Shown here: piece by piece, positions 1-64,000 of the stretch | Numbering within the stretch: the stretch's first letter is position 1 | How the letters are laid out: each line of letters starts with the position of its first letter | NCBI RefSeq assembly: GCF_009696275.1 | Contig: NZ_VUMI01000002.1 | Coordinates: 124,001 to 188,000 of the forward strand | Length of the DNA stretch: 64,000 bases | Source: Eisenbergiella porci | Lineage (GTDB): Bacteria; Bacillota; Clostridia; Lachnospirales; Lachnospiraceae | Direction of reading: 5' to 3' | Position numbers and translations under genes: made by a program | The notes under the pieces: generated by a model | Databases searched by the model: none | What the model saw: only the letters and a program-made list of their open reading frames with translations | Told to the model about the DNA's origin: nothing

Positions 1-669
1 GAACATAACTTGGATAAACAACTTTTGAAAGAAATAGAACTGGAACAGGGAGAACTGCATTTTCTGGTCAAAAAAGGAAATAGGGATGAAGCTTTAGAAG
101 CATTTCGGAAACTTCTGAATCTGCAGAAACAGGCAGATGAACCTATTAACGCTATCCTCAGTACAGGTGTTAATATTAGGAATTACTGCAAAAAAATACT
201 GTTGGAATATGACAAGAGTATCTATGATGTTACGCCATATCAAACCAGCATTTCAGAACTGATCTATCGTTGTATGCATGTCCGTGAGTACATGGAAATC
301 ATGGAAACAATTATTGGGCAGGTTTCAGAATACATTGACGCATCATCCTCCAGAAGAAGTGTACTGATTCAGGAATGTGAGAAATACATTGAAGGAAACT
401 ATGAGAAAAACATCACAGTTGCTGATATTGCGAGAGATATTGGTGTAAGTATGAGTTATCTCAGCAGAATTTTTAAGGACGAGACAGGGCAGACGATTAT
501 CTATACCTTGAGCATGAAAAAGTTGGAAAAGGCCAAAGAATATCTGAGAGAAACCGATATGAAGATTTATGAGGTTGCAGAAGCTCTGGGGTTTGAAAAT
601 ATCACTTACTTCTCCAGATTTTTCAAGAAATATACGAATCTTTCGCCAAAAGAGTATAAAGAAAAATAA
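1..669 (+). CDS. AraC-type transcriptional regulator, 5' end cut by window
   Basis: Only the C-terminal part is visible; the frame is open back to base 1, so the TTG at 10 is probably not the real start. The last 100 or so residues form a two-helix AraC/XylS DNA-binding domain: an IARDIGVSMSYLSRIFK first helix-turn-helix and a VAEALGFENITYFSRFFKK second one, ending in SPKEYK. The preceding charged helical segment resembles the linker of YesN-type response regulators, so the missing part may hold a receiver domain (inference). The gene is clearly more AT-rich than pyrE downstream and sits beside integrase and excisionase relics, so it may be cargo of a mobile element. The DNA-binding role is secure; the signal and targets are unknown. 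Confidence 0.8.
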   Translation, partial: EHNLDKQLLKEIELEQGELHFLVKKGNRDEALEAFRKLLNLQKQADEPINAILSTGVNIRNYCKKILLEYDKSIYDVTPYQTSISELIYRCMHVREYMEIMETIIGQVSEYIDASSSRRSVLIQECEKYIEGNYEKNITVADIARDIGVSMSYLSRIFKDETGQTIIYTLSMKKLEKAKEYLRETDMKIYEVAEALGFENITYFSRFFKKYTNLSPKEYKEK

Positions 670-716
670 GTTAGATAAGGTATTTGGTGAAGGAGCTTGC
701 CGTGTATTGAAGATAA

Positions 717-893
717 GACCATTCGGAGGAGTTAAAGTTTTTAAAAGAAAGATGTACTCATTTGGGAATCGGGCAGACCAAAGCAAGAGAGCTGCTCGCG
801 AATCCGGCAAATGGTTTTACGGTTCGGATTGGAAACAGGCTGTATGCTCATAAGGGGAAGCTGGATATCTGGCTGCTGAACCAGATTGGCTGA
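717..893 (+). pseudogene. Excisionase-like (Xis) relic
   Basis: The frame runs from a stop at 714-716 to TGA at 891-893 without a convincing start codon. It contains LGIGQTKARELL, then NGFTVRIGNRLYAHK, then LDIWLLNQIG. This is the winged-helix layout of small excisionases found with Tn916-family integrases: a recognition helix after GIGQTKA, then a wing with RIGNR. The usual N-terminal initiation region is missing or altered. It lies 90 bp upstream of an integrase relic, the normal xis-int order. I read it as a vestige of a lost integrative element; a short functional protein with a non-standard start cannot be excluded. Confidence 0.55.
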
Positions 894-983
894 AACTAAT
901 TGAAAAAAAATAGTGTGTATGATAATATGAAGAGGATGTTTGATGCTTTCTTTCATGTGGATATGCACAGAAAGGAGGCACAA

Positions 984-1252
984 ATGGGAAAATCCCTTAA
1001 TGGAAAAGAGTTAGGTAGAGGCATTATGCAGAGAAAGAGTGATGGACTCTATCAGGGAAGGTTTGTAAACTGTTTCGGAAAAACGCAGACCATCTATGCA
1101 AAGACGAGATTCGTCAGAAGCTGCGGACAGAGCAGTACGAGGATGAGAAGGCACCTAACGTCATTTCCAAGGATATGACACTGGATGAATGGTATAAAAT
1201 CTGGATGATTTGAGCCGTGCACCTTGAGAGCAAACGTGTAGAAAGTGTGTAG
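984..1252 (+). pseudogene. Tn916-type tyrosine integrase, N-terminal relic
   Basis: ATG at 984 follows an AAGGAGG site and encodes MGKSLNGKELGRGI, GLYQGRF and FGKTQTIYAK, the arm-site-binding AP2-like domain at the start of Tn916-family integrases. The frame breaks near 1100. The next frame continues with KLRTEQYEDEKAPNV and MTLDEWYKIWM before a stop at about 1209. In-frame text after that stop (LESKRVESV, ending at 1252) could be the extreme C-terminus joined by deletion, but that is speculative. The core-binding and catalytic domains (R-H-R-Y) are absent, so it cannot recombine DNA. The scar ends about 60 bp upstream of pyrE. Confidence 0.75.
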
Positions 1253-1314
1253 TAAGGCATTCGGACAAGAACAAAAGGCTGAAAAAGCCCGTAAATACAG
1301 GAGGTTTATTTAGA

Positions 1315-1989
1315 ATGGAAGCATATAAGCAGGAATTTATAGATTTTATGATTGCAAGTGATGTTTTGAAGTTCGGTGATTTTACGCTCAAGAGCGGCAG
1401 AAAATCCCCGTTTTTCATGAATGCCGGCGCATATGTGACAGGAATGCAGCTCCGAAAGCTGGGGGAATACTACGCAAAGGCGATTCATGACAACTACGGG
1501 CTGGATTTTGACATCCTCTTCGGGCCCGCCTACAAGGGTATCCCGCTGTCCGTTGCCACCACAATGGCGATCAGCGAGCTGTACGGAAAGGATATCAGAT
1601 ACTGCTCCAACCGGAAGGAAGTAAAGGATCACGGCGATACGGGTATCCTTCTGGGAAGCAAAATGAAGGACGGCGACAGAGTGGTTATCATCGAGGATGT
1701 AACCACCTCCGGCAAATCCATCGAGGAAACCTTCCCCATCATCAAGGCCCAGGCCGATGTTGAAATCAAGGGACTGATCGTTTCCCTCAACCGCTGCGAG
1801 CGGGGAAAGGGAGAAAAGAGCGCGCTCCAGGAAATCCAGGAGCTGTACGGCTTTCCCGCAAATGCAATCGTAAGTATGGAAGAAGTGGTGGAATATCTGT
1901 ATAATAAACCTCATGACGGCAAGATTATAATTGACGATGCCATGAAAGCATCAATTGATGCATATTATGCGCAGTATGGAGTGAAATAG
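1315..1989 (+). CDS. pyrE: Orotate phosphoribosyltransferase
   Basis: PyrE joins orotate to PRPP to make OMP in de novo pyrimidine synthesis (cytosolic, usually a dimer). The 224-residue product has the family length. The PRPP-binding loop is visible as VVIIEDVTTSGKS (two acidic residues before TTSGKS), and KFGDFTLKSGRKSPFF near the N-terminus is the usual orotate-site lead-in. ATG 1315 has an AGGAGG site about 10 bp upstream. In relatives pyrE commonly follows pyrK-pyrD; here the upstream side is a mobile-element scar, so its own promoter or read-through must drive it. The next small ORF begins 36 bp downstream and may be cotranscribed. Confidence 0.96.
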   Translation: MEAYKQEFIDFMIASDVLKFGDFTLKSGRKSPFFMNAGAYVTGMQLRKLGEYYAKAIHDNYGLDFDILFGPAYKGIPLSVATTMAISELYGKDIRYCSNRKEVKDHGDTGILLGSKMKDGDRVVIIEDVTTSGKSIEETFPIIKAQADVEIKGLIVSLNRCERGKGEKSALQEIQELYGFPANAIVSMEEVVEYLYNKPHDGKIIIDDAMKASIDAYYAQYGVK

Positions 1990-2025
1990 GTTACTTAAGG
2001 GCTGCAAAACAGGAGGACAGCATAT

Positions 2026-2178
2026 ATGGATGAAAAGCTTTACAGAACCATGAAAGGCACCGGGGCGATGAATATCATTCTGGGCATCATTGCCATGGTA
2101 ACAGGAATTGTCAGCGGAACTTTGCTGATTATCGGCGGCGCGAAGCTGCTGTCCGGAAAATCAAAGATTATTTTCTGA
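2026..2178 (+). CDS. Small single-span membrane protein (50 aa), unknown
   Basis: ATG 2026 follows an AGGAGG site at 2011-2016. The product starts with a polar MDEKLYRTMKG segment and then has a glycine-rich hydrophobic stretch of about 30 residues (IILGIIAMVTGIVSG...LLIIGGAKLL), ending in a basic tail. It probably forms one or two membrane helices. It lies between pyrE and another small membrane protein in the same orientation, so it may be part of a run ending with the aminopeptidase. I do not recognise the family. The good ribosome binding site and the compact hydrophobic design argue that it is a real gene. Confidence 0.6.
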   Translation: MDEKLYRTMKGTGAMNIILGIIAMVTGIVSGTLLIIGGAKLLSGKSKIIF

Positions 2179-2306
2179 TTTTGCAGGGTGTCTTTTGTGC
2201 GGCGGCCGGGAGCGGGAGGTTTTTCCCCGGCAGCAGCACGGGGCACCCTTTGACAGCTCCCGGAGCGGGTTTGTAAATTCGCTTACAGGGAAAACGGAGG
2301 AAGCAG

Positions 2307-2624
2307 ATGGGACGTAAATATATTTTTACGAACAAGAAAGAGTCAAAAAAGGGGATCATGTCCGCAGTGCTGGGGATAATTGCCCTCGCATCCCTGTTTT
2401 TTGCCGTATATGAAACCTTCAGGAATCAGGGGCAGGCACTGGTAAAATACGGAGTGGCTGCTTTATTTGCCCTGCTTTTCGCGTTGGCCGGAGTCGTATT
2501 GGGGATCATGTCGAAAATGGAAGAGGACAGATTTTATCTTTTCTCTTATCTGGGGATCATTCTGAACCTGATGGCAATTGCGGGGATTGGATTTATTATT
2601 TATGCAGGAGTGTATGGAATATGA
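2307..2624 (+). CDS. Small multi-span membrane protein (105 aa)
   Basis: The product has a short basic N-terminus (GRKYIFTNKKESKK) and then three hydrophobic segments at about residues 17-36, 46-70 and 80-103, so an integral membrane protein with three helices is likely. It resembles small uncharacterised Lachnospiraceae membrane proteins of this length (possibly DUF6142; family name from memory). ATG 2307 has GGAGG 8 bp upstream. Its stop overlaps the start of the aminopeptidase by 4 bp (ATGA), indicating translational coupling. No catalytic motif is visible and the function is unknown. Confidence 0.7.
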   Translation: MGRKYIFTNKKESKKGIMSAVLGIIALASLFFAVYETFRNQGQALVKYGVAALFALLFALAGVVLGIMSKMEEDRFYLFSYLGIILNLMAIAGIGFIIYAGVYGI

Positions 2625-4714
2625 GTGAGAATAAAAAAGAAGCGGTGCAGGATGAAATGCTGGCGGAACGTTTTGCACTGAGCTGTGAACGAATTGCACA
2701 GATTTTGCAGGAAGAAGCCGTGGACGCCGCATTCAGGGATTATTTTAGACGCACGGCGGGTCTGATTGATCTGTTTGTACAGGAATTCCATTATATTGCG
2801 GACGGAAACCTGGATAAAGCGGGAATAGAGGAGCTCAGGGAGCATAACCGCCGGCTGTATGAGGATATCCTACCTGAAAATTATGGAAAAAGCTACACCA
2901 ACCCGTCTTTTGCCGCCGCCCGCCTGGGGAAGGAATTCGGACAGATGCTCTCCTTCCTGGCTGCGGAGCTGCGCAGCCTGATCGCCTTTGCTTATGAGCA
3001 GGATGTGGAATCCATGGTGATCCGGATGGAGCTGTTTTTAGAGGTTTATCACGCCTTTGTTTCAGCGGCGGAGGAGGGCGTCAGCCCCAGGGCAGAGGAA
3101 ATCAGGGATATGATTTACTGGTTTGCCAGCGACTATTCCGAAACCATGCTGGAAAAAAATATGCGCTCCACCTTCGACTGGAAGGAGGATTTCGCACTGC
3201 GCATCATTATGGACAGTGATTTGCAGGATCTGCGTTATCTTTATCGTTTCGGGGAATATGTAACGGAAAATGAGCTGCGGATGGCCCGTTATGTGAATAG
3301 CCTGCCGGAGGAAAAGATCGCGCTCATGGCGGATACCTATACGGAGGGCTACCGCATCGGCTTTGAGGTGACCGGCAAGGATATCAAGAAGAAAAAATCG
3401 GTGAATATCCGGTATTTCCTCGGCTTTGAACGGGTCGTGCGGAAAGCTGTGGAAAATTTTGCAGGGATTGGGCTTGAATCCGTAATCTACCGGGCGCCAG
3501 CCAGCTTCCTGGAGGGCAGAAAGCTGAGCAAGAACGGGTATTACGGCGCCTGCGCCAATAAACAGTTTGAATACGATCATGGATATGATCAGGCGCTGTA
3601 CTATGACAAAAAATACGTGCATCATCGTCTGGAAAATTACCGAAATGCTCTGGAAAGCGTGAAGGAACTGGCGGCCGTACACGGCGGTCCTGCGGTGATT
3701 GAAGAATTCGGCGGCATTCCCTTTGAACCGGAAAGCAAGGAAGAAAATCTGCGCCTGAATGAGGAACAGCAGAAGCTGGCAGTGGAATTCCAGTCCGCGG
3801 CGGGCGCGCTGATGAATGAATATGTAAAGGGAGAAGAGCGCAGCTTTACGATTATCGCTTTCCCCGTGCCGGAAATAGGGGACAATTTCGAAGAGATTTT
3901 CGATGGTGTGCTGCGTATCAACACGCTGGATTATACCCTGTATCAGGGCATTCAGCAGAAAATCATCGACACGCTGGATAAGGCGGCATATGTCCGCATC
4001 AAAGGCTGCGGCGCCAACAGGACGGATCTGAAAGTGGTACTTCACAGGCTGGAAAACCCGGAGAAGGAAACCAACTTTGAGAACTGTGTGGCCGACGTGA
4101 ATATCCCTGTGGGAGAGGTTTTCACATCCCCGGTGCTGGCGGGTACGCAAGGGAAGCTTCATGTTTCCAAGGTTTATTTGAACGGACTGAAGTATTTGAA
4201 TCTGGAGATTGATTTTAAGGATGGCATGATTGCGGATTACAGCTGCACCAATTTTGACACGCCGGAGGAAAATCGGAAGTTTATCCGGGAAAACGTGCTT
4301 CACCATCATGATACGCTGCCCATGGGTGAATTTGCCATCGGTACCAACACTACGGCGTATGTATTTGCCGATAAATACGATATCGGGGATAAGCTGCCGA
4401 TTCTGATTGCAGAGAAGATGGGGCCTCATTTCGCTGTGGGCGATACCTGCTATTCCCATGAGGAGGAGCTTACAACCTTCAATCCGGACGGAAAGCGCCT
4501 GATTGCCAAGGAAAATGAAGTATCAGCCCTGCGCGGTGAGGATCTGGACAAGGCTTATTTGAACTGCCATACGGATATTACGATTCCCTATGATGAGCTG
4601 GGTGAGCTTACGGCCGTAGACGGCGGCGGACAGGAATACGTGATTATCCGCGACGGCCGTTTTGTGCTGGAGGGCTGTGAAGAGCTGAACAAGGCGTTTG
4701 AAGGCGGGCTGTAA
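2621..4714 (+). CDS. M29-like metallo-aminopeptidase with long N-terminal extension
   Basis: The C-terminal half (about residues 370-697) carries sequence blocks of the aminopeptidase T/AmpS (M29) family: IKGCGANRTDLKV, NIPVGEVFTSPV, MGEFAIGTNTTAYV, PHFAVGDTC and HTDITIPYDELGEL. The acidic and histidine residues in them are candidate metal ligands. Such enzymes remove N-terminal residues from peptides in the cytosol. The N-terminal 370 residues are helical and charged, have no signal peptide, and make the protein much longer than the roughly 400-residue AmpS type. Translation is coupled to the membrane protein upstream by a 4-bp overlap. Class assignment is good; substrate preference is unknown. 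Confidence 0.8.
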   Translation: MSENKKEAVQDEMLAERFALSCERIAQILQEEAVDAAFRDYFRRTAGLIDLFVQEFHYIADGNLDKAGIEELREHNRRLYEDILPENYGKSYTNPSFAAARLGKEFGQMLSFLAAELRSLIAFAYEQDVESMVIRMELFLEVYHAFVSAAEEGVSPRAEEIRDMIYWFASDYSETMLEKNMRSTFDWKEDFALRIIMDSDLQDLRYLYRFGEYVTENELRMARYVNSLPEEKIALMADTYTEGYRIGFEVTGKDIKKKKSVNIRYFLGFERVVRKAVENFAGIGLESVIYRAPASFLEGRKLSKNGYYGACANKQFEYDHGYDQALYYDKKYVHHRLENYRNALESVKELAAVHGGPAVIEEFGGIPFEPESKEENLRLNEEQQKLAVEFQSAAGALMNEYVKGEERSFTIIAFPVPEIGDNFEEIFDGVLRINTLDYTLYQGIQQKIIDTLDKAAYVRIKGCGANRTDLKVVLHRLENPEKETNFENCVADVNIPVGEVFTSPVLAGTQGKLHVSKVYLNGLKYLNLEIDFKDGMIADYSCTNFDTPEENRKFIRENVLHHHDTLPMGEFAIGTNTTAYVFADKYDIGDKLPILIAEKMGPHFAVGDTCYSHEEELTTFNPDGKRLIAKENEVSALRGEDLDKAYLNCHTDITIPYDELGELTAVDGGGQEYVIIRDGRFVLEGCEELNKAFEGGL

Positions 4715-4869
4715 AATAACGTAATTGCCATTGTTTCTTCCCTTTCCTTGAAAATAAGGAAGCCGCCGCCGGAAGATATTTTCTGAATTTGCCCGGAACT
4801 GCAGTTGGGGCAAGGCAGCATCTGGCTATGATTTCTCCGGGTATTCTGATATTGTTCCGGATGCAGTCT

Positions 4870-5157
4870 AGTACAACACAAAATAAAATCTCCGTGACGG
4901 TGACTTTGAATACCTGCGTTCCCGCATTGTTAAGCACCTGGTTTGCTGGCAGAGCGGCAGGGGCTGTATCCTCCGTAAATGCGGATAGTGCGGATAACTG
5001 CTGCATGGCGGCTGACGGATCCGCAAGCAGACTGCCTACCAGGTTCTGCCGTGGGGCAAAGGGCAGCAGCATCCGGAGGGCAACGATGCACCAGATGTAG
5101 TACATCCAGTATCGGTTCAGCCTGGTCTGAACTGTGATTGGAAAAGAGGCAGAGAGG
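4870..5157 (-). pseudogene. M56 (BlaR1/MecR1-type) membrane-domain relic
   Basis: Read on the minus strand from about 5157, the frame gives RLNRYWMYYIW then CIVALRMLLPFAP, the hallmark second-helix region of BlaR1-type M56 sensor proteases (basic segment, YxxW, then RLLLPF). Downstream the reading becomes unrecognisable and no zinc-binding HExxH follows, so only an N-terminal membrane fragment survives. It runs antisense up to the start of the AraC gene at 5158. A BlaI-type repressor partner is not present. Function is certainly lost; family identity rests on one short but characteristic segment. Confidence 0.5.
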
Positions 5158-5997
5158 ATGAAAACAACACTGAAGGGCTGCGTGGTGGAAAAATGTATCC
5201 GTATTTCCGCCCTGTTCAGCGCTTTTGAACGTATTTTTGATAAAGATTATTATTTTGGCGGGGAGACCCATGATTTCTGGGAGCTGGTCTGCGTGGTGGA
5301 AGGGGCTATCCGGGTGACGGCGGGTGAAGATATTTTTATGCTGGAGGAAGGGCAGGCGGTTCTACACAGTCCTATGGAATTTCACAGCTTCTGGTCGGAA
5401 AAGGGGACTATGCCGCATATCATTGTGGTGACCTTTGCCGCGGATGTCATGCCTGCGCTGAAGGAGCGTAGATTCCGGCTGCTGGAGAGGGAGATAGAAA
5501 TGCTTTGCGGACTTCTTTCAGAGTCGGAGCGGATTTTCCGGTTTGAACAGGAGATACTTGTGCATCAGATCAATGCCGGCAGGGAAGTGGATGCCCATCT
5601 GTTCGTCAGCGGGATTGAAAATATTATCCTGTCAGCCTGTTCCAGGCGGGGAGAGGGCTTTACGGTGATTGAATCCGCCGGCGCCGGAAATTACCGCGCC
5701 ATTGTCCGGGTACTGGAGGAGCATATGACGGAGCGGCTGTCTCTTCAGGAGGTGTCCCAGCTGTGCAGTATGAGTGAATCCACCATTAAGAAAACCTTTT
5801 CACGCTATGCGGGAATCGGGATGGTGGAGTATTTTAACCAGATGAAGATGCGGCAGGCGGCAAGGCTTTTAGAGGAGGGGAAAAGTGTGGGCCAGGCTGC
5901 GGAAGCGGTGGGATTCCATGATCAGAATTATTTTAGCACCGTTTTCAAACGAATCGTGGGGATGTCTCCCAGAGCCTACCTGGCGCTGCGGAGGTAG
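5158..5997 (+). CDS. AraC family regulator with N-terminal cupin
   Basis: The N-terminal half is a cupin-type sensor (ETHDFWELVCVVEG, then EEGQAVLHSPMEFHSFW). The C-terminal 100 residues hold the AraC double helix-turn-helix (LSLQEVSQLCSMSESTIKKTF and AAEAVGFHDQNYFSTVFKR, ending MSPRAYL). ATG 5158 is preferred over a GTG at 5134 because AGAGG sits 8 bp before it; this gives 279 residues. The gene directly precedes the GH109-like oxidoreductase at 6214 in the same direction, so control of that gene in response to a sugar is a reasonable inference. No operator could be assigned. Confidence 0.88.
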   Translation: MKTTLKGCVVEKCIRISALFSAFERIFDKDYYFGGETHDFWELVCVVEGAIRVTAGEDIFMLEEGQAVLHSPMEFHSFWSEKGTMPHIIVVTFAADVMPALKERRFRLLEREIEMLCGLLSESERIFRFEQEILVHQINAGREVDAHLFVSGIENIILSACSRRGEGFTVIESAGAGNYRAIVRVLEEHMTERLSLQEVSQLCSMSESTIKKTFSRYAGIGMVEYFNQMKMRQAARLLEEGKSVGQAAEAVGFHDQNYFSTVFKRIVGMSPRAYLALRR

Positions 5998-6157
5998 GAA
6001 AGGATGGCTTTGGCCTGTTCCGTCTGTTGTGTAAGGATAAGCCGGGAGGCTTGGGCAACAGAAAAAATATATATCTGAATTCAAAGATTTTATCCCTCAA
6101 TTCCTATAGAAATATAATTTTGGATATGGTAAAAGTAGAATAAAAGGAAATAAAATA

Positions 6158-6185
6158 GTGACTGTGAGGGGTACTGAACAGTTAC
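6158..6185. repeat. Short GTAAC...GTTAC-type hairpin repeat
   Basis: A 28-nt imperfect inverted repeat runs from GTGACTGT to ACAGTTAC and lies between the AraC gene and the oxidoreductase. It belongs to the dispersed hairpin family also seen at 15858, 22023, 42539, 48422, 49510 and 57735. Confidence 0.5.
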
Positions 6186-6213
6186 ATAAAATAATAAATG
6201 GGGGATAAACCAA

Positions 6214-7425
6214 ATGGAAAAATTAAGGATAGGAGTTATTGGACTGGGAAACAGAGGACATGGGCTGATGAAGGAGGTTATTCTTCAGATGCCGATGGTG
6301 GAGGTAACGGCAGTATGCGATGCTTACGCAGACCGTGCGGAGGAAGGGGGAAGGCTGACGCAGGAAATGTGCGGAAGGCTGCCGGCGGTAACGACGGATT
6401 ACCGTGAGGTCCTGCGCAGGGAGGATGTGGATGCTGTTGTTATTTCCTGTGCATGGGAAAGCCATATCCCGGTGGCGGTGGAAGCCATGAGGGCCGGAAA
6501 AGCAGTGGGAATGGAGGTTGGCGGCGCTTATAGCGTCAAGCAGTGCTGGGATCTGGTGGATGCTTACGAACAGACAGGGACGCCGTTTATGTTCCTGGAA
6601 AACTGCTGCTACGGAAGGCGGGAGCTGATGGCGTTAAATATGGTGAAGCAGGGGCTGTTCGGGGAAGTGGTGCACTGCCGGGGCGGTTATATGCATGATC
6701 TGCGCACGGAGGTGGGGACAGGCTGTGAGATGCGTCATTACCGTCTGCGTAATTACATACACCGCAATGCGGAGAATTATCCTACGCATGAGCTGGGGCC
6801 GATTGCAAAAATTCTTGGCATCAACAGCGGAAACCGTATGCTGACATTGACCTCCATGGCTTCCAATGCGGTGGGGATGCATGCTTATGCCGCGGAGAGG
6901 AATCCGGAGAATAAGGCGTTGGTGAATACGCGTTTTGCCCAGGGAGATGTGGTGAATACTATTATCAAATGTGCGGGAGGGGAAACCATTCTGCTGACGC
7001 TGAATACAACATTGCCCCGGTTTTACAGCAGAGATTTTACGGTATGCGGTACGAAGGGGATGTATGAAGAGGAAAATGACACCGTATTTCTGGATCAGAA
7101 GTATTCAGAGGAAGATGAATTTGCCTTTAGTAAATACTGGGGGAATGCGAAGGAATATGAAAAGGAGTATGATCATCCGATTTGGAAGAGCTTCCTTAAT
7201 GACGGCGTGACCGGAGGGCACGGCGGTATGGACTGGCTGGTATTCAAAGCTTTCTTTGTAAGTGTTCTGGAAAAAAGGCCCTGTCCGATAGATGTTTATG
7301 ATGCGGCGGCCTGGATGAGTATTTCCGCATTAACTGAGGAATCTATTGCCCTCGGCGGGCAGCCGGTGGCAATTCCCGACTTTACAAACGGCATGTGGAT
7401 GAGCCGGGAGGAAACAGCGCTGTAA
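6214..7425 (+). CDS. Gfo/Idh/MocA oxidoreductase, GH109-like
   Basis: Residues 4-15 form the NAD-binding Rossmann loop (GVIGLGNRGHG). The segment with ECW-like spacing (GAYSVKQCWDLVDAYE, then FMFLENCCYGRRELM), the block HRNAENYPTHELGPI and the following ASN-rich part match the bacterial GH109 group, whose members cleave terminal alpha-N-acetylgalactosamine through an NAD-dependent oxidation-elimination mechanism. No signal or Tat peptide is present, so this 403-residue protein is cytosolic. A related sugar dehydrogenase role is equally possible. An AraC regulator lies immediately upstream, and a strong terminator follows 20 bp after the stop. GH109-like is a sequence-block judgement, not proof of glycosidase activity. 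Confidence 0.82.
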   Translation: MEKLRIGVIGLGNRGHGLMKEVILQMPMVEVTAVCDAYADRAEEGGRLTQEMCGRLPAVTTDYREVLRREDVDAVVISCAWESHIPVAVEAMRAGKAVGMEVGGAYSVKQCWDLVDAYEQTGTPFMFLENCCYGRRELMALNMVKQGLFGEVVHCRGGYMHDLRTEVGTGCEMRHYRLRNYIHRNAENYPTHELGPIAKILGINSGNRMLTLTSMASNAVGMHAYAAERNPENKALVNTRFAQGDVVNTIIKCAGGETILLTLNTTLPRFYSRDFTVCGTKGMYEEENDTVFLDQKYSEEDEFAFSKYWGNAKEYEKEYDHPIWKSFLNDGVTGGHGGMDWLVFKAFFVSVLEKRPCPIDVYDAAAWMSISALTEESIALGGQPVAIPDFTNGMWMSREETAL

Positions 7426-7445
7426 AAAACAGATTCACTGAAAAT

Positions 7446-7491
7446 ACCGTCCGATTTCGGAGAGCTTCGGAATCGGACGGTGTTCTTTTCT
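7446..7491. terminator. Bidirectional terminator
   Basis: The stem ACCGTCCGATT pairs with AATCGGACGGT around a GAGAGC loop and is followed by TGTTCTTTTC on the plus strand and TATTTT on the minus strand. It separates the convergent oxidoreductase and M24 peptidase genes. Confidence 0.88.
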
Positions 7492-7529
7492 ACGGACAAA
7501 GGTGCTGCGGACGAGTAGGCGTGTCTGCC

Positions 7530-8609
7530 TTAACCGATGGTTTTCCAATGCTTATCAACTTTGTTCAGGACTTCACAGCCTTCTGCGGTAACAAGAACCA
7601 AATCCTCAACCCTGACGCCGAATTTGCCGGGAAGATAGACGCCCGGTTCGATGGAGAAGGTCATTCCTTCCTGCACAACTGCGGTATTGGAAAGGCTTAC
7701 ATCGCCTGCCTCATGATCCTGCAGGCCGATGGAGTGTCCCAGACGGTGGTTAAAATATTCGCCGTAGCCCGCCTGTGTAATGTAATCCCTTGCAGCTTTA
7801 TCCAGGTCGCAGAAACGGACGCCGGGACGGATAAGGCTTTCGGCTTTTTCATTGGCCTTTCTGACAAGATCGTGGATTTTCGCATAATCGGGATCTGCTT
7901 CCTGGCAGAAAAAGGTCCGTGTCATATCGGAACAGTAGCTGTCCTTGCGGCAGCCCATATCGATCACGATGCAATCACCCGGTTTTAAAACAGTATCATC
8001 AGGCTCATGGTGGGGATCCGCGGCGTTGGCCCCGAAAGAAAGAATGGTGTTGAAACCTTCTTCGACGCCTTCCGCCTGATAAAGAGAACGGACGTAATCA
8101 GCGCATTCTTTTTCCGTCATGCCCGCTTTTACGAAAGCGGCGGCTTTTTCCATACAGGCGTCATTGATCCGGGAGGATTCCCGCATTTTTTCTTTTTCAT
8201 ATTCATCCTTGATGGAACGGACGTTGTCCACACAGGAGGAGGCATTGACATAACGTACTTCGGGATTGCGTTCCATCAGATCAAGAAGGAAGCGTGCAGG
8301 CCAGCTTTTGTCTATGCCCATATCAGCTTTTGCGTCCACTGCAGCCGCTACGGTTCCGATACAGTCGTCTGTATCTGTCATCCATATTTTTTCCACATCA
8401 ATTTCAGGGATGACGAAAAGCTTGTTCAGGAAGAATTTATGCTTCCCATCTGTTCTGAGATACAGCGCATAGAGTCTTTCGTAAGGTTCAATCCAGACAC
8501 CGGTAAGATACCAGATGCTTAAAGGATCGCTTACGATCATCTGTGTCAGCCCTTTCTTTTCCATTTCGGCGCATACCCGGCCAAGGCGATCCAAATAAAG
8601 TTGATTCAT
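7530..8609 (-). CDS. Xaa-Pro-type aminopeptidase (M24)
   Basis: This 359-residue protein has the creatinase-like N-terminal domain (residues 1-120) followed by the pita-bread M24 domain. Metal ligands are visible as the Asp pair in VIDMGCRKDSYCSDMTR, the His in HRLGHSIGLQDHE and Glu residues in FSIEPGVYLPG and GVRVEDLVLV. Such dimetal enzymes remove the residue before proline or cleave Xaa-Pro dipeptides in the cytosol. The start at 8609 is chosen because CAGGAG lies 5 bp upstream; the longer open frame reaching 8660 has no such site. The gene stands alone, convergent with the oxidoreductase. Confidence 0.93.
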   Translation of the reverse strand: MNQLYLDRLGRVCAEMEKKGLTQMIVSDPLSIWYLTGVWIEPYERLYALYLRTDGKHKFFLNKLFVIPEIDVEKIWMTDTDDCIGTVAAAVDAKADMGIDKSWPARFLLDLMERNPEVRYVNASSCVDNVRSIKDEYEKEKMRESSRINDACMEKAAAFVKAGMTEKECADYVRSLYQAEGVEEGFNTILSFGANAADPHHEPDDTVLKPGDCIVIDMGCRKDSYCSDMTRTFFCQEADPDYAKIHDLVRKANEKAESLIRPGVRFCDLDKAARDYITQAGYGEYFNHRLGHSIGLQDHEAGDVSLSNTAVVQEGMTFSIEPGVYLPGKFGVRVEDLVLVTAEGCEVLNKVDKHWKTIG

Positions 8610-8660
8610 TTTTGCTCCTGTCTGCGCGTTTCGGCGCTTATGTTTTGTAATTTTATTCAT

Positions 8661-8936
8661 GCTGAAAAAAACGTCCGGGAGAGCTTTTTCCGGCCTTCCC
8701 GATAGCCAGGGGAGACGGCATGCGGCTTTAACCGCATAAGACTTTGGGGATAGGGAGAGTTAAGCTTCATATACCTGTAAGGAAGTGAAAAGCTTCTGCT
8801 CCCTATTTATTATAGATAGATTACGGAAAAAAGAAAATAGGCGGGGCGCTTTTTTTAGAAAGATTGCCGCTTTTCGGTAACGGTTCAGCGCCATCTGCAA
8901 TGTTACGCTTTTTGAAACAACTGTTTTATAAAAGGT
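8661..8936. other. Intergenic stretch, no gene seen
   Basis: Between the M24 gene and the HAD fragment I find no coding frame with a ribosome binding site and no clear hairpin. The promoter of the M24 gene should lie here on the minus strand but no convincing box pair stands out. Confidence 0.5.
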
Positions 8937-8964
8937 TTGCATGCAAAAGAGAAGACTGTATAAT
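8937..8964 (+). promoter_or_regulatory. Sigma-A-type promoter
   Basis: TTGCAT (8937-8942) is separated by 16 bp from a perfect TATAAT (8959-8964), upstream of the truncated HAD gene. Confidence 0.6.
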
Positions 8965-9001
8965 GAAGGTAGCATGGAAGCCCTGAAGGACCTGAGCCGT
9001 T

Positions 9002-9520
9002 TTGCGGCATAGCACCAAACGGCAGTGGGAAGCAGTGCGGCATATGGAAATGAGATATGCCGGAAGGGGAAAAGCAGATCATGCAGCGCCGGGATATCCG
9101 ACAGCCGGTATGAAGCAGCTTCTCGGTTTTCTTCATGAAAAGGGAATCCGAACCGCGGTGGTCAGCAATATGATGAAGAATTCGGAAACGCTGACACTTC
9201 GGATTAACAGATTCTTTCCGGAGAACCATTTCGAGTTTATTATGACCTCCTGCGATTATCTGTTTAAAAAGCCCCATCCCAGGATTTTTAAGATGGCCTG
9301 TGCGAAAGCAAAGCTTTCTGCAGAAAAAATCTGGTACTGCGGAGATAATCTGATTTGTGATGTGAAGGGCTCTTACCAGGCGGGTATGAGTCCTGTGTGG
9401 TATGGCGCCTGCGCAAAGGCAAACCAGACGCTTGCTGAAGATATTCCTTATTTGACGGTTATGGACTGGAAGGAACTGATTCAGAAAATAGACCGGCTTA
9501 TTGCAAAAGAGGAACGGTAA
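9002..9520 (+). pseudogene. HAD-family hydrolase lacking its N-terminus
   Basis: The readable product has HAD motif II (AVVSNM), the motif III lysine region (DYLFKKPHPRIFKMA) and motif IV (WYCGDNLICDVKGSYQAG, with GD...D), typical of phosphatases acting on small metabolites. Motif I, the nucleophilic DxDxT near the N-terminus, is absent: a stop lies in frame at 8993-8995 and the residues before PGYPTAGMKQLL do not match the family. Without the nucleophile it should be inactive. A well-formed promoter remains upstream, suggesting a deletion between promoter and gene. A diverged but functional short protein is the less likely alternative. Confidence 0.65.
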
Positions 9521-9561
9521 CTTAATAACAGGAATAAGCAGAAGGCAGAGAGGATAAACAT

Positions 9562-9873
9562 ATGGATAAAAAGAAAATAACAGCGATAGTAATCGCAGGC
9601 GCCATCCTGCTTTTTATCATCGCTGTGGTTCTTTTTCTGATAATGTCCAAAAAACAGGATCAGTACATCCAAATCAGCGGCCGTACGCAGACGGAAGAGG
9701 GCGGCGTGAGCGTGCATTATCTGGAAGAAAACAGCACAGGGAAGAGCTGGGAGAAAAACAGGACCTATTCCTTTGAGGCACAGGACGGATACAGCGAGCT
9801 GACCATGTTTCTTTCCATTGACGGACAGGATACGGAGATAGACCTGCTGCGCTACTTGCCTTCTTCGAAGTAG
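9562..9873 (+). CDS. Membrane-anchored protein (103 aa), probably amber-interrupted
   Basis: After MDKKK a single hydrophobic segment (residues 7-29) serves as a membrane anchor, followed by an extracytoplasmic domain of about 75 residues rich in Glu, Gly and Ser. The frame stops at TAG 9871-9873 right after LLRYLPSSK but then stays open for 50 more codons to TAA 10024-10026. That extension encodes a charged QQIEEETQELKGK and a second hydrophobic stretch (VLVFLMIFFIIP), so the ancestral gene probably ran 9562-10026 with two membrane segments. The family is not recognised. The start is supported by GAGAGG about 8 bp upstream. Confidence 0.6.
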   Translation: MDKKKITAIVIAGAILLFIIAVVLFLIMSKKQDQYIQISGRTQTEEGGVSVHYLEENSTGKSWEKNRTYSFEAQDGYSELTMFLSIDGQDTEIDLLRYLPSSK

Positions 9874-10090
9874 GAAGCACAACAGATTGAGGAAGAAACA
9901 CAGGAACTGAAGGGTAAGAATGTCCTGGTATTTCTGATGATTTTTTTCATTATACCAATTGATAGGATAATTAAGCTGTCACGGCAGAAAATCGGGGGAG
10001 AGTTTGGTGCAGTCATGACAGGATAAATCTGAGTAAAAATACATTTATAATCCTTGCAAAAAAATGTTTTTTTGAAATACCATATAAAAG

Positions 10091-10120
10091 TTGATAAAGG
10101 GAAAGAATTAGTGATATACT
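10091..10120 (+). promoter_or_regulatory. Promoter for the RloA-like gene
   Basis: TTGATA (10091-10096) is followed after 18 bp by TATACT (10115-10120), about 30 bp upstream of the coding start at 10150. Confidence 0.5.
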
Positions 10121-10149
10121 TAAGGCAGTAAGAAAAGGAGGTGAAAAGG

Positions 10150-11358
10150 ATGCTTTGTCAGTTTTCATTTCAGAATTTTAAATCATATAGAGAGGAAACC
10201 ACATTTGACTTCCAGGCTTCTTCTGTTCCGGAGTTTGCAGATAGCCTTATAACAAAAGATAAGTGCAGCAGTCTTTTGCCTGTAAGTGCTGTTTATGGTC
10301 CTAATGGAGGCGGCAAGTCAAATTTACTGCTGGCATTGGCCAGTTTGATTTCCACCGTTGTAAAACCGATCCATGATCTGGAGAAGAACCGGAAGCCGCT
10401 GATCATGCAGCAGAGGGTGGCGGCAGAACCTTTTTTATTTGATCCGGTATCAGCAGAAAAACCCACAGAGTTTCGGATATTCTTCCGAACAGAGGAATAT
10501 GAATACCGTTATTATCTGGCTGTTTTACAGGATGAAATATCTGCAGAAACCCTGGACAGAAAGAAAATCGGCGGAAAAAAGCCTGCTCATATTTTTTATC
10601 GTGAAGGTGAAGAAATCAGCCTCGGAACAATTTTAAAGAAGGAAAATGTGAATACCAGTATCAATGCCAAGATGCCGTTTATATCGTTCCTTGCCATCAA
10701 TTATAATATCCCGGTAATTGCAGAGGTGCAGGAGTGGTTTGAATCTTGTATTATTCGCAGTTATGCTAATCCTATGGCTGAAATGCAGATTATGGTATCA
10801 GATGATGCTGAAATAAAGAAAAGTATCCTTTTGCTCTTAAATGATTTGGGAATCGATGTGGACGATTACAGATATGATGAAAAGGAAAAGCAGCTATTTC
10901 TGAAGCGCAGGATCGGGGAAGCTGATTATGAACTGCCGTTCAGTCACGAATCGGACGGAACGAAGAAGCTGATTGCCATCCTACCGGTCCTCCTGGTTGC
11001 GCTGCAGGAAGGAAGATTGGTTATCATAGATGAACTTGATGCGAAGCTGCATCCAAAACTTCTCAGATATGTAATTTCTATGTTTCAGAATCGAAAAATT
11101 AACAGGTATGGGGCGCAGCTTTTATTTACATCCCATGATATGGCTACCATGAAGAATACGGTATTTCGCAGAGATGAAATATGGTTTGCGGCATTAAATG
11201 ATTGTCATAGCAGTGAAATTTATTCTCTTTATGAAATTCGCAGAGAAGATAATGAAAGGGTAAATAGTACAGCTGCATTTGATAAACAGTATCTGGAAGG
11301 AAGATATGGCGCGGATCCGTATCTGCAAAGTATGCTGAGCGGAGGCGATTGGAAATGA
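10150..11358 (+). CDS. RloA-like AAA ATPase of the ABC/SMC type
   Basis: The 402-residue protein begins with FSFQNFKSYREET, typical of AAA_21/OLD-like ATPases. Walker A is VYGPNGGGKSN (about residues 56-66), the signature region is SHESDGTKKLIAI, Walker B is LVIIDELDAKLHP and a switch histidine lies in LFTSHD. Such ATPases pair with RloB, a Toprim-like partner, in phage-defence-associated operons (AbiL-like systems). ATG 10150 is chosen over GTG 10141 because AGGAGG lies 7 bp before it. The stop overlaps the next start by 4 bp. The ATPase looks intact, but its partner is truncated, so the pair as a system is probably broken. Confidence 0.85.
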   Translation: MLCQFSFQNFKSYREETTFDFQASSVPEFADSLITKDKCSSLLPVSAVYGPNGGGKSNLLLALASLISTVVKPIHDLEKNRKPLIMQQRVAAEPFLFDPVSAEKPTEFRIFFRTEEYEYRYYLAVLQDEISAETLDRKKIGGKKPAHIFYREGEEISLGTILKKENVNTSINAKMPFISFLAINYNIPVIAEVQEWFESCIIRSYANPMAEMQIMVSDDAEIKKSILLLLNDLGIDVDDYRYDEKEKQLFLKRRIGEADYELPFSHESDGTKKLIAILPVLLVALQEGRLVIIDELDAKLHPKLLRYVISMFQNRKINRYGAQLLFTSHDMATMKNTVFRRDEIWFAALNDCHSSEIYSLYEIRREDNERVNSTAAFDKQYLEGRYGADPYLQSMLSGGDWK

Positions 11359-11690
11359 GTCTGAAGCCTCTAAAGAAAAGTGATTTAAACAAATCATGGA
11401 TGAAGCCGAAGCCTGACAGAGGAATGAAAATCCAGCCGGAATATCATTTGATTGTATCGGAAGGAACTGATACGGAGCCTGCATATTTTGAGGCAATCGC
11501 TGATATTATCAACAGCCAGTATCGAAAAAGAATACAGCTTGAAGTTGCAGGAGAAGGCGATAATACAATTAATTTGTTTTGGAAAGCAAAGCAGAGAGTG
11601 TTGGATAATGCCAACGGATATCGTCATGTTTGGGTAGTTTACGATACGGATGATTTTCCTGCGGGGCATTTTGCTACATTAAACAACTAA
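11355..11690 (+). pseudogene. RloB-like Toprim protein, C-terminally truncated
   Basis: The start overlaps the ATPase stop (ATGA). The product has the RloB opening: a basic N-terminus, then LIVSEGTDTEPAYFE with the Toprim-type catalytic Glu, and WVVYDTDDFPAGHF with the acidic DxD motif. RloB proteins are usually about 200 residues; this one ends after 111 residues, immediately behind the DxD motif, and runs into a terminator hairpin. The C-terminal part of the fold is missing, which suggests a deletion that joined the gene to the neighbouring exporter's terminator region. It might still fold partly, but loss of function is most likely. Confidence 0.7.
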
Positions 11691-11714
11691 GACAAACGAA
11701 AGCAACATAAAAGA

Positions 11715-11760
11715 AACGGCCTGACCAAAAGTAAAGGGGACTTTTGGCCAGGCCGTTTTC
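11715..11760. terminator. Strong bidirectional terminator
   Basis: AACGGCCTG.CCAAAAGT pairs with ACTTTTGG.CAGGCCGTT around AAAGGGG. T-runs follow on both strands. It ends the RloA/RloB pair and, from the other side, the ABC exporter operon. Confidence 0.85.
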
Positions 11761-11875
11761 ATGACCGAAAGCGAAGCGATCCGCCCTCAGGTAATGAACT
11801 TTGATGGTAACTGTTCCGTAGGCCGGTACATTTGCTGTGCCGTCCATAAGAAAGTGCTTCAAGAGCGCTCTGATT

Positions 11876-13672
11876 TTACTGTACGGCCTTATCCTTCATA
11901 AAGCTGTACTGGGACATAAACAGGTTATAGTAAGGTCCTTTGTTCAGCAGCAATTCTTCATGGCTTCCGCTTTCCTGAATCTTGCCTTTATCCACATACA
12001 GGATGCGCGTACAGTTCTGGATGGTGGAAAGACGGTGGGCGATGATGAAGGAGGTACGTCCTTTCAGCAGCTCATTCAGGCCTTTCTGCAGGATAATTTC
12101 CGTTTCAGTATCTATGCTGGAGGTCGCTTCGTCCAGAATCAGTATTTTCGGGTCGGCCAGCAGTGCGCGGGCAAAGGAAATCAGCTGGCGCTGTCCTGCG
12201 GAAAGCCGGCTTCCGCGTTCATTTACCTGGGTATAATAGCCGTCCTCCATCTGCATGATGAAGTCATGGGCGCATACGGTTTTCGCAGCCAGGATTACTT
12301 CATCGTCCGTAGCCGTCCGGTTGCCGTAGCGGATGTTATCCATAATCGTTCCGGAGAAAATGAAGCTGTCCTGCATCATGACGCCCATCTGCGTGCGCAG
12401 GGAATGCAGCGTCACCTTGGAGATATCCGTGTCATCAATATAAACCGTTCCGCTGCCGATATTGTAGAAGCGGCTCAGCAGGTTGACAATGGTGGTTTTT
12501 CCCGCGCCCGTAGGTCCTACGATAGCGAAGGATTCGCCAGGCATGGCCGTGAAGCTCACGTCATCCAGTGTTTTTATGCCCTCCTCGTAGGAGAAGGATA
12601 CATGGTCAAAGGTAACTTTGCCGATGATAGGCGGCATTTCCACTGCGCCGGGGGCGTCCTTGACAGCGACAGGCTCGTCAATGGTTTCAAAAATACGTTC
12701 CAGATAGGAAATGGCCGTTAACAGGGAGTTATAAAAGTTTGCCAGTGTGGTGATGGGAGACCAGAAACGGCTGATATAGCCGGTAAAGGCAACCAGTACA
12801 CCTACGGAAGCCGTTCCGCCGCTCATGGCCATATCCACGATTGCCACATACAGAAACGCCGTGGTCACTGCGGAAATAACGTCAACGGTAGGCCCCATCA
12901 TAAAGTTAAAGCGGACCGCGCGCATCCAGGACTGGCGGTAGCCGTCGCTGAGGCGGTTGAAAATTCCGCTGTTTTCTTTTTCGCGGACAAAGGACTGGGT
13001 CACCCGGATGCCGTTGATGCTTTCTGCAATATAAGCATTCAGGTTGGACTGCTTGTTGCTCTGTATCTGCCACGCGCGGTGCTGCTTTTTCTTGATGAGG
13101 CTGGCAAACAGCGCCAGTACAGGAAGGCCGCACATACACATCAGTGTCAGCTTCACGTTGATGGAGAGCATGAAAAAGATGATGAAAATCAGGCTGCACA
13201 GGTCCGTTATTGTATTCAGCAGACCGTTGGAAAGCAGGTCACTTAAATTATTTACATAGTTTACGACCCGGACCTGGATTTTTCCGTGGGGCCTGTCGTC
13301 ATAGTAGGAGAAGGGAAGCTCCTGCAGGTGGCAGAAGATATCGGTTCTCAGCTGATGGATGACGGACTGGCCCACCCGGTTGGTAATTTTTATTTTGGCC
13401 TTCAGGGAGAACACGGAATACAGGATGATCAGCAGCGTGTAAAAACTGATTCGCAGCAGTCCCTTAACATCCCCCTGGGGAATAATGTCATTCATCACCG
13501 TCATGAAAAAACGGGGAATGAGCATGGTAAGCGCACTTGCGGAGAGCATGAGAAAGGCCGCCAGGGCCATATCCTTTTTAAAGGGAAGGACATAATGGCC
13601 GAGCCTTTTGAGCTGCCCTAAGTCAAAATGGTCTTCCATGACTTCGTCGATATCGTATCTGTTGCGTGCCAT
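11876..13672 (-). CDS. ABC exporter half-transporter, second subunit
   Basis: The start at 13672 (MARNRYDIDEVMEDHFD) has AGGAGG 8 bp upstream and gives 598 residues: a six-helix type IV exporter membrane domain (about residues 40-310) and a nucleotide-binding domain. Walker A is GPTGAGKTT, the signature is LSAGQ, Walker B is ILILDEATSSID with the catalytic Glu intact, and the switch His lies in IIAHRLST. The partner gene ends 1 bp upstream of this start, so the two form an operon and probably a heterodimer like LmrCD, TM287/288 or TmrAB. The substrate (drug, lipid or peptide) cannot be read from sequence. Expression probably ends at the hairpin at 11715-11760. Confidence 0.92.
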   Translation of the reverse strand: MARNRYDIDEVMEDHFDLGQLKRLGHYVLPFKKDMALAAFLMLSASALTMLIPRFFMTVMNDIIPQGDVKGLLRISFYTLLIILYSVFSLKAKIKITNRVGQSVIHQLRTDIFCHLQELPFSYYDDRPHGKIQVRVVNYVNNLSDLLSNGLLNTITDLCSLIFIIFFMLSINVKLTLMCMCGLPVLALFASLIKKKQHRAWQIQSNKQSNLNAYIAESINGIRVTQSFVREKENSGIFNRLSDGYRQSWMRAVRFNFMMGPTVDVISAVTTAFLYVAIVDMAMSGGTASVGVLVAFTGYISRFWSPITTLANFYNSLLTAISYLERIFETIDEPVAVKDAPGAVEMPPIIGKVTFDHVSFSYEEGIKTLDDVSFTAMPGESFAIVGPTGAGKTTIVNLLSRFYNIGSGTVYIDDTDISKVTLHSLRTQMGVMMQDSFIFSGTIMDNIRYGNRTATDDEVILAAKTVCAHDFIMQMEDGYYTQVNERGSRLSAGQRQLISFARALLADPKILILDEATSSIDTETEIILQKGLNELLKGRTSFIIAHRLSTIQNCTRILYVDKGKIQESGSHEELLLNKGPYYNLFMSQYSFMKDKAVQ

Positions 13673-13673
13673 T

Positions 13674-15410
13674 TTAACGTCCCTCCTTTGCCGGTGTGTG
13701 ATACTGGTGCTCGAAAACCCGGGCATAATAGCCGTTGTTTGCAAGCAGTTCATCGTGTGTTCCCCGTTCCGCGATACGGCCGTGATCCAGAACCAGAATC
13801 TGATCCGCATCCTTCAGGGAAGAAATACGATAGGCAATAATGAAAATTGTATGGTTGCCCTCCAGGTTTTTCAACTGCGTCTGTATGTAGGATTCCGTTT
13901 CCATATCCACTGCGGAGGTGGTGTCGTCCAGAATCAGTATGGCAGGGTCCTTAAGCAGAGCGCGGGCCAGGGAAATACGCTGCTTCTGACCGCCGGAAAG
14001 ACCGACGCCGCGTTCCCCCACAATGGTGTCGTAGCCGTCCGGCATAGCCTGGATAAAATGGTTGGCATCCGCGGCAATGGCCGCTTTTTTTACCTTCTCA
14101 AAAGGACAGTCGGGCCGGCCGTAGGCGATGTTTCCCTCAATGGTATCGGAGAAGAGGAATACATCCTGCATGGCCATACCGATATTGTCCCGCAGATCGT
14201 ATAAATCCATGTCCTTTACGTTGACGCCGTCCACCAGCACCTCGCCCTCCGTTGCGTCATAGAAACGGCAGAGCAGGTTCATGATGGTGGATTTCCCCGC
14301 GCCGGTAGGACCAAGGATACCGATGGTCTGGTTGGGCTTCACAGAAAAGCTTACATTCTGGATAATATCCTCGCCCTCGGCCTGATAGGATACATTGCGG
14401 AATTCAATGCTTCCCTTCAGATGTTTTTTGGTAATGGCATTTTCCGGCTTGCAGATATGAGGATCCTCGGAAAATGTGGTATGTATTTTTTCCACGGAGG
14501 TGACGAAGCGCTGTACGTCGTTGACGAACCAGCCCGCCATACGCATGGGCATATTGAGCATCCACAGGTAGCCGTTTACGGTTACCAGGCTGCCCAGGGT
14601 TACCTCGCCCCGAATGGCCATGATGCCGCCGTAAAGCATGAGGACAACGGTAAGTATGTTGGAAAAGAATTCAAAAACAGGCACATATTTGGACCAGATT
14701 GCCGCACAGTCCAGCTCCGCTTTTTTGTAGCCGTCGTTTTCGACTTCGAATTTTTCGGTTTCGTAATCTTCCTTGGCAAAAGCCTTTACCACCCGGTTGC
14801 CGCTGATATTTTCCTGGACGAAGGCGTTCAGGCTGGAAAAATGGGTACGGATGTTATGGAAGGCCGGTTTTACCTGCTTGAACTGGCAGAGCGTGAGCAC
14901 CAGCGTAAAAGGCAGGATGCAGAGCATGCACAGCGCCAGCTTCGTATTGATGGTGAAAATCATGACCAACGCGAAGCAAAAATACAGGATATTTTCATAA
15001 ATAGATGAGATGACGTTTGCCACGAAATGGCGGATGGCGTCCATATCACCTGTCTGTCTGCTCATCAGGTCGCCGGTGCGGTTGCGGTTATAGAAGTCAA
15101 AGTCTTCCATCAGGAGCTTTCTGTAAACCGCATCCCTCATTTTGTACAGCACACCCTGGGAACAGATTTCGAAGTTATAGGGAACCAGGAAGCGGAGAAC
15201 GCTTCGTACGGCCGTCACCAGCAGAAGTATGGCCACAAGCACAGGCAGCTTGTGATACTGTCCGCCGCTGATAACGTCGTCCACGACCTTACCGCTGACG
15301 ATAGGATTAATGATGGCGAGTCCTGCCAGAAATGTTACGAGAAACAATCCCAGAAAGAGCCGCTTTCGATAGGGCTTGATAAAGGAATAGAACCATTTCA
15401 TTGGTGTCAT
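13674..15410 (-). CDS. ABC exporter half-transporter, degenerate-site subunit
   Basis: 578 residues: exporter membrane domain (residues 15-310) then NBD with Walker A GPTGAGKS, signature LSGGQKQRISLARAL and Walker B ILILDDTTSAVD. The residue after the Walker B aspartate is Asp where a catalytic Glu is expected, and the switch region reads IIAYRISS, with Tyr where His is usual. Both changes mark the degenerate ATP site of heterodimeric exporters, with hydrolysis left to the site using the partner's Glu. The next gene begins 1 bp after its stop, fixing the pairing. The gene is first in the operon; GGAGGGGA precedes its ATG. Confidence 0.92.
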   Translation of the reverse strand: MTPMKWFYSFIKPYRKRLFLGLFLVTFLAGLAIINPIVSGKVVDDVISGGQYHKLPVLVAILLLVTAVRSVLRFLVPYNFEICSQGVLYKMRDAVYRKLLMEDFDFYNRNRTGDLMSRQTGDMDAIRHFVANVISSIYENILYFCFALVMIFTINTKLALCMLCILPFTLVLTLCQFKQVKPAFHNIRTHFSSLNAFVQENISGNRVVKAFAKEDYETEKFEVENDGYKKAELDCAAIWSKYVPVFEFFSNILTVVLMLYGGIMAIRGEVTLGSLVTVNGYLWMLNMPMRMAGWFVNDVQRFVTSVEKIHTTFSEDPHICKPENAITKKHLKGSIEFRNVSYQAEGEDIIQNVSFSVKPNQTIGILGPTGAGKSTIMNLLCRFYDATEGEVLVDGVNVKDMDLYDLRDNIGMAMQDVFLFSDTIEGNIAYGRPDCPFEKVKKAAIAADANHFIQAMPDGYDTIVGERGVGLSGGQKQRISLARALLKDPAILILDDTTSAVDMETESYIQTQLKNLEGNHTIFIIAYRISSLKDADQILVLDHGRIAERGTHDELLANNGYYARVFEHQYHTPAKEGR

Positions 15411-15678
15411 AGGATAATCCCCTCCCGGATGATTAAAAAAAATTACAGTTGCCGCATTCCCTTTTTTGTGGAATGAAGTACCTTTTTATATTAGGTGATC
15501 GGGAGAAAAATAAAATGTATTTTCTTGTTTTGTTTTTGTATTATTTTGTTCCGGCACAGATAATGCTATACTTGTATTATTCCTGCATAAATATAGAAAA
15601 AGCTGCCGGACAAAAAAGACGGCCTGCAGTTTGGGGAAGGGAAGCGGCGGCAGGCCAGATATGGTAATAATGCTCTGA
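15411..15678. other. Intergenic stretch upstream of the exporter
   Basis: The region holds T-rich sequence (15515-15560) with a TATACT-like box near 15575 and no supported gene. A GCCGGAC to GGCAGGCC segment is loosely palindromic. Nothing else is recognised before the kinase relic at 15679. Confidence 0.4.
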
Positions 15679-15780
15679 TTTGCCGTCAGGCAGCTTTTTG
15701 CCATGGATGCGCTGTCTGAGCCGGGGAAATTTACAACGATCCGCCTGACCTTTCCTAAAAGCGGGCATCTCACGGTGTAG
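15679..15780 (+). pseudogene. C-terminal scrap of a BceS-like histidine kinase
   Basis: The frame before TAG 15778-15780 reads ALSEPGKFTTIRLTFPKSG. The pattern Ser-Glu-x-Gly-x-(F/Y)-T-x-(V/I)-x-(V/L)-x-F-P-K is the last beta strand of the ATPase domain in BceS-type intramembrane-sensing kinases. Upstream the frame is closed by TGA at 15676-15678. It is followed by relics of a BceA-type ATPase and a BceB-type permease, the usual gene order of bacitracin-type detoxification modules. The context makes the assignment much stronger than the 33 residues alone. Confidence 0.5.
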
Positions 15781-15857
15781 GACGGTGCTGTTGTAATCCC
15801 CGCTGCCTGTAAATTTTCAGTCAGCATATGTTGGATGTAAGCGGCTGACGGTATCCT

Positions 15858-15884
15858 GTAACTGTTCAGATGACCGGCTGTTAC
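15858..15884. repeat. Short GTAAC...GTTAC hairpin repeat
   Basis: A 27-nt unit starts GTAACTGTTCAG and ends GGCTGTTAC, between the kinase scrap and the ATPase relic. It has the same ends and size as the other family members in this window. Confidence 0.5.
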
Positions 15885-16059
15885 GGTATCTTACAGATTT
15901 GTCACATAAGATCAGGAAACATGTATACAAGAAAGAGGCGCCTCCCGGTACAATGGGGTTGGATTCAGGCAGCAGGAGCTTTTGCAGGACTGCCGGTCCA
16001 AAATATTATGGAGGCGTCCATTATGGAGCGTGTATACAGACAGGGACGGAAAAGGGGCG

Positions 16060-16390
16060 GATTATCCAGGTGGGGCGCTTCCGGTTCCGGGAAAACCACG
16101 CTGCTCAACTGTCTCTCCACCATTGATTCTGTGAGCGCCGGGCATATTATGCTGGATGGAAAGGATATTACAAAGCTGCGGGAGGAGGAGCTTGCCGCGT
16201 TCCGGCGGGATAACCTGGGCTTTGTATTTCAGGAGTATAACCTGCTGGATACGCTTACTCTGGAAGAAAATATGGCGCTGCCCCTGACGATTCAGGGACT
16301 GGGGCCGGAGGAAATTGGGTTGCGGGTCAGGAAGATTGCAGATAAGCTGCAGATTGGCGATGTGCTGGGAAAATTCCCCTTTCAGAGGGC
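16060..16390 (+). pseudogene. BceA-type ABC ATPase relic
   Basis: The readable part starts at Walker A (GASGSGKTTLLNCL) and continues with SAGHIMLDGKDITKL, the Q-loop region GFVFQEYNLLDTLTLEEN and a helical segment to LQIGDVLGKFPFQ. This order is that of the BceA/YxdL/MacB-like family. The roughly 30 residues before Walker A are replaced by unrelated sequence. At the other end the signature motif, Walker B and switch His are gone: the frame meets a stop at 16395-16397 exactly where permease-like sequence begins. A deletion has therefore fused the front of the ATPase to the middle of the permease gene. Confidence 0.75.
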
Positions 16391-17996
16391 TGTCTAACCG
16401 GACCATTGCAGGTTTATTTTTATATGAAAATCTGATGATTGCAGGCATGGCGTTTGTTTTCGGACTGCTGGCCGGCATTCTGTTGTCCAGGCTTGTGAAA
16501 GCCGCGGTGCTCAGAATGTTTGGCATGACGTTTACCCTTGGTTTTTCCGTTTCCTTTCAGACGGCAGGAGTGACATTGTTATATTTTGCTGGAATGTATC
16601 TGTTTGCCCTGCATAAAAATAAAAGGCGGCTCCGGAAAATCAGCTGTATGATCTGTTGTATTACGATCGGCAGAACGAAGGCAGGCTTCGTTCCATGAGT
16701 GTGGTGCTTGGAATCCTGTCAGTTTTATTTATGCTGGCGGTATTCTTTTTTGGAACAGGGGCTGCTGCCCGTATTTTTGCGGATCGCAGCGTCGAGCTGA
16801 ATGTGTTTGATATAATGATACTGCATCCGGGCGGTATGATGGATTTCAGCGCTTATGAAAAACGGATTGGGGAAAGCTTTCCCATACAAAAGAGCTGTTC
16901 CTACGGAATCTATGGCTGGGAAAGCAGGGAATTTTTTTCTTTAAGGCGGCAGGCGGCGCAGGAGCTGGAAAAGCCCGCAACGGCTTATATATGCGGAATA
17001 TCTGTCGGATACGTATATGAAACAGAGCGACTATCTTTATCTGAGACAGATGCTGGGATATGAAATCCCGGAGGTTTACGAAAATTCCTGCTATGTCCAC
17101 TGCACGCCGTCTCTTGCCGGCAAATTTTCGGATTATATGGAGAAGGCCGGGACAAAAGAGGTGAATGGATATGAGCTGAATGCAGGAGGCGTTTTCTCAG
17201 AGCCGTTCAGCCAGAATGATACCTACGGCAACGGCCTGGATTATGTTGTTGTGGTTCCTGATAAGGTGCCGCAAGGGATGGAGATGCGGTACAGTCTGTA
17301 TGCGGCAGTTACGGAGCAGCCTTTGAACAGCGCGGAGCTTGAACAGCTCACGGACGGCGGGCTTGTTCTTTTGGACAGGGGGAGTGGGAAATCTGTTTCC
17401 CCAGGGAAATCTGTTTCCGAAGGGAGGCCTGCCTCCCCGGGAAAGTCAGCTTCCTGTGAGAGGTTAACCTCCCGGGATGAATCAGTTCCCCCTGACGATT
17501 TACTATCTATGGAAACAGGACGGGCGGTCACTTCTTTGATATATCCGGATAAGGATTACCTGTCAGGCAAGTGGGTGCAGAAGGAATCGCTTTCTCAGAT
17601 TTATGTGCTGCTTATCTGTCTGGTATATCTGTCTGTCATTCTGGAAATTACCGGCGCGGCAATTCTTGCAACGCAGGCCCTCAGTGACGGTGAAAAAAAG
17701 AAAAGACGAAACAATATTCTTGGGCAGCTGGGAATGAGCGGGAAACAGATTGCCAGGTTAGATAGCCGACAGCTGATGCTGTTGTTTCTGCTGCCGCTGC
17801 CTCCGGCTCTTATTACCAGCGGCCGGCTGATATATAACGGGGCGCGAAAGCTGCTTCTTGATACTTTGGGAATGCCTGTATTTACGGGAAATATGTGGAT
17901 TTGGCAGGCGGTGGCAATGGCGGTTGGATTTTTTCGGCATTGTACGGGTTTTATTATGGGGCTGTGAGAATGGCGGCTGAAAAACAGATGGGATAA
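16391..17996 (+). pseudogene. BceB-type FtsX-like permease, multiply frameshifted
   Basis: Pieces in successive frames make up one large permease. First come transmembrane segments with NLMIAGMAFVFGLLAGILLS; then, after a shift near 16660, a second helix and the start of the extracellular domain (about 16695-17060). A further shift near 17030 gives the rest of the extracellular domain and the last helices (17017-17930). A final shift near 17930 separates the tail IFSALYGFYYGAVRMA, ending at TAA 17994-17996. BceB proteins have ten helices and a large extracellular domain after helix 7, which fits. At least three frame breaks plus the upstream fusion rule out function. A six-unit hexapeptide repeat sits in the extracellular domain. 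Confidence 0.75.
17386..17493 (+). repeat. Six tandem 18-bp units coding hexapeptides
   Basis: Units of exactly 18 bp (GGGAAATCTGTTTCCCCA type) encode GKSVSP, GKSVSE, GRPASP, GKSASC, ERLTSR and DESVPP. The first units are nearly palindromic within themselves. The array lies in frame in the extracellular domain of the permease relic. Confidence 0.8.
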
Positions 17997-18099
17997 AGCA
18001 GTGCTTCAATAGAAAAGCAGAACGGGTAAAAGGCAGCCGCAGCGGGCAAATGAAATCAAATCAAACCGGCTGCGGCTCATATTGTTTGTGAGCCGACGG

Positions 18100-19074
18100 T
18101 TACTGTCCGAGAATCATCTGCGCTATCTGCAGGTCGCTCACGGAAGAGTCTTCAGCGATTAATTCCATTACTTTTTCAACATAGGCGGTTTCCAGTTCCA
18201 ATTCTTCTGCTATGGCAGAAGCATCAAGCCCTTTCGTTCTCTTTTTCCTGATGATAGCTACAAATTTTGCTTCACCTTCGGCAAGCCCTCTTTCGAACCC
18301 GTCATTTACAAGCATTTTTCCAAGTTCTGTCATTGCAATTACCTCCTTTACTTCGGCCAATTCCTTTTTATTTAAGAATTTAAAAGCTAATGTATACAGC
18401 ACGGCCTTCATTTTCTCCAGTTCAATCGGAGTTACCGTTTTTGAAGCATACTGTATAAAATTCAGGCTTTTTATAATCCGTTCCCCGATCCCCATATGCC
18501 CGGACATCAGGGGCGTCAGAAGCAGGGAAACCAGATCTTCTTTCTCCAGGGGCATTCCCTGCTCCTGCTTTTCTTTTACGCAGGCGAACAGCCGATCTGA
18601 ATCCTTATTCTTCAGACGGATAAGCTTCACATGATAAACATTGATGCCCTCTGCCAGTGAGCTTATGGGCCTTTTCACTTTAGAGGAGCAGATTACATAA
18701 GTAATGACCGCAACATTAAAGGTTCGGGCCGTTGTTGCCTCGTATTCCCGAAACCGTTTCAGATCCTTGCGTGTGACGGAGTCACTTTCAAACTCCAGTT
18801 GTACCCAGAGATTATTCGTTGAGATGTAGTTGAAATCCTGGTACATCTGTTTCGCTTCCAGCTTCACATTTTCAGTGGGGGCAACGTACCGTACGTTGTC
18901 GGTTATCCCCAGCAGGGGCAGAAGCTCTTCGCCGAAATACTGCGCCGCCGTTTTTAAAGCCAGATCCTCATGGTGAATGTTCTGCGGATCAGCCTGATTT
19001 GTCACTTCTTTTTCTTCGTGTTCCTGCACACAGCCTCCTGTTCCGTAAGCTATGTGTAAATATCTATCTTCCAT
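18100..19074 (-). CDS. PD-(D/E)XK-like (Rpn/PDDEXK_2-type) protein
   Basis: The 324-residue protein has an N-terminal segment (about 35-120) with a VKLEAKQMYQDF part and WVQLEFESDSVTRKD followed by FREYEA, reminiscent of the transposase-like nuclease fold of Rpn/PDDEXK_2 proteins. The C-terminal third is helical and charged with a GFERGLAEGEAKF segment, typical of these families, followed by a small repeat region. The catalytic D-ExK triad is not cleanly visible, so nuclease activity is uncertain. The ATG at 19074 lacks a Shine-Dalgarno site; a GTG at 19029 has AGGAGG just 4 bp before it and may be the true start. It stands alone, transcribed towards the permease relic. Confidence 0.55.
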   Translation of the reverse strand: MEDRYLHIAYGTGGCVQEHEEKEVTNQADPQNIHHEDLALKTAAQYFGEELLPLLGITDNVRYVAPTENVKLEAKQMYQDFNYISTNNLWVQLEFESDSVTRKDLKRFREYEATTARTFNVAVITYVICSSKVKRPISSLAEGINVYHVKLIRLKNKDSDRLFACVKEKQEQGMPLEKEDLVSLLLTPLMSGHMGIGERIIKSLNFIQYASKTVTPIELEKMKAVLYTLAFKFLNKKELAEVKEVIAMTELGKMLVNDGFERGLAEGEAKFVAIIRKKRTKGLDASAIAEELELETAYVEKVMELIAEDSSVSDLQIAQMILGQ

Positions 19075-19424
19075 TTAATTATAGCTGGTAATCCGACACA
19101 TGGCAACCGTTTCTTACTGTTATTATGGTAATAGATTTTGTTATTATGGAATAAAAATATTTGCTTTCATAGTGGAATCTTTGTCCGATTGGACAGAAAA
19201 ATCGATTTGATTGTATATGTAAAAATAAACTTGGCAGATAGGATTTACACAATCGGCAGCCAGTGTGTTTTTTATAATAACACAGCATGGCGGAAATAAA
19301 AAATGAAAATTATATAAAATAACATGGCGAAGGAAATCCTGGCTGCTCCCTGGAAAGTGCGCTCCTGTCCGGCAGGAAACCGGCGCTGTAAAAACACAGC
19401 AGCCCGGATTCCATTTCCCTGCCG
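19075..19424. other. Intergenic stretch, no gene seen
   Basis: AT-rich up to about 19320, then a GC-rich segment with a TCCTGTCCGGCAGGA hairpin (about 19363-19378) downstream of the DUF47 gene on the minus strand. No supported coding frame. Confidence 0.45.
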
Positions 19425-20048
19425 TCAGCTGTACTTCAAAATAACCGTTTCCACTACATCCGCCACGTCCTCGCATTTATCGCAGCATTTTTCCAGTCTG
19501 TCATAAATTGCGGTCCAGGACAGGATTTCCACGGCGTCGCCGGATTCGGAATACAGCCTGCGCATGGCTTCTGTGTAAAGCTTGTCGCCGTTTTCCTCCA
19601 GATGGTTGATTTCGATTATCATATCCTTAATCGCTTTGGATTTGCGGAATTCAGGGAATTCCACCATCAGCTTCTTCAGGGCGCAGCAGCAGTCGCAGAT
19701 AATGCTGACGAAGGAAACGGCGTCCTCGCGCAGGGAAGTGATGCGGAACATATACAGCCGCAGCAGTATGTCTTCCAGGCTGTCGGTCACGTCATCGAGC
19801 GCGCTGGAGAGCTCTATGATGTCCTCCCGGTCGATGGGAGTGATGAATTCCTTCAGCAGCTTTTCCATCAAATCATGTTTGGCAAGATCCGCCGTATGTT
19901 CTATATGATGGAGGGCCTCCATGCAGGCCGGCAGCTGTTCGGGATCGAAGCTGATAAAGTTTTCCTTCAGCATATCCGCCGCCTGGCAGGAATAGGTTAC
20001 GGCCTGGATGAACATGTCAAAATAATTATTTTCTTTTTTTCTACCCAT
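19425..20048 (-). CDS. DUF47 (PhoU-like) partner of Pit transporter
   Basis: 207 residues, all helical, in the DUF47/Pit-accessory family related to PhoU. The family pattern is visible: EALHHIEHTADLAKHDLMEKL, FITPIDREDIIELSSALDDVTD and INHLEENGDKLYTEAMRRL. The ExxxD and DxxxH/E residues that bind metal clusters in PhoU-like proteins are present. It lies 43 bp downstream of the Pit gene in the same operon, and such proteins are thought to modulate Pit phosphate uptake. The ATG at 20048 follows AAAGGATATTGCA. The assignment is firm; the mechanism is inferred from the family. Confidence 0.93.
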   Translation of the reverse strand: MGRKKENNYFDMFIQAVTYSCQAADMLKENFISFDPEQLPACMEALHHIEHTADLAKHDLMEKLLKEFITPIDREDIIELSSALDDVTDSLEDILLRLYMFRITSLREDAVSFVSIICDCCCALKKLMVEFPEFRKSKAIKDMIIEINHLEENGDKLYTEAMRRLYSESGDAVEILSWTAIYDRLEKCCDKCEDVADVVETVILKYS

Positions 20049-20091
20049 TGCAATATCCTTTCAGTGAAATGAAATAATTGTATGTAACTGT

Positions 20092-21144
20092 TCAGAATAT
20101 AAACAAAAACAGCCTGGCGCACAGATAGCCAATCAGGCCGCAGCCCGGGAAGGTAAGAACCCAGGTGAGCACCATTTCACGGACCACTCCCCAGTTTACA
20201 CTGGAAAGCCTTCTGGCCGCGCCCACGCCCATGATGGCCGTGGTTTTCGTATGTGTGGTGGAGACGGGGATGCCGGTCAGCGAGGAGAGCAGAAGACAGG
20301 CCGCGCCGGCCATATCCGCGGCAAAGCCCTGGTATTTTTCCAGCTTTACCATATCCATTCCCACGGCCTTAATGATGCGGTAGCCACCGATGGAGGTGCC
20401 CAGGGCCATCACGGCGCTGCACAGAATCATGAGCCACAGGGGAATGCGGAAGCTGGTCACATTATCCTGTCCGTTTGCGAGAAAAATCCCGAGCATGAAA
20501 ACACCCATGAATTTCTGGCCGTCCTGTGCGCCGTGCATAAAGGCCATGGCCGCCCCTCCTGCAATCTGCGCCCCGCCGAAAAATCCGGTGGTTTTGGGCC
20601 GATCCATGTTTTTGCACACCGTCTCCACAGTTTTTGCTGACAGCCAGCCCAGCAGGAAACCCAAAAGTGTGGAGAGGATCAGGCCATAGATAACCTTGAT
20701 CCATTCGGAGCCGTTGATTCCGGCAAAGCTGTTGTGCATGGCAACCGCGGCGCCGGACAGTCCGGCAATCAGCGCATGGCTTTCACTGGTAGGAATCCCG
20801 AACCACCATGCGGCCGCAGCCCAGGAGACAATAGCTACCAGTGCGGCGCACAGGGCGGTGAGGGCCTGATCCGGGTTTCCGCCAAAATCCACCATATTAT
20901 AGATGGTGGAAGCCACGCTGGCATTGATCATTGTCATGACAAAAACTCCGAGGAAATTAAAGAACGCCGCCATGAGAATTGCCGCCTTCGGGCCGATGGC
21001 TCTTGTGGAGACACAGGTGGCGATGGCGTTGGGGGCGTCGGTCCAGCCATTGACGAGAATTACGCCCAGAGTCAGCACAACGGTGACCGCCAGAACCGGG
21101 CTGGAAAGAAGCTGTGACAGAAAAGAAGAGAAGCTGATAGTCAT
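20092..21144 (-). CDS. pit: Low-affinity inorganic phosphate transporter (Pit family)
   Basis: 350 residues with about ten membrane helices. The duplicated Pit signature is visible: VNGWTDAPNAIATCVSTRAI in the N-terminal half and a second repeat around LTGIPVSTTHTKTTAIMGVG. FGIPTSESHALIAGLSGA is a further conserved block. These carriers import phosphate, usually as a metal-phosphate complex with protons or sodium. The start at 21144 is chosen because AAAGGG lies 7 bp upstream; the longer frame to 21165 lacks one. DUF47 follows 43 bp downstream. A TATAAT on the minus strand near 21190 may be its -10 box. Confidence 0.94.
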   Translation of the reverse strand: MTISFSSFLSQLLSSPVLAVTVVLTLGVILVNGWTDAPNAIATCVSTRAIGPKAAILMAAFFNFLGVFVMTMINASVASTIYNMVDFGGNPDQALTALCAALVAIVSWAAAAWWFGIPTSESHALIAGLSGAAVAMHNSFAGINGSEWIKVIYGLILSTLLGFLLGWLSAKTVETVCKNMDRPKTTGFFGGAQIAGGAAMAFMHGAQDGQKFMGVFMLGIFLANGQDNVTSFRIPLWLMILCSAVMALGTSIGGYRIIKAVGMDMVKLEKYQGFAADMAGAACLLLSSLTGIPVSTTHTKTTAIMGVGAARRLSSVNWGVVREMVLTWVLTFPGCGLIGYLCARLFLFIF

Positions 21145-21286
21145 TTCTTTACCCTTTCTCAACATGTTTCAAACATAATATTTACATGGCCTATTATAAT
21201 GAAAGAAAACGGGAAAAACATGCTTTCTGCATTGATTTTACAAACATTTTACATAGGTTAAGATAGTGCAAAAAAGTGGGAAAAAC

Positions 21287-21325
21287 AAAAAAAGGATTCC
21301 CGGAAGCCTTACGGCCCGGGAACCC
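21287..21325 (-). terminator. Terminator of the cytidylate-kinase-like gene
   Basis: On the minus strand GGTTCCCGGG pairs with CCGGGAATCC with one mismatch, followed by seven T (the A-run at 21287-21293 on the plus strand). Confidence 0.85.
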
Positions 21326-21374
21326 TTTCGGGAATCAGTTAAACTGCGCAGCTGTATTGTATTATGTAAGGGAT

Positions 21375-21977
21375 TTACAGCTGCTTCATAAGGGAACAGA
21401 TGAGGTCAACACATCTTTCACGGCCAAGCGCAGTGCTGTTGAGGACGAGATCATAGCTTTCGGCGCGTCCCCATTTTTTGTCGGAGAAGAAATTGTAGTA
21501 AAGGCTTCTGTCCTTATCCATCTTTTTGATGAGCGTTTCCGCTTCTTTTGCTGAAATGTTCTGGCGCTCCATGATTCTTTTAACGCGCTCAGGATGATTG
21601 GCCCGGATAAAAACGGATATGACGTTCGGATAGCTTTCCAGCACGGAATCTGCGCATCTGCCGACGATGATACAGGATTCCTTATCTGCCAGCTGCCGGA
21701 TGATCTGGGACTGCACATTGAACAGCATGTCGTTCATGGGAAGCCCGAAACCGGTCATTTCGTTGGAGTAATCCGAGGGTACGGTATAGAGCCAGGGATT
21801 TGCCCTCTTTTCATCCACGGGCTTGAGATGCTCCATGCCGATACAGCTTTTTTCGGAAGCCAGCTGGATCAGCCTGCTGTCATAGCATTCGATGCCCAGC
21901 TTCTGTGCCGCGAGCTTGCCGATTTCATGGCCGCCGCTGCCAAATTGCCTGCCGATTGTAATAATTGTGTTTGCCAT
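21375..21977 (-). CDS. Cytidylate kinase-like protein
   Basis: 200 residues of the cytidylate-kinase-like P-loop family common in Clostridia. It starts with ITIGRQFGSGGHEIGKLAAQ, where the nucleotide loop is GSGGHEIG rather than the GxxxxGKS/T of true Cmk. Later blocks are SCIIVGRCADSVLE, FIRANHPERVKRIMERQ and DKDRSLYYNFFSDKKWG, the last two being lid and base-binding elements. It likely phosphorylates a nucleoside monophosphate, but the substrate is unproven. ATG 21977 has AAAGGGGG about 10 bp upstream. Single-gene unit with its own terminator. Confidence 0.88.
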   Translation of the reverse strand: MANTIITIGRQFGSGGHEIGKLAAQKLGIECYDSRLIQLASEKSCIGMEHLKPVDEKRANPWLYTVPSDYSNEMTGFGLPMNDMLFNVQSQIIRQLADKESCIIVGRCADSVLESYPNVISVFIRANHPERVKRIMERQNISAKEAETLIKKMDKDRSLYYNFFSDKKWGRAESYDLVLNSTALGRERCVDLICSLMKQL

Positions 21978-22022
21978 ATAAAAGCCCCCTTTTTATTAAT
22001 TGCAAACGCCCCGTCATTACCT

Positions 22023-22050
22023 GCAACAGTTGGGCTGACCGAACTGTTGC
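22023..22050. repeat. Perfect hairpin GCAACAGTT...AACTGTTGC
   Basis: Nine-base perfect arms around a ten-base loop lie between divergent genes. It is a G-to-C-substituted member of the GTAAC...GTTAC family, with compensatory change on both arms. Confidence 0.6.
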
Positions 22051-22201
22051 CATTACCTTTCCTTACTTTAATAGTACCTCAAAAAGGCGGCTTTGAAAAG
22101 GGAATAAGAACCATTTGAAGAAATGAATAAAAACTTGCTTTTTGCAGTGGTATATTTATAGTAGAAGAATAAGATTATATCTGAAAAAAGAAAGGCAGAG
22201 G

Positions 22202-23338
22202 ATGATGCGGCTGGCGGGACGGATAAAGGAAACCTGGGGAGACTACAAGGGAAAAAAGTGCTATGAGGTGCTGCAGAACAGGAAGGAGCCCTGCCCGTTT
22301 TGCACCAATGCCGTATTGCGCAGAGATCAGTATTATATATGTAAGCATCATAATGATGTAAGTTTTGCAGGAGACTCCCGCCGGATCCGCGTGGAACTTG
22401 CCTGCGGTGCATATCGGATGGAAAAGCCGGAGGATCGGCTCAGTCTGAATGAGATGCTGGACAGAGCCAACATTGCTGAAAAAAGCGTTAAAAGCCTTCC
22501 GGGGAGCCATATGGCTGTTTATGATGAAAAGATGCGCAGCAGGGTGGTGCAGGAGCTGGCCATGGAAGCGGCAATGGCTGACGCACTGCGTAAAGAGGAG
22601 TTTGAGATGTATCTCCAGCCACAGATTTCCCTGAAAAAATCGGGAGTCCTGCGGGCGGAAGCCCTGGTACGCTGGCGCGGGGCAGACGGGAAACTTATAT
22701 TCCCGGCAGATTTTATCGGTTTGTTTGAACGGGAGGGGATTATATTCCGCCTGGATTATTACATGCTAGAGCAGGCCTGCAGGTTCCTGAAGCAATGGTT
22801 GAGGCAGCAGGGAAGACCCCTGTGTATTTCTGTCAATGTATCCAGGACAACCATGCTGCAGCCTGATTTTACAGAAAATTGCCGTCGCCTGAAAAGACAG
22901 TACGAAATACCCGACGGATATCTGGAGCTGGAATTTACCGAGGGCGTGATTGTGGAAAATCATGACATTTTCCGCGGGATTGTAAAAGGGCTGCAGGAAC
23001 ACGGGTTTTCCTGCGCCATGGACGATTTTGGAGCGGAACAGTCCTCCCTGAACATCCTGAAGGATATTCCTATGAATGTGCTGAAATTTGACAGGAGGTT
23101 TTTTGAGCGGGGAGAGTATGAGGAAAGGGGACGGGCGGTGGTAGCCTGTATGTTGAACCTGGCTGAGACGCTGAAAATGGAAACGGTGGCCGAGGGCGTG
23201 GAGGATATGGAGCTGGTGGATATGGTGCGGGAAATGGGCTGTGATTTCATACAGGGCTATGTATACGCCAGACCCATGCCGGTCGGAGATTACAGAGAAT
23301 TTATGGAAAGGTTCCTTGCTGGACAAAGAGAAAAGTAA
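22202..23338 (+). CDS. EAL-domain c-di-GMP phosphodiesterase with reduced front end
   Basis: The last 245 residues are an EAL domain with the catalytic features kept: AEALVRWRG, VNVSRTTM, LELEFTEGV, MDDFGAEQSSLNIL, LKFDRRFF and VAEGVED. Hydrolysis of c-di-GMP to pGpG is therefore plausible. The first 130 residues are a patchwork: KKCYEVLQNRKEPCPFCT is the cysteine-rich PAS-type cap common in clostridial signalling proteins, followed directly by a segment resembling the tail of a GGDEF domain. No GGDEF active site is present. Start choice: ATG 22202 has AAAGG upstream; the open frame reaches back to 22142 without one. Confidence 0.88.
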   Translation: MMRLAGRIKETWGDYKGKKCYEVLQNRKEPCPFCTNAVLRRDQYYICKHHNDVSFAGDSRRIRVELACGAYRMEKPEDRLSLNEMLDRANIAEKSVKSLPGSHMAVYDEKMRSRVVQELAMEAAMADALRKEEFEMYLQPQISLKKSGVLRAEALVRWRGADGKLIFPADFIGLFEREGIIFRLDYYMLEQACRFLKQWLRQQGRPLCISVNVSRTTMLQPDFTENCRRLKRQYEIPDGYLELEFTEGVIVENHDIFRGIVKGLQEHGFSCAMDDFGAEQSSLNILKDIPMNVLKFDRRFFERGEYEERGRAVVACMLNLAETLKMETVAEGVEDMELVDMVREMGCDFIQGYVYARPMPVGDYREFMERFLAGQREK

Positions 23339-23383
23339 CGGCAGGGGGAGGACGGATATAAAAAAGAGAGGTTAAAAGGGGGT

Positions 23384-23418
23384 AAAAAAACGTCGGTTAT
23401 CAGAACCGGCGTTTTTTT
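23384..23418. terminator. Bidirectional terminator
   Basis: CGTCGGTT pairs with AACCGGCG around ATCAG, with A7 before and T7 after. It serves the convergent EAL and MATE genes. Confidence 0.92.
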
Positions 23419-23438
23419 AATAAGGAAGTACTGTGATC

Positions 23439-24794
23439 TTACTCCAGCCGCCGGCTGCGCTTCAGCCAGTTGCCCCGCAGATAATATACGATAAACATAA
23501 CCGAGGTGACCGTCCAGGTCAGCGGATAGCTGAAGGCCACGGTTGACAGCTCCGGACGCAGTGGCACGATGGCCAGAATCCACACCACACGCAGCACACA
23601 GATGCCGAAGCAGGTGAGCAGCATGGGAATGACGGAATCTCCGCAGCCCCTGGCGGTGCCGCCCAGGATTTCAATACATATATAAGTAATGTAGCTGGGT
23701 GAGATCACACGCATCATCTGCAGGCCGATGGCGGTAACATTTGCATCGGAGGTAAACAGGCGGAAGAAAACCCTGCCGCCCAGCAGGACTATTGCACTGA
23801 GCAGGATGCTGGTAAAGGCCGCCATGCCCAGGCAGACGCGGACACTTTTATGAATCCGGTCATATTTTCCCGCGCCGAAGTTCTGACCGGCAAAGGTGGT
23901 GATGGCCACGCCATAGGCGCCCATGATCATCCAGAAAATGCCGTCCACCTTTCCGTAGGCCGTCCAGGCGGCAATGGTATCCGTACCGAAGGAATTGATG
24001 CTTGCCTGGATGATCAGATTGGAAATGGAATACATGGTGGACTGCAGTCCGGCGGGCAGGCCGATTCGGATGATATTGTTCAGCATTCCGGGGTAAAAAC
24101 GGATCTCCTTCAGTGACAGTTTGTAGGAATCCTCCGTCCGCATCAGGGCGGTAAGGACCATGACTGCGCTGACTACCTGGGAAAGGGCGGTTGCAATGGC
24201 AACGCCGGCAACACCCAGCTTCAGCCCTACCACAAAGAAAATATCCAGCACAATATTCACAAGGCAGGAGAGGATCAGGAAATACAGCGGACGTTTGGAA
24301 TCTCCCACAGCGCGCAGTATACCGGATCCCATATTATAAATCAGGGAAGGAATCACACCCAGAAAATAAATACGCATATAAACAACGGAGAGGCGCATGA
24401 TATCATCAGGCGTATTCATGAGGCGTAGAGCCGCCCCTGCAAAAATAATGCCCAGTACCATGATAATTGCGCCGCCGGCGATGGACAGGGCAATGGAAGT
24501 ATGTACGGCCCTTTTTACATCTGTTTTGTTTTTGGCTCCGTAATATTGGGAAATAATAACGGTAGCGCCGGAAGAGAGCCCTACAAAGAAGCCCACCAGA
24601 AGGTTGATGAGTGTTGACGCCGGTCCGCCCACCGCCGCCAGCGCTTCCTTTCCCACAAAATTGCCTACAATTACGGCATCGGTGGTATTATAGAGCTGCT
24701 GAAAAAAAGTGCCGAACAGAATCGGGAAAAAGAAGAACAGAAGCTGCTTCCAGATAACACCTTCCGTAATTTGGTTTCCTGTCTGTTTTTTCAT
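23439..24794 (-). CDS. MATE-family multidrug/sodium antiporter
   Basis: 451 residues with twelve predicted helices. The opening (KQTGNQITEGVIWKQLLFFFFPILFGTFFQQLYNT split by charged turns) and the VGNFVGKEALAAVGG loop match the DinF/NorM-like MATE group found in many copies in Lachnospiraceae. MATE proteins export drugs or metabolites against sodium or protons. The start at 24794 (MKKQTGN) is preceded by GGGGGGA; longer upstream frames run into AT-rich non-coding sequence. Its promoter region borders the giant palindrome at 24913-25345. The substrate is unknown. Confidence 0.92.
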   Translation of the reverse strand: MKKQTGNQITEGVIWKQLLFFFFPILFGTFFQQLYNTTDAVIVGNFVGKEALAAVGGPASTLINLLVGFFVGLSSGATVIISQYYGAKNKTDVKRAVHTSIALSIAGGAIIMVLGIIFAGAALRLMNTPDDIMRLSVVYMRIYFLGVIPSLIYNMGSGILRAVGDSKRPLYFLILSCLVNIVLDIFFVVGLKLGVAGVAIATALSQVVSAVMVLTALMRTEDSYKLSLKEIRFYPGMLNNIIRIGLPAGLQSTMYSISNLIIQASINSFGTDTIAAWTAYGKVDGIFWMIMGAYGVAITTFAGQNFGAGKYDRIHKSVRVCLGMAAFTSILLSAIVLLGGRVFFRLFTSDANVTAIGLQMMRVISPSYITYICIEILGGTARGCGDSVIPMLLTCFGICVLRVVWILAIVPLRPELSTVAFSYPLTWTVTSVMFIVYYLRGNWLKRSRRLE

Positions 24795-24912
24795 AAGTAG
24801 AGTCCCCCCATACAGCTTTAAAGATGAATTGATTGCAAAAAAATAACCGCCCGAAAAATATGGGCGCTTCCTATTATAAATGCTCCGCGCCCGAAACTCA
24901 ATAGGGAAGATC

Positions 24913-25345
24913 GGGATAAAGGCATCCGCCGCAGTTTTGCCAGTGTATAGGCCGCTGTGCGTCCGGAGCCTGCCGTCGTCTTCCGTACCGGTGTGTGCGG
25001 CCCGGGCAGCGGAGGGATGCAGGGGGATTTTATGCTCCAGTCTCAAAAACGGGGTGTTTCTAACTGTTCCGTAATGTCAGGATTCAGCCAACGTGGCCGG
25101 AACTCCTCAACATCGGTTGGCGTCGCAGGCGACTTAACCGGTGCTTCGTCAGACAGGCCACTAGGGGCGGCTGAGTCCTGGCATTCCGGAGCAGTAAGAA
25201 ACATCTCCGTTTTTTCCAATGGGGTATAAAATCCCTCTGCATCCCTCCGCTGCCCGGGCCGCACACACCGGTACGGAAGACGGCGGCAGGCTCCGGGCGT
25301 ACAGCGGCCGGTACACGGCAAAACTGCGGCGGATGCCTTTATCCC
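24913..25345. repeat. Giant palindrome A (433 bp hairpin element)
   Basis: The left arm (from GGGATAAAGGCATCCGCC at 24913) and the right arm (ending GGCGGATGCCTTTATCCC at 25345) are inverted copies at roughly 90% identity by eye over about 150 bp. The pairing continues inward (AATGTCAGGATTCAGCC with GGCTGAGTCCTGGCATT) to an apex with the blocks GGAACTCCTCA (25099-25109) and CTTCGTCAGACAGGCC (25144-25159). Open frames on both strands are mirror artefacts of the arms. It fills the space between the MATE and Ca/Na antiporter genes. Confidence 0.9.
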
Positions 25346-25633
25346 TGGAAGGGCAGGTGGGGGAGGGGAGGCAGGTGGAAAGGGGAGAACGGGAAATTGA
25401 TGGTATAGTGGGAATCAATTGAAGAAATAGAATTGGAGGGATAGATTCTGGGGTGTAAATTGCTTGACGAGTGTTGGGGGGGAAGGTATACTGGTAGCTG
25501 TTCGTCGGGGTGGGATTTATTTTGTGTGGAATGGTGTTTTTTCGAGGGGGATTGTGTTGGGGCGGCGGGGAATGTTGGTTTTTGTGATGGCTGGATATGA
25601 GCAGCGGAGTATGTTTTTTTGGAGGAAATGGAA
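25346..25633. other. C-poor, G/T-rich intergenic patch
   Basis: No supported gene. The plus strand from about 25420 to 25620 contains very few cytosines (about 13 in 195 bases counted by eye) and many G-runs. The skew continues with decreasing strength into the antiporter gene. Confidence 0.7.
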
Positions 25634-26584
25634 ATGGTTTCGGTGATTTTGTTGTTTGTGTTGGGGCTTGTTTTGATCTGCTTCGGCGGGGACAAGCTGG
25701 TGGATGCTTCGGTGGCTTTGGCCAGGAAGATTGGGATCCCGCAGATTGTTGTCGGGGCTACGATTGTGAGTATTGGGACGACTCTGCCGGAGATTCTGGT
25801 GTCTACGACGGCGGCTTTTGACGGGTCGGCGGCGATTAGCGCGGGGAATGCGTTTGGGTCGATTATCTGTAATACGGCGTTGATCGCGGGGCTTACGCAG
25901 CTGCTGCGTCCGGTGAAGAAGGTTGAGTTTGGTTCGCTGGCGTGGCGGAGTCTGTTTTTCTTTGCTACGATTCTGGCGCTGACGGCTTATGGGTGGTTTA
26001 CGGGGCATTTTGACAGAATGGCCGGGATTGTGCTTCTTGTGCTGTTTGGTGTTTATGCCTGGCTGAACATGGTGCGTTCCAAATCCGAGGAGGAGGAAAC
26101 GGCGGAGACGGAGGAGAGCCTGGAGGAGCTGAAGAAGATTTCCCTTCCCAGGAATCTGATGCTTCTGGCTTTCTGTGCGGTGCTGTTGTTCTGGGGAGCT
26201 AATCTTCTGGTGGATAACGGGATTATTATTGCAGGATATCTGGGAGTACCGGAACGTGTGATTGCGGTAACGGCCATTGCGTTGGGGACTTCCCTCCCGG
26301 AGCTGGTGACTTCCATTATGTCGGTGGTTAAAGGCTGTGAAAATGTGGGGCTGGGTAATATTATCGGAGCCAATATTCTGAATCTGCTTCTGGTAATCGG
26401 TATTCCGGCCACGGTTACGGGGATTGAGCTGGAGGCGCAGACTGTGCGTGTTGACGCGCCGTTAGGCGCTCTTGTGATGGCGGTCCTCATCGTCCCTATT
26501 TTGTTCAGGAAAAAAGCTTCCCGTATACAGGGGGCCGCTCTGCTGGCTGTTTACGGGCTGTATTGCGCATTCAACTTTTTCTGA
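25634..26584 (+). CDS. Calcium/sodium antiporter (CaCA family, YrbG-like)
   Basis: 316 residues forming two inverted homologous halves of five helices. The paired alpha-repeats carry the cation site: VGATIVSIGTTLPEILVS in the first half and AVTAIALGTSLPELVTSI in the second, each with the essential Glu, followed by GNAFGSIICN and GNIIGANILN. A charged cytoplasmic loop (SEEEETAETEESLEEL) separates the halves. The start at 25634 is chosen since GGAGG lies 8 bp before it. Codon choice in the first third is unusually G- and T-rich compared with the rest of the window. It probably extrudes calcium in exchange for sodium or protons. Confidence 0.93.
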   Translation: MVSVILLFVLGLVLICFGGDKLVDASVALARKIGIPQIVVGATIVSIGTTLPEILVSTTAAFDGSAAISAGNAFGSIICNTALIAGLTQLLRPVKKVEFGSLAWRSLFFFATILALTAYGWFTGHFDRMAGIVLLVLFGVYAWLNMVRSKSEEEETAETEESLEELKKISLPRNLMLLAFCAVLLFWGANLLVDNGIIIAGYLGVPERVIAVTAIALGTSLPELVTSIMSVVKGCENVGLGNIIGANILNLLLVIGIPATVTGIELEAQTVRVDAPLGALVMAVLIVPILFRKKASRIQGAALLAVYGLYCAFNFF

Positions 26585-26593
26585 GAGTAGCAC

Positions 26594-26622
26594 TTGTAAT
26601 AGGGAAATGAATCTGCTATAAT
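26594..26622 (+). promoter_or_regulatory. Promoter of pfp
   Basis: TTGTAA (26594-26599), 17 bp spacer, TATAAT (26617-26622), about 58 bp before the start codon. Confidence 0.75.
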
Positions 26623-26679
26623 TTTAACGAACTATGGAAAAAGGCTATAAAATCAAGAATTTTAAAAGGAGATGTCAAA

Positions 26680-27909
26680 ATGAGAGGAAACATTGTAGTT
26701 GGACAGTCCGGCGGACCGACAGCCGTAATCAACTCTTCCGTTGCAGGCGTATATGCCGCAGCTAAAAAGCTTGGAGTAAAGAAAATCTATGGTATGGTTC
26801 ATGGTATTCAGGGATTTTTACAGGACAACCTGATTGACCTTGGCGAATATCTGGATGACGAGACGGGTATTGAATTACTGAAGAGAACTCCTTCTGCATT
26901 TTTAGGCTCCTGCCGTTTCAAAATGCCTAAGATTGAAGGACATGAAGAAGTATACGAGAAGGTATTTGAGATCATGGAGAAGCATGATATTGAGTGTCTG
27001 TTCTATGCAGGCGGAAATGACTCCATGGATACCGTAAAGATGCTGTCCGATTATGCGGCTGCTCATAACAAGCCTCAGCGTTTCATGGGCGTTCCCAAGA
27101 CAATCGACAATGACCTGCCGGTAACCGACCACTGCCCCGGATACGGTTCCGCAGCAAAATATATTGCAACCAGCATGAAGGAAATCATCCGCGACAACGA
27201 GTCCTTCGGTGTGGAGAAGCCCACCGTCTGCATCGTTGAGATCATGGGACGCCATGCAGGATGGCTGACCGCGGCAGCAGCATTAAGCCGCGGTGATGAC
27301 TGCTCCGGACCGGATGCAATCTACCTTCCTGAGGTAACCTTTGATATGGACAAGTTCATGGAAAAGGTAAAATATCTGTCCGAAACCAAGTCTTCCGTTG
27401 TTATTGCCGTATCTGAAGGCATCGCTCTGGCTGACGGACGTTTTGTATGCGAGCTGGGCAATGCTTCCGATTTCGTGGATGCTTTCGGACACAAGCAGCT
27501 TTCCGGCTGTGCGGCTACTCTGGCTAACAAGGTAGCGGCTGAGACAGGGCTGAAGACCCGTGCGGTAGAATTCTCCACACTGCAGCGTGCAGCTACCCAT
27601 CTTGCTTCCCTGACAGATATCAACGAAGCATTCCAGGTAGGACATGACGCTGTTATGGCAGCTGAAGAAGGCAAGACCGGCATGATGATCACTCTGGACA
27701 GAAACGGAGACGATCCTTATCAGTGCGGTACCAGCGCTTACGATATCCATGCAATCGCCAACGTGGAAAGACCTGTTCCGGCTGAATGGATTACAGAAGA
27801 CGGCTGTGACGTAAATGATGGCTATGTAAAATATGCAAGACCGCTCATCATGGGCGAACTGCAGCCGCTGTATGTAAACGGCGTGCCGCGTCATCTTGTA
27901 AGAAAATAA
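26680..27909 (+). CDS. pfp: Pyrophosphate-type 6-phosphofructokinase
   Basis: 409 residues of the PFK family. Two positions separate PPi- from ATP-users: the motif reads GGNDS (Asp where ATP enzymes have the second Gly of GGDGS), and PKTIDND has Lys where ATP enzymes have Gly. Both point to pyrophosphate as phosphoryl donor. Other landmarks are GQSGGPTAVINSS at the nucleotide end and EIMGRHAGWL at the sugar-phosphate site. It interconverts fructose 6-phosphate and fructose 1,6-bisphosphate reversibly, saving ATP in glycolysis. It has its own promoter, an AAGGAG site and a strong terminator. Codon use looks like that of a highly expressed gene. Confidence 0.95.
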   Translation: MRGNIVVGQSGGPTAVINSSVAGVYAAAKKLGVKKIYGMVHGIQGFLQDNLIDLGEYLDDETGIELLKRTPSAFLGSCRFKMPKIEGHEEVYEKVFEIMEKHDIECLFYAGGNDSMDTVKMLSDYAAAHNKPQRFMGVPKTIDNDLPVTDHCPGYGSAAKYIATSMKEIIRDNESFGVEKPTVCIVEIMGRHAGWLTAAAALSRGDDCSGPDAIYLPEVTFDMDKFMEKVKYLSETKSSVVIAVSEGIALADGRFVCELGNASDFVDAFGHKQLSGCAATLANKVAAETGLKTRAVEFSTLQRAATHLASLTDINEAFQVGHDAVMAAEEGKTGMMITLDRNGDDPYQCGTSAYDIHAIANVERPVPAEWITEDGCDVNDGYVKYARPLIMGELQPLYVNGVPRHLVRK

Positions 27910-27937
27910 AGAACAGCCGGCCCGCGTAAAGCGGCCG

Positions 27938-27982
27938 TCTGATAAAGGGACAGTTCCGCCGGGGCTGTCCCTTTTTATCAGA
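27938..27982 (+). terminator. Terminator of pfp
   Basis: TCTGATAAAGGGACAG pairs with CTGTCCCTTTTTATCAGA, with the T-run inside the 3' arm. Confidence 0.9.
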
Positions 27983-28189
27983 TAAGGAAGGAAAAAATAC
28001 GGTTTAATAGTATTTTTAGATCAAGGACACAGTTTGGACACAATTTAGGTCTAAAGTAGTAGATAGTGAGTAAGACACCAGCTATGCTGACCTGATATTA
28101 GCCAGAATGGCGGGCGCTTTACAAATACGGCGGAAGCCCGGCGGACAGAAGAACCCCGGACTCCGGAGAAAAATCAGGAGGCAGCAGAA

Positions 28190-28528
28190 ATGAACGATCA
28201 AAAAGAAATTGAAAAAATCAAAAAGCTTACGGAAAAGAAGAAAACAGCGCCTATTATTAAAATGATGGGGAAAGCAGACAGTGATGTGCTGGTAGTTGCA
28301 CTTGATGCACTGGGGAAAATCGGGGATGAAGATTCCTTTAATATGATAACCCATTATCTTGAGCATGAGGATGCCAAAGTAAGGGTTGCAGCCTGCAAGG
28401 CAGCGTTAGTTATTGATACGGAATATATGAAAACGAGAGTAAGACATCAGCTGATGGTGGAAACCGATCCGGAAGCTAAGAAGCAGATGCAGGAAGCTAT
28501 GAATTCTTCAAAGGAAACAAGAGTATAA
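28190..28528 (+). CDS. HEAT-repeat protein (112 aa)
   Basis: The small, charged, all-helical protein contains two HEAT-like helix pairs: DSDVLVVALDALGKIGDEDS and EHEDAKVRVAACKAALVID. In such repeats the Asp/Val and Arg positions recur every 30 or so residues, as seen here. HEAT domains mediate protein-protein contacts and have no catalysis of their own. It is monocistronic: a ribosome binding site (CAGGAGG) lies about 9 bp upstream and a terminator about 35 bp downstream. No neighbour suggests a partner. Fold assignment is reasonable; the role is unknown. Confidence 0.75.
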   Translation: MNDQKEIEKIKKLTEKKKTAPIIKMMGKADSDVLVVALDALGKIGDEDSFNMITHYLEHEDAKVRVAACKAALVIDTEYMKTRVRHQLMVETDPEAKKQMQEAMNSSKETRV

Positions 28529-28562
28529 GCTTCTTTTTAATACATACTTTTCAGATAAAGCA

Positions 28563-28607
28563 GACAGCCGCGGGAGAGTCAGAGTCCCGGCAGGCTGTCT
28601 TTTTTTA
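28563..28607 (+). terminator. Terminator of the HEAT gene
   Basis: GACAGCC.GCGGGA pairs with TCCCGGCAGGCTGTC, followed by T7. Confidence 0.9.
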
Positions 28608-28663
28608 TGCAAATCAGGCAGCTGTAAGCTGTATCTTCTGAACCACTTTTTTTATCGCGATTA

Positions 28664-28692
28664 TTGACAATTGCAGGGGGATGGAGTATTAT
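28664..28692 (+). promoter_or_regulatory. Promoter of the LacI-type gene
   Basis: Perfect TTGACA (28664-28669), 17-bp spacer, TATTAT (28687-28692). Confidence 0.85.
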
Positions 28693-28701
28693 TTGTCTGT
28701 A

Positions 28702-28714
28702 GAAAACGTTTTCC
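28702..28714. promoter_or_regulatory. LacI-family operator
   Basis: GAAAACGTTTTCC is a near-perfect palindrome with the central CG typical of LacI/GalR operators. It lies just downstream of the -10 box, where bound repressor would block transcription, so autoregulation by the gene at 28745 is likely. Confidence 0.75.
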
Positions 28715-28744
28715 GTACGAGGGGAACGCAGAAGGAGGAATGAT

Positions 28745-29734
28745 ATGGCTTCCATCAGGGATGTGGCGCGTAAGGCAGGAGTGGCTATTTCCACTGTTTC
28801 CAAGGTGCTTAACCACTATCCCAATGTGAGTGAAGAGACCAGGATCAAAGTCAATGAGGCGATACGGGAGTTGAAATTTACGCCCAATACCATTGCCTCC
28901 GCGCTGTCTTCCAAACAGGCCGGACGAGTGGCGCTGCTTGTCAATCTGAACACGCAGACCCAGGCAATCGATGAAATTGATATGCAGTACCTTTCCGGAG
29001 CCATTAACAAGGCCCAGGAAAAAGGGCTGGATGTCATCACCGTATTTTTTTCCATGATAAAGGACCGGAGTGTGGCGGAGATCGAGAATTATCTCAGAGC
29101 GCAGGCCATTGAAGGAATTATTATCTACGGAATGAGCAGAGAGGATAGGGTTCTGCATAAACTGATAGAAGGGCAGCAGTTCAAGATTGTGGCAGTGGAT
29201 GCGCCCTTTGTTAATCAGAGCACATCGTCGGTTGCGATTGATCATGAAAAGGCCCAGTACGATGTGGCGAGAAAAACGCTGCATGAGAACCAGGGAAACC
29301 GGATTCTCTATATCGCAGGAAAGAAAAACGGATTCGTCACAACGCAGCGGCTGGAGGGCATAAAGCGGCTGGCTGCGCAGGAAGGGCTTTCCCTGTTTGT
29401 CAGGCAGGGCGATTTCAGTGAGAAAAAGGCAAGGCAGTTGACCTTTCAGTACGCCAGGAACCGGGATATCATCGTGTGCGCCTCGGATCTGATGGCGATC
29501 GGAGCCATGCGGGCGCTGCAGGAAATGGATATTTTCAGGCCGGTGTGCGGCTTTGACGGCATCACTCTTATGGGATATGCAGGAAAGCAGATGAATACGG
29601 TAAAGCAGGATTTTTACCGGGTATCCTCTGAAGCAATGGAGGAAATGGGCAGGCTTCTGGAGGGCGGAGAAGGCAGGGCTGTTGTGCTTGACTTTTCAAT
29701 AGTAAGAATGCAGTATTTGGATATTATATGTTGA
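28745..29734 (+). CDS. LacI/GalR-family repressor of the glycogen genes
   Basis: The N-terminus is a classic LacI headpiece ([21 protein letters not shown], written in parts: helix-turn-helix 3-22, hinge helix around [10 protein letters not shown]). A periplasmic-binding-like effector domain of about 270 residues follows. It has [12 protein letters not shown] in the first lobe, [16 protein letters not shown] and, near the end, [10 protein letters not shown], a sugar-contact region. A matching palindromic operator overlaps its own promoter. The stop codon region overlaps an alternative upstream frame of the phosphorylase gene, so the regulator and glgP-malQ are probably cotranscribed and controlled by a maltodextrin-like signal (inference). 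Confidence 0.92.
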
Positions 29735-29793
29735 TAACATGGGTTCCAATCATAACCCGGGCAAAGAACCGGACAGGACAGGAGGAAAAACAA

Positions 29794-32103
29794 GTGGCAT
29801 TAATGGAAACGATTCAGAGAGAGATTCTGGAAGAACGGCTGGAGCAGGAAATGAGCGATCTGGCAAAGGAAATGTATGGAAAGACGATTGAAGAGACAAC
29901 GGATAAGGAGCTGTATTATGTGCTTCTGAACCTGACAAAGGGGATGATGCATGCAACGATTCCCACGGACGGAAAGAAGAAGGTTTATTACATCTCCGCG
30001 GAATTCCTGATTGGGAAGCTGCTCTCCAACAACCTGATCAACCTGGGAGTTTATGAGAAGGTGGAGAATATTCTGAAGGAAAAGGGCAGGGAGCTGTCCA
30101 GGATTGAAGAAGCTGAGCCGGAACCCTCCCTGGGAAACGGCGGCCTTGGAAGGCTGGCGGCCTGCTTCTTAGATTCCATAGCAACGCTGGGACTTCCCGG
30201 AGAAGGAATTGGGCTGAACTATCATTTCGGCCTGTTTAAGCAGGTTTTCAGGGATAAGCTGCAGACAGCGGAAAAGGATGAATGGCTGGAAAAACAGTCC
30301 TGGCTGACCAAAACGGACACCAGCTTTGACGTTTATTTCGGAAAACAGAAGGTGACCTCCAGACTTTACGATATCGATGTGATCGGCTATGACAGCGGTG
30401 TAAACAAGCTTCGTCTGTTTGATTTGGAAACCGTAGACGAGGATCTGGTAAAGAAGGGCATCCAGTTTGACAAGGAGGATGTGGAGAAAAACCTGACACT
30501 GTTTTTATATCCGGATGATTCCGACGAGGCCGGTAACCTGCTTCGTATTTATCAGCAGTATTTCATGGTAAGCAATGCTGCCCAGCTGATTTTAAAGGAA
30601 ATGAGGGAGAAGCATTATGACCTGCGCAAGCTGAACGAGCATGCGGTTATCCAGATCAACGACACCCATCCTTCCATGATCATTCCGGAGCTGATCCGTA
30701 TCCTGGTGGAGGATAAGGCGTTCACCATGGATGAAGCCATCGATGTGGTAAGCAAAACCTGCGCTTACACCAATCATACCATTCTTGCGGAAGCGCTGGA
30801 AAAATGGCCCTATGCTTACCTGCAGAAGGTGGTTCCCCAGCTCATCCCCATCATTGACGAGCTGGATAAGCGGGTGAAGGCTAAATATAAGGATCCCAAG
30901 GTACAGATCATTGATAAGGATAAGAGAGTCCATATGGCTCATATGGATATCCACTACGGCTTCTCCGTGAACGGCGTTGCGGCGATTCATACGCAGATCC
31001 TGGAAGATACCGAGCTGCATCATTTTTATGAGATTTATCCTGAGAAGTTCAACAACAAGACAAACGGCATCACCTTCCGCAGATGGCTGCTTTCCTGCAA
31101 CAGGGAACTGGCTTCCCTTATAGAGGAAACAATCGGCAGCGGCTTCAAGAGGGATGCGGATGAGCTGGAGAAGCTTCTGGAATATGGCAGCGATGCGGAT
31201 TTCCTGAACCGCATGGAAGCCATTAAAAAGGAGAAAAAGCAGGCGCTGGCTGCTTTTATTAAAGAAAAGGAAGGCGTGGACATCGATCCTGGTTCCGTCT
31301 TTGACATTCAGGCCAAGAGGCTTCATGAATACAAACGCCAGCAGATGAATGCGCTTTATATTATCCATAAATATCTGGAAATTAAAAAAGGCAAAAAGCC
31401 TTCCACACCGGTAACTTATATTTTCGGAGCCAAAGCGGCGCCTGCTTACATCATTGCCCAGGATATCATTCATCTTCTCCTGGTGCTTCAGGATATTGTA
31501 AACAACGATCCGGAGGCCAGCAAATATATGAAGATCGTAATGGTGGAAAATTACAATGTAAGCTATGCGGAGAAGCTGATTCCCGCCTGCGACATTTCCG
31601 AACAGATTTCCCTGGCATCCAAGGAAGCTTCAGGAACCGGCAACATGAAATTTATGTTAAACGGAGCCGTGACACTGGGAACTGCGGACGGAGCCAATGT
31701 GGAAATCCATGATCTGGTGGGTGATGATAATATCTATATTTTTGGCAGGGATTCCGAAACCGTGATCGACCATTACGAAAAAGCGGATTATGTGTCAAAG
31801 GATTATTATGAGAAGAGCCCCGTTATCAAAGAGGCGGTGGATTTCATCATCGGAAAGCAGGCGATGAAGTCCGGCCATAAGGAGAATCTGGAGCGTCTTT
31901 ACAAGGAGCTCCTGAATAAAGACTGGTTCATGACGCTTCTTGACCTGGAGGACTATATCGCAGTGAAGGATAAGATGCTGGAAGACTACAGGGACAGAGA
32001 AAAGTGGAAAAAGATGATGCTGGTGAACATCGCAAAAGCAGGCTTTTTCTCTTCGGACAGAACTATCAGGGAATACAACAGGGATATCTGGAAGCTTAAC
32101 TGA
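29794..32103 (+). CDS. glgP: Glycogen/maltodextrin phosphorylase
   Basis: The enzyme releases glucose 1-phosphate from alpha-1,4-glucans using phosphate and PLP. The product of 769 residues has a GT35 core: [18 protein letters not shown] near the N-terminus, the active-site block [22 protein letters not shown] and the PLP-lysine segment [14 protein letters not shown] followed by [15 protein letters not shown] 29794 is preferred as start because GGAGG lies 8 bp upstream; ATG 29803 is 17 bp from it, and the open frame back to 29728 has no site. malQ follows 58 bp downstream, and a LacI regulator precedes it. Confidence 0.96.
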
Positions 32104-32161
32104 GAAGGGGTAGTTTGATGCGGTATCGCAGGCGGGCCGGCGATATGCAGGAGGTAGAGAT

Positions 32162-33634
32162 ATGAGAAGAAGTGGTATTTTAATGCCTGTTTCCAGCCTT
32201 CCTTCGGAATACGGAATCGGTGCATTTTCAAAAGAGGCTTATGAGTTTGTTGATTTTCTGGAACAGGCGGGGCAGAAGCTGTGGCAGATACTCCCGCTGG
32301 GACCGACTGGCTACGGGGACTCCCCGTACCAGTCTTTTTCCACCTTTGCCGGCAATCCCTATTTCATTGATTTGGAAAGCCTGGTGAAAGAAGGCTGGAT
32401 TACCTGTTCGGAATGTGATAGAATGGATTTTGGAGAGGATGAATGTTATATCGATTATGAAAAGATGTATCATTCCCGCTTCAAACTGCTGAAGAAAGCC
32501 TTTGACAGAAGCGGAATCGAAGAGAATGCGGACTATCAGGCATTCGTAAAGGAAAATGAATTCTGGCTGGAGGACTACGCGCTTTACATGGCCATCAAGG
32601 ATTCCCTGGGCGGCGCAAGCTTCCTTACCTGGGACGAGGATATCAAGCTTCGCAGGAAGGAAGCCATGGAGGAATACCGCGGCAGGCTTTCCGAAGTAAT
32701 TGCATTTTACAAGTTCCAGCAGTTCCTTTTTGCAAAGCAGTGGTTTGCACTGAAGGACTATGCCAACAAAAAAGGAATAAAAATCGTGGGGGATATCCCC
32801 ATTTATGTGGCCCTTGACGGAGCGGATACCTGGGCAAATCCGGAGCTGTTCCAGTTAGATGAGGACTGCACACCCCTGGCGGTGGCAGGCTGCCCGCCGG
32901 ATGCTTTTTCGGCGACCGGACAGCTTTGGGGCAATCCCTTATACCGCTGGGAATACCATAAAGAAACGGGCTATGAGTGGTGGATGAAGCGCATTGCCTA
33001 CTGCTATAAGCTGTATGATATTCTGCGCATTGACCATTTCCGCGGCTTTGAATCTTATTATTCAATTCCCTATGGAGATCTCACCGCAGAGTTCGGCCAT
33101 TGGGAAAAGGGACCCGATTATGACTTCTTTAAGACCTTGAAGGAGAAGCTGGGCAAAAAAGAGGTGATTGCGGAGGATCTGGGCTATCTGACCCCTGCGG
33201 TCCTGAAAATGGTAAAAAAGACAGGCTACCCGGGCATGAAGGTGCTGCAGTTTGCCTTTGACCCGAGAGAAGAAAGTGATTACCTTCCCCATAATTATAC
33301 CAGGAACAGCGTGGTATATACGGGGACTCACGATAACCAGACCACAACGGCCTGGGTGGAGGAAATCGGAAGGGCCGACAGGGCCTTTGCCAAGCAGTAC
33401 CTTCATGTGAAAAGAAGTAAGGATGTGCCGGAAGCCATGGTGAGAGCGGCGCTTTCCAGTGTTTCCGATACAGCCGTTATCCCGGTTCAGGACTGGCTGG
33501 GACTGGGAGCTGAGGCCAGAATCAACACTCCCTCCACCCTTGGGGAAAACTGGAAGTGGCGTCTGAAAAAAGGCCAGTGCAGTGCCCAGCTTGCGGAACA
33601 AATCCACACGCTGACCAGACTGTACGGAAGATAA
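32162..33634 (+). CDS. malQ: 4-alpha-glucanotransferase (amylomaltase)
   Basis: 490 residues of GH77. The disproportionating enzyme transfers maltosyl units between maltodextrins and supplies longer chains to the phosphorylase just upstream. Visible landmarks are GILMPVSSLPSEYGIGAF at the N-terminus, GDIPIYVALDGADTW, ILRIDHFRGFESYY (nucleophile Asp), VIAEDLGYLTP (acid/base Glu region) and GTHDNQTTTAW (third catalytic Asp). The size is standard. AGGAGG lies about 8 bp before ATG 32162. It is the last gene of the lacI-glgP-malQ group, ended by the hairpins at 33663-33744. Confidence 0.96.
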   Translation: MRRSGILMPVSSLPSEYGIGAFSKEAYEFVDFLEQAGQKLWQILPLGPTGYGDSPYQSFSTFAGNPYFIDLESLVKEGWITCSECDRMDFGEDECYIDYEKMYHSRFKLLKKAFDRSGIEENADYQAFVKENEFWLEDYALYMAIKDSLGGASFLTWDEDIKLRRKEAMEEYRGRLSEVIAFYKFQQFLFAKQWFALKDYANKKGIKIVGDIPIYVALDGADTWANPELFQLDEDCTPLAVAGCPPDAFSATGQLWGNPLYRWEYHKETGYEWWMKRIAYCYKLYDILRIDHFRGFESYYSIPYGDLTAEFGHWEKGPDYDFFKTLKEKLGKKEVIAEDLGYLTPAVLKMVKKTGYPGMKVLQFAFDPREESDYLPHNYTRNSVVYTGTHDNQTTTAWVEEIGRADRAFAKQYLHVKRSKDVPEAMVRAALSSVSDTAVIPVQDWLGLGAEARINTPSTLGENWKWRLKKGQCSAQLAEQIHTLTRLYGR

Positions 33635-33662
33635 ACAGCTGCCGGTAAACTAAAAAAGCAGG

Positions 33663-33744
33663 AATACTGCCCTTCCCGGCCCTCGGGCTGCTTACGGCAG
33701 TATTATAATACAAGACAGGAAAAAACCGCCGCCGGCGGTTTTTT
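33663..33744 (+). terminator. Double terminator after malQ
   Basis: A first stem AATACTGC/GCAGTATT (33663-33704) is followed by AAAAACCGCC/GGCGGTTTTTT (33720-33744), the latter with U-tract on both strands. Confidence 0.88.
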
Positions 33745-33835
33745 CTGCTTAAAGAGGAGGGCAGAGACAGAATAAGAATACAGCAATAGTACCGAACATT
33801 CATATTAGATTACAAAATAAGAGGGAGGTATGGGG

Positions 33836-35227
33836 ATGGAAAAACAGAAAATGAATCACTTGGAAAAACCGGAAGGCTGGAGCCATGAAACATCAGGGGA
33901 AGGTTATCCGCTGCTTCTGTATTTGGAAGAGGACGGAAAAGGCGTGGATTGGAACCAGGAGAAATATCCCTGCTTTTTCTGGCAGGTAACGGTGAACCAG
34001 GGTACGGAGCATATGGACATTGCCGAACGGATGAGGGAGCTTGTGAAGACCTATCCCATTGACGAAACGAGGATTTATTGCGCCGGGGCAGGCCGTGCGG
34101 CCAACATGCTCTGGGAGATGATGGGAGCCTATCCGGATCTGTTTGCAGCCGTGGCTGTTTCAGGAGGCGCGGGCCAGACCTGGAAGGTCAGAAGGGCATC
34201 CTACGTTCCCGCCTGGATTTCAGGCAGGGAAAACGACAGCTACTGTCCGGCAGGCGGACAGGTATGGTCTGAACAGGGCAAGCTGCTCCACGGATGCCTG
34301 ACCCTGGCAAGGAGCCTCAGGGCGGCAGGAAACGAAAGAGTGCTTTATGCCCAGAAGCCGGAAATGACAGGAGAAGAGCTGCTGGAACAGAAGGAGGTTC
34401 TGGACTGGATGTTTTTCAGAAGCAAACGGGAGGGCTGCCGGATTGACATGGTCCGCCCCGGCGTCTTTAAGCTGCAGGATTATACGGGAAGCTCCTTCTA
34501 TGTGGTGGAAGGAAGCAGGGCGGCCCTGGTCATCGACACAGGCTTCGGCCCGGAAGCAATAACCCCCTGGATCAGGAAAATCACCCATCTGCCTCTGGAG
34601 CTTGCCCTGACCCACTGCCACGGCGACCACATGTACCATGCGGATGAATTTGAGACGGTCTACCTGTCCTCCAAAGAAAAAGACGTACTGGAAATCATGA
34701 AAAAGACCATGCTCGCCGGAAGAGACATCAACTACGATGCTGTCCTGGACATCCCAGACGGCACAATGATTGATCTGGGCGGCTGCGGCATTGAAGTAAT
34801 GGAGCTTGCGGGCCATACGCCGGGCAGCGTGGTATTCATCGACCACACCCACAAGGTGATTTTTACCGGAGATGCCATCGGTTCCGGCCAGATGGTACTC
34901 CTCCAGCTGGAACCCTGCATCCCGCTTTCGGAATACAGAAAGAATCTGCAGCGCTTCTATGAACGCCTGGAGGAAATGGACGATTACGTCCTCCTGGGAG
35001 GACACCTGGAGCAGGAAGGCGGCTACCCCTTCGGAACGCCATATAACCCTTCCCCCTATAATCCCCTGGGAAAAGAAGTGGTACAGGATATGATGGAACT
35101 ATGCGATATTTTTGACAGCGACAAAGTAAAAAAAGAAGAACTCCCGCCCGACAGGCTATGCGAAGAACCATCTTACCTCGGCTTCTTCGGCAAAGCCGGC
35201 CTACAGGCCCGCCGCCGCCAGTTCTGA
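33836..35227 (+). CDS. Esterase-like domain fused to a metallo-beta-lactamase-fold hydrolase
   Basis: Residues 1-200 resemble a trimmed alpha/beta-hydrolase of the feruloyl-esterase/PHB-depolymerase type (KTYPIDETRIYCAGAGRAAN in place of the G-x-S-x-G elbow), in which the nucleophile Ser is replaced: the elbow reads GAGRA. Residues 205-463 are a metallo-beta-lactamase fold with THCHGDHMYH (HxHxDH), a third His in LAGHTPGS, an Asp in FTGDAIGSG and a last His in GGHLEQ, so the zinc site appears complete. The start at 33836 has GGAGG 7 bp upstream. The 3' third is markedly C-rich on the coding strand, unlike the 5' part. The substrate is unknown. Confidence 0.82.
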   Translation: MEKQKMNHLEKPEGWSHETSGEGYPLLLYLEEDGKGVDWNQEKYPCFFWQVTVNQGTEHMDIAERMRELVKTYPIDETRIYCAGAGRAANMLWEMMGAYPDLFAAVAVSGGAGQTWKVRRASYVPAWISGRENDSYCPAGGQVWSEQGKLLHGCLTLARSLRAAGNERVLYAQKPEMTGEELLEQKEVLDWMFFRSKREGCRIDMVRPGVFKLQDYTGSSFYVVEGSRAALVIDTGFGPEAITPWIRKITHLPLELALTHCHGDHMYHADEFETVYLSSKEKDVLEIMKKTMLAGRDINYDAVLDIPDGTMIDLGGCGIEVMELAGHTPGSVVFIDHTHKVIFTGDAIGSGQMVLLQLEPCIPLSEYRKNLQRFYERLEEMDDYVLLGGHLEQEGGYPFGTPYNPSPYNPLGKEVVQDMMELCDIFDSDKVKKEELPPDRLCEEPSYLGFFGKAGLQARRRQF

Positions 35228-35232
35228 CATAA

Positions 35233-35278
35233 GTGAAGATTTTTTCGGGACGGACCGAGTCCCGAAAAACTTCTTCAC
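35233..35278 (+). terminator. Terminator after the fusion gene
   Basis: GTGAAG.TTTTTTCGGGAC pairs with GTCCCGAAAAACTTCTTCAC around GGACCGA. The pairing includes an A/T-rich lower stem. Confidence 0.75.
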
Positions 35279-35417
35279 CGAAATCCAATCCCACTACTTC
35301 CGCTCATCACACCAACCCACTTAAAAAGAGAGAGACTTCCGCCTTCCTGGAATAACAGAAATCATCCCCCTTTTAATCCAACACTATAATAACCATGTCC
35401 TCCACTACAGACCACAC
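35279..35417. other. G-poor intergenic patch
   Basis: No gene seen. The plus strand is rich in C and A, with only about a dozen G in 140 bases; the mirror image of the patch at 25346-25633. It abuts palindrome B. Confidence 0.65.
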
Positions 35418-35863
35418 TAATGTTTTCTTAAGAAGAGAAGTTGCGGCCATAGTCGGATGGGGCTGGTTTTGGGGCGGGGATGGGGGCGGGCGGTTCCGGC
35501 GGGGGGATGGCGGCTTTGGGGACGGAGGCTGGCCGGAGGGGCAGGGGTTTTGTGCGTTCCGTCGGGAAAATGGGGTATTACTAACAGTGCCGCAGGTATA
35601 AAGTGCTGTCTAAATGGCTTGAACTCCTCACTTCGTTCGTCAGACAAAGCCAAAAGGGCAGACAGAACTTTATACCTGCGGCGCTGTAAGTAATATCTCC
35701 CATTTTTCCGTAATCCACTTTCAAAACCCCTGCCCCTCCGGCCAGCCTCCGTCCCCAAAGCCGCCATCCCCCCCGCCGGAACCGCCCGCCCCCATCCCCG
35801 CCCCAAAACCAGCCCCATCCGACTATGGTTCACAACCTTCCTCCCATCTTAAGAAAAACATTA
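35418..35863. repeat. Giant palindrome B (446 bp hairpin element)
   Basis: Outer ends TAATGTTTTCTTAAGA and TCTTAAGAAAAACATTA are inverted copies. The arm blocks 35448-35551 and 35724-35827 are identical in inverted orientation over about 104 bp apart from one homopolymer length difference. The inner stem pairs CCGCAGGTATAAAGT with ACTTTATACCTGCGG. The apex holds TTGAACTCCTCA and GTTCGTCAGACAAAGCC, shared with palindrome A. The arms are strongly G-rich on one side and C-rich on the other. Open frames inside are artefacts. Confidence 0.93.
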
Positions 35864-35884
35864 GGAATTTAAGATATGGTTTCG

Positions 35885-35913
35885 TTGATTTTTTGGGGTA
35901 TATCATATATAAT
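35885..35913 (+). promoter_or_regulatory. Promoter of xpaC-telA
   Basis: TTGATT (35885-35890), 17-bp spacer, TATAAT (35908-35913), about 50 bp upstream of the start codon. Confidence 0.75.
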
Positions 35914-35963
35914 TTATCCATACGTTTATCGTGAGGGGCACTGATAGAGACAGGGAGAATAAA

Positions 35964-37382
35964 ATGAGTGATAAAGATTGGACGGACCTGGGGAATAATA
36001 TCAGGGACATGGTGGATGATGCAGTCAAGTCGCAGGACTTCAGAAGGCTGAATGAGAATATATGCCGCACGGTAACGGACGGGCTTGACACAATCAGCAG
36101 GAATATTAAGAAAAATATAGGTTATGGTGAAAATCAGGGACCTTATCAGAACAATAACGGACAGTGGGGTCCTCCATACAGCAATGGGCCGGCAGGACCG
36201 GCCGGGTCTAATCCGGGAGGGCCTTATCAGAACGGGGCCGGCGGCTGGCAGCAGGGAAATCCCGCGCAGGGCGCCCCGGGACAGGGAGCACCCTGGGGAC
36301 GCCAGAACGGTATTCCGTATGGAACCCCGGCTTCCGGACAGTGGCAGTATGGACGTCCGGCGCAGAGAGTTCAGAATACCAGCGTGCAGAATGCATTTAA
36401 TTCAGCGAAGAACAGCCTGATGCAGCATCCGCTGTTTGCCAAGACCTTCGGGGCGCAGGCCGGAGGCACCGCGCTGTCGGCGGTGGGCTTTACGGTGGCC
36501 GGATGTTCTGCGTTGGGGATACTGATAATTGCGCTTGTGGGCATTGCCAGCACCTGGCTGCCCGGCATGACGATAGCCATTTCTATTCTTGCCCTGGTTC
36601 TGGGCGGTTCCAGTATTATGGCCTGGAAGGGAACCTCCATGCTCGGCAGGGTGAAGCGGTTCCGTAAATATGTGGACGGTCTGAAGGGGCGCACCTACTG
36701 CAGCGTTAAGGAGCTGGCGGAGCATATAGGGAAAAATGAGAAGTTTGTCCGCAATGATCTGCAGAAGCTGATTAAAATCGGCTGGTTTAAGCAGGGACAC
36801 ATGGATCGGCTGGAGACCTGTCTGATTGTCAGCCATGAAACCTATAAGCAGTATGAGGAGACGCAGAGGCAGCTTGAGGACAAGCAGAAGCAGGAAAAAG
36901 AAAAGGCAATAGAGATGGAAAGACAGACCGGAGGCCTTTCCGATGAAGTGAAGGAAATGATAGAGACCGGAAATAATTATATCGCCCAGATTAAGAAAAG
37001 CAACGATGCTATACCGGGCGAGGAAATTTCCGGGAAAATTTCCCATATGCAGGTGATAGTCGAGAAAATTTTCCAGAGAGTGAAGGAACATCCGGAATTT
37101 GCTCCGGATCTCCATAAGTTTATGGAGTATTATCTTCCCACTACTGTTAAGCTTCTGGACGCTTATGAGGAACTGGACAGGCAGCCTGTTCAGGGAGAAA
37201 ACATTAAAAACGGCAAAACGGAGATTGAGAAAACGCTGGATACGCTGAATCTGGCATTTGAGAATCTGCTGGACAGCCTGTTCGAGGATACGGCATGGGA
37301 TGTTGCCACGGATATTTCCGTACTGCAGACGATGCTGGCACAGGAAGGGCTGACCGAACCGGGTATGAAGGCAGGAAGCTAA
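35964..37382 (+). CDS. xpaC: XpaC-family protein with Pro/Gly-rich linker
   Basis: 472 residues. An N-terminal helical part (1-55) is followed by a Gly/Pro/Gln/Asn-rich linker (about 58-145, repeated GPYQN-, GAPGQG-like units), two hydrophobic segments (about 178-230), then a small winged-helix-like segment (YCSVKELAEHIGKNEKFVRNDLQKLIKIGWF) and a helical XpaC domain to the end. XpaC was named for hydrolysis of an indolyl phosphate, but its physiological role is unsettled; it is regularly paired with TelA in Firmicutes, as here. ATG 35964 has AGGGAG upstream. The telA start is 31 bp downstream, so they form an operon. Confidence 0.85.
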   Translation: MSDKDWTDLGNNIRDMVDDAVKSQDFRRLNENICRTVTDGLDTISRNIKKNIGYGENQGPYQNNNGQWGPPYSNGPAGPAGSNPGGPYQNGAGGWQQGNPAQGAPGQGAPWGRQNGIPYGTPASGQWQYGRPAQRVQNTSVQNAFNSAKNSLMQHPLFAKTFGAQAGGTALSAVGFTVAGCSALGILIIALVGIASTWLPGMTIAISILALVLGGSSIMAWKGTSMLGRVKRFRKYVDGLKGRTYCSVKELAEHIGKNEKFVRNDLQKLIKIGWFKQGHMDRLETCLIVSHETYKQYEETQRQLEDKQKQEKEKAIEMERQTGGLSDEVKEMIETGNNYIAQIKKSNDAIPGEEISGKISHMQVIVEKIFQRVKEHPEFAPDLHKFMEYYLPTTVKLLDAYEELDRQPVQGENIKNGKTEIEKTLDTLNLAFENLLDSLFEDTAWDVATDISVLQTMLAQEGLTEPGMKAGS

Positions 37383-37413
37383 GACTGATCAAAGATAAAA
37401 GGAGCATAACAAA

Positions 37414-38559
37414 ATGAGTGAAGAATTCAAGGATTTTACTGCAACGCCAACATTGACGCTGGATCCTTTTCAGGACAAGGCGGCGCCTGTGCTGCAACAG
37501 GAAACTGCGCTGAAGCCGGAGGAGGCTGGCTGGGACGACAGTATGCTCACCGTGGAAGAAAAACAGATGGTGGACGATTTTGCAAAACAGATAGATCTGA
37601 AGAACTCCAACCTGATATTACAGTACGGCGCAGGCGCCCAGAAGAAAATGGCCGATTTTTCCGAAAAAGCCCTGGATAATGTTAAAACACAGGATCTGGG
37701 CGAGGTCGGGGAGCTTCTCGGAAGCGTAGTTTCAGAACTGAAAAGCTTTGATGCGGAAGAGGAAAGAGGCGTTTTCGGGCTTTTCAAGAAATCCGCGAAC
37801 AAAATCACGGCGATGAAGGCGAAATATGCGAAGGCGGAAACCAATATCAATAAGATCTGCCAGGTATTGGAGGGCCATCAGGTGCAGCTGATGAAGGATG
37901 CGGCTACCCTGGATAAGATGTATGAACTGAATAAGACCTATTTTAAAGAGCTTTCCATGTACATTCTGGCCGGCAAGAAGAAGCTGAAGGAAGTACGCGA
38001 GGGTGATTTGGCAAGGATTACCGCCAGGGCACAGCAGTCAGGCCTGCCTGAGGATGCGCAGGAAGCCAGGGATCTGGATTCCATGTGCAACCGTTTTGAG
38101 AAGAAGCTTCATGATCTGGAGCTGACCCGCATGATTTCCATCCAGACGGCGCCGCAGATCCGTCTTGTACAGAATAACGACACCCTTATGGTGGAAAAAA
38201 TACAGTCCACTTTAGTGAATACCATTCCTCTGTGGAAAAGCCAGATGGTTCTGGCCCTTGGCGTGGAGCATTCCACACAGGCCGCTGCGGCACAGCGTCA
38301 GGTGACCGATATGACGAATGAACTGCTCCGCAAGAACGCCGCCACACTGAAAACGGCGACAATTGAGACTGCCAAGGAATCCGAACGCGGTATTGTGGAT
38401 ATGGAAACCCTGAAGATTACCAACGAATCCCTGATTTCCACACTGGACGATGTAATGCGCATCCAGCAGGAAGGCAGACAGAAGCGTCAGGAAGCGGAAG
38501 CGGAAATGGCCCGTATGGAAAACGAGCTGAAATCAAAGCTTCTGCAGATCAGCGGCTGA
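37414..38559 (+). CDS. telA: TelA-family toxic anion resistance protein
   Basis: 381 residues, helical throughout, matching the TelA (KlaA/YaaN) family. Family blocks include the helical start with DDFAKQIDLKNSNLILQYG, GVFGLFKKSANKITAMKAKY, the middle segment with MYELNKTYFKELSMYI and the end segment QTAPQIRLVQNNDTLMVEK plus IPLWKSQMVLALG. Members are linked to tellurite resistance and to cell-envelope stress or antimicrobial peptide tolerance. The XpaC partner is directly upstream. AAGGAG precedes ATG 37414. The terminator at 38652-38690 ends the unit. Family assignment is firm; the molecular activity is not known. Confidence 0.93.
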   Translation: MSEEFKDFTATPTLTLDPFQDKAAPVLQQETALKPEEAGWDDSMLTVEEKQMVDDFAKQIDLKNSNLILQYGAGAQKKMADFSEKALDNVKTQDLGEVGELLGSVVSELKSFDAEEERGVFGLFKKSANKITAMKAKYAKAETNINKICQVLEGHQVQLMKDAATLDKMYELNKTYFKELSMYILAGKKKLKEVREGDLARITARAQQSGLPEDAQEARDLDSMCNRFEKKLHDLELTRMISIQTAPQIRLVQNNDTLMVEKIQSTLVNTIPLWKSQMVLALGVEHSTQAAAAQRQVTDMTNELLRKNAATLKTATIETAKESERGIVDMETLKITNESLISTLDDVMRIQQEGRQKRQEAEAEMARMENELKSKLLQISG

Positions 38560-38651
38560 TTGCCGGACGAAGCAGGAAACGGGCTTTAGTAGTTTGAAAT
38601 ATAACTGTGAGGGTATTGAACAGATATCCTTTTAAATTATGAGTGTTTCAG

Positions 38652-38690
38652 GCGGCACGGAATAGCATTTGGCTATGCCGTGCCGCTTCT
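38652..38690 (+). terminator. Terminator after telA
   Basis: GCGGCACGG.ATAGC pairs with GCTATGCCGTGCCGC, followed by TTCTTTAT. Confidence 0.82.
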
Positions 38691-38767
38691 TTATATCCGT
38701 GGAAAATACATCCTATGATTAGAAAATATTCTGTATAATCGGACTGCGGTGGAAGGCAGGGAGGCGC

Positions 38768-39352
38768 TTGAAACGAAAAGCATTTTCGCCCCATGATGAT
38801 ATTTATATCCAGTATTTAAGGAATATGGAAAAGCATGATATGCCGGTGCAGCATTATCATGACGGCTATGAAATTTTTCTGATGCTGGGAGGAAAGCGTT
38901 ATCTGTTTTATGATAACATATGCTTCACCCTGGAACGGGGGGACATGGCTGTTCTCAGGCCATTTGACATCCATTATGCACAGAGCCGGGATGCTGAATA
39001 TTATGAGCGGTTTGTATTGAACTTCAGTGAGACAGATCAGGACGGCGCTTACCTACATAAATCAGCATTATAGGGAGAATCCGGGGTTGGAGGAGATAGC
39101 CGGGCGTGCAATGTGAACAAATATCATCTGTGCCATACCTTTAAGGAGATTACCGGGGCTACCATGCTGGAATATCTGAATAATGTGCGGCTGTCAAAGG
39201 CCCACAGTCTGCTGATGGATACCGGATACAGCATGGAGGAAATTGCGCGGGAAACAGGCTTTTCTTCATCTCTGAATCTGTCCCGTGTTTTTAAAAAGGC
39301 ATATGGCATGGCTCCCACACAGTTCAGAAAAAGGAAGGAATCAATGCGCTGA
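38768..39352 (+). pseudogene. AraC-family regulator, deleted and frameshifted
   Basis: The first segment (38768-39073) is a cupin sensor domain: MPVQHYHDGYEIFLMLGG, then LERGDMAVLRPFDIHY. A scrap in another frame reads INQHYRENPGLEEIAGRA, the start of an AraC DNA-binding domain, and is broken by a stop at about 39115. The third piece (39116-39352) supplies the rest of the double helix-turn-helix (MEEIARETGFSSSLNLSRVFKK and MAPTQFRK). Residues that normally link the sensor to the DNA-binding domain are missing. The three pieces add up to one regulator that has lost a segment and a frame. It probably once controlled the glycosidase genes downstream. Confidence 0.85.
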
Positions 39353-39472
39353 AAGATAAGCGCGGTTGTTTAGCAATATCTGCTGTCCCTTTTTTTATAT
39401 CCGCAATATCTGTATGTTTTTTCGCTGCGCAGCGCTTATAATGGTATATCTGCGGGAAGGTGAAAAGAATAT

Positions 39473-39800
39473 GGATGAAATATGGAATGTAAATGATTTA
39501 AGCACAGAGAGCTTCAGGCGGTTCAGGCAGCGGTTGACGCCTGTGCCAGGGCGTGGTGGCGGTGTCGGAGGGAGACTGGTTTTCAGGGGCGATCTATAAT
39601 TATTCTCCGTTTATTTATGTGAAGGATTGTACCGATATTGCGGCTGCGGGGAAAGGTGTGAGGAAACGGCGCTGCTGTCGGAATTTAAATCAAGGGCCTG
39701 CCCGAGCATAAGCTGAAAAATATCAGTCTAGAAAACATAAAATTAAAAGCGGATGAAGCATTTATCTGCAGCAATGTGGAACCCATGGAATTGAAGCAGG
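39473..39800 (+). pseudogene. GH28 (polygalacturonase-type) relic
   Basis: Three frames must be combined. One gives AVQAAVDAC, another GRGGG and a third VVAVSEGDWFSG followed by SPFIYVKDCTDIAAAGKG, together the N-terminal part of a GH28 beta-helix enzyme. After a jump the sequence LKNISLENIKLKADEAF followed by NVEPMEL resembles the last beta-helix turns of the same family. The catalytic middle (NTD, DD, GHG, RIK motifs) is deleted. Such enzymes cut pectin backbones, so the locus once served pectin or rhamnogalacturonan use (inference). Confidence 0.65.
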
Positions 39801-40792
39801 TAAGCGCAGAGGGAAGGTGCAAAAGCACTTTTCATATTTCCATACGGCTGACGTTTCTTTTGATGGGAAGGCGATTGTCAGCCATTACAATGCCTTCACT
39901 CCTTTTTCGGCAGTGATTGCAGATGTGGAAATTACGCCGCAGCTTACATGCGGCCGCTGGAGCGCTGAAACAGAAGTATTCGTATGCAATGTGAGCGGAC
40001 GGGAAATGGAGATCAGCGTGGAGGTTAAGCTGGCCGGATGCTGTATGGAAAAGACGGTGACAGTGGGCGGCGGCTGTAAAGAACGTCTGGTTTTTGCTAT
40101 GGAATTTGACGAAGTGCAGGCATGGTCCAATGCGCAGCCCGCTCTCTACTTTCTTCAGGCAGTGTTGTCGGTAAACGGAGAGCCAGCGGATGATTTGATT
40201 GAACGGGTGGGCTTCAGGACAGTAACCCTGGACGGTTCCAAAATCATGGTAAACGGCGAGGCTGTGTATTTGAAGGGCTTTAACCGCCATGAGGATTATG
40301 CTTCCGGGCTGTGCAATCCCGCTTCAGCTTATGGCGCAGGATATGGATCTGATGCAGGAGGCGGGAGCGAATGCGCTGAGAACCTGCCACTATCCCAACG
40401 ATGAAAGATTCCTGGATCTGTGTGATGAACGGGGAATCCTGGTCTGGGAGGAAAATCATGCCCGTGGACTGGGGCTTGAAAGCATGCAGAATCCCAATTT
40501 TGACAGGCAGTGTGAAGACTGTATCCGGGAAATGATTGAAAATCATTACAACCATCCTTCTATTATTATCTGGGGAATTTTAAATGAATGTGCAAGCGAA
40601 ACAGAAGAGGGGAGGGAAAAATATGCCAGGCAGTATGCGCAGATAAAGAGCATGGATGCCTCCCGGCCCACTACCTCGGCTACCTGCCGCCATTTTACGG
40701 ATATCAGTCTGGATCTTCCTGACATTGTATCCTTTAACATGTATTCCAGCTGGTATCAGCCGTTATATTTTCCGTTATTTTTGAAGCGGTGA
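39801..40792 (+). pseudogene. GH2-family glycosidase relic
   Basis: The first frame (to about 40310) holds the immunoglobulin-like domain and the start of the GH2 barrel: LIERVGFRTVTLDGSKIMVNG and LKGFNRHEDYASG. A frameshift near 40310 leads to the second frame with LRTCHYPNDERFLDLCDERGI, WEENHARGL and WGILNECAS, which includes the acid/base Asn-Glu pair. The gene stops at 40790-40792 after YSSWYQ without the nucleophile glutamate region. The N-terminal sugar-binding domain is also missing: the gene is joined directly to the GH28 tail. This is a deletion fusion and not a working enzyme. Confidence 0.85.
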
Positions 40793-40810
40793 GGATGGAA
40801 CGCGCAGTGG

Positions 40811-41220
40811 CTAGGAAAAATGAAGTCCCTGCTTCACCAGCATGTTGATGGCTTTGGCAGTAAAGGCGGATATGGTCTGATCCTTTTTCATCAGTGTTCC
40901 GTCCAGAATTCTTTTCCAGCCATTTTGATACCTCATGTCCCGCAAGGCAGTATCTGGCCCTTCTGTCCTCCGTGCTACCGGAAAAGAAGGTTTCTCCGGA
41001 ACCGTATTCGGAAAGGGACGGGATATTCTGTCCGTTGTCCGTCAGCTTCAGCCAGGTTTCATTGCTGTACGGCTCGCGGTAGTCGTTCTGCACAGCCAGC
41101 CCCTCATCAAACCATATGGGAATGGATGAGGGGCCCGTGCTGTTCTGATAGATCCGCTGGTGGGTTTCCGCGTGGGTCATTTGGTGGGCGAGAACGTCTG
41201 CAAGAGCCTTTTTAGTTTTG
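40811..41220 (-). pseudogene. Gluzincin (peptidase MA-like) relic
   Basis: On the minus strand the frame starting behind the CYTH gene reads LADVLAHQMTHAETH, then IPIWFDEGLAVQND, the pattern of peptidase-MA-like domains where H-x3-H and a downstream Glu bind zinc (the first motif here is HQMTH rather than HExxH, so the catalytic Glu is lost). There is no start codon or signal peptide: the N-terminus is cut at the CYTH stop. Near 40925 a frame change leads to LMKKDQTISAFTAKAIN before TAG at 40811-40813. Truncation, motif loss and frameshift all mark it as a relic. Confidence 0.6.
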
Positions 41221-41730
41221 TCATATTTCTTCCACAGTTGTTTTCTGCCTTTCTTCGTATTTTTTCAGCGCTTCCTTGAGTTCATTTTCAGGAATGGAGC
41301 TGAGTGTGGAATTATGGTAGGCAGGATTGCAGGTTACGTCTTCAAGAAACCAGTCAGGAGGAATAAAAGCGTTGGCCTCTTCTTCCGTAGGAAATTCTAC
41401 TTCTGCGATAACAAGCGGTGTGAAAGGTTCGAGGAAAACATCCAGCTCAATCGTATAGGGCTCCAGTGGGATGAGATAACGGCGTTTGCCTATGATATTG
41501 CCGTCCGCCTTTTGAATTAAATGGCGGTAGGCTTCTTCATTCAGGGGAAGATTGTATTCCTCCCTTGCCATAAGGCCTTTGCCCTTGTAGGTAAGATAAC
41601 AGGTGTCGTCCTCCCGGCGGACACGGACAACCGGATTCGTATTCAAATAACCCTGCTCAATGAGATGGTGCGGATATTGTGAGAGATTCCCCGGGATGCT
41701 GCGTACGGTGAATTTCCGTTCTATTTCCAT
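41221..41730 (-). CDS. CYTH-domain protein (triphosphate tunnel enzyme)
   Basis: 169 residues beginning MEIERKF, the EIERK (ExExK) signature of CYTH/triphosphate tunnel metalloenzymes. Alternating charged residues on beta strands follow (VVRVRREDD, YLTYKGKG, EYNLPLN, GKRRYLI, IELDVF, IAEVEFPTEEEA), which line the tunnel. Members hydrolyse inorganic triphosphate or make cAMP or ThTP-related reactions; a small bacterial protein like this is most likely a tripolyphosphatase or thiamine triphosphatase. ATG 41730 has a suitable AGAGG-type site upstream. It is transcribed alone; the gluzincin relic starts at its stop. Confidence 0.9.
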   Translation of the reverse strand: MEIERKFTVRSIPGNLSQYPHHLIEQGYLNTNPVVRVRREDDTCYLTYKGKGLMAREEYNLPLNEEAYRHLIQKADGNIIGKRRYLIPLEPYTIELDVFLEPFTPLVIAEVEFPTEEEANAFIPPDWFLEDVTCNPAYHNSTLSSIPENELKEALKKYEERQKTTVEEI

Positions 41731-41875
41731 GATAAATACCTCTTTTCTCCCGCTTACCGGGCGGGCCCTGTGTCAGCGGCGGGCCAGTACAGCCCGCCTG
41801 TCTCCAGTTTAGCATACGGTGGGTCCGAACACAAATAATGTAAACAAAATTAAGGAAATATTCACAGTTTTTTTA

Positions 41876-41904
41876 TTGGATATTGGCCGGATTTTTGGTA
41901 CAAT
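41876..41904 (+). promoter_or_regulatory. Promoter of the DJ-1 gene
   Basis: TTGGAT (41876-41881), 17-bp spacer, TACAAT (41899-41904). Confidence 0.65.
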
Positions 41905-41973
41905 GAACAAGGGCACAAAGAGTAGGTAAAAAACATAGTTGAACATATTGAGTTCGGGATTGGAGTGTGAATA

Positions 41974-42528
41974 ATGAGCAGAATCGGTATTTTTTTTGCG
42001 GAGGGTTATGAAGAGGTTGAGGCTTTAACTGTGGTGGATCTGGCCAGAAGGGCCGGACTTGAAATCGATATGATTTCAGTGACCGGCGGCCGGGAGGTCA
42101 CGGGTTCCCATAGTATTACTGTAAAAATGGACAAGGTATTTTCCGAAGTTGATTTCGGCGGGCTGGACATGCTGGTGCTCCCGGGCGGGATGCCGGGGAC
42201 TAAGAACCTGGAGAACTGTCAGGAACTGATGGAAAAGCTGGATGAGTTTTATGCGTCAGAGAATAAATATGTGGCTGCAGTCTGTGCGGCACCCAGTATT
42301 TTCGGTCACAGAGGCTATCTGAAGGGCAGAAGGGCAACCTCGTTCCCTGATTTTGAGTGCCATCTGGAAGGTTCCGTGGTTACCCACGGTTCGGCCGAGG
42401 TGGACGGGAATGTGGTTACTGGCCGGGGAATGGGATGCGCAATTCCCTTCGGGCTGGCTATAGTGGAGCTGTTCCAGGGAAAAAATGCGGCGGATGCGCT
42501 TGCAGAGAAGATTGTATACACAAGATAA
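41974..42528 (+). CDS. DJ-1/PfpI-family protein
   Basis: 184 residues, one ThiJ/PfpI domain. The catalytic elements are visible: Glu in FFAEGYEEVEALT and Cys in the nucleophile elbow AAVCAAPSIFG. DMLVLPGGMPG, HRGYLKGRRATS and GNVVTGRGMGCAIPFGLAI complete the DJ-1 subfamily pattern. DJ-1-type proteins act as glyoxalase III or deglycase-like stress proteins; peptidase activity is unlikely. The gene has its own promoter and is followed 60 bp later by the CBS protein gene, with a short hairpin repeat between. Subfamily placement is solid; the exact reaction in this organism is inferred. Confidence 0.92.
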   Translation: MSRIGIFFAEGYEEVEALTVVDLARRAGLEIDMISVTGGREVTGSHSITVKMDKVFSEVDFGGLDMLVLPGGMPGTKNLENCQELMEKLDEFYASENKYVAAVCAAPSIFGHRGYLKGRRATSFPDFECHLEGSVVTHGSAEVDGNVVTGRGMGCAIPFGLAIVELFQGKNAADALAEKIVYTR

Positions 42529-42538
42529 GAAAGAATAG

Positions 42539-42564
42539 GTAACTGAAGGACACCCGGCAGTTAC
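42539..42564. repeat. Short GTAAC...GTTAC hairpin repeat
   Basis: A 26-nt unit GTAACTG...CAGTTAC with seven-base perfect arms, between the DJ-1 and CBS genes. Confidence 0.6.
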
Positions 42565-42587
42565 GGAAAAGGGAGTATTAGCAGCAA

Positions 42588-43046
42588 ATGAATATTTTAT
42601 TTTTTCTTACCCCTAAAAGCGACGTGGCTTATGTGGAGGAGGACGACAGTCTCCGACAGGTGCTGGAAAAAATGGAGCACCACGGGTATGCGGCTGTTCC
42701 CCTGCTTTCCTCCGAGGGAAGATATATCGGAACCATTACGGAAGGAGATGTGCTCTGGAAGCTGAAAAAGGAAGGCTTTCCCGAGCTTCATGAGATGGAA
42801 GAGATTTCCGTCATGGAAATGATACGTAATCGGGATAATAAGCCGGTGCATGTGAATGTGGATATGGAAGGCCTTTTGGATAAGGTGATGCATCAGAATT
42901 TTGTCCCGGTGGTGGATGATGATAAGGTATTTATAGGTATTGTTACAAGAAAGGACGTCATTCAGTATCTGATGGATGAGCTGAAAAAGAAAAAAAAGAC
43001 GGCCTCCCAGGAAAAAATCCAGATTATGGCACCTGCGGGAAACTGA
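42588..43046 (+). CDS. Two-CBS-domain protein
   Basis: 152 residues: a CBS pair covers nearly the whole chain (about 5-70 and 78-140). CBS markers are LRQVLEKMEHHGYAAVPLLS, GRYIGTITEGDVLW in the first domain and LLDKVMHQNFVPVVDDD plus FIGIVTRKDVIQYL in the second. Such stand-alone pairs bind adenine nucleotides (AMP, ATP, SAM or c-di-AMP) and regulate partner proteins; which ligand or partner applies cannot be read here. A lysine-rich tail follows the second domain. It may be cotranscribed with the DJ-1 gene 59 bp upstream. A GGGAG site precedes ATG 42588. Confidence 0.9.
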   Translation: MNILFFLTPKSDVAYVEEDDSLRQVLEKMEHHGYAAVPLLSSEGRYIGTITEGDVLWKLKKEGFPELHEMEEISVMEMIRNRDNKPVHVNVDMEGLLDKVMHQNFVPVVDDDKVFIGIVTRKDVIQYLMDELKKKKKTASQEKIQIMAPAGN

Positions 43047-43106
43047 AAAATCGGTAAGGGCTGAAAGAATGACGTGTTTTACGACAGCTTTATATTCCGG
43101 AAAAAA

Positions 43107-43136
43107 ATCCCGGCTTGCATTAAGCAAGCCGGGATA
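43107..43136 (-). terminator. Terminator of the SASP gene
   Basis: ATCCCGGCTTGC pairs with GCAAGCCGGGAT around ATTA. The A7 on the plus strand before it gives T7 on the minus strand. Confidence 0.9.
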
Positions 43137-43153
43137 TCTGCATTCAGAGAGAG

Positions 43154-43357
43154 TTATTTCATCTGCTCTTCCTGTTTTCTGATCATTCTACGAACCATTT
43201 CTCCGCCGATAGAACCAGCTTCTTTGGAAGTAAGGTCTCCGTTGTAGCCCTCTTTCAGGTTAACGCCTAATTCAGAAGCTACCTCTGTTTTAAAACGATC
43301 CATTGCTGCCTTTGCTTCAGGGACCTCTACTCTATTAGATCTGTTTGAACTTGCCAT
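43154..43357 (-). CDS. Alpha/beta-type small acid-soluble spore protein
   Basis: 67 residues. These proteins coat DNA in dormant spores and are degraded by the GPR protease at germination; the GPR cleavage region is visible as FKTEVASELGV, and the second conserved half reads GDLTSKEAGSIGGEMVRRMI. The VEVPEAKAAMDRFK start is typical of the clostridial type. A strong AGGAGG site (GGAGGTGAATTCAA) precedes ATG 43357, and a perfect terminator follows. Expression is expected in the forespore under sigma-G; no clear sigma-G promoter was identified by eye. It is direct evidence that the organism is, or descends from, a spore former. Confidence 0.96.
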   Translation of the reverse strand: MASSNRSNRVEVPEAKAAMDRFKTEVASELGVNLKEGYNGDLTSKEAGSIGGEMVRRMIRKQEEQMK

Positions 43358-43647
43358 TTGAATTCACCTCCGTAATTTTTGTTTCTTTTTCTTTGTTTTA
43401 TTTAGATAAGCAAGCGGCTCCATCCGTTGTGCCGCTCGCTTATCCAGGGGGATGTCTGAACTTGCGTGTCGGCGTTCCGTTTGTTTCCGTCGCTTATCTT
43501 GATGTTATTATTTGCGGAATTCATTTAATTATTATGACAATTATTGGGAAATGATTTTTTAAAATTTAAGGTGTGGGAAAGGATTAAGGGAAGGGAGAGG
43601 GGGAAATATAGTGCGATGCGGAGTGCGTTAATGGTGGAAGTGAATTT
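43358..43647. other. Intergenic stretch with a hairpin at 43405-43444
   Basis: GATAAGC.AGCGGC (43405-) pairs with GCCGCT.GCTTATC (-43444) around a 12-base loop. No T-run follows, so it is not a standard terminator. From about 43555 the plus strand becomes strongly purine- and G-rich. No gene is seen. Confidence 0.55.
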
Positions 43648-44250
43648 TTAAACGAGTGATAGGGTTTGGGTGGCGAGGAGGGTGGCTTCTTCGGGGGAGT
43701 GGGTGACAAGGAGGACGGTTTTGGGGGTGGGGGAGTCTGCGGCGGTTTGGAGGGCGGTTTGGGTGTAGGTTATGACCTGGAGGCGGGTCTGGGCGTCCAG
43801 GCCTTTGAAGGGTTCATCCAAAAGGAGGAGATCGTAGGGGGCTAAAAGGGCGCGAAGGAGGGCGACGCGGCGGCGCTGGCCTCCGGAGAGTTCGCGGACG
43901 GGCTGGGCGGCGCAGGAGAGGATGCCGGTGGCTTCCAGGGCGTCGGTGATGGCGCGGCGGGGAAAGTGGGTTCCGGCAGTAAGGCGGATGTTGGATACGG
44001 GGCTCAGGTTGTCGCAGAGGCGGTCTTCCTGGAAGACGGCAGAGATGCGTTGGTTTGTAAGGCCCAGGATGGTGCCGGAATCTGGGGTCTCCAGGCCCAT
44101 AAGGATGCGCAGGAGGGTAGTTTTGCCGGCGCCGGAGGGAGCCATCAGGGCTGTGATGGAGCCGGCTTTGACGGTGAGGCTTAAGTTGTCCAGCACTTTT
44201 TTGTCCCGGTAGCTTTTGCAAAGTCCGGTAATTTGGATATTGGCGGGCAT
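43648..44250 (-). CDS. ABC importer ATPase (NitT/TauT type)
   Basis: 200 residues with Walker A APSGAGKTTLL, Q-loop SAVFQEDRLCDNLSP, signature ELSGGQRRRVALLRAL, Walker B LLLLDEPFKGLD and switch His in VTHSPEEA. The Q-loop and EDRL-x-(P/D)-W-like segment resemble SsuB/TauB-type ATPases. It is shorter than usual (about 240), ending soon after the switch. The coding strand is strikingly C-rich and G-poor in its 3' half, giving a Thr-, Gln- and Leu-rich C-terminus unlike the neighbours. The permease gene ends 15 bp upstream, so this is the last gene of the importer operon. The substrate is unknown. Confidence 0.9.
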   Translation of the reverse strand: MPANIQITGLCKSYRDKKVLDNLSLTVKAGSITALMAPSGAGKTTLLRILMGLETPDSGTILGLTNQRISAVFQEDRLCDNLSPVSNIRLTAGTHFPRRAITDALEATGILSCAAQPVRELSGGQRRRVALLRALLAPYDLLLLDEPFKGLDAQTRLQVITYTQTALQTAADSPTPKTVLLVTHSPEEATLLATQTLSLV

Positions 44251-44265
44251 AGGAATCTTTCTCCT

Positions 44266-45063
44266 TTACATTTTTTCTATGAAGGCTACGGTCTTGTCTA
44301 TGAAGCGGAGGAACAGCTTTTCAAAGATGACGCTGATTAGGACGATGACCAGCGTCCAGGAAAAGAGGTCTGGGGTTTCCAGGTATACTTTGGCTTCGTA
44401 TAGCTTTTCTCCGATGGAGCCTTTGGGGATGCCGATGACCTCGGCGGCAACGCCGGCTTTCCAGCATAGTCCCAGAGAGAGGGAAAAGCCGGTCCGCAGA
44501 TAGGGAAGGAGCTGGGAGAGATAAATGTAGCGGATGCGGCGGAACAGCGGAATCCGGAAAACCTGGGCCATTTCCAGCAGCTTCCGGTCAGTGCTGAGGA
44601 TGCCGCCCAGGACGTTGGTGTAGATGACCGGCAGCACCATCAGGAAGGAGATGACGACGGAGAGGTTCCGGGAGGGAACCCAAATGAGCACCAGGATGAT
44701 GAAGGATGCCACGGGGACGGCTTTGATGGCTGCCATGGCGGGGGCCAGGAGGTCGCGGACAAAACAGAAGGCGGCGGAAAGGGAGGCAAGCAGGGTGCCG
44801 CACAGGGATGCCAGGAGGAAACCGCCTATGATCCGGAAAAAGGAGAAGGCGATGGAACCCCAGAAATCGGACTGGACGGCGAGGACGGTGAGGCGGCGTA
44901 AGACGGAAACAGGAGATACCAGAAGTATCTCCTGCCCGATATACAGGCTGGCCAGTTCCCAGACTGCCAGCCAGACGGCCACCGCCCAGGGACGGAGCCG
45001 GTTATCCGCTGTCTGCTTTTTTTTGTTTTTGTCAGGATGAATGGCTTTGTTTTGTCTGCGCAT
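44266..45063 (-). CDS. ABC importer permease (NitT/TauT type)
   Basis: 265 residues with six or so membrane helices after a basic cytoplasmic start (HPDKNKKKQTADNRLRPW). The EAA-like coupling loop is visible as RKLLEMAQVFRIPLFRRIRY, where E-x(2)-Q-x-F fits the family's contact with the ATPase. The C-terminal part contains GLCWKAGVAAEVIG, conserved in SsuC/TauC-like permeases. The start at 45063 has AGGAGA 9 bp upstream. It lies between the binding protein (23 bp) and the ATPase (15 bp). The transport role is firm, but the substrate is not. Confidence 0.92.
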   Translation of the reverse strand: MRRQNKAIHPDKNKKKQTADNRLRPWAVAVWLAVWELASLYIGQEILLVSPVSVLRRLTVLAVQSDFWGSIAFSFFRIIGGFLLASLCGTLLASLSAAFCFVRDLLAPAMAAIKAVPVASFIILVLIWVPSRNLSVVISFLMVLPVIYTNVLGGILSTDRKLLEMAQVFRIPLFRRIRYIYLSQLLPYLRTGFSLSLGLCWKAGVAAEVIGIPKGSIGEKLYEAKVYLETPDLFSWTLVIVLISVIFEKLFLRFIDKTVAFIEKM

Positions 45064-45086
45064 TCTGAAATCTCCTAAGGGTATGG

Positions 45087-46220
45087 TTATCTGCTGTAGT
45101 AGAAATCGTCGGCAGGAAGCTTTCCTCCCACAGCCTTGGGATTCTGGCCAAAGAGGACGTTAAGATAGCCGGAAAGCTTTTCTTTCATTTCAGTTCCTTC
45201 TATAAAAGTAATGTTGCAGTAGGGAAGGGCTTTTACGGCAACTGCGGCGGGAACGATGTCATATTTTTCAATAAGGGCCGCTGCATCTTCGGTGCTGCCG
45301 TTTACGAAATCAACGGATTCCTTATAGGAATCAAGGAAAGCGCTGACTGCTTCGGGATTTTCTGCTGCAAAATCCGTACGTACCACAACTACGCCGGTGA
45401 TAAGGGCGCTGGGCGTTTCCGCGCCGGCCTGCAGTGCATCCCATTCTTTGGTCAGGTCAAGGGCGATGCGGATGCTGTCGTTTTTGGCCTGGGCCGTGGT
45501 TACAAAGGGCTGGGGAAGCATGGCGATTCCGCCTTCGCCGGAGGAAAGGGCCGCAACGCATTCGGAGTGCTCGGATTTCCATTCGATGGTCACATCCTCT
45601 TCCGGATCAATTCCGTTGGAAGAAAGAATGTAATTCAGGGCATACTCAGGAGTGGAGCCTTTTCCGCTGGCGTAAATTGTTTTTCCTTTCAGGTCGGCGG
45701 CAGTCTGCACGGTATCACCGCTTTCTACTATATAAAGCACGCCAAGGGTGTTGACTGCAAGCACCTGGATTTTGCCTTCGGTATTATTATAAAGTACGCT
45801 TGCCAGATTGGCGGGAACGGCGGCGATGTCCGCATCTCCCTGTACCAGCCGGGGAGTCACTTCGTCAGCGGATGCTGCGATTGTGAATTCATAAGCATTG
45901 CCGCCTACAGAGCCGGCTTCCGCGGTATCCATGAGCTGTACCATTCCCATGGCCGTAGGTCCCTTCAGCGCCATGACGCGTACTGCGGTTTCTTCGGCGG
46001 AAGCCTCTGCGGGCTGGCTTCCTTCTGTTTCGGCCACAGTAGTTTCCTGCTGGGAAACAGTTTCTGTTTCGGCCGCTGATTCCATAGTGGATTCTGCAGC
46101 GGTGGCGGATTCCGCCTGGCCGGCAGTTTCAGCCGGTGTGCTGGCAGCCTTGCCGCTGCAGCCTGCAAGCAGGGAAGCGGTCAGCGTGAGCGCTGCTAAT
46201 ACGGATAAGATTTTTTTCAT
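45087..46220 (-). CDS. ABC importer substrate-binding lipoprotein
   Basis: 377 residues. The signal sequence MKKILSVLAALTLTASLLAGC ends in a lipobox (LAGC), so the protein is anchored outside the membrane; an Ala/Glu/Thr-rich linker of about 55 residues follows. The binding domain starts VMALKGPTAMGMVQLM and continues with DIAAVPANLASVL, LKGKTIYASGKGSTPEYAL and FLDSYKESVDFVN, as in the NMT1/SsuA-like family. Ligands in this family range from thiamine precursors to sulfonates and nitrate. The upstream TM1266-like regulator hints at a metal- or hydrogenase-linked signal, but that is only inference. GGAGG lies 7 bp before ATG 46220. Confidence 0.93.
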   Translation of the reverse strand: MKKILSVLAALTLTASLLAGCSGKAASTPAETAGQAESATAAESTMESAAETETVSQQETTVAETEGSQPAEASAEETAVRVMALKGPTAMGMVQLMDTAEAGSVGGNAYEFTIAASADEVTPRLVQGDADIAAVPANLASVLYNNTEGKIQVLAVNTLGVLYIVESGDTVQTAADLKGKTIYASGKGSTPEYALNYILSSNGIDPEEDVTIEWKSEHSECVAALSSGEGGIAMLPQPFVTTAQAKNDSIRIALDLTKEWDALQAGAETPSALITGVVVVRTDFAAENPEAVSAFLDSYKESVDFVNGSTEDAAALIEKYDIVPAAVAVKALPYCNITFIEGTEMKEKLSGYLNVLFGQNPKAVGGKLPADDFYYSR

Positions 46221-46294
46221 AAGTTTTCCTCCATTGATTGAAAATTATGCCCGGTTCTTCTGCACTGGACGTGCCAGAAAATTGTTTTCCAGCG

Positions 46295-46561
46295 TTATCT
46301 GGGAGAAGGGCCGGGCCTGACCTGCGCCTGCATGGCTTTGGAAGTGATGCCCTCAATCCGGCCCAGACACCCGGAAAGCGCGCTGATGCGGCCCGGATCG
46401 GCACTGACTATGATGGAAATGATATTCATTGATTTCTCCCGGTAGGGAATGCCCATCCTGCCGATAATGCAGTCGCTGAATTCATGAAGCAGGTCGTTGA
46501 CCTTCGATGCGGCCGCGTTGTCCGTGATAAAAATGCCGATGATTGCCACCTTTTCTTCCAT
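46295..46561 (-). CDS. TM1266-like (iron-only hydrogenase system) putative regulator
   Basis: 88 residues with a ferredoxin/ACT-like fold akin to the C-terminal domain of NikR. The chain EKVAIIGIFITDNAAASKVN, HEFSDCIIGRMGIPY and NIISIIVSADPGRISALSG matches the family named putative iron-only hydrogenase system regulator. Members sit beside hydrogenase maturation genes or, as here, beside an NMT1-type ABC importer. It has no DNA-binding domain of its own, so it may be a ligand sensor. It is the first gene of the four-gene unit, preceded by a structured leader (46590-46752). AAAGGAA precedes ATG 46561. Confidence 0.85.
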   Translation of the reverse strand: MEEKVAIIGIFITDNAAASKVNDLLHEFSDCIIGRMGIPYREKSMNIISIIVSADPGRISALSGCLGRIEGITSKAMQAQVRPGPSPR

Positions 46562-46589
46562 AACAGATCGGTTCCTTTCTGATTCAATT

Positions 46590-46752
46590 CTAAAGATTAA
46601 GAAAGCCCGCCCGGGCAGACTCCGGGAAGGCTTGTAAGGTTTCGCTATGCCACCCTTTCTTTACTTCAGGAATCCTTTGGTATCAGAAAAAAGTTATTAA
46701 AGTAACACAGGCTGTCCGGAAGGGAATGTAAATTGCCGCCCGCACAGGCTGA
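46590..46752 (-). promoter_or_regulatory. Structured leader, T-box-like
   Basis: On the minus strand a TATAAT (46759-46764 region) is followed by a leader of about 190 nt. At 46643-46655 it reads GGGTGGCATAGCG within AAGG...CCTT, resembling the T-box antiterminator AGGGTGGNACCGCG with a TGGC bulge. A terminator-like hairpin (CCCGG/CCGGG, 46605-46632) and a T-rich tract follow before the ribosome binding site. Stem I and specifier were not resolved, and the T-box core deviates at two positions, so another riboswitch class remains possible. Confidence 0.4.
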
Positions 46753-46807
46753 CCTTCATTATAATACAAAAACCCAAAAAAAGCTAGTATTTTTCAATAC
46801 TTTATGC

Positions 46808-46918
46808 TATAATCGTAAAATGACTGTGAACACCCGGAGACATTGGCGCCGGGCGGGCATAAATTGGGTGGTAATACCCCGGAAAGCCTGTGTTTATGCA
46901 GGATAAAAGTTGGTTGGT
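46808..46918 (+). promoter_or_regulatory. Promoter and structured leader upstream of tig
   Basis: TATAAT at 46808-46813 lacks a good -35 box. The transcript would contain CCCGG...CCGGG (46836-46857) and a longer stem GCATAAA/TTTATGC (about 46858-46902) enclosing GGGTGGTAATACCC. I do not recognise the motif; it could be a cis-regulatory RNA or simply a stable leader. Confidence 0.4.
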
Positions 46919-46996
46919 CTTGAAGTCCCATACCGACGCCGATAAGTGATAAGAACCATGAATCACGAAAGTGAAATACAAGGAGGAAGCAGTAAA

Positions 46997-48313
46997 ATGA
47001 GTTTACAGGTGGAAAAACTGGAAAAAAACATGGCAAAGCTTACAATTGAAGTTCCGGCAGAAGAGCTGGAAGCTGCTATTGAAAAGGCTTACCAGAAAAA
47101 TAAGGGAAAAATTCAGATTCCCGGATTCCGTAAGGGTAAAGTGCCCCGCAAGATGATCGAGCAGTTGTACGGTAAGGAATTCTTCTATGAAGATGCTGCC
47201 AATGCCCTGATTCCCGAAGCATACGAAAAGGCTGTGGAAGAGTGCGAAGATACAATAGTTTCTTCCCCCAAGGTAGATGTAACGCAGATCGAAGGAGGAA
47301 AGCCTTTTATTTTCACAGCGGAAGTAGCCCTGAAGCCGGAAGTAACCCTTGGAAAATATAAGGGTGTGGAAGTGGAGAAGATCGACATCACAGTATCCGA
47401 TGAAGAGGTGGATGCGGATCTGAACCAGCAGAGAGAGAACAATTCCAGAATGGTGACCGTGGAAAGAGCGGTTGCGGACGGAGACGTTGCAGTTATTGAC
47501 TTTGAAGGCTTTGTTGACGATGTTGCTTTTGATGGCGGCAAGGGCGAGAACTACTCCCTGGCTATCGGCTCCCATTCTTTCATCGATAACTTTGAAGAGC
47601 AGCTGATTGGAAAGAATGCCGGAGAAGACGTAGAGGTTAACGTAACCTTCCCCGAAGAGTATCAGGCGAAGGAACTGGCCGGAAAGCCTGCCGTATTCAA
47701 GGTAAGCATCAAGGAAGTTAAGGAAAAGCAGCTTCCTGAGCTGGATGATGAGTTCGCTTCAGAGGTTTCTGATTTTGAAACCCTGGCTGAATATAAGGAA
47801 GACATCAGAAAGAAACTGTCCGAGAAGAAGGAACAGGATGCCAAGAATGCCAAAGAGGATGCCGTAATCGAAGCTATCATCGCAGAAGCGCAGATGGAAA
47901 TTCCGGATGCCATGATCGAGACACAGCAGAGACAGATGGTTGATGATTTCGCACAGAGACTGCAGATGCAGGGCATGAACCTGGATATGTACTGCCAGTA
48001 CACCGGACAGACTCCTGCAAGCATGGTGGAATCCATCAAGCCTCAGGCTCTGAAGAGAATCCAGTCCAGACTGGTGCTGGAAGCAGTGGCGGCCGCTGAG
48101 AAGATTGAAGCTTCCGAAGAAGATTTCGATAAGGAAATCGAGAAGATGGCAGCCTCCTATCAGATGGAAGCCGATAAGGTAAGGGAAATCATGGGAGAAG
48201 CCGGCAAGAAGCAGATCATGGAAGACCTGGCAGTTTCCAAGGCAGCTGATTTCGTAAGAGAGAACGCGAAGGAAAAAAAAGCAAAGGCTAAAAAAGCGAA
48301 GAGTGAAGAATAA
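46997..48313 (+). CDS. tig: Trigger factor
   Basis: Ribosome-associated chaperone and peptidyl-prolyl isomerase. The 438-residue product has the ribosome-binding domain with the signature IPGFRKGKVPRKMIE (the GFRxGKxP loop at about residues 43-55). The FKBP-like PPIase domain follows (about 150-235, DGDVAVIDFEGFVDD then GSHSFIDNFEEQLIG), then the helical C-terminal arms. ATG 46997 has AGGAGG 10 bp upstream; the open frame back to 46946 lacks a site. The lysine-rich tail (KEKKAKAKKAKSEE) is common in clostridia. A composite repeat directly follows, then clpP, clpX and lon. Confidence 0.97.
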   Translation: MSLQVEKLEKNMAKLTIEVPAEELEAAIEKAYQKNKGKIQIPGFRKGKVPRKMIEQLYGKEFFYEDAANALIPEAYEKAVEECEDTIVSSPKVDVTQIEGGKPFIFTAEVALKPEVTLGKYKGVEVEKIDITVSDEEVDADLNQQRENNSRMVTVERAVADGDVAVIDFEGFVDDVAFDGGKGENYSLAIGSHSFIDNFEEQLIGKNAGEDVEVNVTFPEEYQAKELAGKPAVFKVSIKEVKEKQLPELDDEFASEVSDFETLAEYKEDIRKKLSEKKEQDAKNAKEDAVIEAIIAEAQMEIPDAMIETQQRQMVDDFAQRLQMQGMNLDMYCQYTGQTPASMVESIKPQALKRIQSRLVLEAVAAAEKIEASEEDFDKEIEKMAASYQMEADKVREIMGEAGKKQIMEDLAVSKAADFVRENAKEKKAKAKKAKSEE

Positions 48314-48315
48314 TC

Positions 48316-48452
48316 GTAACAATTCAGGCGGGCTTGCGCATTCACTGCGTAAACCGTGAGAAAACGTGGCGGCAGCAGGCGTCCGTTCTTCGCCGAAGGC
48401 GATTTTTAATGGGCGGATGCAGTAACAGTTCGGCCAAAGGCTGAAATGTTAC
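48316..48452 (+). repeat. Composite repeat element, copy 1 (137 nt)
   Basis: Begins GTAACAATTCAGGCGGG two bases after the tig stop. It contains a hairpin around TTGCGCATTCACTGCG, the hairpin TCGCCGAAGGCGA, the phrase TTTTTAATGGGCG, and ends with the hairpin GTAACAGTTCGGCC/GGCTGAAATGTTAC (48422-48452). Copies 2 and 3 lie at 49405 and 57629; copy 3 has the same length. Confidence 0.88.
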
Positions 48453-48622
48453 AAATAATCTATAATAGGTTATAAAACTTTTCTTAATTAAATGAATGCC
48501 TTATTGCAAAAGAAACGTATGTGCGATACTATAGAGTGTGTTTAAGTCCATATACTTTTGACCGTACATTCCCGAAACACATATTTGCACAGAAACTTAA
48601 GAAGCGAAACGGAGGCAGAAAA

Positions 48623-49225
48623 ATGAGTTTAGTACCTTATGTCATTGAGCAGAACAGTCATGGGGAACGTTCCTATGATATCTATTCAAGGCTTTTGAAA
48701 GACAGAATTATTTTCTTGGGGGAGGAAGTGAACGATACCACGGCCAGCCTGGTTGTGGCACAGCTTCTCTTCCTGGAAGCCGAGGATCCGGAGAAGGATA
48801 TCCATCTTTACATCAACAGCCCCGGAGGGTCTGTGACGGCAGGTATGGCGATTTATGATACCATGCAGTTTGTAAAATGTGACGTATCCACCATCTGTAT
48901 CGGCATGGCGGCCAGCATGGGGGCATTCCTTCTGGCTGGCGGCACAAAGGGCAAGAGAATGGCCCTTCCCAATGCGGAGATCATGATTCATCAGCCTTCC
49001 GGCGGTACTCAGGGGCAGGCAACCGAGATTGAGATCACTGCGAAGCATATCCTGCAGACCAAGGAAAAGCTTGCAAGAATTCTTGCACAGAATACCGGTC
49101 AGGATTTTGAAGTCGTTATGGCAGATACCGAAAGGGATAACTGGAAGACGGCGGAAGAAGCGAAAGCTTACGGACTGATCGACAGCGTTATCATATCAAG
49201 AGCAGATGCCCAGAAACAGGCATAA
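48623..49225 (+). CDS. clpP: ATP-dependent Clp protease, proteolytic subunit
   Basis: 200-residue serine protease that forms the 14-mer chamber of ClpXP. The triad is visible: Ser in [11 protein letters not shown], His in [11 protein letters not shown] and Asp in the segment after [31 protein letters not shown] is the substrate-strand region. The start at 48623 ([10 protein letters not shown]) has GGAGG 7 bp upstream; the frame reaching 48521 is not supported. It lies between tig and clpX, the common Firmicutes order; a terminator-like hairpin and a composite repeat separate it from clpX. Confidence 0.97.
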
Positions 49226-49231
49226 ATTTTT

Positions 49232-49267
49232 TCCGGGTATGCTGCCGCTTTGCGGCAGTGTATCCGG
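49232..49267 (+). terminator. Hairpin after clpP
   Basis: CCGG.TATGCTGCCGC pairs with GCGGCAGTGTATCCGG around TTT. Only a weak T-tract follows, so partial read-through into clpX is likely. Confidence 0.6.
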
Positions 49268-49404
49268 TAAGTTTTGACGCAGATGTTCAGTGTTCCCCGC
49301 GGGTCCGCCCTGCAGGACGGAATGGATGCATACGGCATTGTATTGCAGCCGCAGGGGACCGGACAGCTGTACTTTGGCAAAGTATTTTTGAAGGGAAAAT
49401 TAAG

Positions 49405-49536
49405 GATAACTATTCAGTCAGCCAGGCGCAGTAAATGCGCTGAGGGCAAGAAAGTGATGCAGGAGTACCTGAATCCATCGCCGAAGGCGATTTAAGATGG
49501 ATTCTGGCAGTAACTGAGAAAGGACTGAACAGTTAC
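49405..49536 (+). repeat. Composite repeat element, copy 2 (132 nt)
   Basis: Starts GATAACTATTCAG, carries GGCGCAGTAAATGCGC, the hairpin ATCGCCGAAGGCGAT and ends with GTAACTGAG...CTGAACAGTTAC (49510-49536). It is more diverged than copies 1 and 3 but has the same order of parts. It ends 16 bp before the clpX start. Confidence 0.8.
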
Positions 49537-49552
49537 AAATTGAGGTAAAAAA

Positions 49553-50827
49553 ATGGCAGGTAGAAATTCAGACGACCAGATAAGATGTTCTTTTTGTAAT
49601 AAGACGCAGGATCAGGTCCGTAAATTAATTGCTGGCCCGAATGGTGTCTATATCTGTGACGAGTGCGTAGATATCTGTGCGGATATTATTGAGGAAGAAT
49701 ATGAAGATGAAGCACCGGAAGAAGCGATGGACATCAATCTTCTGAAGCCTGTGGAAATAAAGGAATTCCTCGATGATTACGTGATCGGCCAGGATGAAGC
49801 GAAGAAGGTTTTGTCGGTTGCGGTATATAATCATTATAAACGCGTGACCGCAGAGAAGGATGCGGATGATGTTGAACTTCAGAAGAGCAATATCATCATG
49901 GTCGGCCCCACGGGTTCCGGTAAAACCTATCTGGCACAGACACTTGCCAAGATTATCAACGTACCGTTTGCAATTGCGGACGCTACAACGCTGACGGAAG
50001 CAGGCTACGTAGGAGAGGATGTGGAGAACATTCTCCTGAAGCTGATTCAGGCGGCGGATTATGATGTGGAACGAGCACAGTATGGAATCATTTATATTGA
50101 TGAAATAGATAAAATTACAAAAAAGAGCGAAAATGTATCCATTACCAGAGATGTATCAGGAGAGGGTGTACAGCAGGCGCTTCTTAAGATTATAGAAGGC
50201 ACTGTTGCTAGCGTTCCGCCTCAGGGAGGCAGAAAGCATCCCCATCAGGAGCTGATACAGATTGACACTTCCAATATTCTTTTTATTTGCGGCGGAGCTT
50301 TTGACGGCCTGGATAAAATTGTGGAAACGCGCCTGGATAGAAAATCGATCGGTTTTAATGCTGAAATAGCTGATAAGAGCACCAGGGAGATGGGTGAGCT
50401 TCTTGCAGAGGTGACACCTACCGACCTTGTTAAGTATGGTCTGATTCCGGAGTTTGTCGGCCGTGTGCCGGTGAATGTATCCCTCCAGGGACTGGACAGG
50501 GAAGCAATGATGCGCATTCTCACAGAGCCTAAGAATGCTCTGGTGAAGCAGTATCAGAAGCTGTTTTCCTTTGACCATGTTAAACTTACTTTTGAGCCTG
50601 ATGCAGTGGAAGCAATTGCCGAGAAGGCAATGGAGAGAAAGACCGGTGCGAGAGGACTTCGTTCCATCCTGGAGAATGTGATGATGGATGTGATGTACCG
50701 CATCCCTTCCGATGACACAATTGAACAGTGCATTATCACTAAAGAAGCCGTGGACGGAGAAAGTGAGCCTTTGGTTGTCCATCGGGAAACCGGGGGCCGG
50801 CTGGAAGATTATAGAGAAGCACAGTAA
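49553..50827 (+). CDS. clpX: ATP-dependent Clp protease, ATP-binding subunit
   Basis: 424-residue AAA+ unfoldase. The N-terminal zinc domain shows [11 protein letters not shown] and [10 protein letters not shown] (four cysteines). The AAA+ core has Walker A GPTGSGKT, Walker [11 protein letters not shown], the pore loop around GYVGEDVE, the IGF-type tripod [12 protein letters not shown] region, sensor and [10 protein letters not shown] at the C-terminal domain. It recognises and threads substrates into ClpP. Its start lies right behind a composite repeat; the ribosome binding site is weak (TTGAGGT). ClpP upstream and Lon downstream complete a proteolysis cluster. Confidence 0.97.
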
Positions 50828-50840
50828 TTGGTTAAGATAA

Positions 50841-50867
50841 CGCCGCCCTTTTTTAAGGGCGGCGTTT
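50841..50867 (+). terminator. Terminator after clpX
   Basis: CGCCGCCCTT pairs with AAGGGCGGCG around TTTT, followed by TTT. Confidence 0.7.
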
Positions 50868-51016
50868 ATGGTAATATATAACAGCTGCTGCGCGCTGGAT
50901 GATTTCATGAAGGGCAGACAGCGGGCGCAGTAAAAAAACAAACAGATGAGGCCGGCCGTGCTCGGAAAAGGAGAGAGAGCAGTACGGCTGCTTGCCAAGA
51001 TATAGGGATAATCAAA

Positions 51017-53434
51017 ATGGAAGAAAATACAAAAGCAGGAAATATGAATTTGGATGAAATTATAACAGATTATGCATCCTCAGAAGAACAGAATGGAAAT
51101 TCCACAAGAGTCCTTCAGGTACCCACAGTAGCGCTGCGTGGTATGACAGTGCTTCCGGGCTTGGTGATTCATTTTGACTTAAGCCGCACAAAATCCATTT
51201 TGGCAGTGGAACAGGCTATGATGAGCGATCAGAGGATTTTCCTGGTAGGCCAGAAGGATGTGGAAGAGGATGATCCGGATTATACCAAGGTATATCATAT
51301 GGGATGTCTTGCCCAGATCAAACAGGTAACCAGGCTGCCTGAAAATGTGGTGCGCGTGCTTGTAGAAGGGCTTGACCGGGCAATTTTGCGTGGTTTTTCG
51401 GATGAAGAGAAAAATTATCTGGTAGGGGAGATCGAAATTGTGGAATCCCCTCTCCGTCTGGAAGGCGTTGCCGAGGGCAGCACCATCGAAGAAGAAGCCA
51501 TGATGCGCAATCTTCGTGAGCTGTTCATGGAGTTCTGTTCCTTCTTCCCGAGAATCGGTAAGACTATGCTGAAGCATTTTGACGGCACCTTCAGCCTGGG
51601 TGTGCTGATGGATGAACTGATCGAAAGCATGCCTGTTACCTTTGACAAAAAGCAGGCGGTTTTAGAGGCTGTCGATCTGGGAACCCGTTATCAGGTGCTT
51701 GCGAAAATCCTCTATGAGGAAATCGAGGTTGCCAAAATCAGGACGGAGCTTACGGAACAGGTCAAGGGCCGGATGGAGAAAAACCAGAAGGAATATATGC
51801 TTCGTGAGCAGATGAACTATATCCGTGAAGAGTTGGGTGAAGATAATGTAATGTCCGATGCGGAGCAGTTCCAGCAGGAGCTGAACAAGCTGAAGGCGGG
51901 CCGGGAGGTCAAGGAAAAAATACAGAAGGAAATCAACCGTTTCAGGAGCCTGGGACAGGGAAGCGCCGAATCCTCCGTGGAAAGAGGATATCTGGAAACC
52001 CTTCTGGAGCTGCCCTGGGATAAGGTTTCCAAAGATAATACGGATATTAAGCGGGCAGAACAGATTCTGGAGCGTGATCATTACGGTCTGGAGCAGGTAA
52101 AGGAGAGAATCCTGGAATTCCTGGCGGTCAGAAGCCTGACAAAGCGGGGAGACAGCCCGATTATCTGTCTGGTGGGACCTCCGGGAACAGGCAAGACCTC
52201 CATTGCAAGAAGCGTGGCGGAATCCCTGAATAAAAAGTACGTCCGCATCTGCCTGGGCGGCGTCAGGGATGAGGCGGAAATCAGAGGACATCGCCGTACC
52301 TATGTGGGCGCCATGCCCGGACGCATTGTCACCGGACTGAAGCAGGCCGGGGTGAAAAATCCGCTGATGCTTCTGGACGAGATTGATAAGGTAAGCAGTG
52401 ATTACAGGGGTGATACCTCCTCTGCGCTGCTGGAGGTGCTGGACAGTGAACAGAACAACCATTTCAGGGATCACTATGTGGAAATCCCGGTGGATTTGTC
52501 CGAGGTGCTGTTCATAGCCACCGCCAATTCCACGGCGGAAATACCCAGGCCTTTGCTGGACCGCATGGAAATCATTGAAGTGACAAGCTATACGGCCAAT
52601 GAAAAGTTCCACATCGCCAGGGAGCATCTGATCGCAAAGCAGCTGGAAAAGAGCGGCCTGGATGCAAAGAAGCTGACTATCAGCGACGGGGCGCTGCGGG
52701 AAATCATACTTTCCTATACAAGCGAGGCAGGTGTCCGCGAGTTGGAGCGAAAGATCGGGGAAATATGCCGGAAGGCGGCAAGACAGCTGCTGGAGCAGAA
52801 AAAGCCGGCGGTTCATGTTACCGGAAGGAATCTGGAGCAGTATCTGGGCAAACGTAAAATTGCCAGGGATAAGGCCAATGATAAGGACGATATCGGTATT
52901 GTGCGCGGACTGGCCTGGACGAGCGTAGGCGGCGTTACCATGCAGGTTGAAGTGAACATGATGCCCGGAAAAGGGGAAATCAGGCTTACGGGACAGCTGG
53001 GAGATGTGATGAAGGAATCCGCGCTTACGGGCATGAGCTACATCCGGTCCGTCAGCGATGAATACAGCCTGCCGGAGGATACCTTTACCGCCTATGATTT
53101 CCATATCCATATCCCGGAGGGAGCAGTGCCAAAAGACGGGCCTTCCGCAGGCATTACCATGGCGACGGCAATGCTGTCCGCCATTACCAGGACTCCTGTC
53201 AGGGCAAATGTGGCCATGACGGGTGAGATCACCTTAAGAGGCCGTGTGCTTGCTATCGGCGGCCTGAAGGAAAAGCTGCTGGCAGCCAAGACTGCGGGAA
53301 TGAAGACAGTGCTTGTTCCCAAAGAAAACGAAAAGGACGTGGAGGAAATCTCCAAGGAAATCAAGAGCGGCCTGGATATCATTCTGGTGGAAAAAATGGA
53401 AGAGGTAATCCGGCACGCGTTTGCAGAAAAATAA
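51017..53434 (+). CDS. lon: ATP-dependent protease Lon
   Basis: 805 residues: N-terminal substrate domain (about 35-230, starting TVALRGMTVLPGLVIHFD), coiled-coil (250-330), AAA+ module with Walker A VGPPGTGKTS and Walker B LMLLDEIDK, and the protease domain from about 615. The Ser-Lys dyad is visible as Ser in PKDGPSAGITMA and Lys in GGLKEKLLAAKTAG. It degrades misfolded and regulatory proteins in the cytosol. ATG 51017 has AGGGAT upstream. The next gene, engB, begins 74 bp after the stop, as in many Firmicutes. Confidence 0.97.
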   Translation: MEENTKAGNMNLDEIITDYASSEEQNGNSTRVLQVPTVALRGMTVLPGLVIHFDLSRTKSILAVEQAMMSDQRIFLVGQKDVEEDDPDYTKVYHMGCLAQIKQVTRLPENVVRVLVEGLDRAILRGFSDEEKNYLVGEIEIVESPLRLEGVAEGSTIEEEAMMRNLRELFMEFCSFFPRIGKTMLKHFDGTFSLGVLMDELIESMPVTFDKKQAVLEAVDLGTRYQVLAKILYEEIEVAKIRTELTEQVKGRMEKNQKEYMLREQMNYIREELGEDNVMSDAEQFQQELNKLKAGREVKEKIQKEINRFRSLGQGSAESSVERGYLETLLELPWDKVSKDNTDIKRAEQILERDHYGLEQVKERILEFLAVRSLTKRGDSPIICLVGPPGTGKTSIARSVAESLNKKYVRICLGGVRDEAEIRGHRRTYVGAMPGRIVTGLKQAGVKNPLMLLDEIDKVSSDYRGDTSSALLEVLDSEQNNHFRDHYVEIPVDLSEVLFIATANSTAEIPRPLLDRMEIIEVTSYTANEKFHIAREHLIAKQLEKSGLDAKKLTISDGALREIILSYTSEAGVRELERKIGEICRKAARQLLEQKKPAVHVTGRNLEQYLGKRKIARDKANDKDDIGIVRGLAWTSVGGVTMQVEVNMMPGKGEIRLTGQLGDVMKESALTGMSYIRSVSDEYSLPEDTFTAYDFHIHIPEGAVPKDGPSAGITMATAMLSAITRTPVRANVAMTGEITLRGRVLAIGGLKEKLLAAKTAGMKTVLVPKENEKDVEEISKEIKSGLDIILVEKMEEVIRHAFAEK

Positions 53435-53508
53435 AAAGCGGCCGGACAGGAACGGCAGCCTGCCCATGGTCAGGCTGCCGTAAAAAGGGCAGGCAGAAAG
53501 GAACCAAT

Positions 53509-54114
53509 ATGATAATTAAAAATGTAAACCTGGAAACCGTATGCGGCATAACAAGTACGCTGCCTGACAACACACTTCCGGAAATCGCTTTTGCAGGAAA
53601 GAGTAATGTGGGAAAATCCTCCCTCATCAATGCGGTTATGAACAGAAAGTCCCTTGCAAGGACCTCCGCCCAGCCGGGAAAGACACAGACCATTAATTTT
53701 TATAATATCAACGATGCCTTCTATCTGGTGGATCTGCCGGGTTACGGCTATGCGAAGGCCAATGAGGCGGTGAAGGCCCAGTGGGGAAAAATGATTGAGA
53801 GATACCTGCGCAGCTCGAAAAAGCTGAAGGCGGTATTCCTGCTGATCGATATCCGCCATGAACCCTCCGCCAATGATAAGCAGATGTATCAGTGGATTCT
53901 GTATCAGGGATATCATCCGATTATTATTGCCACAAAAATGGATAAACTGAACAGAAGCCAGATTCCGAAGGCTGTAAAAACGGTGAAGCAGGGCTTGGAA
54001 GCGGAAAAGGATGCGGTGGTCATTCCATTTTCCGCCCAGACCAAGCAGGGACGGGAAGAAATCTATGATTTGATTGACAATCTGCTTACAGGGGAGGGAG
54101 CGCAGGCGGATTAA
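53509..54114 (+). CDS. engB: Ribosome biogenesis GTPase EngB (YsxC/YihA)
   Basis: 201-residue TRAFAC GTPase needed for assembly of the large ribosomal subunit. The G motifs are clear: G1 FAGKSNVGKSSLINA, G2 region with ARTSAQPGKTQTINFY, G3 VDLPGYGYAKA, G4 ATKMDKL and G5 PFSAQTKQGREE. Its length and the lysine-rich switch region match the family. AAAGGAACC precedes ATG 53509. The order lon-engB is widely conserved. The YtvI-like gene begins 34 bp downstream, so cotranscription is likely. Confidence 0.97.
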   Translation: MIIKNVNLETVCGITSTLPDNTLPEIAFAGKSNVGKSSLINAVMNRKSLARTSAQPGKTQTINFYNINDAFYLVDLPGYGYAKANEAVKAQWGKMIERYLRSSKKLKAVFLLIDIRHEPSANDKQMYQWILYQGYHPIIIATKMDKLNRSQIPKAVKTVKQGLEAEKDAVVIPFSAQTKQGREEIYDLIDNLLTGEGAQAD

Positions 54115-54148
54115 CCCGAAGCAGACTGGAAAGGCAGGTGTACGGGAT

Positions 54149-55297
54149 ATGCAGCAATCCGGTTCAACGAAGTATATTAAGGCGGTGCTGAATTTGCTTA
54201 CGGCGGTGGTTCTTTTGCTGCTGGTGATTTTTGTACTGCCCAGGCTGTTGGGATTTTTCATGCCTTTTGTAGTGGGCTGGATTATTGCCATGATAGCCAA
54301 CCCTCTGGTGCGTTTCTTTGAACAGAAAATTAAAATCAGGAGGAAGGCAGGCTCCGCCATCGTCATTGTGGCGGTGCTGGCGCTGGTCATCGGCCTGGGC
54401 TATCTGATTATCGCCAAGCTGGTGTCCGAGGGCGCCGGATTTGTATCCGAACTGCCATCCATCTGGAATAACCTGGAACGGGACATGAATCAGGTGGGGG
54501 ATAACCTCACGGATCTCTACGCCCGTTTTCCGCTGGATTTCCGGGATAAAATAACCACGGTGATTGACAGGCTGGGCCAGTATATCGGAGAGGCCGTCAA
54601 TGGGCTAAGCGCGCCTACGGTAACTGCAGTGGGGAATTTTGCAAAAAATATTCCCTCGATTATCGTCAGTACGATTATGTGTCTTCTGTCCGCTTATTTT
54701 TTCGTGGCGGAAAAGGATAACATCGGCAGGTTTATGAAAAAGAATCTGCCGGAAAGCTTCCGCAGAAAGTGGAATATCCTGTCCTCCAGCCTTACAGGGG
54801 CATTGGGGGGATATTTTAAGGCACAGTTTAAAATTGAGATATGGATCTATCTTGTGCTGATGGTGGGGCTATGGATTTTAAAGGTGAAATATTCTCTGCT
54901 CATTGCGCTTTTAATCGCATTTCTTGATTTTTTCCCAATATTTGGGACCGGCGCGGTTCTCTGGCCCTGGGCTTTGATTGAACTGCTGGCCGGGGATTAC
55001 CGCATGGCGCTGAGCCTGATGATAATCTGGGGAGTTGCCCAGCTGCTTCGTCAGATTATACAGCCCAAGATCGTGGGGGATTCCATCGGAGTACCTCCTG
55101 TACCAACGTTGTTTCTTCTCTTTATCGGCTATAAGATTGGAAGCGTGTTGGGGATGATCCTGGCGGTGCCCGTAGGAATTGTTGTGCTGAATATGTATGA
55201 AGCGGGCCTGTTTGAAACGACACAGAACAGCATACGGATTTTAATAAACGGTTTTAACCGGTTCAGAAGGCTGAATAAGGAGGACCTGGAAGAATAA
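54149..55297 (+). CDS. AI-2E-family transporter, sporulation protein YtvI-like
   Basis: 382 residues with seven or eight membrane helices, an extended central soluble segment with WNNLERDMNQVGDNL, and the AI-2E family end block PKIVGDSIGVPPVPTLF followed by GYKIGSVLGMILAVPVG. The clostridial copies are annotated sporulation integral membrane protein YtvI; the AI-2 transport name comes from distant relatives and should not be taken as its function. The start at 54149 (MQQSGSTKY) is preferred over upstream codons overlapping engB. Its stop overlaps the next start by one base (TAATG). Sporulation role is inferred from family naming. Confidence 0.88.
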   Translation: MQQSGSTKYIKAVLNLLTAVVLLLLVIFVLPRLLGFFMPFVVGWIIAMIANPLVRFFEQKIKIRRKAGSAIVIVAVLALVIGLGYLIIAKLVSEGAGFVSELPSIWNNLERDMNQVGDNLTDLYARFPLDFRDKITTVIDRLGQYIGEAVNGLSAPTVTAVGNFAKNIPSIIVSTIMCLLSAYFFVAEKDNIGRFMKKNLPESFRRKWNILSSSLTGALGGYFKAQFKIEIWIYLVLMVGLWILKVKYSLLIALLIAFLDFFPIFGTGAVLWPWALIELLAGDYRMALSLMIIWGVAQLLRQIIQPKIVGDSIGVPPVPTLFLLFIGYKIGSVLGMILAVPVGIVVLNMYEAGLFETTQNSIRILINGFNRFRRLNKEDLEE

Positions 55298-56286
55298 TGA
55301 AGAAGGTAGCGGTTTTTAATTTAAGGGAATTTGATGAAGCGGAATGGTTTGAAAAATATGCCGGGGATCTGGGGCTGGAGCTTTCCACGTGCCCGGATGC
55401 GCCGGATATGGAAAATATCGCATCCGTTACGGAGGGCTGTGAATGCGCCGATATCATTACCTCCCAGATTACCAGGGAGCTGATGGCGGAGTTTGCCAGG
55501 AACGGCATCCGTTACATCACCACAAGGACCATAGGCTATGATCATGTGGATCTGGAGGCTGCCAGGGAATTCGGTATCCATGTGGGCAATGCGCCCTATG
55601 GGCCGAATGGGGTGGCGGATTATACAGTGATGCTGATTCTCATGAGCATCCGCAAAATGAAACGTATCCTGGAGAGGACCAATATTCAGGATTATACGCT
55701 GGAAGGAATCCAGGGCAGGGAGCTGAAGGATCTTACGGTGGGTGTAATTGGGACGGGACGCATCGGACGTACCGTTATCAGTAACCTGAGCGGCTTTGGC
55801 TGCCGTATCCTGGCCTATGATCTGTATGAAAACGAGGAAGTGAAGCGTTACGGGCAGTATGTTTCCCTGGAGGAGCTGTGGAAGGAAGCGGATGTAATCA
55901 CCATGCATACGCCTCTGACCGAGGAAAACTTCCATTTGGTGAATGAAAAAACGCTGTCACAGATGAAGGACGGCGTTGTGATCGTCAACACGGCCAGAGG
56001 CGCGCTCATCGATTCCGAGGCTCTGATTGCGGGAATCGAAAACGGAAAAATAGGCGCGGCCGCCCTGGATGTGGTGGAGAATGAGTTCGGACTGTATTAT
56101 TACGACCATAAGTCAGATGTGCTTTCCAACCGGGAGCTTGCTGTCCTGCGGGGCTTTCCCAATGTGACGGTTTCCCATCATATGGCGTTTTATACGGATA
56201 ACTATACAAAAACGGTGGTAAGGGATTCCCTTTCCAGCTGTAAGCTGTTCATGGAAGGAAAAAAGAATCCCTGGGAGGTTTGTTGA
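55297..56286 (+). CDS. D-isomer 2-hydroxyacid dehydrogenase (D-lactate dehydrogenase type)
   Basis: 329 residues of the NAD-dependent D-2-hydroxyacid family. The Rossmann loop is VGVIGTGRIGRTVI, the signature segments HTPLTEENFHLVNEK and VIVNTARGALIDSE follow, and the catalytic triad fits Arg in NTARGALID, Glu in ALDVVENE and His in TVSHHMAFYT. The early block TTRTIGYDHVDLEAAREFGI resembles D-lactate and related dehydrogenases. It probably reduces pyruvate or a branched 2-keto acid to regenerate NAD. The start overlaps the previous stop, and truA follows with no gap, so this is a tight operon. Confidence 0.93.
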   Translation: MKKVAVFNLREFDEAEWFEKYAGDLGLELSTCPDAPDMENIASVTEGCECADIITSQITRELMAEFARNGIRYITTRTIGYDHVDLEAAREFGIHVGNAPYGPNGVADYTVMLILMSIRKMKRILERTNIQDYTLEGIQGRELKDLTVGVIGTGRIGRTVISNLSGFGCRILAYDLYENEEVKRYGQYVSLEELWKEADVITMHTPLTEENFHLVNEKTLSQMKDGVVIVNTARGALIDSEALIAGIENGKIGAAALDVVENEFGLYYYDHKSDVLSNRELAVLRGFPNVTVSHHMAFYTDNYTKTVVRDSLSSCKLFMEGKKNPWEVC

Positions 56287-57087
56287 TTGCGTAATTTCAA
56301 AATAGTTCTTCAATATGAGGGCACAAGATATAAGGGCTGGCAGAAGCAGGGCGGAACGAATCCAGGCCGCAGGGAGGATGCGGAGTCTTCCGACAGCAGT
56401 TTCCTGGAAACAAATGCGAAGGAATACACCATCCAGGGAAAGCTTGAACGCCTGCTGTCCCGCATTGCTGGGGAACCGGTGGAAATCCATGGCTCCGGCC
56501 GCACGGATGCGGGCGTCCATGCTTACGGTCAGGTCGCCAGCTTCCATATGGATACGAAGCTGACTGCGGAGGCCCTGATGGAGAAGATTAACAGCTATCT
56601 TCCTGAGGATATTGCCGTGATTTCCATAGAAGAGGTGCCTGACCGCTTCCATGCCAGGCTGGGCGCGAAGGGAAAAACCTATCGCTACCGGGTGTTAAAC
56701 AGCAGCGTGCCACATATATTTGAAAGAAGGTATGTCTGGCAGGTCCCGGAAAAGCTGGATGTGCAGGCCATGTGCAAAGCGGCCTCATACCTGGAGGGCA
56801 CTCACGATTTTAAGGCGTTTACTTCCACAAAGAAGGGGAAAAAATCTACGGTGCGCACCATCGAAGCTATTGAAATTGTCCGGTGCGGGGATGAAATCCA
56901 TTTTACCTTCCGGGGAAACGGGTTTTTATTCCACATGGTGCGTATCCTGATGGGGACTCTGATTGAAACAGGTAAGAAGAACCGCAGGCCTGAAGAGATG
57001 CCGGCTATTCTGGAAAGCGGCCTCCGGGAAAATGCGGGGCCGCTGGCTCCTGCCTGCGGACTGGCGCTGATGGAAGTAAGCTATTGA
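56287..57087 (+). CDS. truA: tRNA pseudouridine synthase A with N-terminal insertion
   Basis: TruA makes pseudouridine at positions 38-40 of tRNA anticodon arms. The 266-residue product has the catalytic Asp in GSGRTDAGVHAYGQ, the RYRVLN segment with Tyr and the GNGFLFHMVRILMGTL block. Between GWQKQ and TIQGKL, which are nearly adjacent in homologues, there are about 25 extra polar residues (including GRREDAESSDSSFLE). The start is TTG 56287, directly after the preceding stop, with GGGAGG 8 bp upstream; no ATG is available near the conserved N-terminus. Confidence 0.95.
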   Translation: MRNFKIVLQYEGTRYKGWQKQGGTNPGRREDAESSDSSFLETNAKEYTIQGKLERLLSRIAGEPVEIHGSGRTDAGVHAYGQVASFHMDTKLTAEALMEKINSYLPEDIAVISIEEVPDRFHARLGAKGKTYRYRVLNSSVPHIFERRYVWQVPEKLDVQAMCKAASYLEGTHDFKAFTSTKKGKKSTVRTIEAIEIVRCGDEIHFTFRGNGFLFHMVRILMGTLIETGKKNRRPEEMPAILESGLRENAGPLAPACGLALMEVSY

Positions 57088-57130
57088 TCCGGTGTCTGGC
57101 GGGAGCGCACCGGGGCAGAGAGGATATCAT

Positions 57131-57607
57131 TTGCAGAAACAAAAACGGGAAAACATCCGCAGGGCTGTTTTTTTGATTTATCTGATGCTTACTATCAGGC
57201 TTATTATTTTTAAATACCCTTTCGCTGATCTGAAGGAGATTATGGATACCTGGCAGAGCGGCGTAATTCTGCGGGGGCTGGAGACTGCTAATTTCAGGCT
57301 GTTTAAGACGGTGCGGATGTATATTGTGTACAGGGACCGGCTGAACAGTTTTGAGAACCTGTTTGGGAATGTGGCAATTTTTATTCCCTTCGGGGCGCTT
57401 CTGCCCTGGGTGGATTCCCGCTTTGCAGCCTGGTGGAAGGTGCTTGTTAATGCGTTTTTGTTTGTGGCGGGAATTGAGGTGTTCCAGCTGTTTTCCTCCT
57501 TTGGCGCTTTTGATGTGGACGATCTTCTGTTAAACTGCTTTGGCGCCATGCTTGGCTACTGGGGCTGGCTGGTTTTTGGAAGAAGGCTTGACAGGGGAAG
57601 AGGCTGA
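57131..57607 (+). CDS. VanZ-like membrane protein
   Basis: 158 residues with a basic start and four hydrophobic segments. The VanZ-like core is visible: NLFGNVAIFIPFGALLPW and, near the end, EVFQLFSSFGAFDVDDLLLNCFGAMLGY, where the FD-x-DD-x-x-x-N spacing is diagnostic. VanZ proteins are linked to low-level teicoplanin resistance, but most members have no known role. The start is TTG 57131, chosen since GAGAGG lies 8 bp upstream; an open frame begins at 57092 without a site. It follows truA by 43 bp, likely in the same transcript, and a composite repeat begins 21 bp after its stop. Confidence 0.88.
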   Translation: MQKQKRENIRRAVFLIYLMLTIRLIIFKYPFADLKEIMDTWQSGVILRGLETANFRLFKTVRMYIVYRDRLNSFENLFGNVAIFIPFGALLPWVDSRFAAWWKVLVNAFLFVAGIEVFQLFSSFGAFDVDDLLLNCFGAMLGYWGWLVFGRRLDRGRG

Positions 57608-57628
57608 GAGTAAGTTAAAGGTAGAATA

Positions 57629-57765
57629 GTAACAGTTCAGGCAGGTCTGCGCATTTGCTGCGCAGATCGTGAGAAAATGTGGTGGCAGCAGGCATCCGAC
57701 CGTCGCCGAAGGCGATTTTTAATGGGCGTATGCGGTAACAGTTTGGCCGAAGACTGTACTGTTAC
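57629..57765 (+). repeat. Composite repeat element, copy 3 (137 nt)
   Basis: Starts GTAACAGTTCAGGCAGG, contains TCTGCGCA/TGCGCAGA and TCGCCGAAGGCGA hairpins and TTTTTAATGGGCG, and ends with GTAACAGTTTGG...ACTGTTAC (57735-57765). Same length and order as copy 1; most differences lie in loops or are paired changes. Confidence 0.88.
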
Positions 57766-57842
57766 GTAGAATATGCTGTGACTTTAGCCGTACAGGCCCT
57801 GGCCGCAGAAGCGGAGGAACCGCAGAGGGGAGCTTGAATTAA

Positions 57843-58448
57843 ATGAAAGATTTTATGCAGGAGCTGAAGCTTAATTTTATTTTAACCGCGCTGTTCTGTA
57901 TTGTATGCGGAGTGGTATTGTTCGTATGGCCGGATGTGTCGGCCAGAATCGTGTGTATGGTGCTGGGAGCCATTCTGGTACTGATGGGAGCGGTCTATCT
58001 GGTAAGCTTCTTTTCTTCCCCTGCGGGATCGTTCATGAAGCAGATCCACCTGCTGCTCACGATTTGTTTCGTGGCCATCGGCGTATGGATTCTGCTGAAG
58101 CCGGAATTCGTAATCAGGCTGATTCCGGTGATTGTGGGGATTATCATTATTCTCCACGGCATTTACGATTTGCAGCAGGCGGTTTACCTGTGCAGGGCGA
58201 AGTACAGCTTCTGGTGGCTGGCCCTGCTGTTTGCAGTGCTGACCGTAGCTTTTGGGGGCGTCCTGATCTGGAATCCTTTTGAGGCGATGAACATTGCCGT
58301 TAAATTTATCGGTGTTTTCCTGGTATTTGACGGTGTTTCCGATCTGTGGATTTTCTCCAGGGCGCGGCGTGTGACGAAGATTATCCGGGACGCGGTGGAA
58401 AACGGAATGGACGGCAGCCTGTATGGGGATGATGACATTATCGACTGA
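57843..58448 (+). CDS. HdeD/DUF308-type membrane protein
   Basis: 201 residues with six hydrophobic helices in three hairpin pairs, the DUF308/HdeD layout. Repeated short motifs such as LVLMGAVYLVSFF, IIILHGIYDLQQAV and LVFDGVSDLWIFS mark the three repeats (G-x-x-(D/Y)-L at equivalent places). HdeD of E. coli is tied to acid resistance, but the role of clostridial members is unknown. An acidic tail ends the protein (GDDDIID). GGGGAG precedes ATG 57843 by about 11 bp. It appears monocistronic, starting 78 bp after the composite repeat. Confidence 0.85.
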   Translation: MKDFMQELKLNFILTALFCIVCGVVLFVWPDVSARIVCMVLGAILVLMGAVYLVSFFSSPAGSFMKQIHLLLTICFVAIGVWILLKPEFVIRLIPVIVGIIIILHGIYDLQQAVYLCRAKYSFWWLALLFAVLTVAFGGVLIWNPFEAMNIAVKFIGVFLVFDGVSDLWIFSRARRVTKIIRDAVENGMDGSLYGDDDIID

Positions 58449-58576
58449 GGGAAGCTGATATGTTTATCCTGAGCTGTGCGGTGCTTTAGCAGTACAATTG
58501 CGGATATAAAGCGGTATGGCTGGCTTTAATCGCAATGCACTGAATATGTTACAATTCCATAAAAAGGAGGAGCGGT

Positions 58577-59446
58577 ATGGGGTATTTTGAACTGGACAAT
58601 GGGGAAATTACGGCCCGGATAGCATCGTTTGGGGCGGAGCTTCAGTCACTGAAGGATGCCGGCAGGGAATATATGTGGAGCGGCGATCCGGCATACTGGA
58701 AGAGAGTGTCTCCGGTGCTTTTTCCATTGGTAGGAAATTATAAGAATAAAAAAACCAGCTTCGGCGGACAGGAATATGTCATGTCACAGCATGGCTTTGC
58801 AAGGGATCGGGAGTTTACGCGGATATCCGGTACGGATACGGAAATCTGGCTGGCGCTGGATTCGGATGAGGAGACAAGGAAAAGTTATCCCTTTGATTTC
58901 CGGCTGGAGCTGGGATATCGTCTGAAGGACAGAACCCTGGAAGTGCTCTGGCGGGTGAAAAATACGGACAGCAGGAAAATCTGGTTTTCCATCGGAGGGC
59001 ATCCGGCCTTTGCCTGCCCTTTGAATGAAGAGGGAAATAAAGACGGCTATGCCCTGCAGTTTGATACGGCAGGACCGGTAGAAACAAGGATTATCGGACC
59101 GGACGGCCTGGCGACGGATGAGCATGAGGAATATCTTCTGGATGACGGAAGGCTTCCGGTAAAGGAAGCGCTTTTCGACAGGGATGCGCTGGTGCTTGAG
59201 GGCGGACAGGCCCATTCTCTGGGACTGGTGGATCCTAAGGGAAATACTTTTGTGACGGTCCGGTTTGACGCGCCTCTTTTCGGCATCTGGTCGCCGCCGG
59301 GGAAAAATGCGCCTTTTATCTGTGTTGAGCCCTGGTATGGAAGATGCGATCACAGGGATTTCAACGGCACGCTGGAGGAACGGGAATGGAGCAATTCCCT
59401 GGAAGCGGGCGGCGAATTTAACGCTTCCTACAGCATCAGCGTGTAG
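58577..59446 (+). CDS. Aldose 1-epimerase family protein (LacX-like)
   Basis: 289 residues of the galactose-mutarotase superfamily. Typical blocks are ITARIASFGAELQSLKD at the N-terminus, WSGDPAYWKRVSPVLFPLVG, FSIGGHPAFACPL with the general-acid His, and FICVEPWYGRCDH containing the conserved Glu. The arrangement is that of LacX/YihR-like aldose epimerases rather than GalM, and the sugar (possibly a phosphorylated or galactose derivative) is not certain. AAAGGAGGAG lies 6-7 bp before ATG 58577. A hairpin follows, then the MATE gene in the same direction. Confidence 0.92.
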   Translation: MGYFELDNGEITARIASFGAELQSLKDAGREYMWSGDPAYWKRVSPVLFPLVGNYKNKKTSFGGQEYVMSQHGFARDREFTRISGTDTEIWLALDSDEETRKSYPFDFRLELGYRLKDRTLEVLWRVKNTDSRKIWFSIGGHPAFACPLNEEGNKDGYALQFDTAGPVETRIIGPDGLATDEHEEYLLDDGRLPVKEALFDRDALVLEGGQAHSLGLVDPKGNTFVTVRFDAPLFGIWSPPGKNAPFICVEPWYGRCDHRDFNGTLEEREWSNSLEAGGEFNASYSISV

Positions 59447-59474
59447 CATATTTTAAAACTAAAAAAGAAAACGG

Positions 59475-59498
59475 CAGCCCCGCATAATTACGGGGCTG
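59475..59498 (+). terminator. Hairpin after the epimerase gene
   Basis: CAGCCCCG pairs with CGGGGCTG around CATAATTA, preceded by an A-rich stretch. The T-tract downstream is poor, so termination is partial on the plus strand. Confidence 0.6.
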
Positions 59499-59527
59499 TA
59501 ATATTGAAAACAGGGGATTTACATAAA

Positions 59528-60922
59528 GTGAGCTTACGGAAAAAACTGATAGGGACAAAAGACTTTTACAAGCTGGTGCTGTCTGTGGCGGTGCCGATAA
59601 TGATTCAGAATGGAATCACTAATTTTGTGGGACTGCTGGACAATATTATGGTCGGGCAGGTAGGAACGGAGCAGATGTCGGGAGTTGCTGTTGCCAACCA
59701 GCTGCTTTTTGTGTTTAATATCTGCATTTTCGGCGCAATATCGGGGGCCGGAATTTTTGGCGCCCAGTTTTACGGATGCGGAAATTATGAGGGCGTACGG
59801 AATGCGTTCCGGTTCAAGCTGTGGTTCTGCGCGGCGCTGGTGCTGCTTGGCATCGCTGTGTTCATCGGCGGCGGGGAAAGCCTGATTTCCCTCTATCTGC
59901 ATGAAAGCTCGGAGGCGGGGGATGTGGCAAGGACGCTTTCCTTCGGCTACAGCTACCTGCTATGCATGCTTTTCGGGCTGGCGCCGTATGCGTTGTCGCA
60001 GGCGTATTCCAGTACGCTGCGTGAGTCGGGAGAGACCATGCTTCCCATGAAGGCCGGGATTGCGGCGGTGCTGGTAAACCTGGTATTGAATTATATCCTG
60101 ATATACGGAAAGTTCGGCGCGCCTGCCCTGGGGGTTGTGGGCGCGGCAGTTGCCACTGTAATCTCCAGATATGTGGAGTGCCTGATCGTGGTGCTTTGGA
60201 CGCATGTCCACCGGGAGCGCGCGCCGTATATGGAAGGCGTGTACCGGACGCTGAAAATACCCTCTCATCTGATTGGGCAGATTGTGCTCAAGGGGCTGCC
60301 GCTGATGTTAAATGAGACGCTGTGGTCCGCAGGCATGGCGATTATGATGCAGTGCTATTCCATGCGGGGGCTGGCGGTCATTGCCGGGCTTAACATATCC
60401 TCCACGATTTCCAACCTTTTCAACGTGGTTTTCCTGGCGCTGGGGAATTCCGTTTCCATCATTATCGGCCAGCTTCTGGGCGCGGGAAAGATGGAAGAGG
60501 CGAAGGATACGGATACGAAGATGATCTTTTTCTCCGTGGTGAGCTGCCTGGGCATCGGGGCCGTGATGGCGGTGATTGCGCCGCTCTTCCCCAGAATGTA
60601 CAATACGACGGATGAGGTGCGCCGCCTGGCGGAGCAGTTTATCTGGATATCCGCGATGGTAATGCCGATCCAGGCCTTTATGCATGCCTGCTATTTCACG
60701 CTGCGTTCCGGAGGGAAAACCTTTATTACCTTCCTGTTTGACAGCGCATTCATGTGGGTGGTGAGCATACCGCTGGCCTTCTGCCTGAGCCGCTTTTCGG
60801 GCCTGCCTATCGTCCCGCTGTATCTGATATGCCAGATGGCGGATATAATCAAGTGTGTGATTGGGTTTATCCTTGTGAAAAAAGGAATATGGATACAAAA
60901 CTTTGTTGCGGAGGAAGCATAG
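59528..60922 (+). CDS. MATE-family efflux transporter
   Basis: 464 residues with twelve helices. The N-terminal half reads MIQNGITNFVGLLDNIMVGQVG, typical of the MATE/NorM group, and the second half repeats it around LPLMLNETLWSAGMAIMMQ. It differs clearly from the MATE at 23439, so the two are not recent duplicates. GTG 59528 is taken as start because AGGGGA lies about 10 bp upstream; TTG 59504 is the alternative. The phosphatase gene begins 2 bp after the stop, so the two are translated from one message. The substrate is unknown. Confidence 0.92.
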   Translation: MSLRKKLIGTKDFYKLVLSVAVPIMIQNGITNFVGLLDNIMVGQVGTEQMSGVAVANQLLFVFNICIFGAISGAGIFGAQFYGCGNYEGVRNAFRFKLWFCAALVLLGIAVFIGGGESLISLYLHESSEAGDVARTLSFGYSYLLCMLFGLAPYALSQAYSSTLRESGETMLPMKAGIAAVLVNLVLNYILIYGKFGAPALGVVGAAVATVISRYVECLIVVLWTHVHRERAPYMEGVYRTLKIPSHLIGQIVLKGLPLMLNETLWSAGMAIMMQCYSMRGLAVIAGLNISSTISNLFNVVFLALGNSVSIIIGQLLGAGKMEEAKDTDTKMIFFSVVSCLGIGAVMAVIAPLFPRMYNTTDEVRRLAEQFIWISAMVMPIQAFMHACYFTLRSGGKTFITFLFDSAFMWVVSIPLAFCLSRFSGLPIVPLYLICQMADIIKCVIGFILVKKGIWIQNFVAEEA

Positions 60923-60924
60923 GG

Positions 60925-61647
60925 ATGAGAATTATTTTTGTGAGACACGCAGAGCCGGATTACGCTAACGATACGCTGACGGAAAAGGGCTGGAGAGAGG
61001 CTGCGCTGCTGGCGGAGCGCGTGAGCGGATGGGATGTGATGGATTTTTATGTGTCGCCGCTGGGGAGAGCCCGGGATACGGCGTCGCTGAGCCTGAAAAA
61101 GATGGGCAGGACGGCTGAAACCTTTGACTGGCTGAGAGAATTCCATGGCCCTGTTAACGATCCCACCAGAGGGGAAAATGTGATACCCTGGGATTTTTAT
61201 CCGGAATACTGGACGAAAATACCCGAGATGTACGATAAGGATGGGTTCGGAAATACCGAAGTGATGAAGAGCGGCCGGGTGATGGAGGAGTACGTAAGAA
61301 TTTCGGGTGAACTGGATGCGCTCCTGGCAAAATACGGCTATGTGCGTGAGGGAGGGCTTTACCGTACCGGCAAAACGGAGGGCGCGGCGCATGATGCCAC
61401 AATCGTCCTGTTCTGTCATATGGGCGTGACACTGTTTCTGTGCAGCCATCTTCTGGGCATTTCCCCGGTGGTGCTCACCAGCGGCTTCTTCCTGGCGCCT
61501 GCCTCAGTCACGGTGCTTGCTTCCGAGGAACGCTGTCCCGGAACGGCATATTTCCGCTGTCAGACGGCGGGGGATACCAGCCATCTGAGGGCCGGAGGGG
61601 AACTGGTTTCGGAAATGGGGTATTTTACGGAGCCGTTCCAGGGATAA
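60925..61647 (+). CDS. Histidine phosphatase-superfamily protein
   Basis: 240 residues. The catalytic RHG-type motif appears as FVRHAEPDYAND, with Ala-Glu in place of the usual Gly-Glu after the His. The second Arg is in SPLGRARDTASL, and the second His is in LFCHMGVTLFL. These define the phosphoglycerate-mutase-like fold; whether it acts on sugar phosphates, nucleotides or proteins is unknown. GGAGG lies 10 bp before ATG 60925, inside the end of the MATE gene. A longer open frame back to 60754 overlaps the MATE gene and is not supported. A middle insertion (residues 80-150) makes it longer than the minimal 200-residue members. Confidence 0.9.
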   Translation: MRIIFVRHAEPDYANDTLTEKGWREAALLAERVSGWDVMDFYVSPLGRARDTASLSLKKMGRTAETFDWLREFHGPVNDPTRGENVIPWDFYPEYWTKIPEMYDKDGFGNTEVMKSGRVMEEYVRISGELDALLAKYGYVREGGLYRTGKTEGAAHDATIVLFCHMGVTLFLCSHLLGISPVVLTSGFFLAPASVTVLASEERCPGTAYFRCQTAGDTSHLRAGGELVSEMGYFTEPFQG

Positions 61648-61755
61648 CAGGTATGGGGGCCATGCAGAGGGAAAGAGTGCGGCGTTTCAAGGTTTGGCAT
61701 ATCAACAAAAAAGCAGGTTTGCCGTTTTAAAGTTTGGCGTTTCAATAAAAAAACA

Positions 61756-61783
61756 TTGACAACAGCCTCTGTCTTTGTATAAT
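61756..61783 (+). promoter_or_regulatory. Strong promoter of the HMA gene
   Basis: Perfect TTGACA (61756-61761), 16-bp spacer, perfect TATAAT (61778-61783). Confidence 0.88.
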
Positions 61784-61788
61784 ATAAT

Positions 61789-61810
61789 CATATGAACAAT
61801 TAATCATATG
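61789..61810. promoter_or_regulatory. CATATGA...TCATATG operator, ArsR/SmtB-like
   Basis: Seven-base inverted arms CATATGA (61789-61795) and TCATATG (61804-61810) lie around the expected transcription start. The AT-rich layout with TGA/TCA half-sites resembles operators of ArsR/SmtB-type metal sensors. No such regulator gene is in the window. Confidence 0.55.
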
Positions 61811-61840
61811 TTTTATGAAATTTTCAGGAGGCTTATCATT

Positions 61841-62059
61841 ATGAAGAAAAAATACAACCTTACCGATCTCGACTGCGCGAACTGCGCTGCAAAGATGGAG
61901 GACGCCATTAAGAAAATTGACGGCGTCAATAATGCGACCGTGAGCTTTATGGCACAGAAGCTGACCATTGATGCGGATGACAGCCGTTTTGACAGCATCA
62001 TGAAGGAAGTGGTAAACGTATGCCGCAAGGTTGAGCCGGACTGTGTTATTGAAATGTAA
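61841..62059 (+). CDS. Stand-alone heavy-metal-associated (HMA) domain protein
   Basis: 72 residues forming one HMA (ferredoxin-like) domain. The metal loop is LDCANCAAKMED: CxxC in the order CANC as in CadA/ZntA-type pumps rather than the GMTCxxC of copper chaperones. This sequence matches the N-terminal domain of Zn/Cd-transporting P-type ATPases, but no ATPase domain follows: the stop at 62057-62059 leads into non-coding GC-rich sequence and the suf genes. Its strong promoter carries a metal-sensor-like operator. It may be a chaperone serving a pump elsewhere, or a cadA remnant. AGGAGG lies about 9 bp before ATG 61841. Confidence 0.88.
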   Translation: MKKKYNLTDLDCANCAAKMEDAIKKIDGVNNATVSFMAQKLTIDADDSRFDSIMKEVVNVCRKVEPDCVIEM

Positions 62060-62174
62060 ACCCGGCCGGGCCGGTTAACCGGACCGGTGCGGGAAATGAG
62101 TTGCAGCCCGGTCCTGGCATGCTCGCCTGCAGGCCGGACTGTAACGGATATGCCTTAATATGGCAAACTTGTAC

Positions 62175-62203
62175 TTGCAATGTATATCAGTATTGTGTAC
62201 AAT
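62175..62203 (+). promoter_or_regulatory. Promoter of the suf genes
   Basis: TTGCAA (62175-62180), 17-bp spacer, TACAAT (62198-62203). Confidence 0.6.
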
Positions 62204-62224
62204 AAAAAGCAGTTCAGGAAAGAC

Positions 62225-62249
62225 ACAGGCAGGGGAATCCTCTGCCTGT
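62225..62249 (+). promoter_or_regulatory. Leader hairpin before sufC
   Basis: ACAGGCAG.GGA pairs with TCC.CTGCCTGT and is followed by ATTTTAT, giving terminator-like structure between promoter and start codon. It could attenuate suf expression or end transcripts from upstream. Confidence 0.5.
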
Positions 62250-62286
62250 ATTTTATAGGAGTTTCAGACGAAAGAGGTGTACCCCC

Positions 62287-63042
62287 ATGCTTGAAGTGAA
62301 ACATCTTTCATACACGGTAACGGAGAACCAGGAAACGCTTCCCATCGTTGCCGATATCAGTTTTACCGTTAATGATGGCGAAATGCTTGTCATCACAGGC
62401 CCTAACGGAGGCGGCAAGTCTACAATTGCCAAGCTCCTGATGGGAGTTATTAAGGAGACGGAGGGACAGATCCTTCTGGACGGAAGGGATATTACGCCGC
62501 TTACGATTGACCAGCGCGCCAATGCGGGAATCGGCTTTGCCTTCCAGCAGCCGCCCGCTTTTAAAGGAATGACCGTGCGCAGGCTTTTGAACCTGGCGGC
62601 GGGAAGCGAGCTGCCGGAGCATGTCAGCTGCAGGCTATTAAGCAGCGTCGGCCTGTGCGCGAAGGAATATCTGGACAGGGAGGTGGACGCCACGCTGTCC
62701 GGCGGAGAAAGAAAAAGAGTGGAAATTGCCACGGTGATGGCGAAGGATCATAAAGTAAGCATCTTCGACGAACCGGAGGCCGGAATCGATCTGTGGAGCT
62801 TTTCCATGCTGGTGAAGCAGTTTGAGCAGATTCACAGGGAGAAAAAGGAAAGCCTTGTCCTGATTTCCCATCAGGAAAGAATTATACGCATGGCGGACCG
62901 CATCATGGTAGTCAGGGACGGCAGGGTGGAGAGCTGCGGCAGCAGGGATGCAATTGTCCCCATGCTTTTCCTTGACCAAGCGGGATGCACATGTCTGGAC
63001 AGGGAAGGAGGAAACGGCAATGAAGCTGGATGCAGTTACTGA
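62287..63042 (+). CDS. sufC: SufC-like Fe-S assembly ATPase
   Basis: 251-residue ABC ATPase without membrane partner. Walker A is GPNGGGKSTIAKLL, the Q-loop is GFAFQQPPAFKGMT, the signature is LSGGERKRVEIATVM and Walker B is VSIFDEPEAGIDLWS, the last two being SufC-specific variants. SufC drives conformational change in the SufB/D scaffold on which Fe-S clusters are built. GAAAGAGG lies near ATG 62287. The scaffold gene starts inside the end of this one (23-bp overlap). No SufS, SufU or SufD gene follows in the window, so the unit matches the two-gene minimal SUF arrangement of anaerobes. Confidence 0.94.
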   Translation: MLEVKHLSYTVTENQETLPIVADISFTVNDGEMLVITGPNGGGKSTIAKLLMGVIKETEGQILLDGRDITPLTIDQRANAGIGFAFQQPPAFKGMTVRRLLNLAAGSELPEHVSCRLLSSVGLCAKEYLDREVDATLSGGERKRVEIATVMAKDHKVSIFDEPEAGIDLWSFSMLVKQFEQIHREKKESLVLISHQERIIRMADRIMVVRDGRVESCGSRDAIVPMLFLDQAGCTCLDREGGNGNEAGCSY

Positions 63043-63943
63043 TGGCGTATTAAGCAAAATAGATGACCTTGGCTTTAAGCAGGAGGGCGCTTTCAACCTG
63101 CGCTATAACGGACAGCCGCTTTGCCACGGTGATACGGAGCATATCAAAATCCGCAGGAAAGAGGATAAGCAGGGGATTGACGTGTATATCAGCCGTGAGG
63201 CACAGGGCGAGCAGGTTCATATTCCTGTAGTGGTATCCGCTTCCGGTATCACGGATGTGGTATACAATGATTTTTATGTGGAAGAGGGAGCCAATGTTAC
63301 GATTGTGGCAGGCTGCGGCATCCATAACGATGGCTGCAACGACAGCCGGCATGATGGTATTCATGCCTTCCATGTGGGAAAGAATGCCAACGTTACCTAT
63401 GCGGAGAAGCATTATGGAGAAGGAAGCGGCACCGGAGAGAGGATATTGAATCCTGTGACGCAGATTTTTCTGGAGGAGGGCGCCGTATTTACGCTTGATA
63501 CGGCACAAATCGGCGGAGTGGATTCCACAGTGCGAAAAACTGAAGTTTCCATGGAGGCTGATGCGAAGCTGTTTGTGATGGAGAAGCTGATGACCCATGG
63601 CAACCAGACCGCTGTTTCGGATATGACTGTGGAAATGAACGGCGCCGGAAGCTCAGCCCAGATCGTGTCGCGTTCCGTGGCGAAGGGCCATTCCGTTCAG
63701 ACCTTCCACCCGATTGCCATCGGCAATGCGCTGTGCCATGCGCATGTACAGTGTGATTCCATTATCATGGATAAAGCGCAGATTTCCTCCATACCGGAGA
63801 TCAACGCCAGGGATATTGACGCCCAGATCATTCATGAGGCGGCTATTGGAAGGATTAATAATGAACAGATACTGAAGCTCCGGACCTTCGGCATGACGGA
63901 GGAAGAGGCGGAAGCGGTGATTATAGAGGATTTCCTGGCATAA
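63020..63943 (+). CDS. sufB: SufB/SufD-family scaffold, short form
   Basis: 307 residues, much shorter than classic SufB (about 470) or SufD (about 430). The beta-helix core is present (GANVTIVAGCGIHNDGC, KNANVTYAEKHYGEGS, ENINARDIDAQIIHEAAIG-like turn), and the C-terminal helix ends with RTFGMTEEEAEAVIIEDF, the family hallmark. Candidate ligands are the Cys residues in GCGIHNDGC and several His. Such short SufB proteins paired with SufC make up the ancestral SmsCB-type minimal system. ATG 63020 has AAGGAGG 8 bp upstream and overlaps sufC by 23 bp. SufB versus SufD naming is by context. Confidence 0.9.
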   Translation: MKLDAVTDGVLSKIDDLGFKQEGAFNLRYNGQPLCHGDTEHIKIRRKEDKQGIDVYISREAQGEQVHIPVVVSASGITDVVYNDFYVEEGANVTIVAGCGIHNDGCNDSRHDGIHAFHVGKNANVTYAEKHYGEGSGTGERILNPVTQIFLEEGAVFTLDTAQIGGVDSTVRKTEVSMEADAKLFVMEKLMTHGNQTAVSDMTVEMNGAGSSAQIVSRSVAKGHSVQTFHPIAIGNALCHAHVQCDSIIMDKAQISSIPEINARDIDAQIIHEAAIGRINNEQILKLRTFGMTEEEAEAVIIEDFLA

Positions 63944-63971
63944 AAAAGTAAAACAGATAAGTTTTGATAGG

Positions 63972-63998
63972 ACATTGGATTTTAATAATCCAATGTCT
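63972..63998. terminator. Hairpin at window end
   Basis: GACATTGGATT pairs with AATCCAATGTC around TTAAT, 28 bp after the sufB stop. It is probably a terminator, but its T-tract lies beyond the window. Confidence 0.55.
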
Positions 63999-64000
63999 TA

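Follow-up and report, generated by a model that had tools for sequence, protein, structure and literature searches.

Dispersed hairpin elements with a conserved core, fast-diverging complementary arms and a one-sided compositional footprint in Eisenbergiella

The window analysed here, a continuous 64,000-nt stretch of Eisenbergiella porci DNA, contains two long palindromes that are delimited by inverted repeats and read in the same orientation on the + strand: element A (24913-25345) and element B (35447-35828). Element A is flanked on the left by a MatE gene that points away from it (23439 to about 24794) and on the right by a Na/Ca exchanger gene (25619-26584), and element B has a metallo-beta-lactamase-superfamily gene and a Halogen_Hydrol gene as neighbours. 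The four flanking genes, assigned with Pfam, have no family in common between the two settings.

A preliminary description of this DNA had noticed that the same short blocks flank the tips of both palindromes, which holds: GAACTCCTCA is found exactly twice in the window (25100 and 35621), as is TCGTCAGACA (25146 and 35637), and two matches of either block were reached in none of 100 shuffles. In an inverted-repeat search, both pairs of apex blocks are the tips of the longest close inverted repeats in the window, which comprise 117 nt at 87% and 29 nt at 100% in A, and 60 nt at 100%, 109 nt at 76% and 36 nt at 92% in B. The predicted fold of each element lies 27-30 SD below its dinucleotide shuffles. 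The inner boundary proposed to be common to the two elements is equally real, since left CTAAC pairs with right GTAAG in a single helix, in which an A.A mismatch is conserved; ATCTCC follows.

Read from the left, A begins with a variable outer arm (24913..25052; inverted repeats I1 and I5, local alignment) that takes in the start of the left core block CAGTCTCAAAAACGGGGTGTTTCTAACTG (25038..25066; aligned in 13 elements). A left apex block that ends in GAACTCCTCA (25090..25109) and a right apex block TTCGTCAGACAGGCCACTAGGGGC (25145..25168), both located by exact match and alignment, enclose a tip stem (25110..25144) that is predicted by folding and differs in length among elements. The right core block CAGTAAGAAACATCTCCGTTTTTTCCAATGG (25192..25222; alignment) is followed by the right outer arm (25207..25345; inverted repeats and local alignment), which takes in the end of that block, and by an unpaired right tail beginning with TGGAAGGGCAGG, in which a motif search places the family motif GG.AGGTTRTGRA (25346..25368). 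The distal end of A (GGGATAAAGGCATCC) is of a type that recurs in the family. The interval 25099-25160, to which A had originally been assigned, thus covers only its tip. In B, the left outer arm (35447..35575) and the right outer arm (35699..35828) were defined by the same two methods, and gapped pairing carries them outward to ~35417 and ~35863, respectively; between them lie the left core block (35564..35587; alignment), the left apex block ending in GAACTCCTCA (35611..35630) and the right apex block TTCGTCAGACAAAGCCAAAAGGGC (35636..35659), both exact matches, and the right core block (35684..35709; alignment).

The exact apex pattern has 11 matches in this 6.1-Mb genome (G000). Ten of them carry the long inverted arms for which the preliminary description had proposed to check, and the remaining one, L007 (G000:C63:39035-39060), is a half element that keeps the left core and the tip; its right half is replaced, as judged by eye, by an apparent MoxR-like ATPase gene region. 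A covariance model of the core, also suggested there and built from 13 sequences, gave further matches: at least 77 strand-matches in G000, at least 72 in G012, whose element sequences match Eisenbergiella tayi DSM 26961 records, at least 23 in G006 and at least 4 in G009. From these, 43, 43, 16 and 2 distinct elements were extracted, respectively; the numbers are lower bounds, because no more than 150 candidates were scored per genome. With the same ceiling, nine other genomes of the genus gave no match. Smaller relatives are present in C. fimetarium (G015, 15 matches), Anaerocolumna (G016, two matches), G184 (two matches) and G018 (nine strand-matches at seven places), and weak model matches came from other Lachnospiraceae, one deltaproteobacterial record and Saccharibacteria. 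One Saccharibacteria record, JAEUQV01, has the same apex element at both ends of a short contig (L014, 1-3926) and at a further contig end (L039), so it is probably repeated in that small genome. Each species is represented by one genome, genes were called by simple scripts, and elements may be missing from draft assemblies.

The apex pattern is rare: it was found in three of 299 sampled genomes of the family, this genome among the three, and in two of 398 sampled genomes of the phylum including this one, where the other match (G400) looks like chance. Apex blocks that lack arms, which had been named as evidence against a family, do turn up in named records and viral contigs, and we judge them to be mostly chance. 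In the named-genome scan, part of the 70 loci have no arms, many of them being probable chance matches in coding sequence. The pattern was met at 40 loci in viral contigs; these we take as chance because none shows a closed apex stem in a ±30-nt view. A 201-base core query had no match in plasmid or phage records. Searches of the open-access literature by literal sequence or by topic returned no description of the hairpin family among the matches listed, and the family is apparently unnamed.

Viewed from outside in, an element consists of a C-poor, G-rich left tail, a variable outer arm, the left core block (in order, an A-tract, GGGG and TTTCTAAC), an inner stem of ~23 variable pairs, and an apical internal loop, GAACTCCTCA / TTCGTCAGACA, which has closing pairs of the GGC/GCC type and leads to the variable tip. 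The return side comprises GTAAGAAA, ATCTCC, a T-tract, the second arm and the unpaired right tail. Whole elements measure ~290 to 490 nt in G000 and G012. The motif GG.AGGTTRTGRA is located in the right tail of 58 of 82 elements, with a log-likelihood of 122.7 versus 33-41 in four shuffles, and a string resembling it adjoins at least one C. fimetarium element, L317. In seven G012 elements (L192, L199, L200, L202, L204, L205 and L206) and one G000 element (L168), insertion of a small GCGACTTTAGTCGC-type hairpin alters the right apex block, a hint that there may be a second mobile hairpin or a tip stem in common.

Arms and flanks were counted in 82 of the 86 elements of G000 and G012, the four with arms shorter than 40 nt being left out, and the 18 elements of G006 and G009 were counted apart. 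The paired arm outside the core has a median length of 94.5 nt (56-155) and a median complementarity of 97.4% in the 82 elements. BLAST of the arms gave only 83 related pairs at E 1e-3, so most pairs of elements have no arm similarity; 45 of these pairs fall within the G006 set, three within the trio L145/L152/L157, and the other 35 are mostly partial matches of 20-55 nt. A and B are not among the related pairs, so the statement that the outer arms are unrelated holds for them in the sense that no arm similarity is detectable, but it is incorrect for close relatives elsewhere: arm identity is 84-88% in the trio and about 75-100% in the G006 set. Such sharing among recent copies, together with a distal end of the type GGATAAACGCATCC that recurs in both species, indicates that arms are inherited and diverge fast. 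Homology of arms between loci, which the preliminary description had set against its own proposal, thus exists in part, among recent copies, and most pairs remain unalignable.

Divergence proceeds in matched pairs. Among the 282 columns compared in the trio, a difference that leaves both elements paired is seen in 41 and a mispairing in one element in 12. Eight G006 elements, over 1641 columns, give 183 matched versus 114 mispaired. Matched changes outnumber mispaired ones in these recent copies and hence appear early. Three sites are occupied in both species (L171/L189, L168/L115 and L169/L123), and there the arms are unalignable although the flanks are 75-85% identical and each copy is self-complementary. 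The divergence is large enough for neutral drift with arm-to-arm copying to suffice, and wholesale replacement of arms is not needed. Complementary yet unalignable arms, matched changes and covariation in the core support the earlier view of a family defined by its tip, to which the core must be added, with arms that change while staying complementary. Core covariation itself, with at least one double change in 35 of 50 pairs among 13 sequences, does not tell whether RNA, single-stranded DNA or arm copying is behind it.

The arms are also asymmetric. In tip orientation, G.T mismatches exceed A.C mismatches by 120:54 (p 6e-7), which marks the + strand as the strand that folds, as RNA or as single-stranded DNA. 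A makes up only 6-7% of the left arms and T only 7% of the right arms in G000 and G012, a depletion that C. fimetarium arms do not share; terminator avoidance and a biased copying step are candidate causes. Arms start with G and end with C in 83%. Distal tracts that resemble flanking DNA are seen in L209, in L210 and at the AT-rich outer end of B, and the distal arm of L169_2044 resembles, by eye, the flank at L123 in the other species. These flank-like tracts are suggestive, without amounting to proof, of an inverted duplication of flanking DNA, which the earlier description had proposed to arise by copying that starts at the tip. One diverged empty site gave no junction.

Beyond the elements themselves, the + strand is depleted in C and A to the right of the element in core orientation, and only there. 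This one-sided footprint is well supported in G000 and G012. In a profile of core-oriented flanks (20 elements per genome, 500-bp bins, ±10 kb), GC skew on the right starts at +0.28 in G000 and +0.39 in G012 and reaches baseline by ~4 kb, with C dropping to.16 and.14, respectively, while the left flank stays near baseline (about +0.03 far and -0.02 close in G000, about +0.06 in G012). Right skew is higher than left in 80 of the 82 elements (medians 0.275 versus 0.007; Wilcoxon, 5e-15), and relative to 3869 random positions in the same loci, 58 of the 82 lie above the 95th and 48 above the 99th percentile. At third codon positions, taken on the + strand for both gene directions, the values are +0.43/+0.39 on the right and -0.04/-0.09 on the left in G000, and +0.54/+0.50 and +0.18/-0.01 in G012. 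Gene direction was rejected as the cause, as the shift at third positions is of about the same size whichever way the gene reads. Nor does replication direction account for it: in a test of 39 of the 40 long loci (one was left out for an arm shorter than 40 nt), skew rises on the right in all 12 elements whose far-flank skew is negative and in 24 of the 26 whose far-flank skew is positive. In the same 39 loci of G000 and G012, element orientation relative to positive far-flank GC skew is 27:12, a mild preference for one replication strand.

Both elements of the window show the effect. The footprint of A, traced by GC skew and codon positions, extends through the Na/Ca exchanger gene (25346..26584, + strand); skew over 1200 bp is 0.010 on the left and 0.393 on the right, which is typical. 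Third positions of the exchanger gene on the + strand contain.07 A,.15 C,.48 G and.30 T, the lowest A and the highest G of 44 genes compared, one of which was mis-framed. The footprint of B (35829..37382, + strand) is weaker, with a skew over 1200 bp of -0.036 on the left and +0.195 on the right, and the gene at 35931-37382 to its right has a GCsk3 of +0.30 versus -0.07 in the left gene. Elsewhere, some elements form pairs whose right sides point toward each other, the cores being ~200-380 bp apart (L144 at 1501 and 2028, L148, L154, L165, L169 and G000:C73 31913/32133); right-flank skew in these pairs is low to moderate, from -0.06 to 0.33 where measured.

Comparison between the species indicates that the skew follows insertion. 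The right flank of L119 has a skew of +0.44 versus +0.22 in the species without an element there, and that of L126 has +0.14 versus -0.16. When the copy without an element is treated as ancestral, amino-to-keto differences relate to the reverse as 318:66 at these two right flanks and as 251:137 in two left controls (Fisher, p 1.3e-8); since the controls show an excess as well, some of the orthologue signal is not local. In a third left comparison, L140, A and G run the opposite way (A>G 25 versus G>A 45); it was kept out of the Fisher test because both genomes have elements. The L152/L202 comparison was also left out; it runs the other way and lies 756-1344 bp from a young element. Where an element is common to both species, both flanks are skewed (+0.44/+0.46, +0.54/+0.65 and +0.27/+0.28), and five elements at shared sites exceed the rest, their right-minus-left differences being 0.36-0.52 versus a median of 0.28 (p 0.0016); because its two elements face each other, the L169 pair at the L123 site did not enter this test. 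A target preference for C-poor regions was rejected, as the skew is absent or lower at the two sites without an element and stronger at the shared sites. L152 and L157, which have the most similar arms in G000, show small shifts (about 0.09 and 0.11). Across all elements, the age proxies arm similarity and arm mismatch did not correlate with skew.

The footprint fades in other lineages. In G006 and G009, where the elements mostly look like recent copies, it is weak at best: total composition is more skewed on the right in 12 of 12 elements with a right flank (L132 has none), and third positions move only from +0.06/+0.07 to +0.10/+0.11, in right genes that nearly all read in the + direction. 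C. fimetarium has no footprint, with right above left in six of 15. In G018, right exceeds left in four of five (means 0.26 and 0.33; six of seven places examined, five with enough flank), and in CAIFEZ in 12 of 16, with small values. In the OMUU, JAJGAH and Saccharibacteria sets the footprint is small or none. L075 is a strong single case.

These data lead us to two statements of graded strength. It seems about an even chance that each resident element acts as a one-way strand-exposing device, which has its polarity fixed by the core, shifts A and C to G and T on the + strand across ~4 kb of neighbouring genes, and has its arms rewritten in matched pairs. The fuller reading, which we hold tentatively and rate a little short of even, is that A and B are two copies of a dispersed hairpin element that is non-autonomous and directional, and in which the + strand folds and the + strand on the right side is repeatedly exposed by a rightward transcript with an R-loop, the arms being maintained by template switching. 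The + strand is singled out twice, by the tolerance of G.T in the hairpin and by the loss of C and A to the right. A strand that spends time single is expected to lose both A and C, as in mitochondrial and transcription-associated asymmetry. For the mechanism behind the footprint, we infer that the + strand would be transcribed rightward from the element and that the purine-rich, C-poor transcript behind the hairpin would form R-loops, which would keep the non-template + strand unpaired and so expose it to C>T and A>G changes. The same exposure would let the hairpin form, and would let replication or repair switch templates between the arms and copy each new mutation to the other arm. The arms would then drift together, and the core, recognised by some factor, would stay fixed. 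We consider rightward transcription with an R-loop behind a strong hairpin to be the most economical and the most likely reading, with nick-primed displacement as its main rival. A search for promoter-like matches for rightward transcription gave a single + match, at 25464, which is already in the right flank of A; the interval from 24800 to the left arm had none. The core also holds an A-tract/T-tract hairpin that could terminate transcription, which counts against the transcript.

In nick-primed strand displacement, which resembles rolling-circle initiation, some endonuclease would nick the + strand at the G-rich left tail; extension of the resulting 3' end would displace hairpin and right flank as single-stranded + DNA, and foldback priming would occasionally rewrite or extend the arms. 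A one-sided loss of C and A on the + strand that begins at a fixed start and decays over ~4 kb, its independence of far-flank skew, and the flank-like distal tracts in L210, L209, B and L169_2044 are all expected from such displacement, as is the + strand hairpin bias, because an excess of G.T over A.C would also arise in a hairpin of single-stranded DNA. However, the IS200-type Y1 family (PF01797) has no match in C. fimetarium or Anaerocolumna, which bear elements, and a footprint that is larger at shared sites demands that the activity recur at every resident copy. We regard this explanation as unlikely.

Alternatively, the elements may encode a functional structured RNA, for instance of a 3'-UTR or terminator-like kind, in which pairing is selected and the footprint reflects a downstream transcription unit or the choice of target. 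The compensatory changes in the core agree with such a role, as would T-poor 3' arms that avoid termination. Positions relative to genes, determined for all 104 elements with a simple ORF caller, agree on the left side: of the 42 elements with a nearest left ORF pointing to them, 25 have their left end 2-32 nt past a stop codon. The right end is within 33 nt of the end of a gene pointing to the element in only six of 35. Yet element orientation relative to neighbouring genes is mixed, occurrence is patchy, and a near-perfect, sequence-free helix of ~95 nt is hard to keep by selection on single pairs. None of 4227 Rfam families reaches its gathering score over the window; the best match below it at A or B, Hsp83_3_UTR at B (28.1 of 90 bits, E 2.5e-6), is taken as a hairpin artefact. 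We consider a structured RNA an improbable explanation.

We think it quite improbable that the elements are fold-back or MITE-like repeats that were inserted at the left edge of already C-poor regions and had their arms neutrally homogenised by template switching. Their patchy, multicopy, intergenic occurrence and the homologous arms of recent copies fit that picture, and excerpts of PMC8794818 and PMC8604942 report such homogenisation of inverted-repeat arms, but insertion into regions already C-poor conflicts with the absent or lower skew at the two sites without an element and the stronger skew at shared ones. Palindrome breakage, in which SbcCD-type cleavage of the extruded hairpin followed by resection and repair causes the asymmetry, is very improbable, since resection is expected on both sides and would expose the opposite strand on the right, whereas the effect is one-sided and follows the core rather than far-flank skew, even though palindromes of such size are substrates in E. 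coli.

Palindromes dispersed in bacterial genomes are mostly treated as inert repeats or as stabilisers of RNA. The footprint that the present family leaves is mutational, directional and on the kilobase scale; it is larger at old sites and follows neither gene nor replication direction. The family offers dozens of natural replicates of a local strand-asymmetry experiment as well as a test case of how a long helix can remain complementary when all sequence similarity is lost. If our reading is true, a dispersed element locally redirects the mutation spectrum and codon usage of its host at ~40 sites per genome; if the cause is an R-loop or recurrent strand displacement, the elements are naturally mapped sites of that process in gut commensals.

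Several known systems share features with the family. At ColE1-type R-loop origins, a structured transcript and a G-rich stretch give a stable hybrid and one-way displacement of the non-template strand; these are plasmid replication origins, and the likeness is one of description. MITEs and fold-back elements such as BOX, ERIC and Correia are recognised by shared terminal repeats and target duplications. They resemble our elements in being non-autonomous, multicopy and self-complementary, but what is conserved in the present family is an asymmetric central part, and its outer arms diverge. Mobilisation by RAYT/Y1 proteins was rejected as a general explanation, as PF01797 was found in 10 of 17 genomes and in neither of the element-bearing genomes G015 and G016; the string GAACTC..TCAGACA was absent from the 17 Y1 loci scanned, of 30 fetched. 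Enzymes more distant from this family may still play such a part.

Copying that homogenises the arms of inverted repeats is the point of contact with template-switch hairpins: excerpts of PMC8794818 and PMC8604942 report it for hairpin arms, and an excerpt of PMC3820800 links RNA:DNA hybrids to template-switch events in yeast. The excerpts of these three papers describe neither a dispersed family nor a directional footprint in the flanks. REP sequences and the GTAG- and CGTC-tagged palindromes have, according to excerpts of PMC3733652, stems of 5-13 bp and an unpaired terminal tetranucleotide tag, and the CGTC type has no dedicated transposase; the string 'clostridi' occurs 0 times in the main text of that paper. 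As far as those excerpts go, they are like our elements in being dispersed, extragenic, often just 3' of genes, and able to form hairpins. The short stem and terminal tag are not features of the present family, in which the outer arms have 56-155 paired nt (82 elements) and CGTC lies inside the apical loop. Compared with the palindromes described there, these elements are ~300-490 nt long and are distinguished by conserved internal loops, covarying arms and a one-sided footprint.
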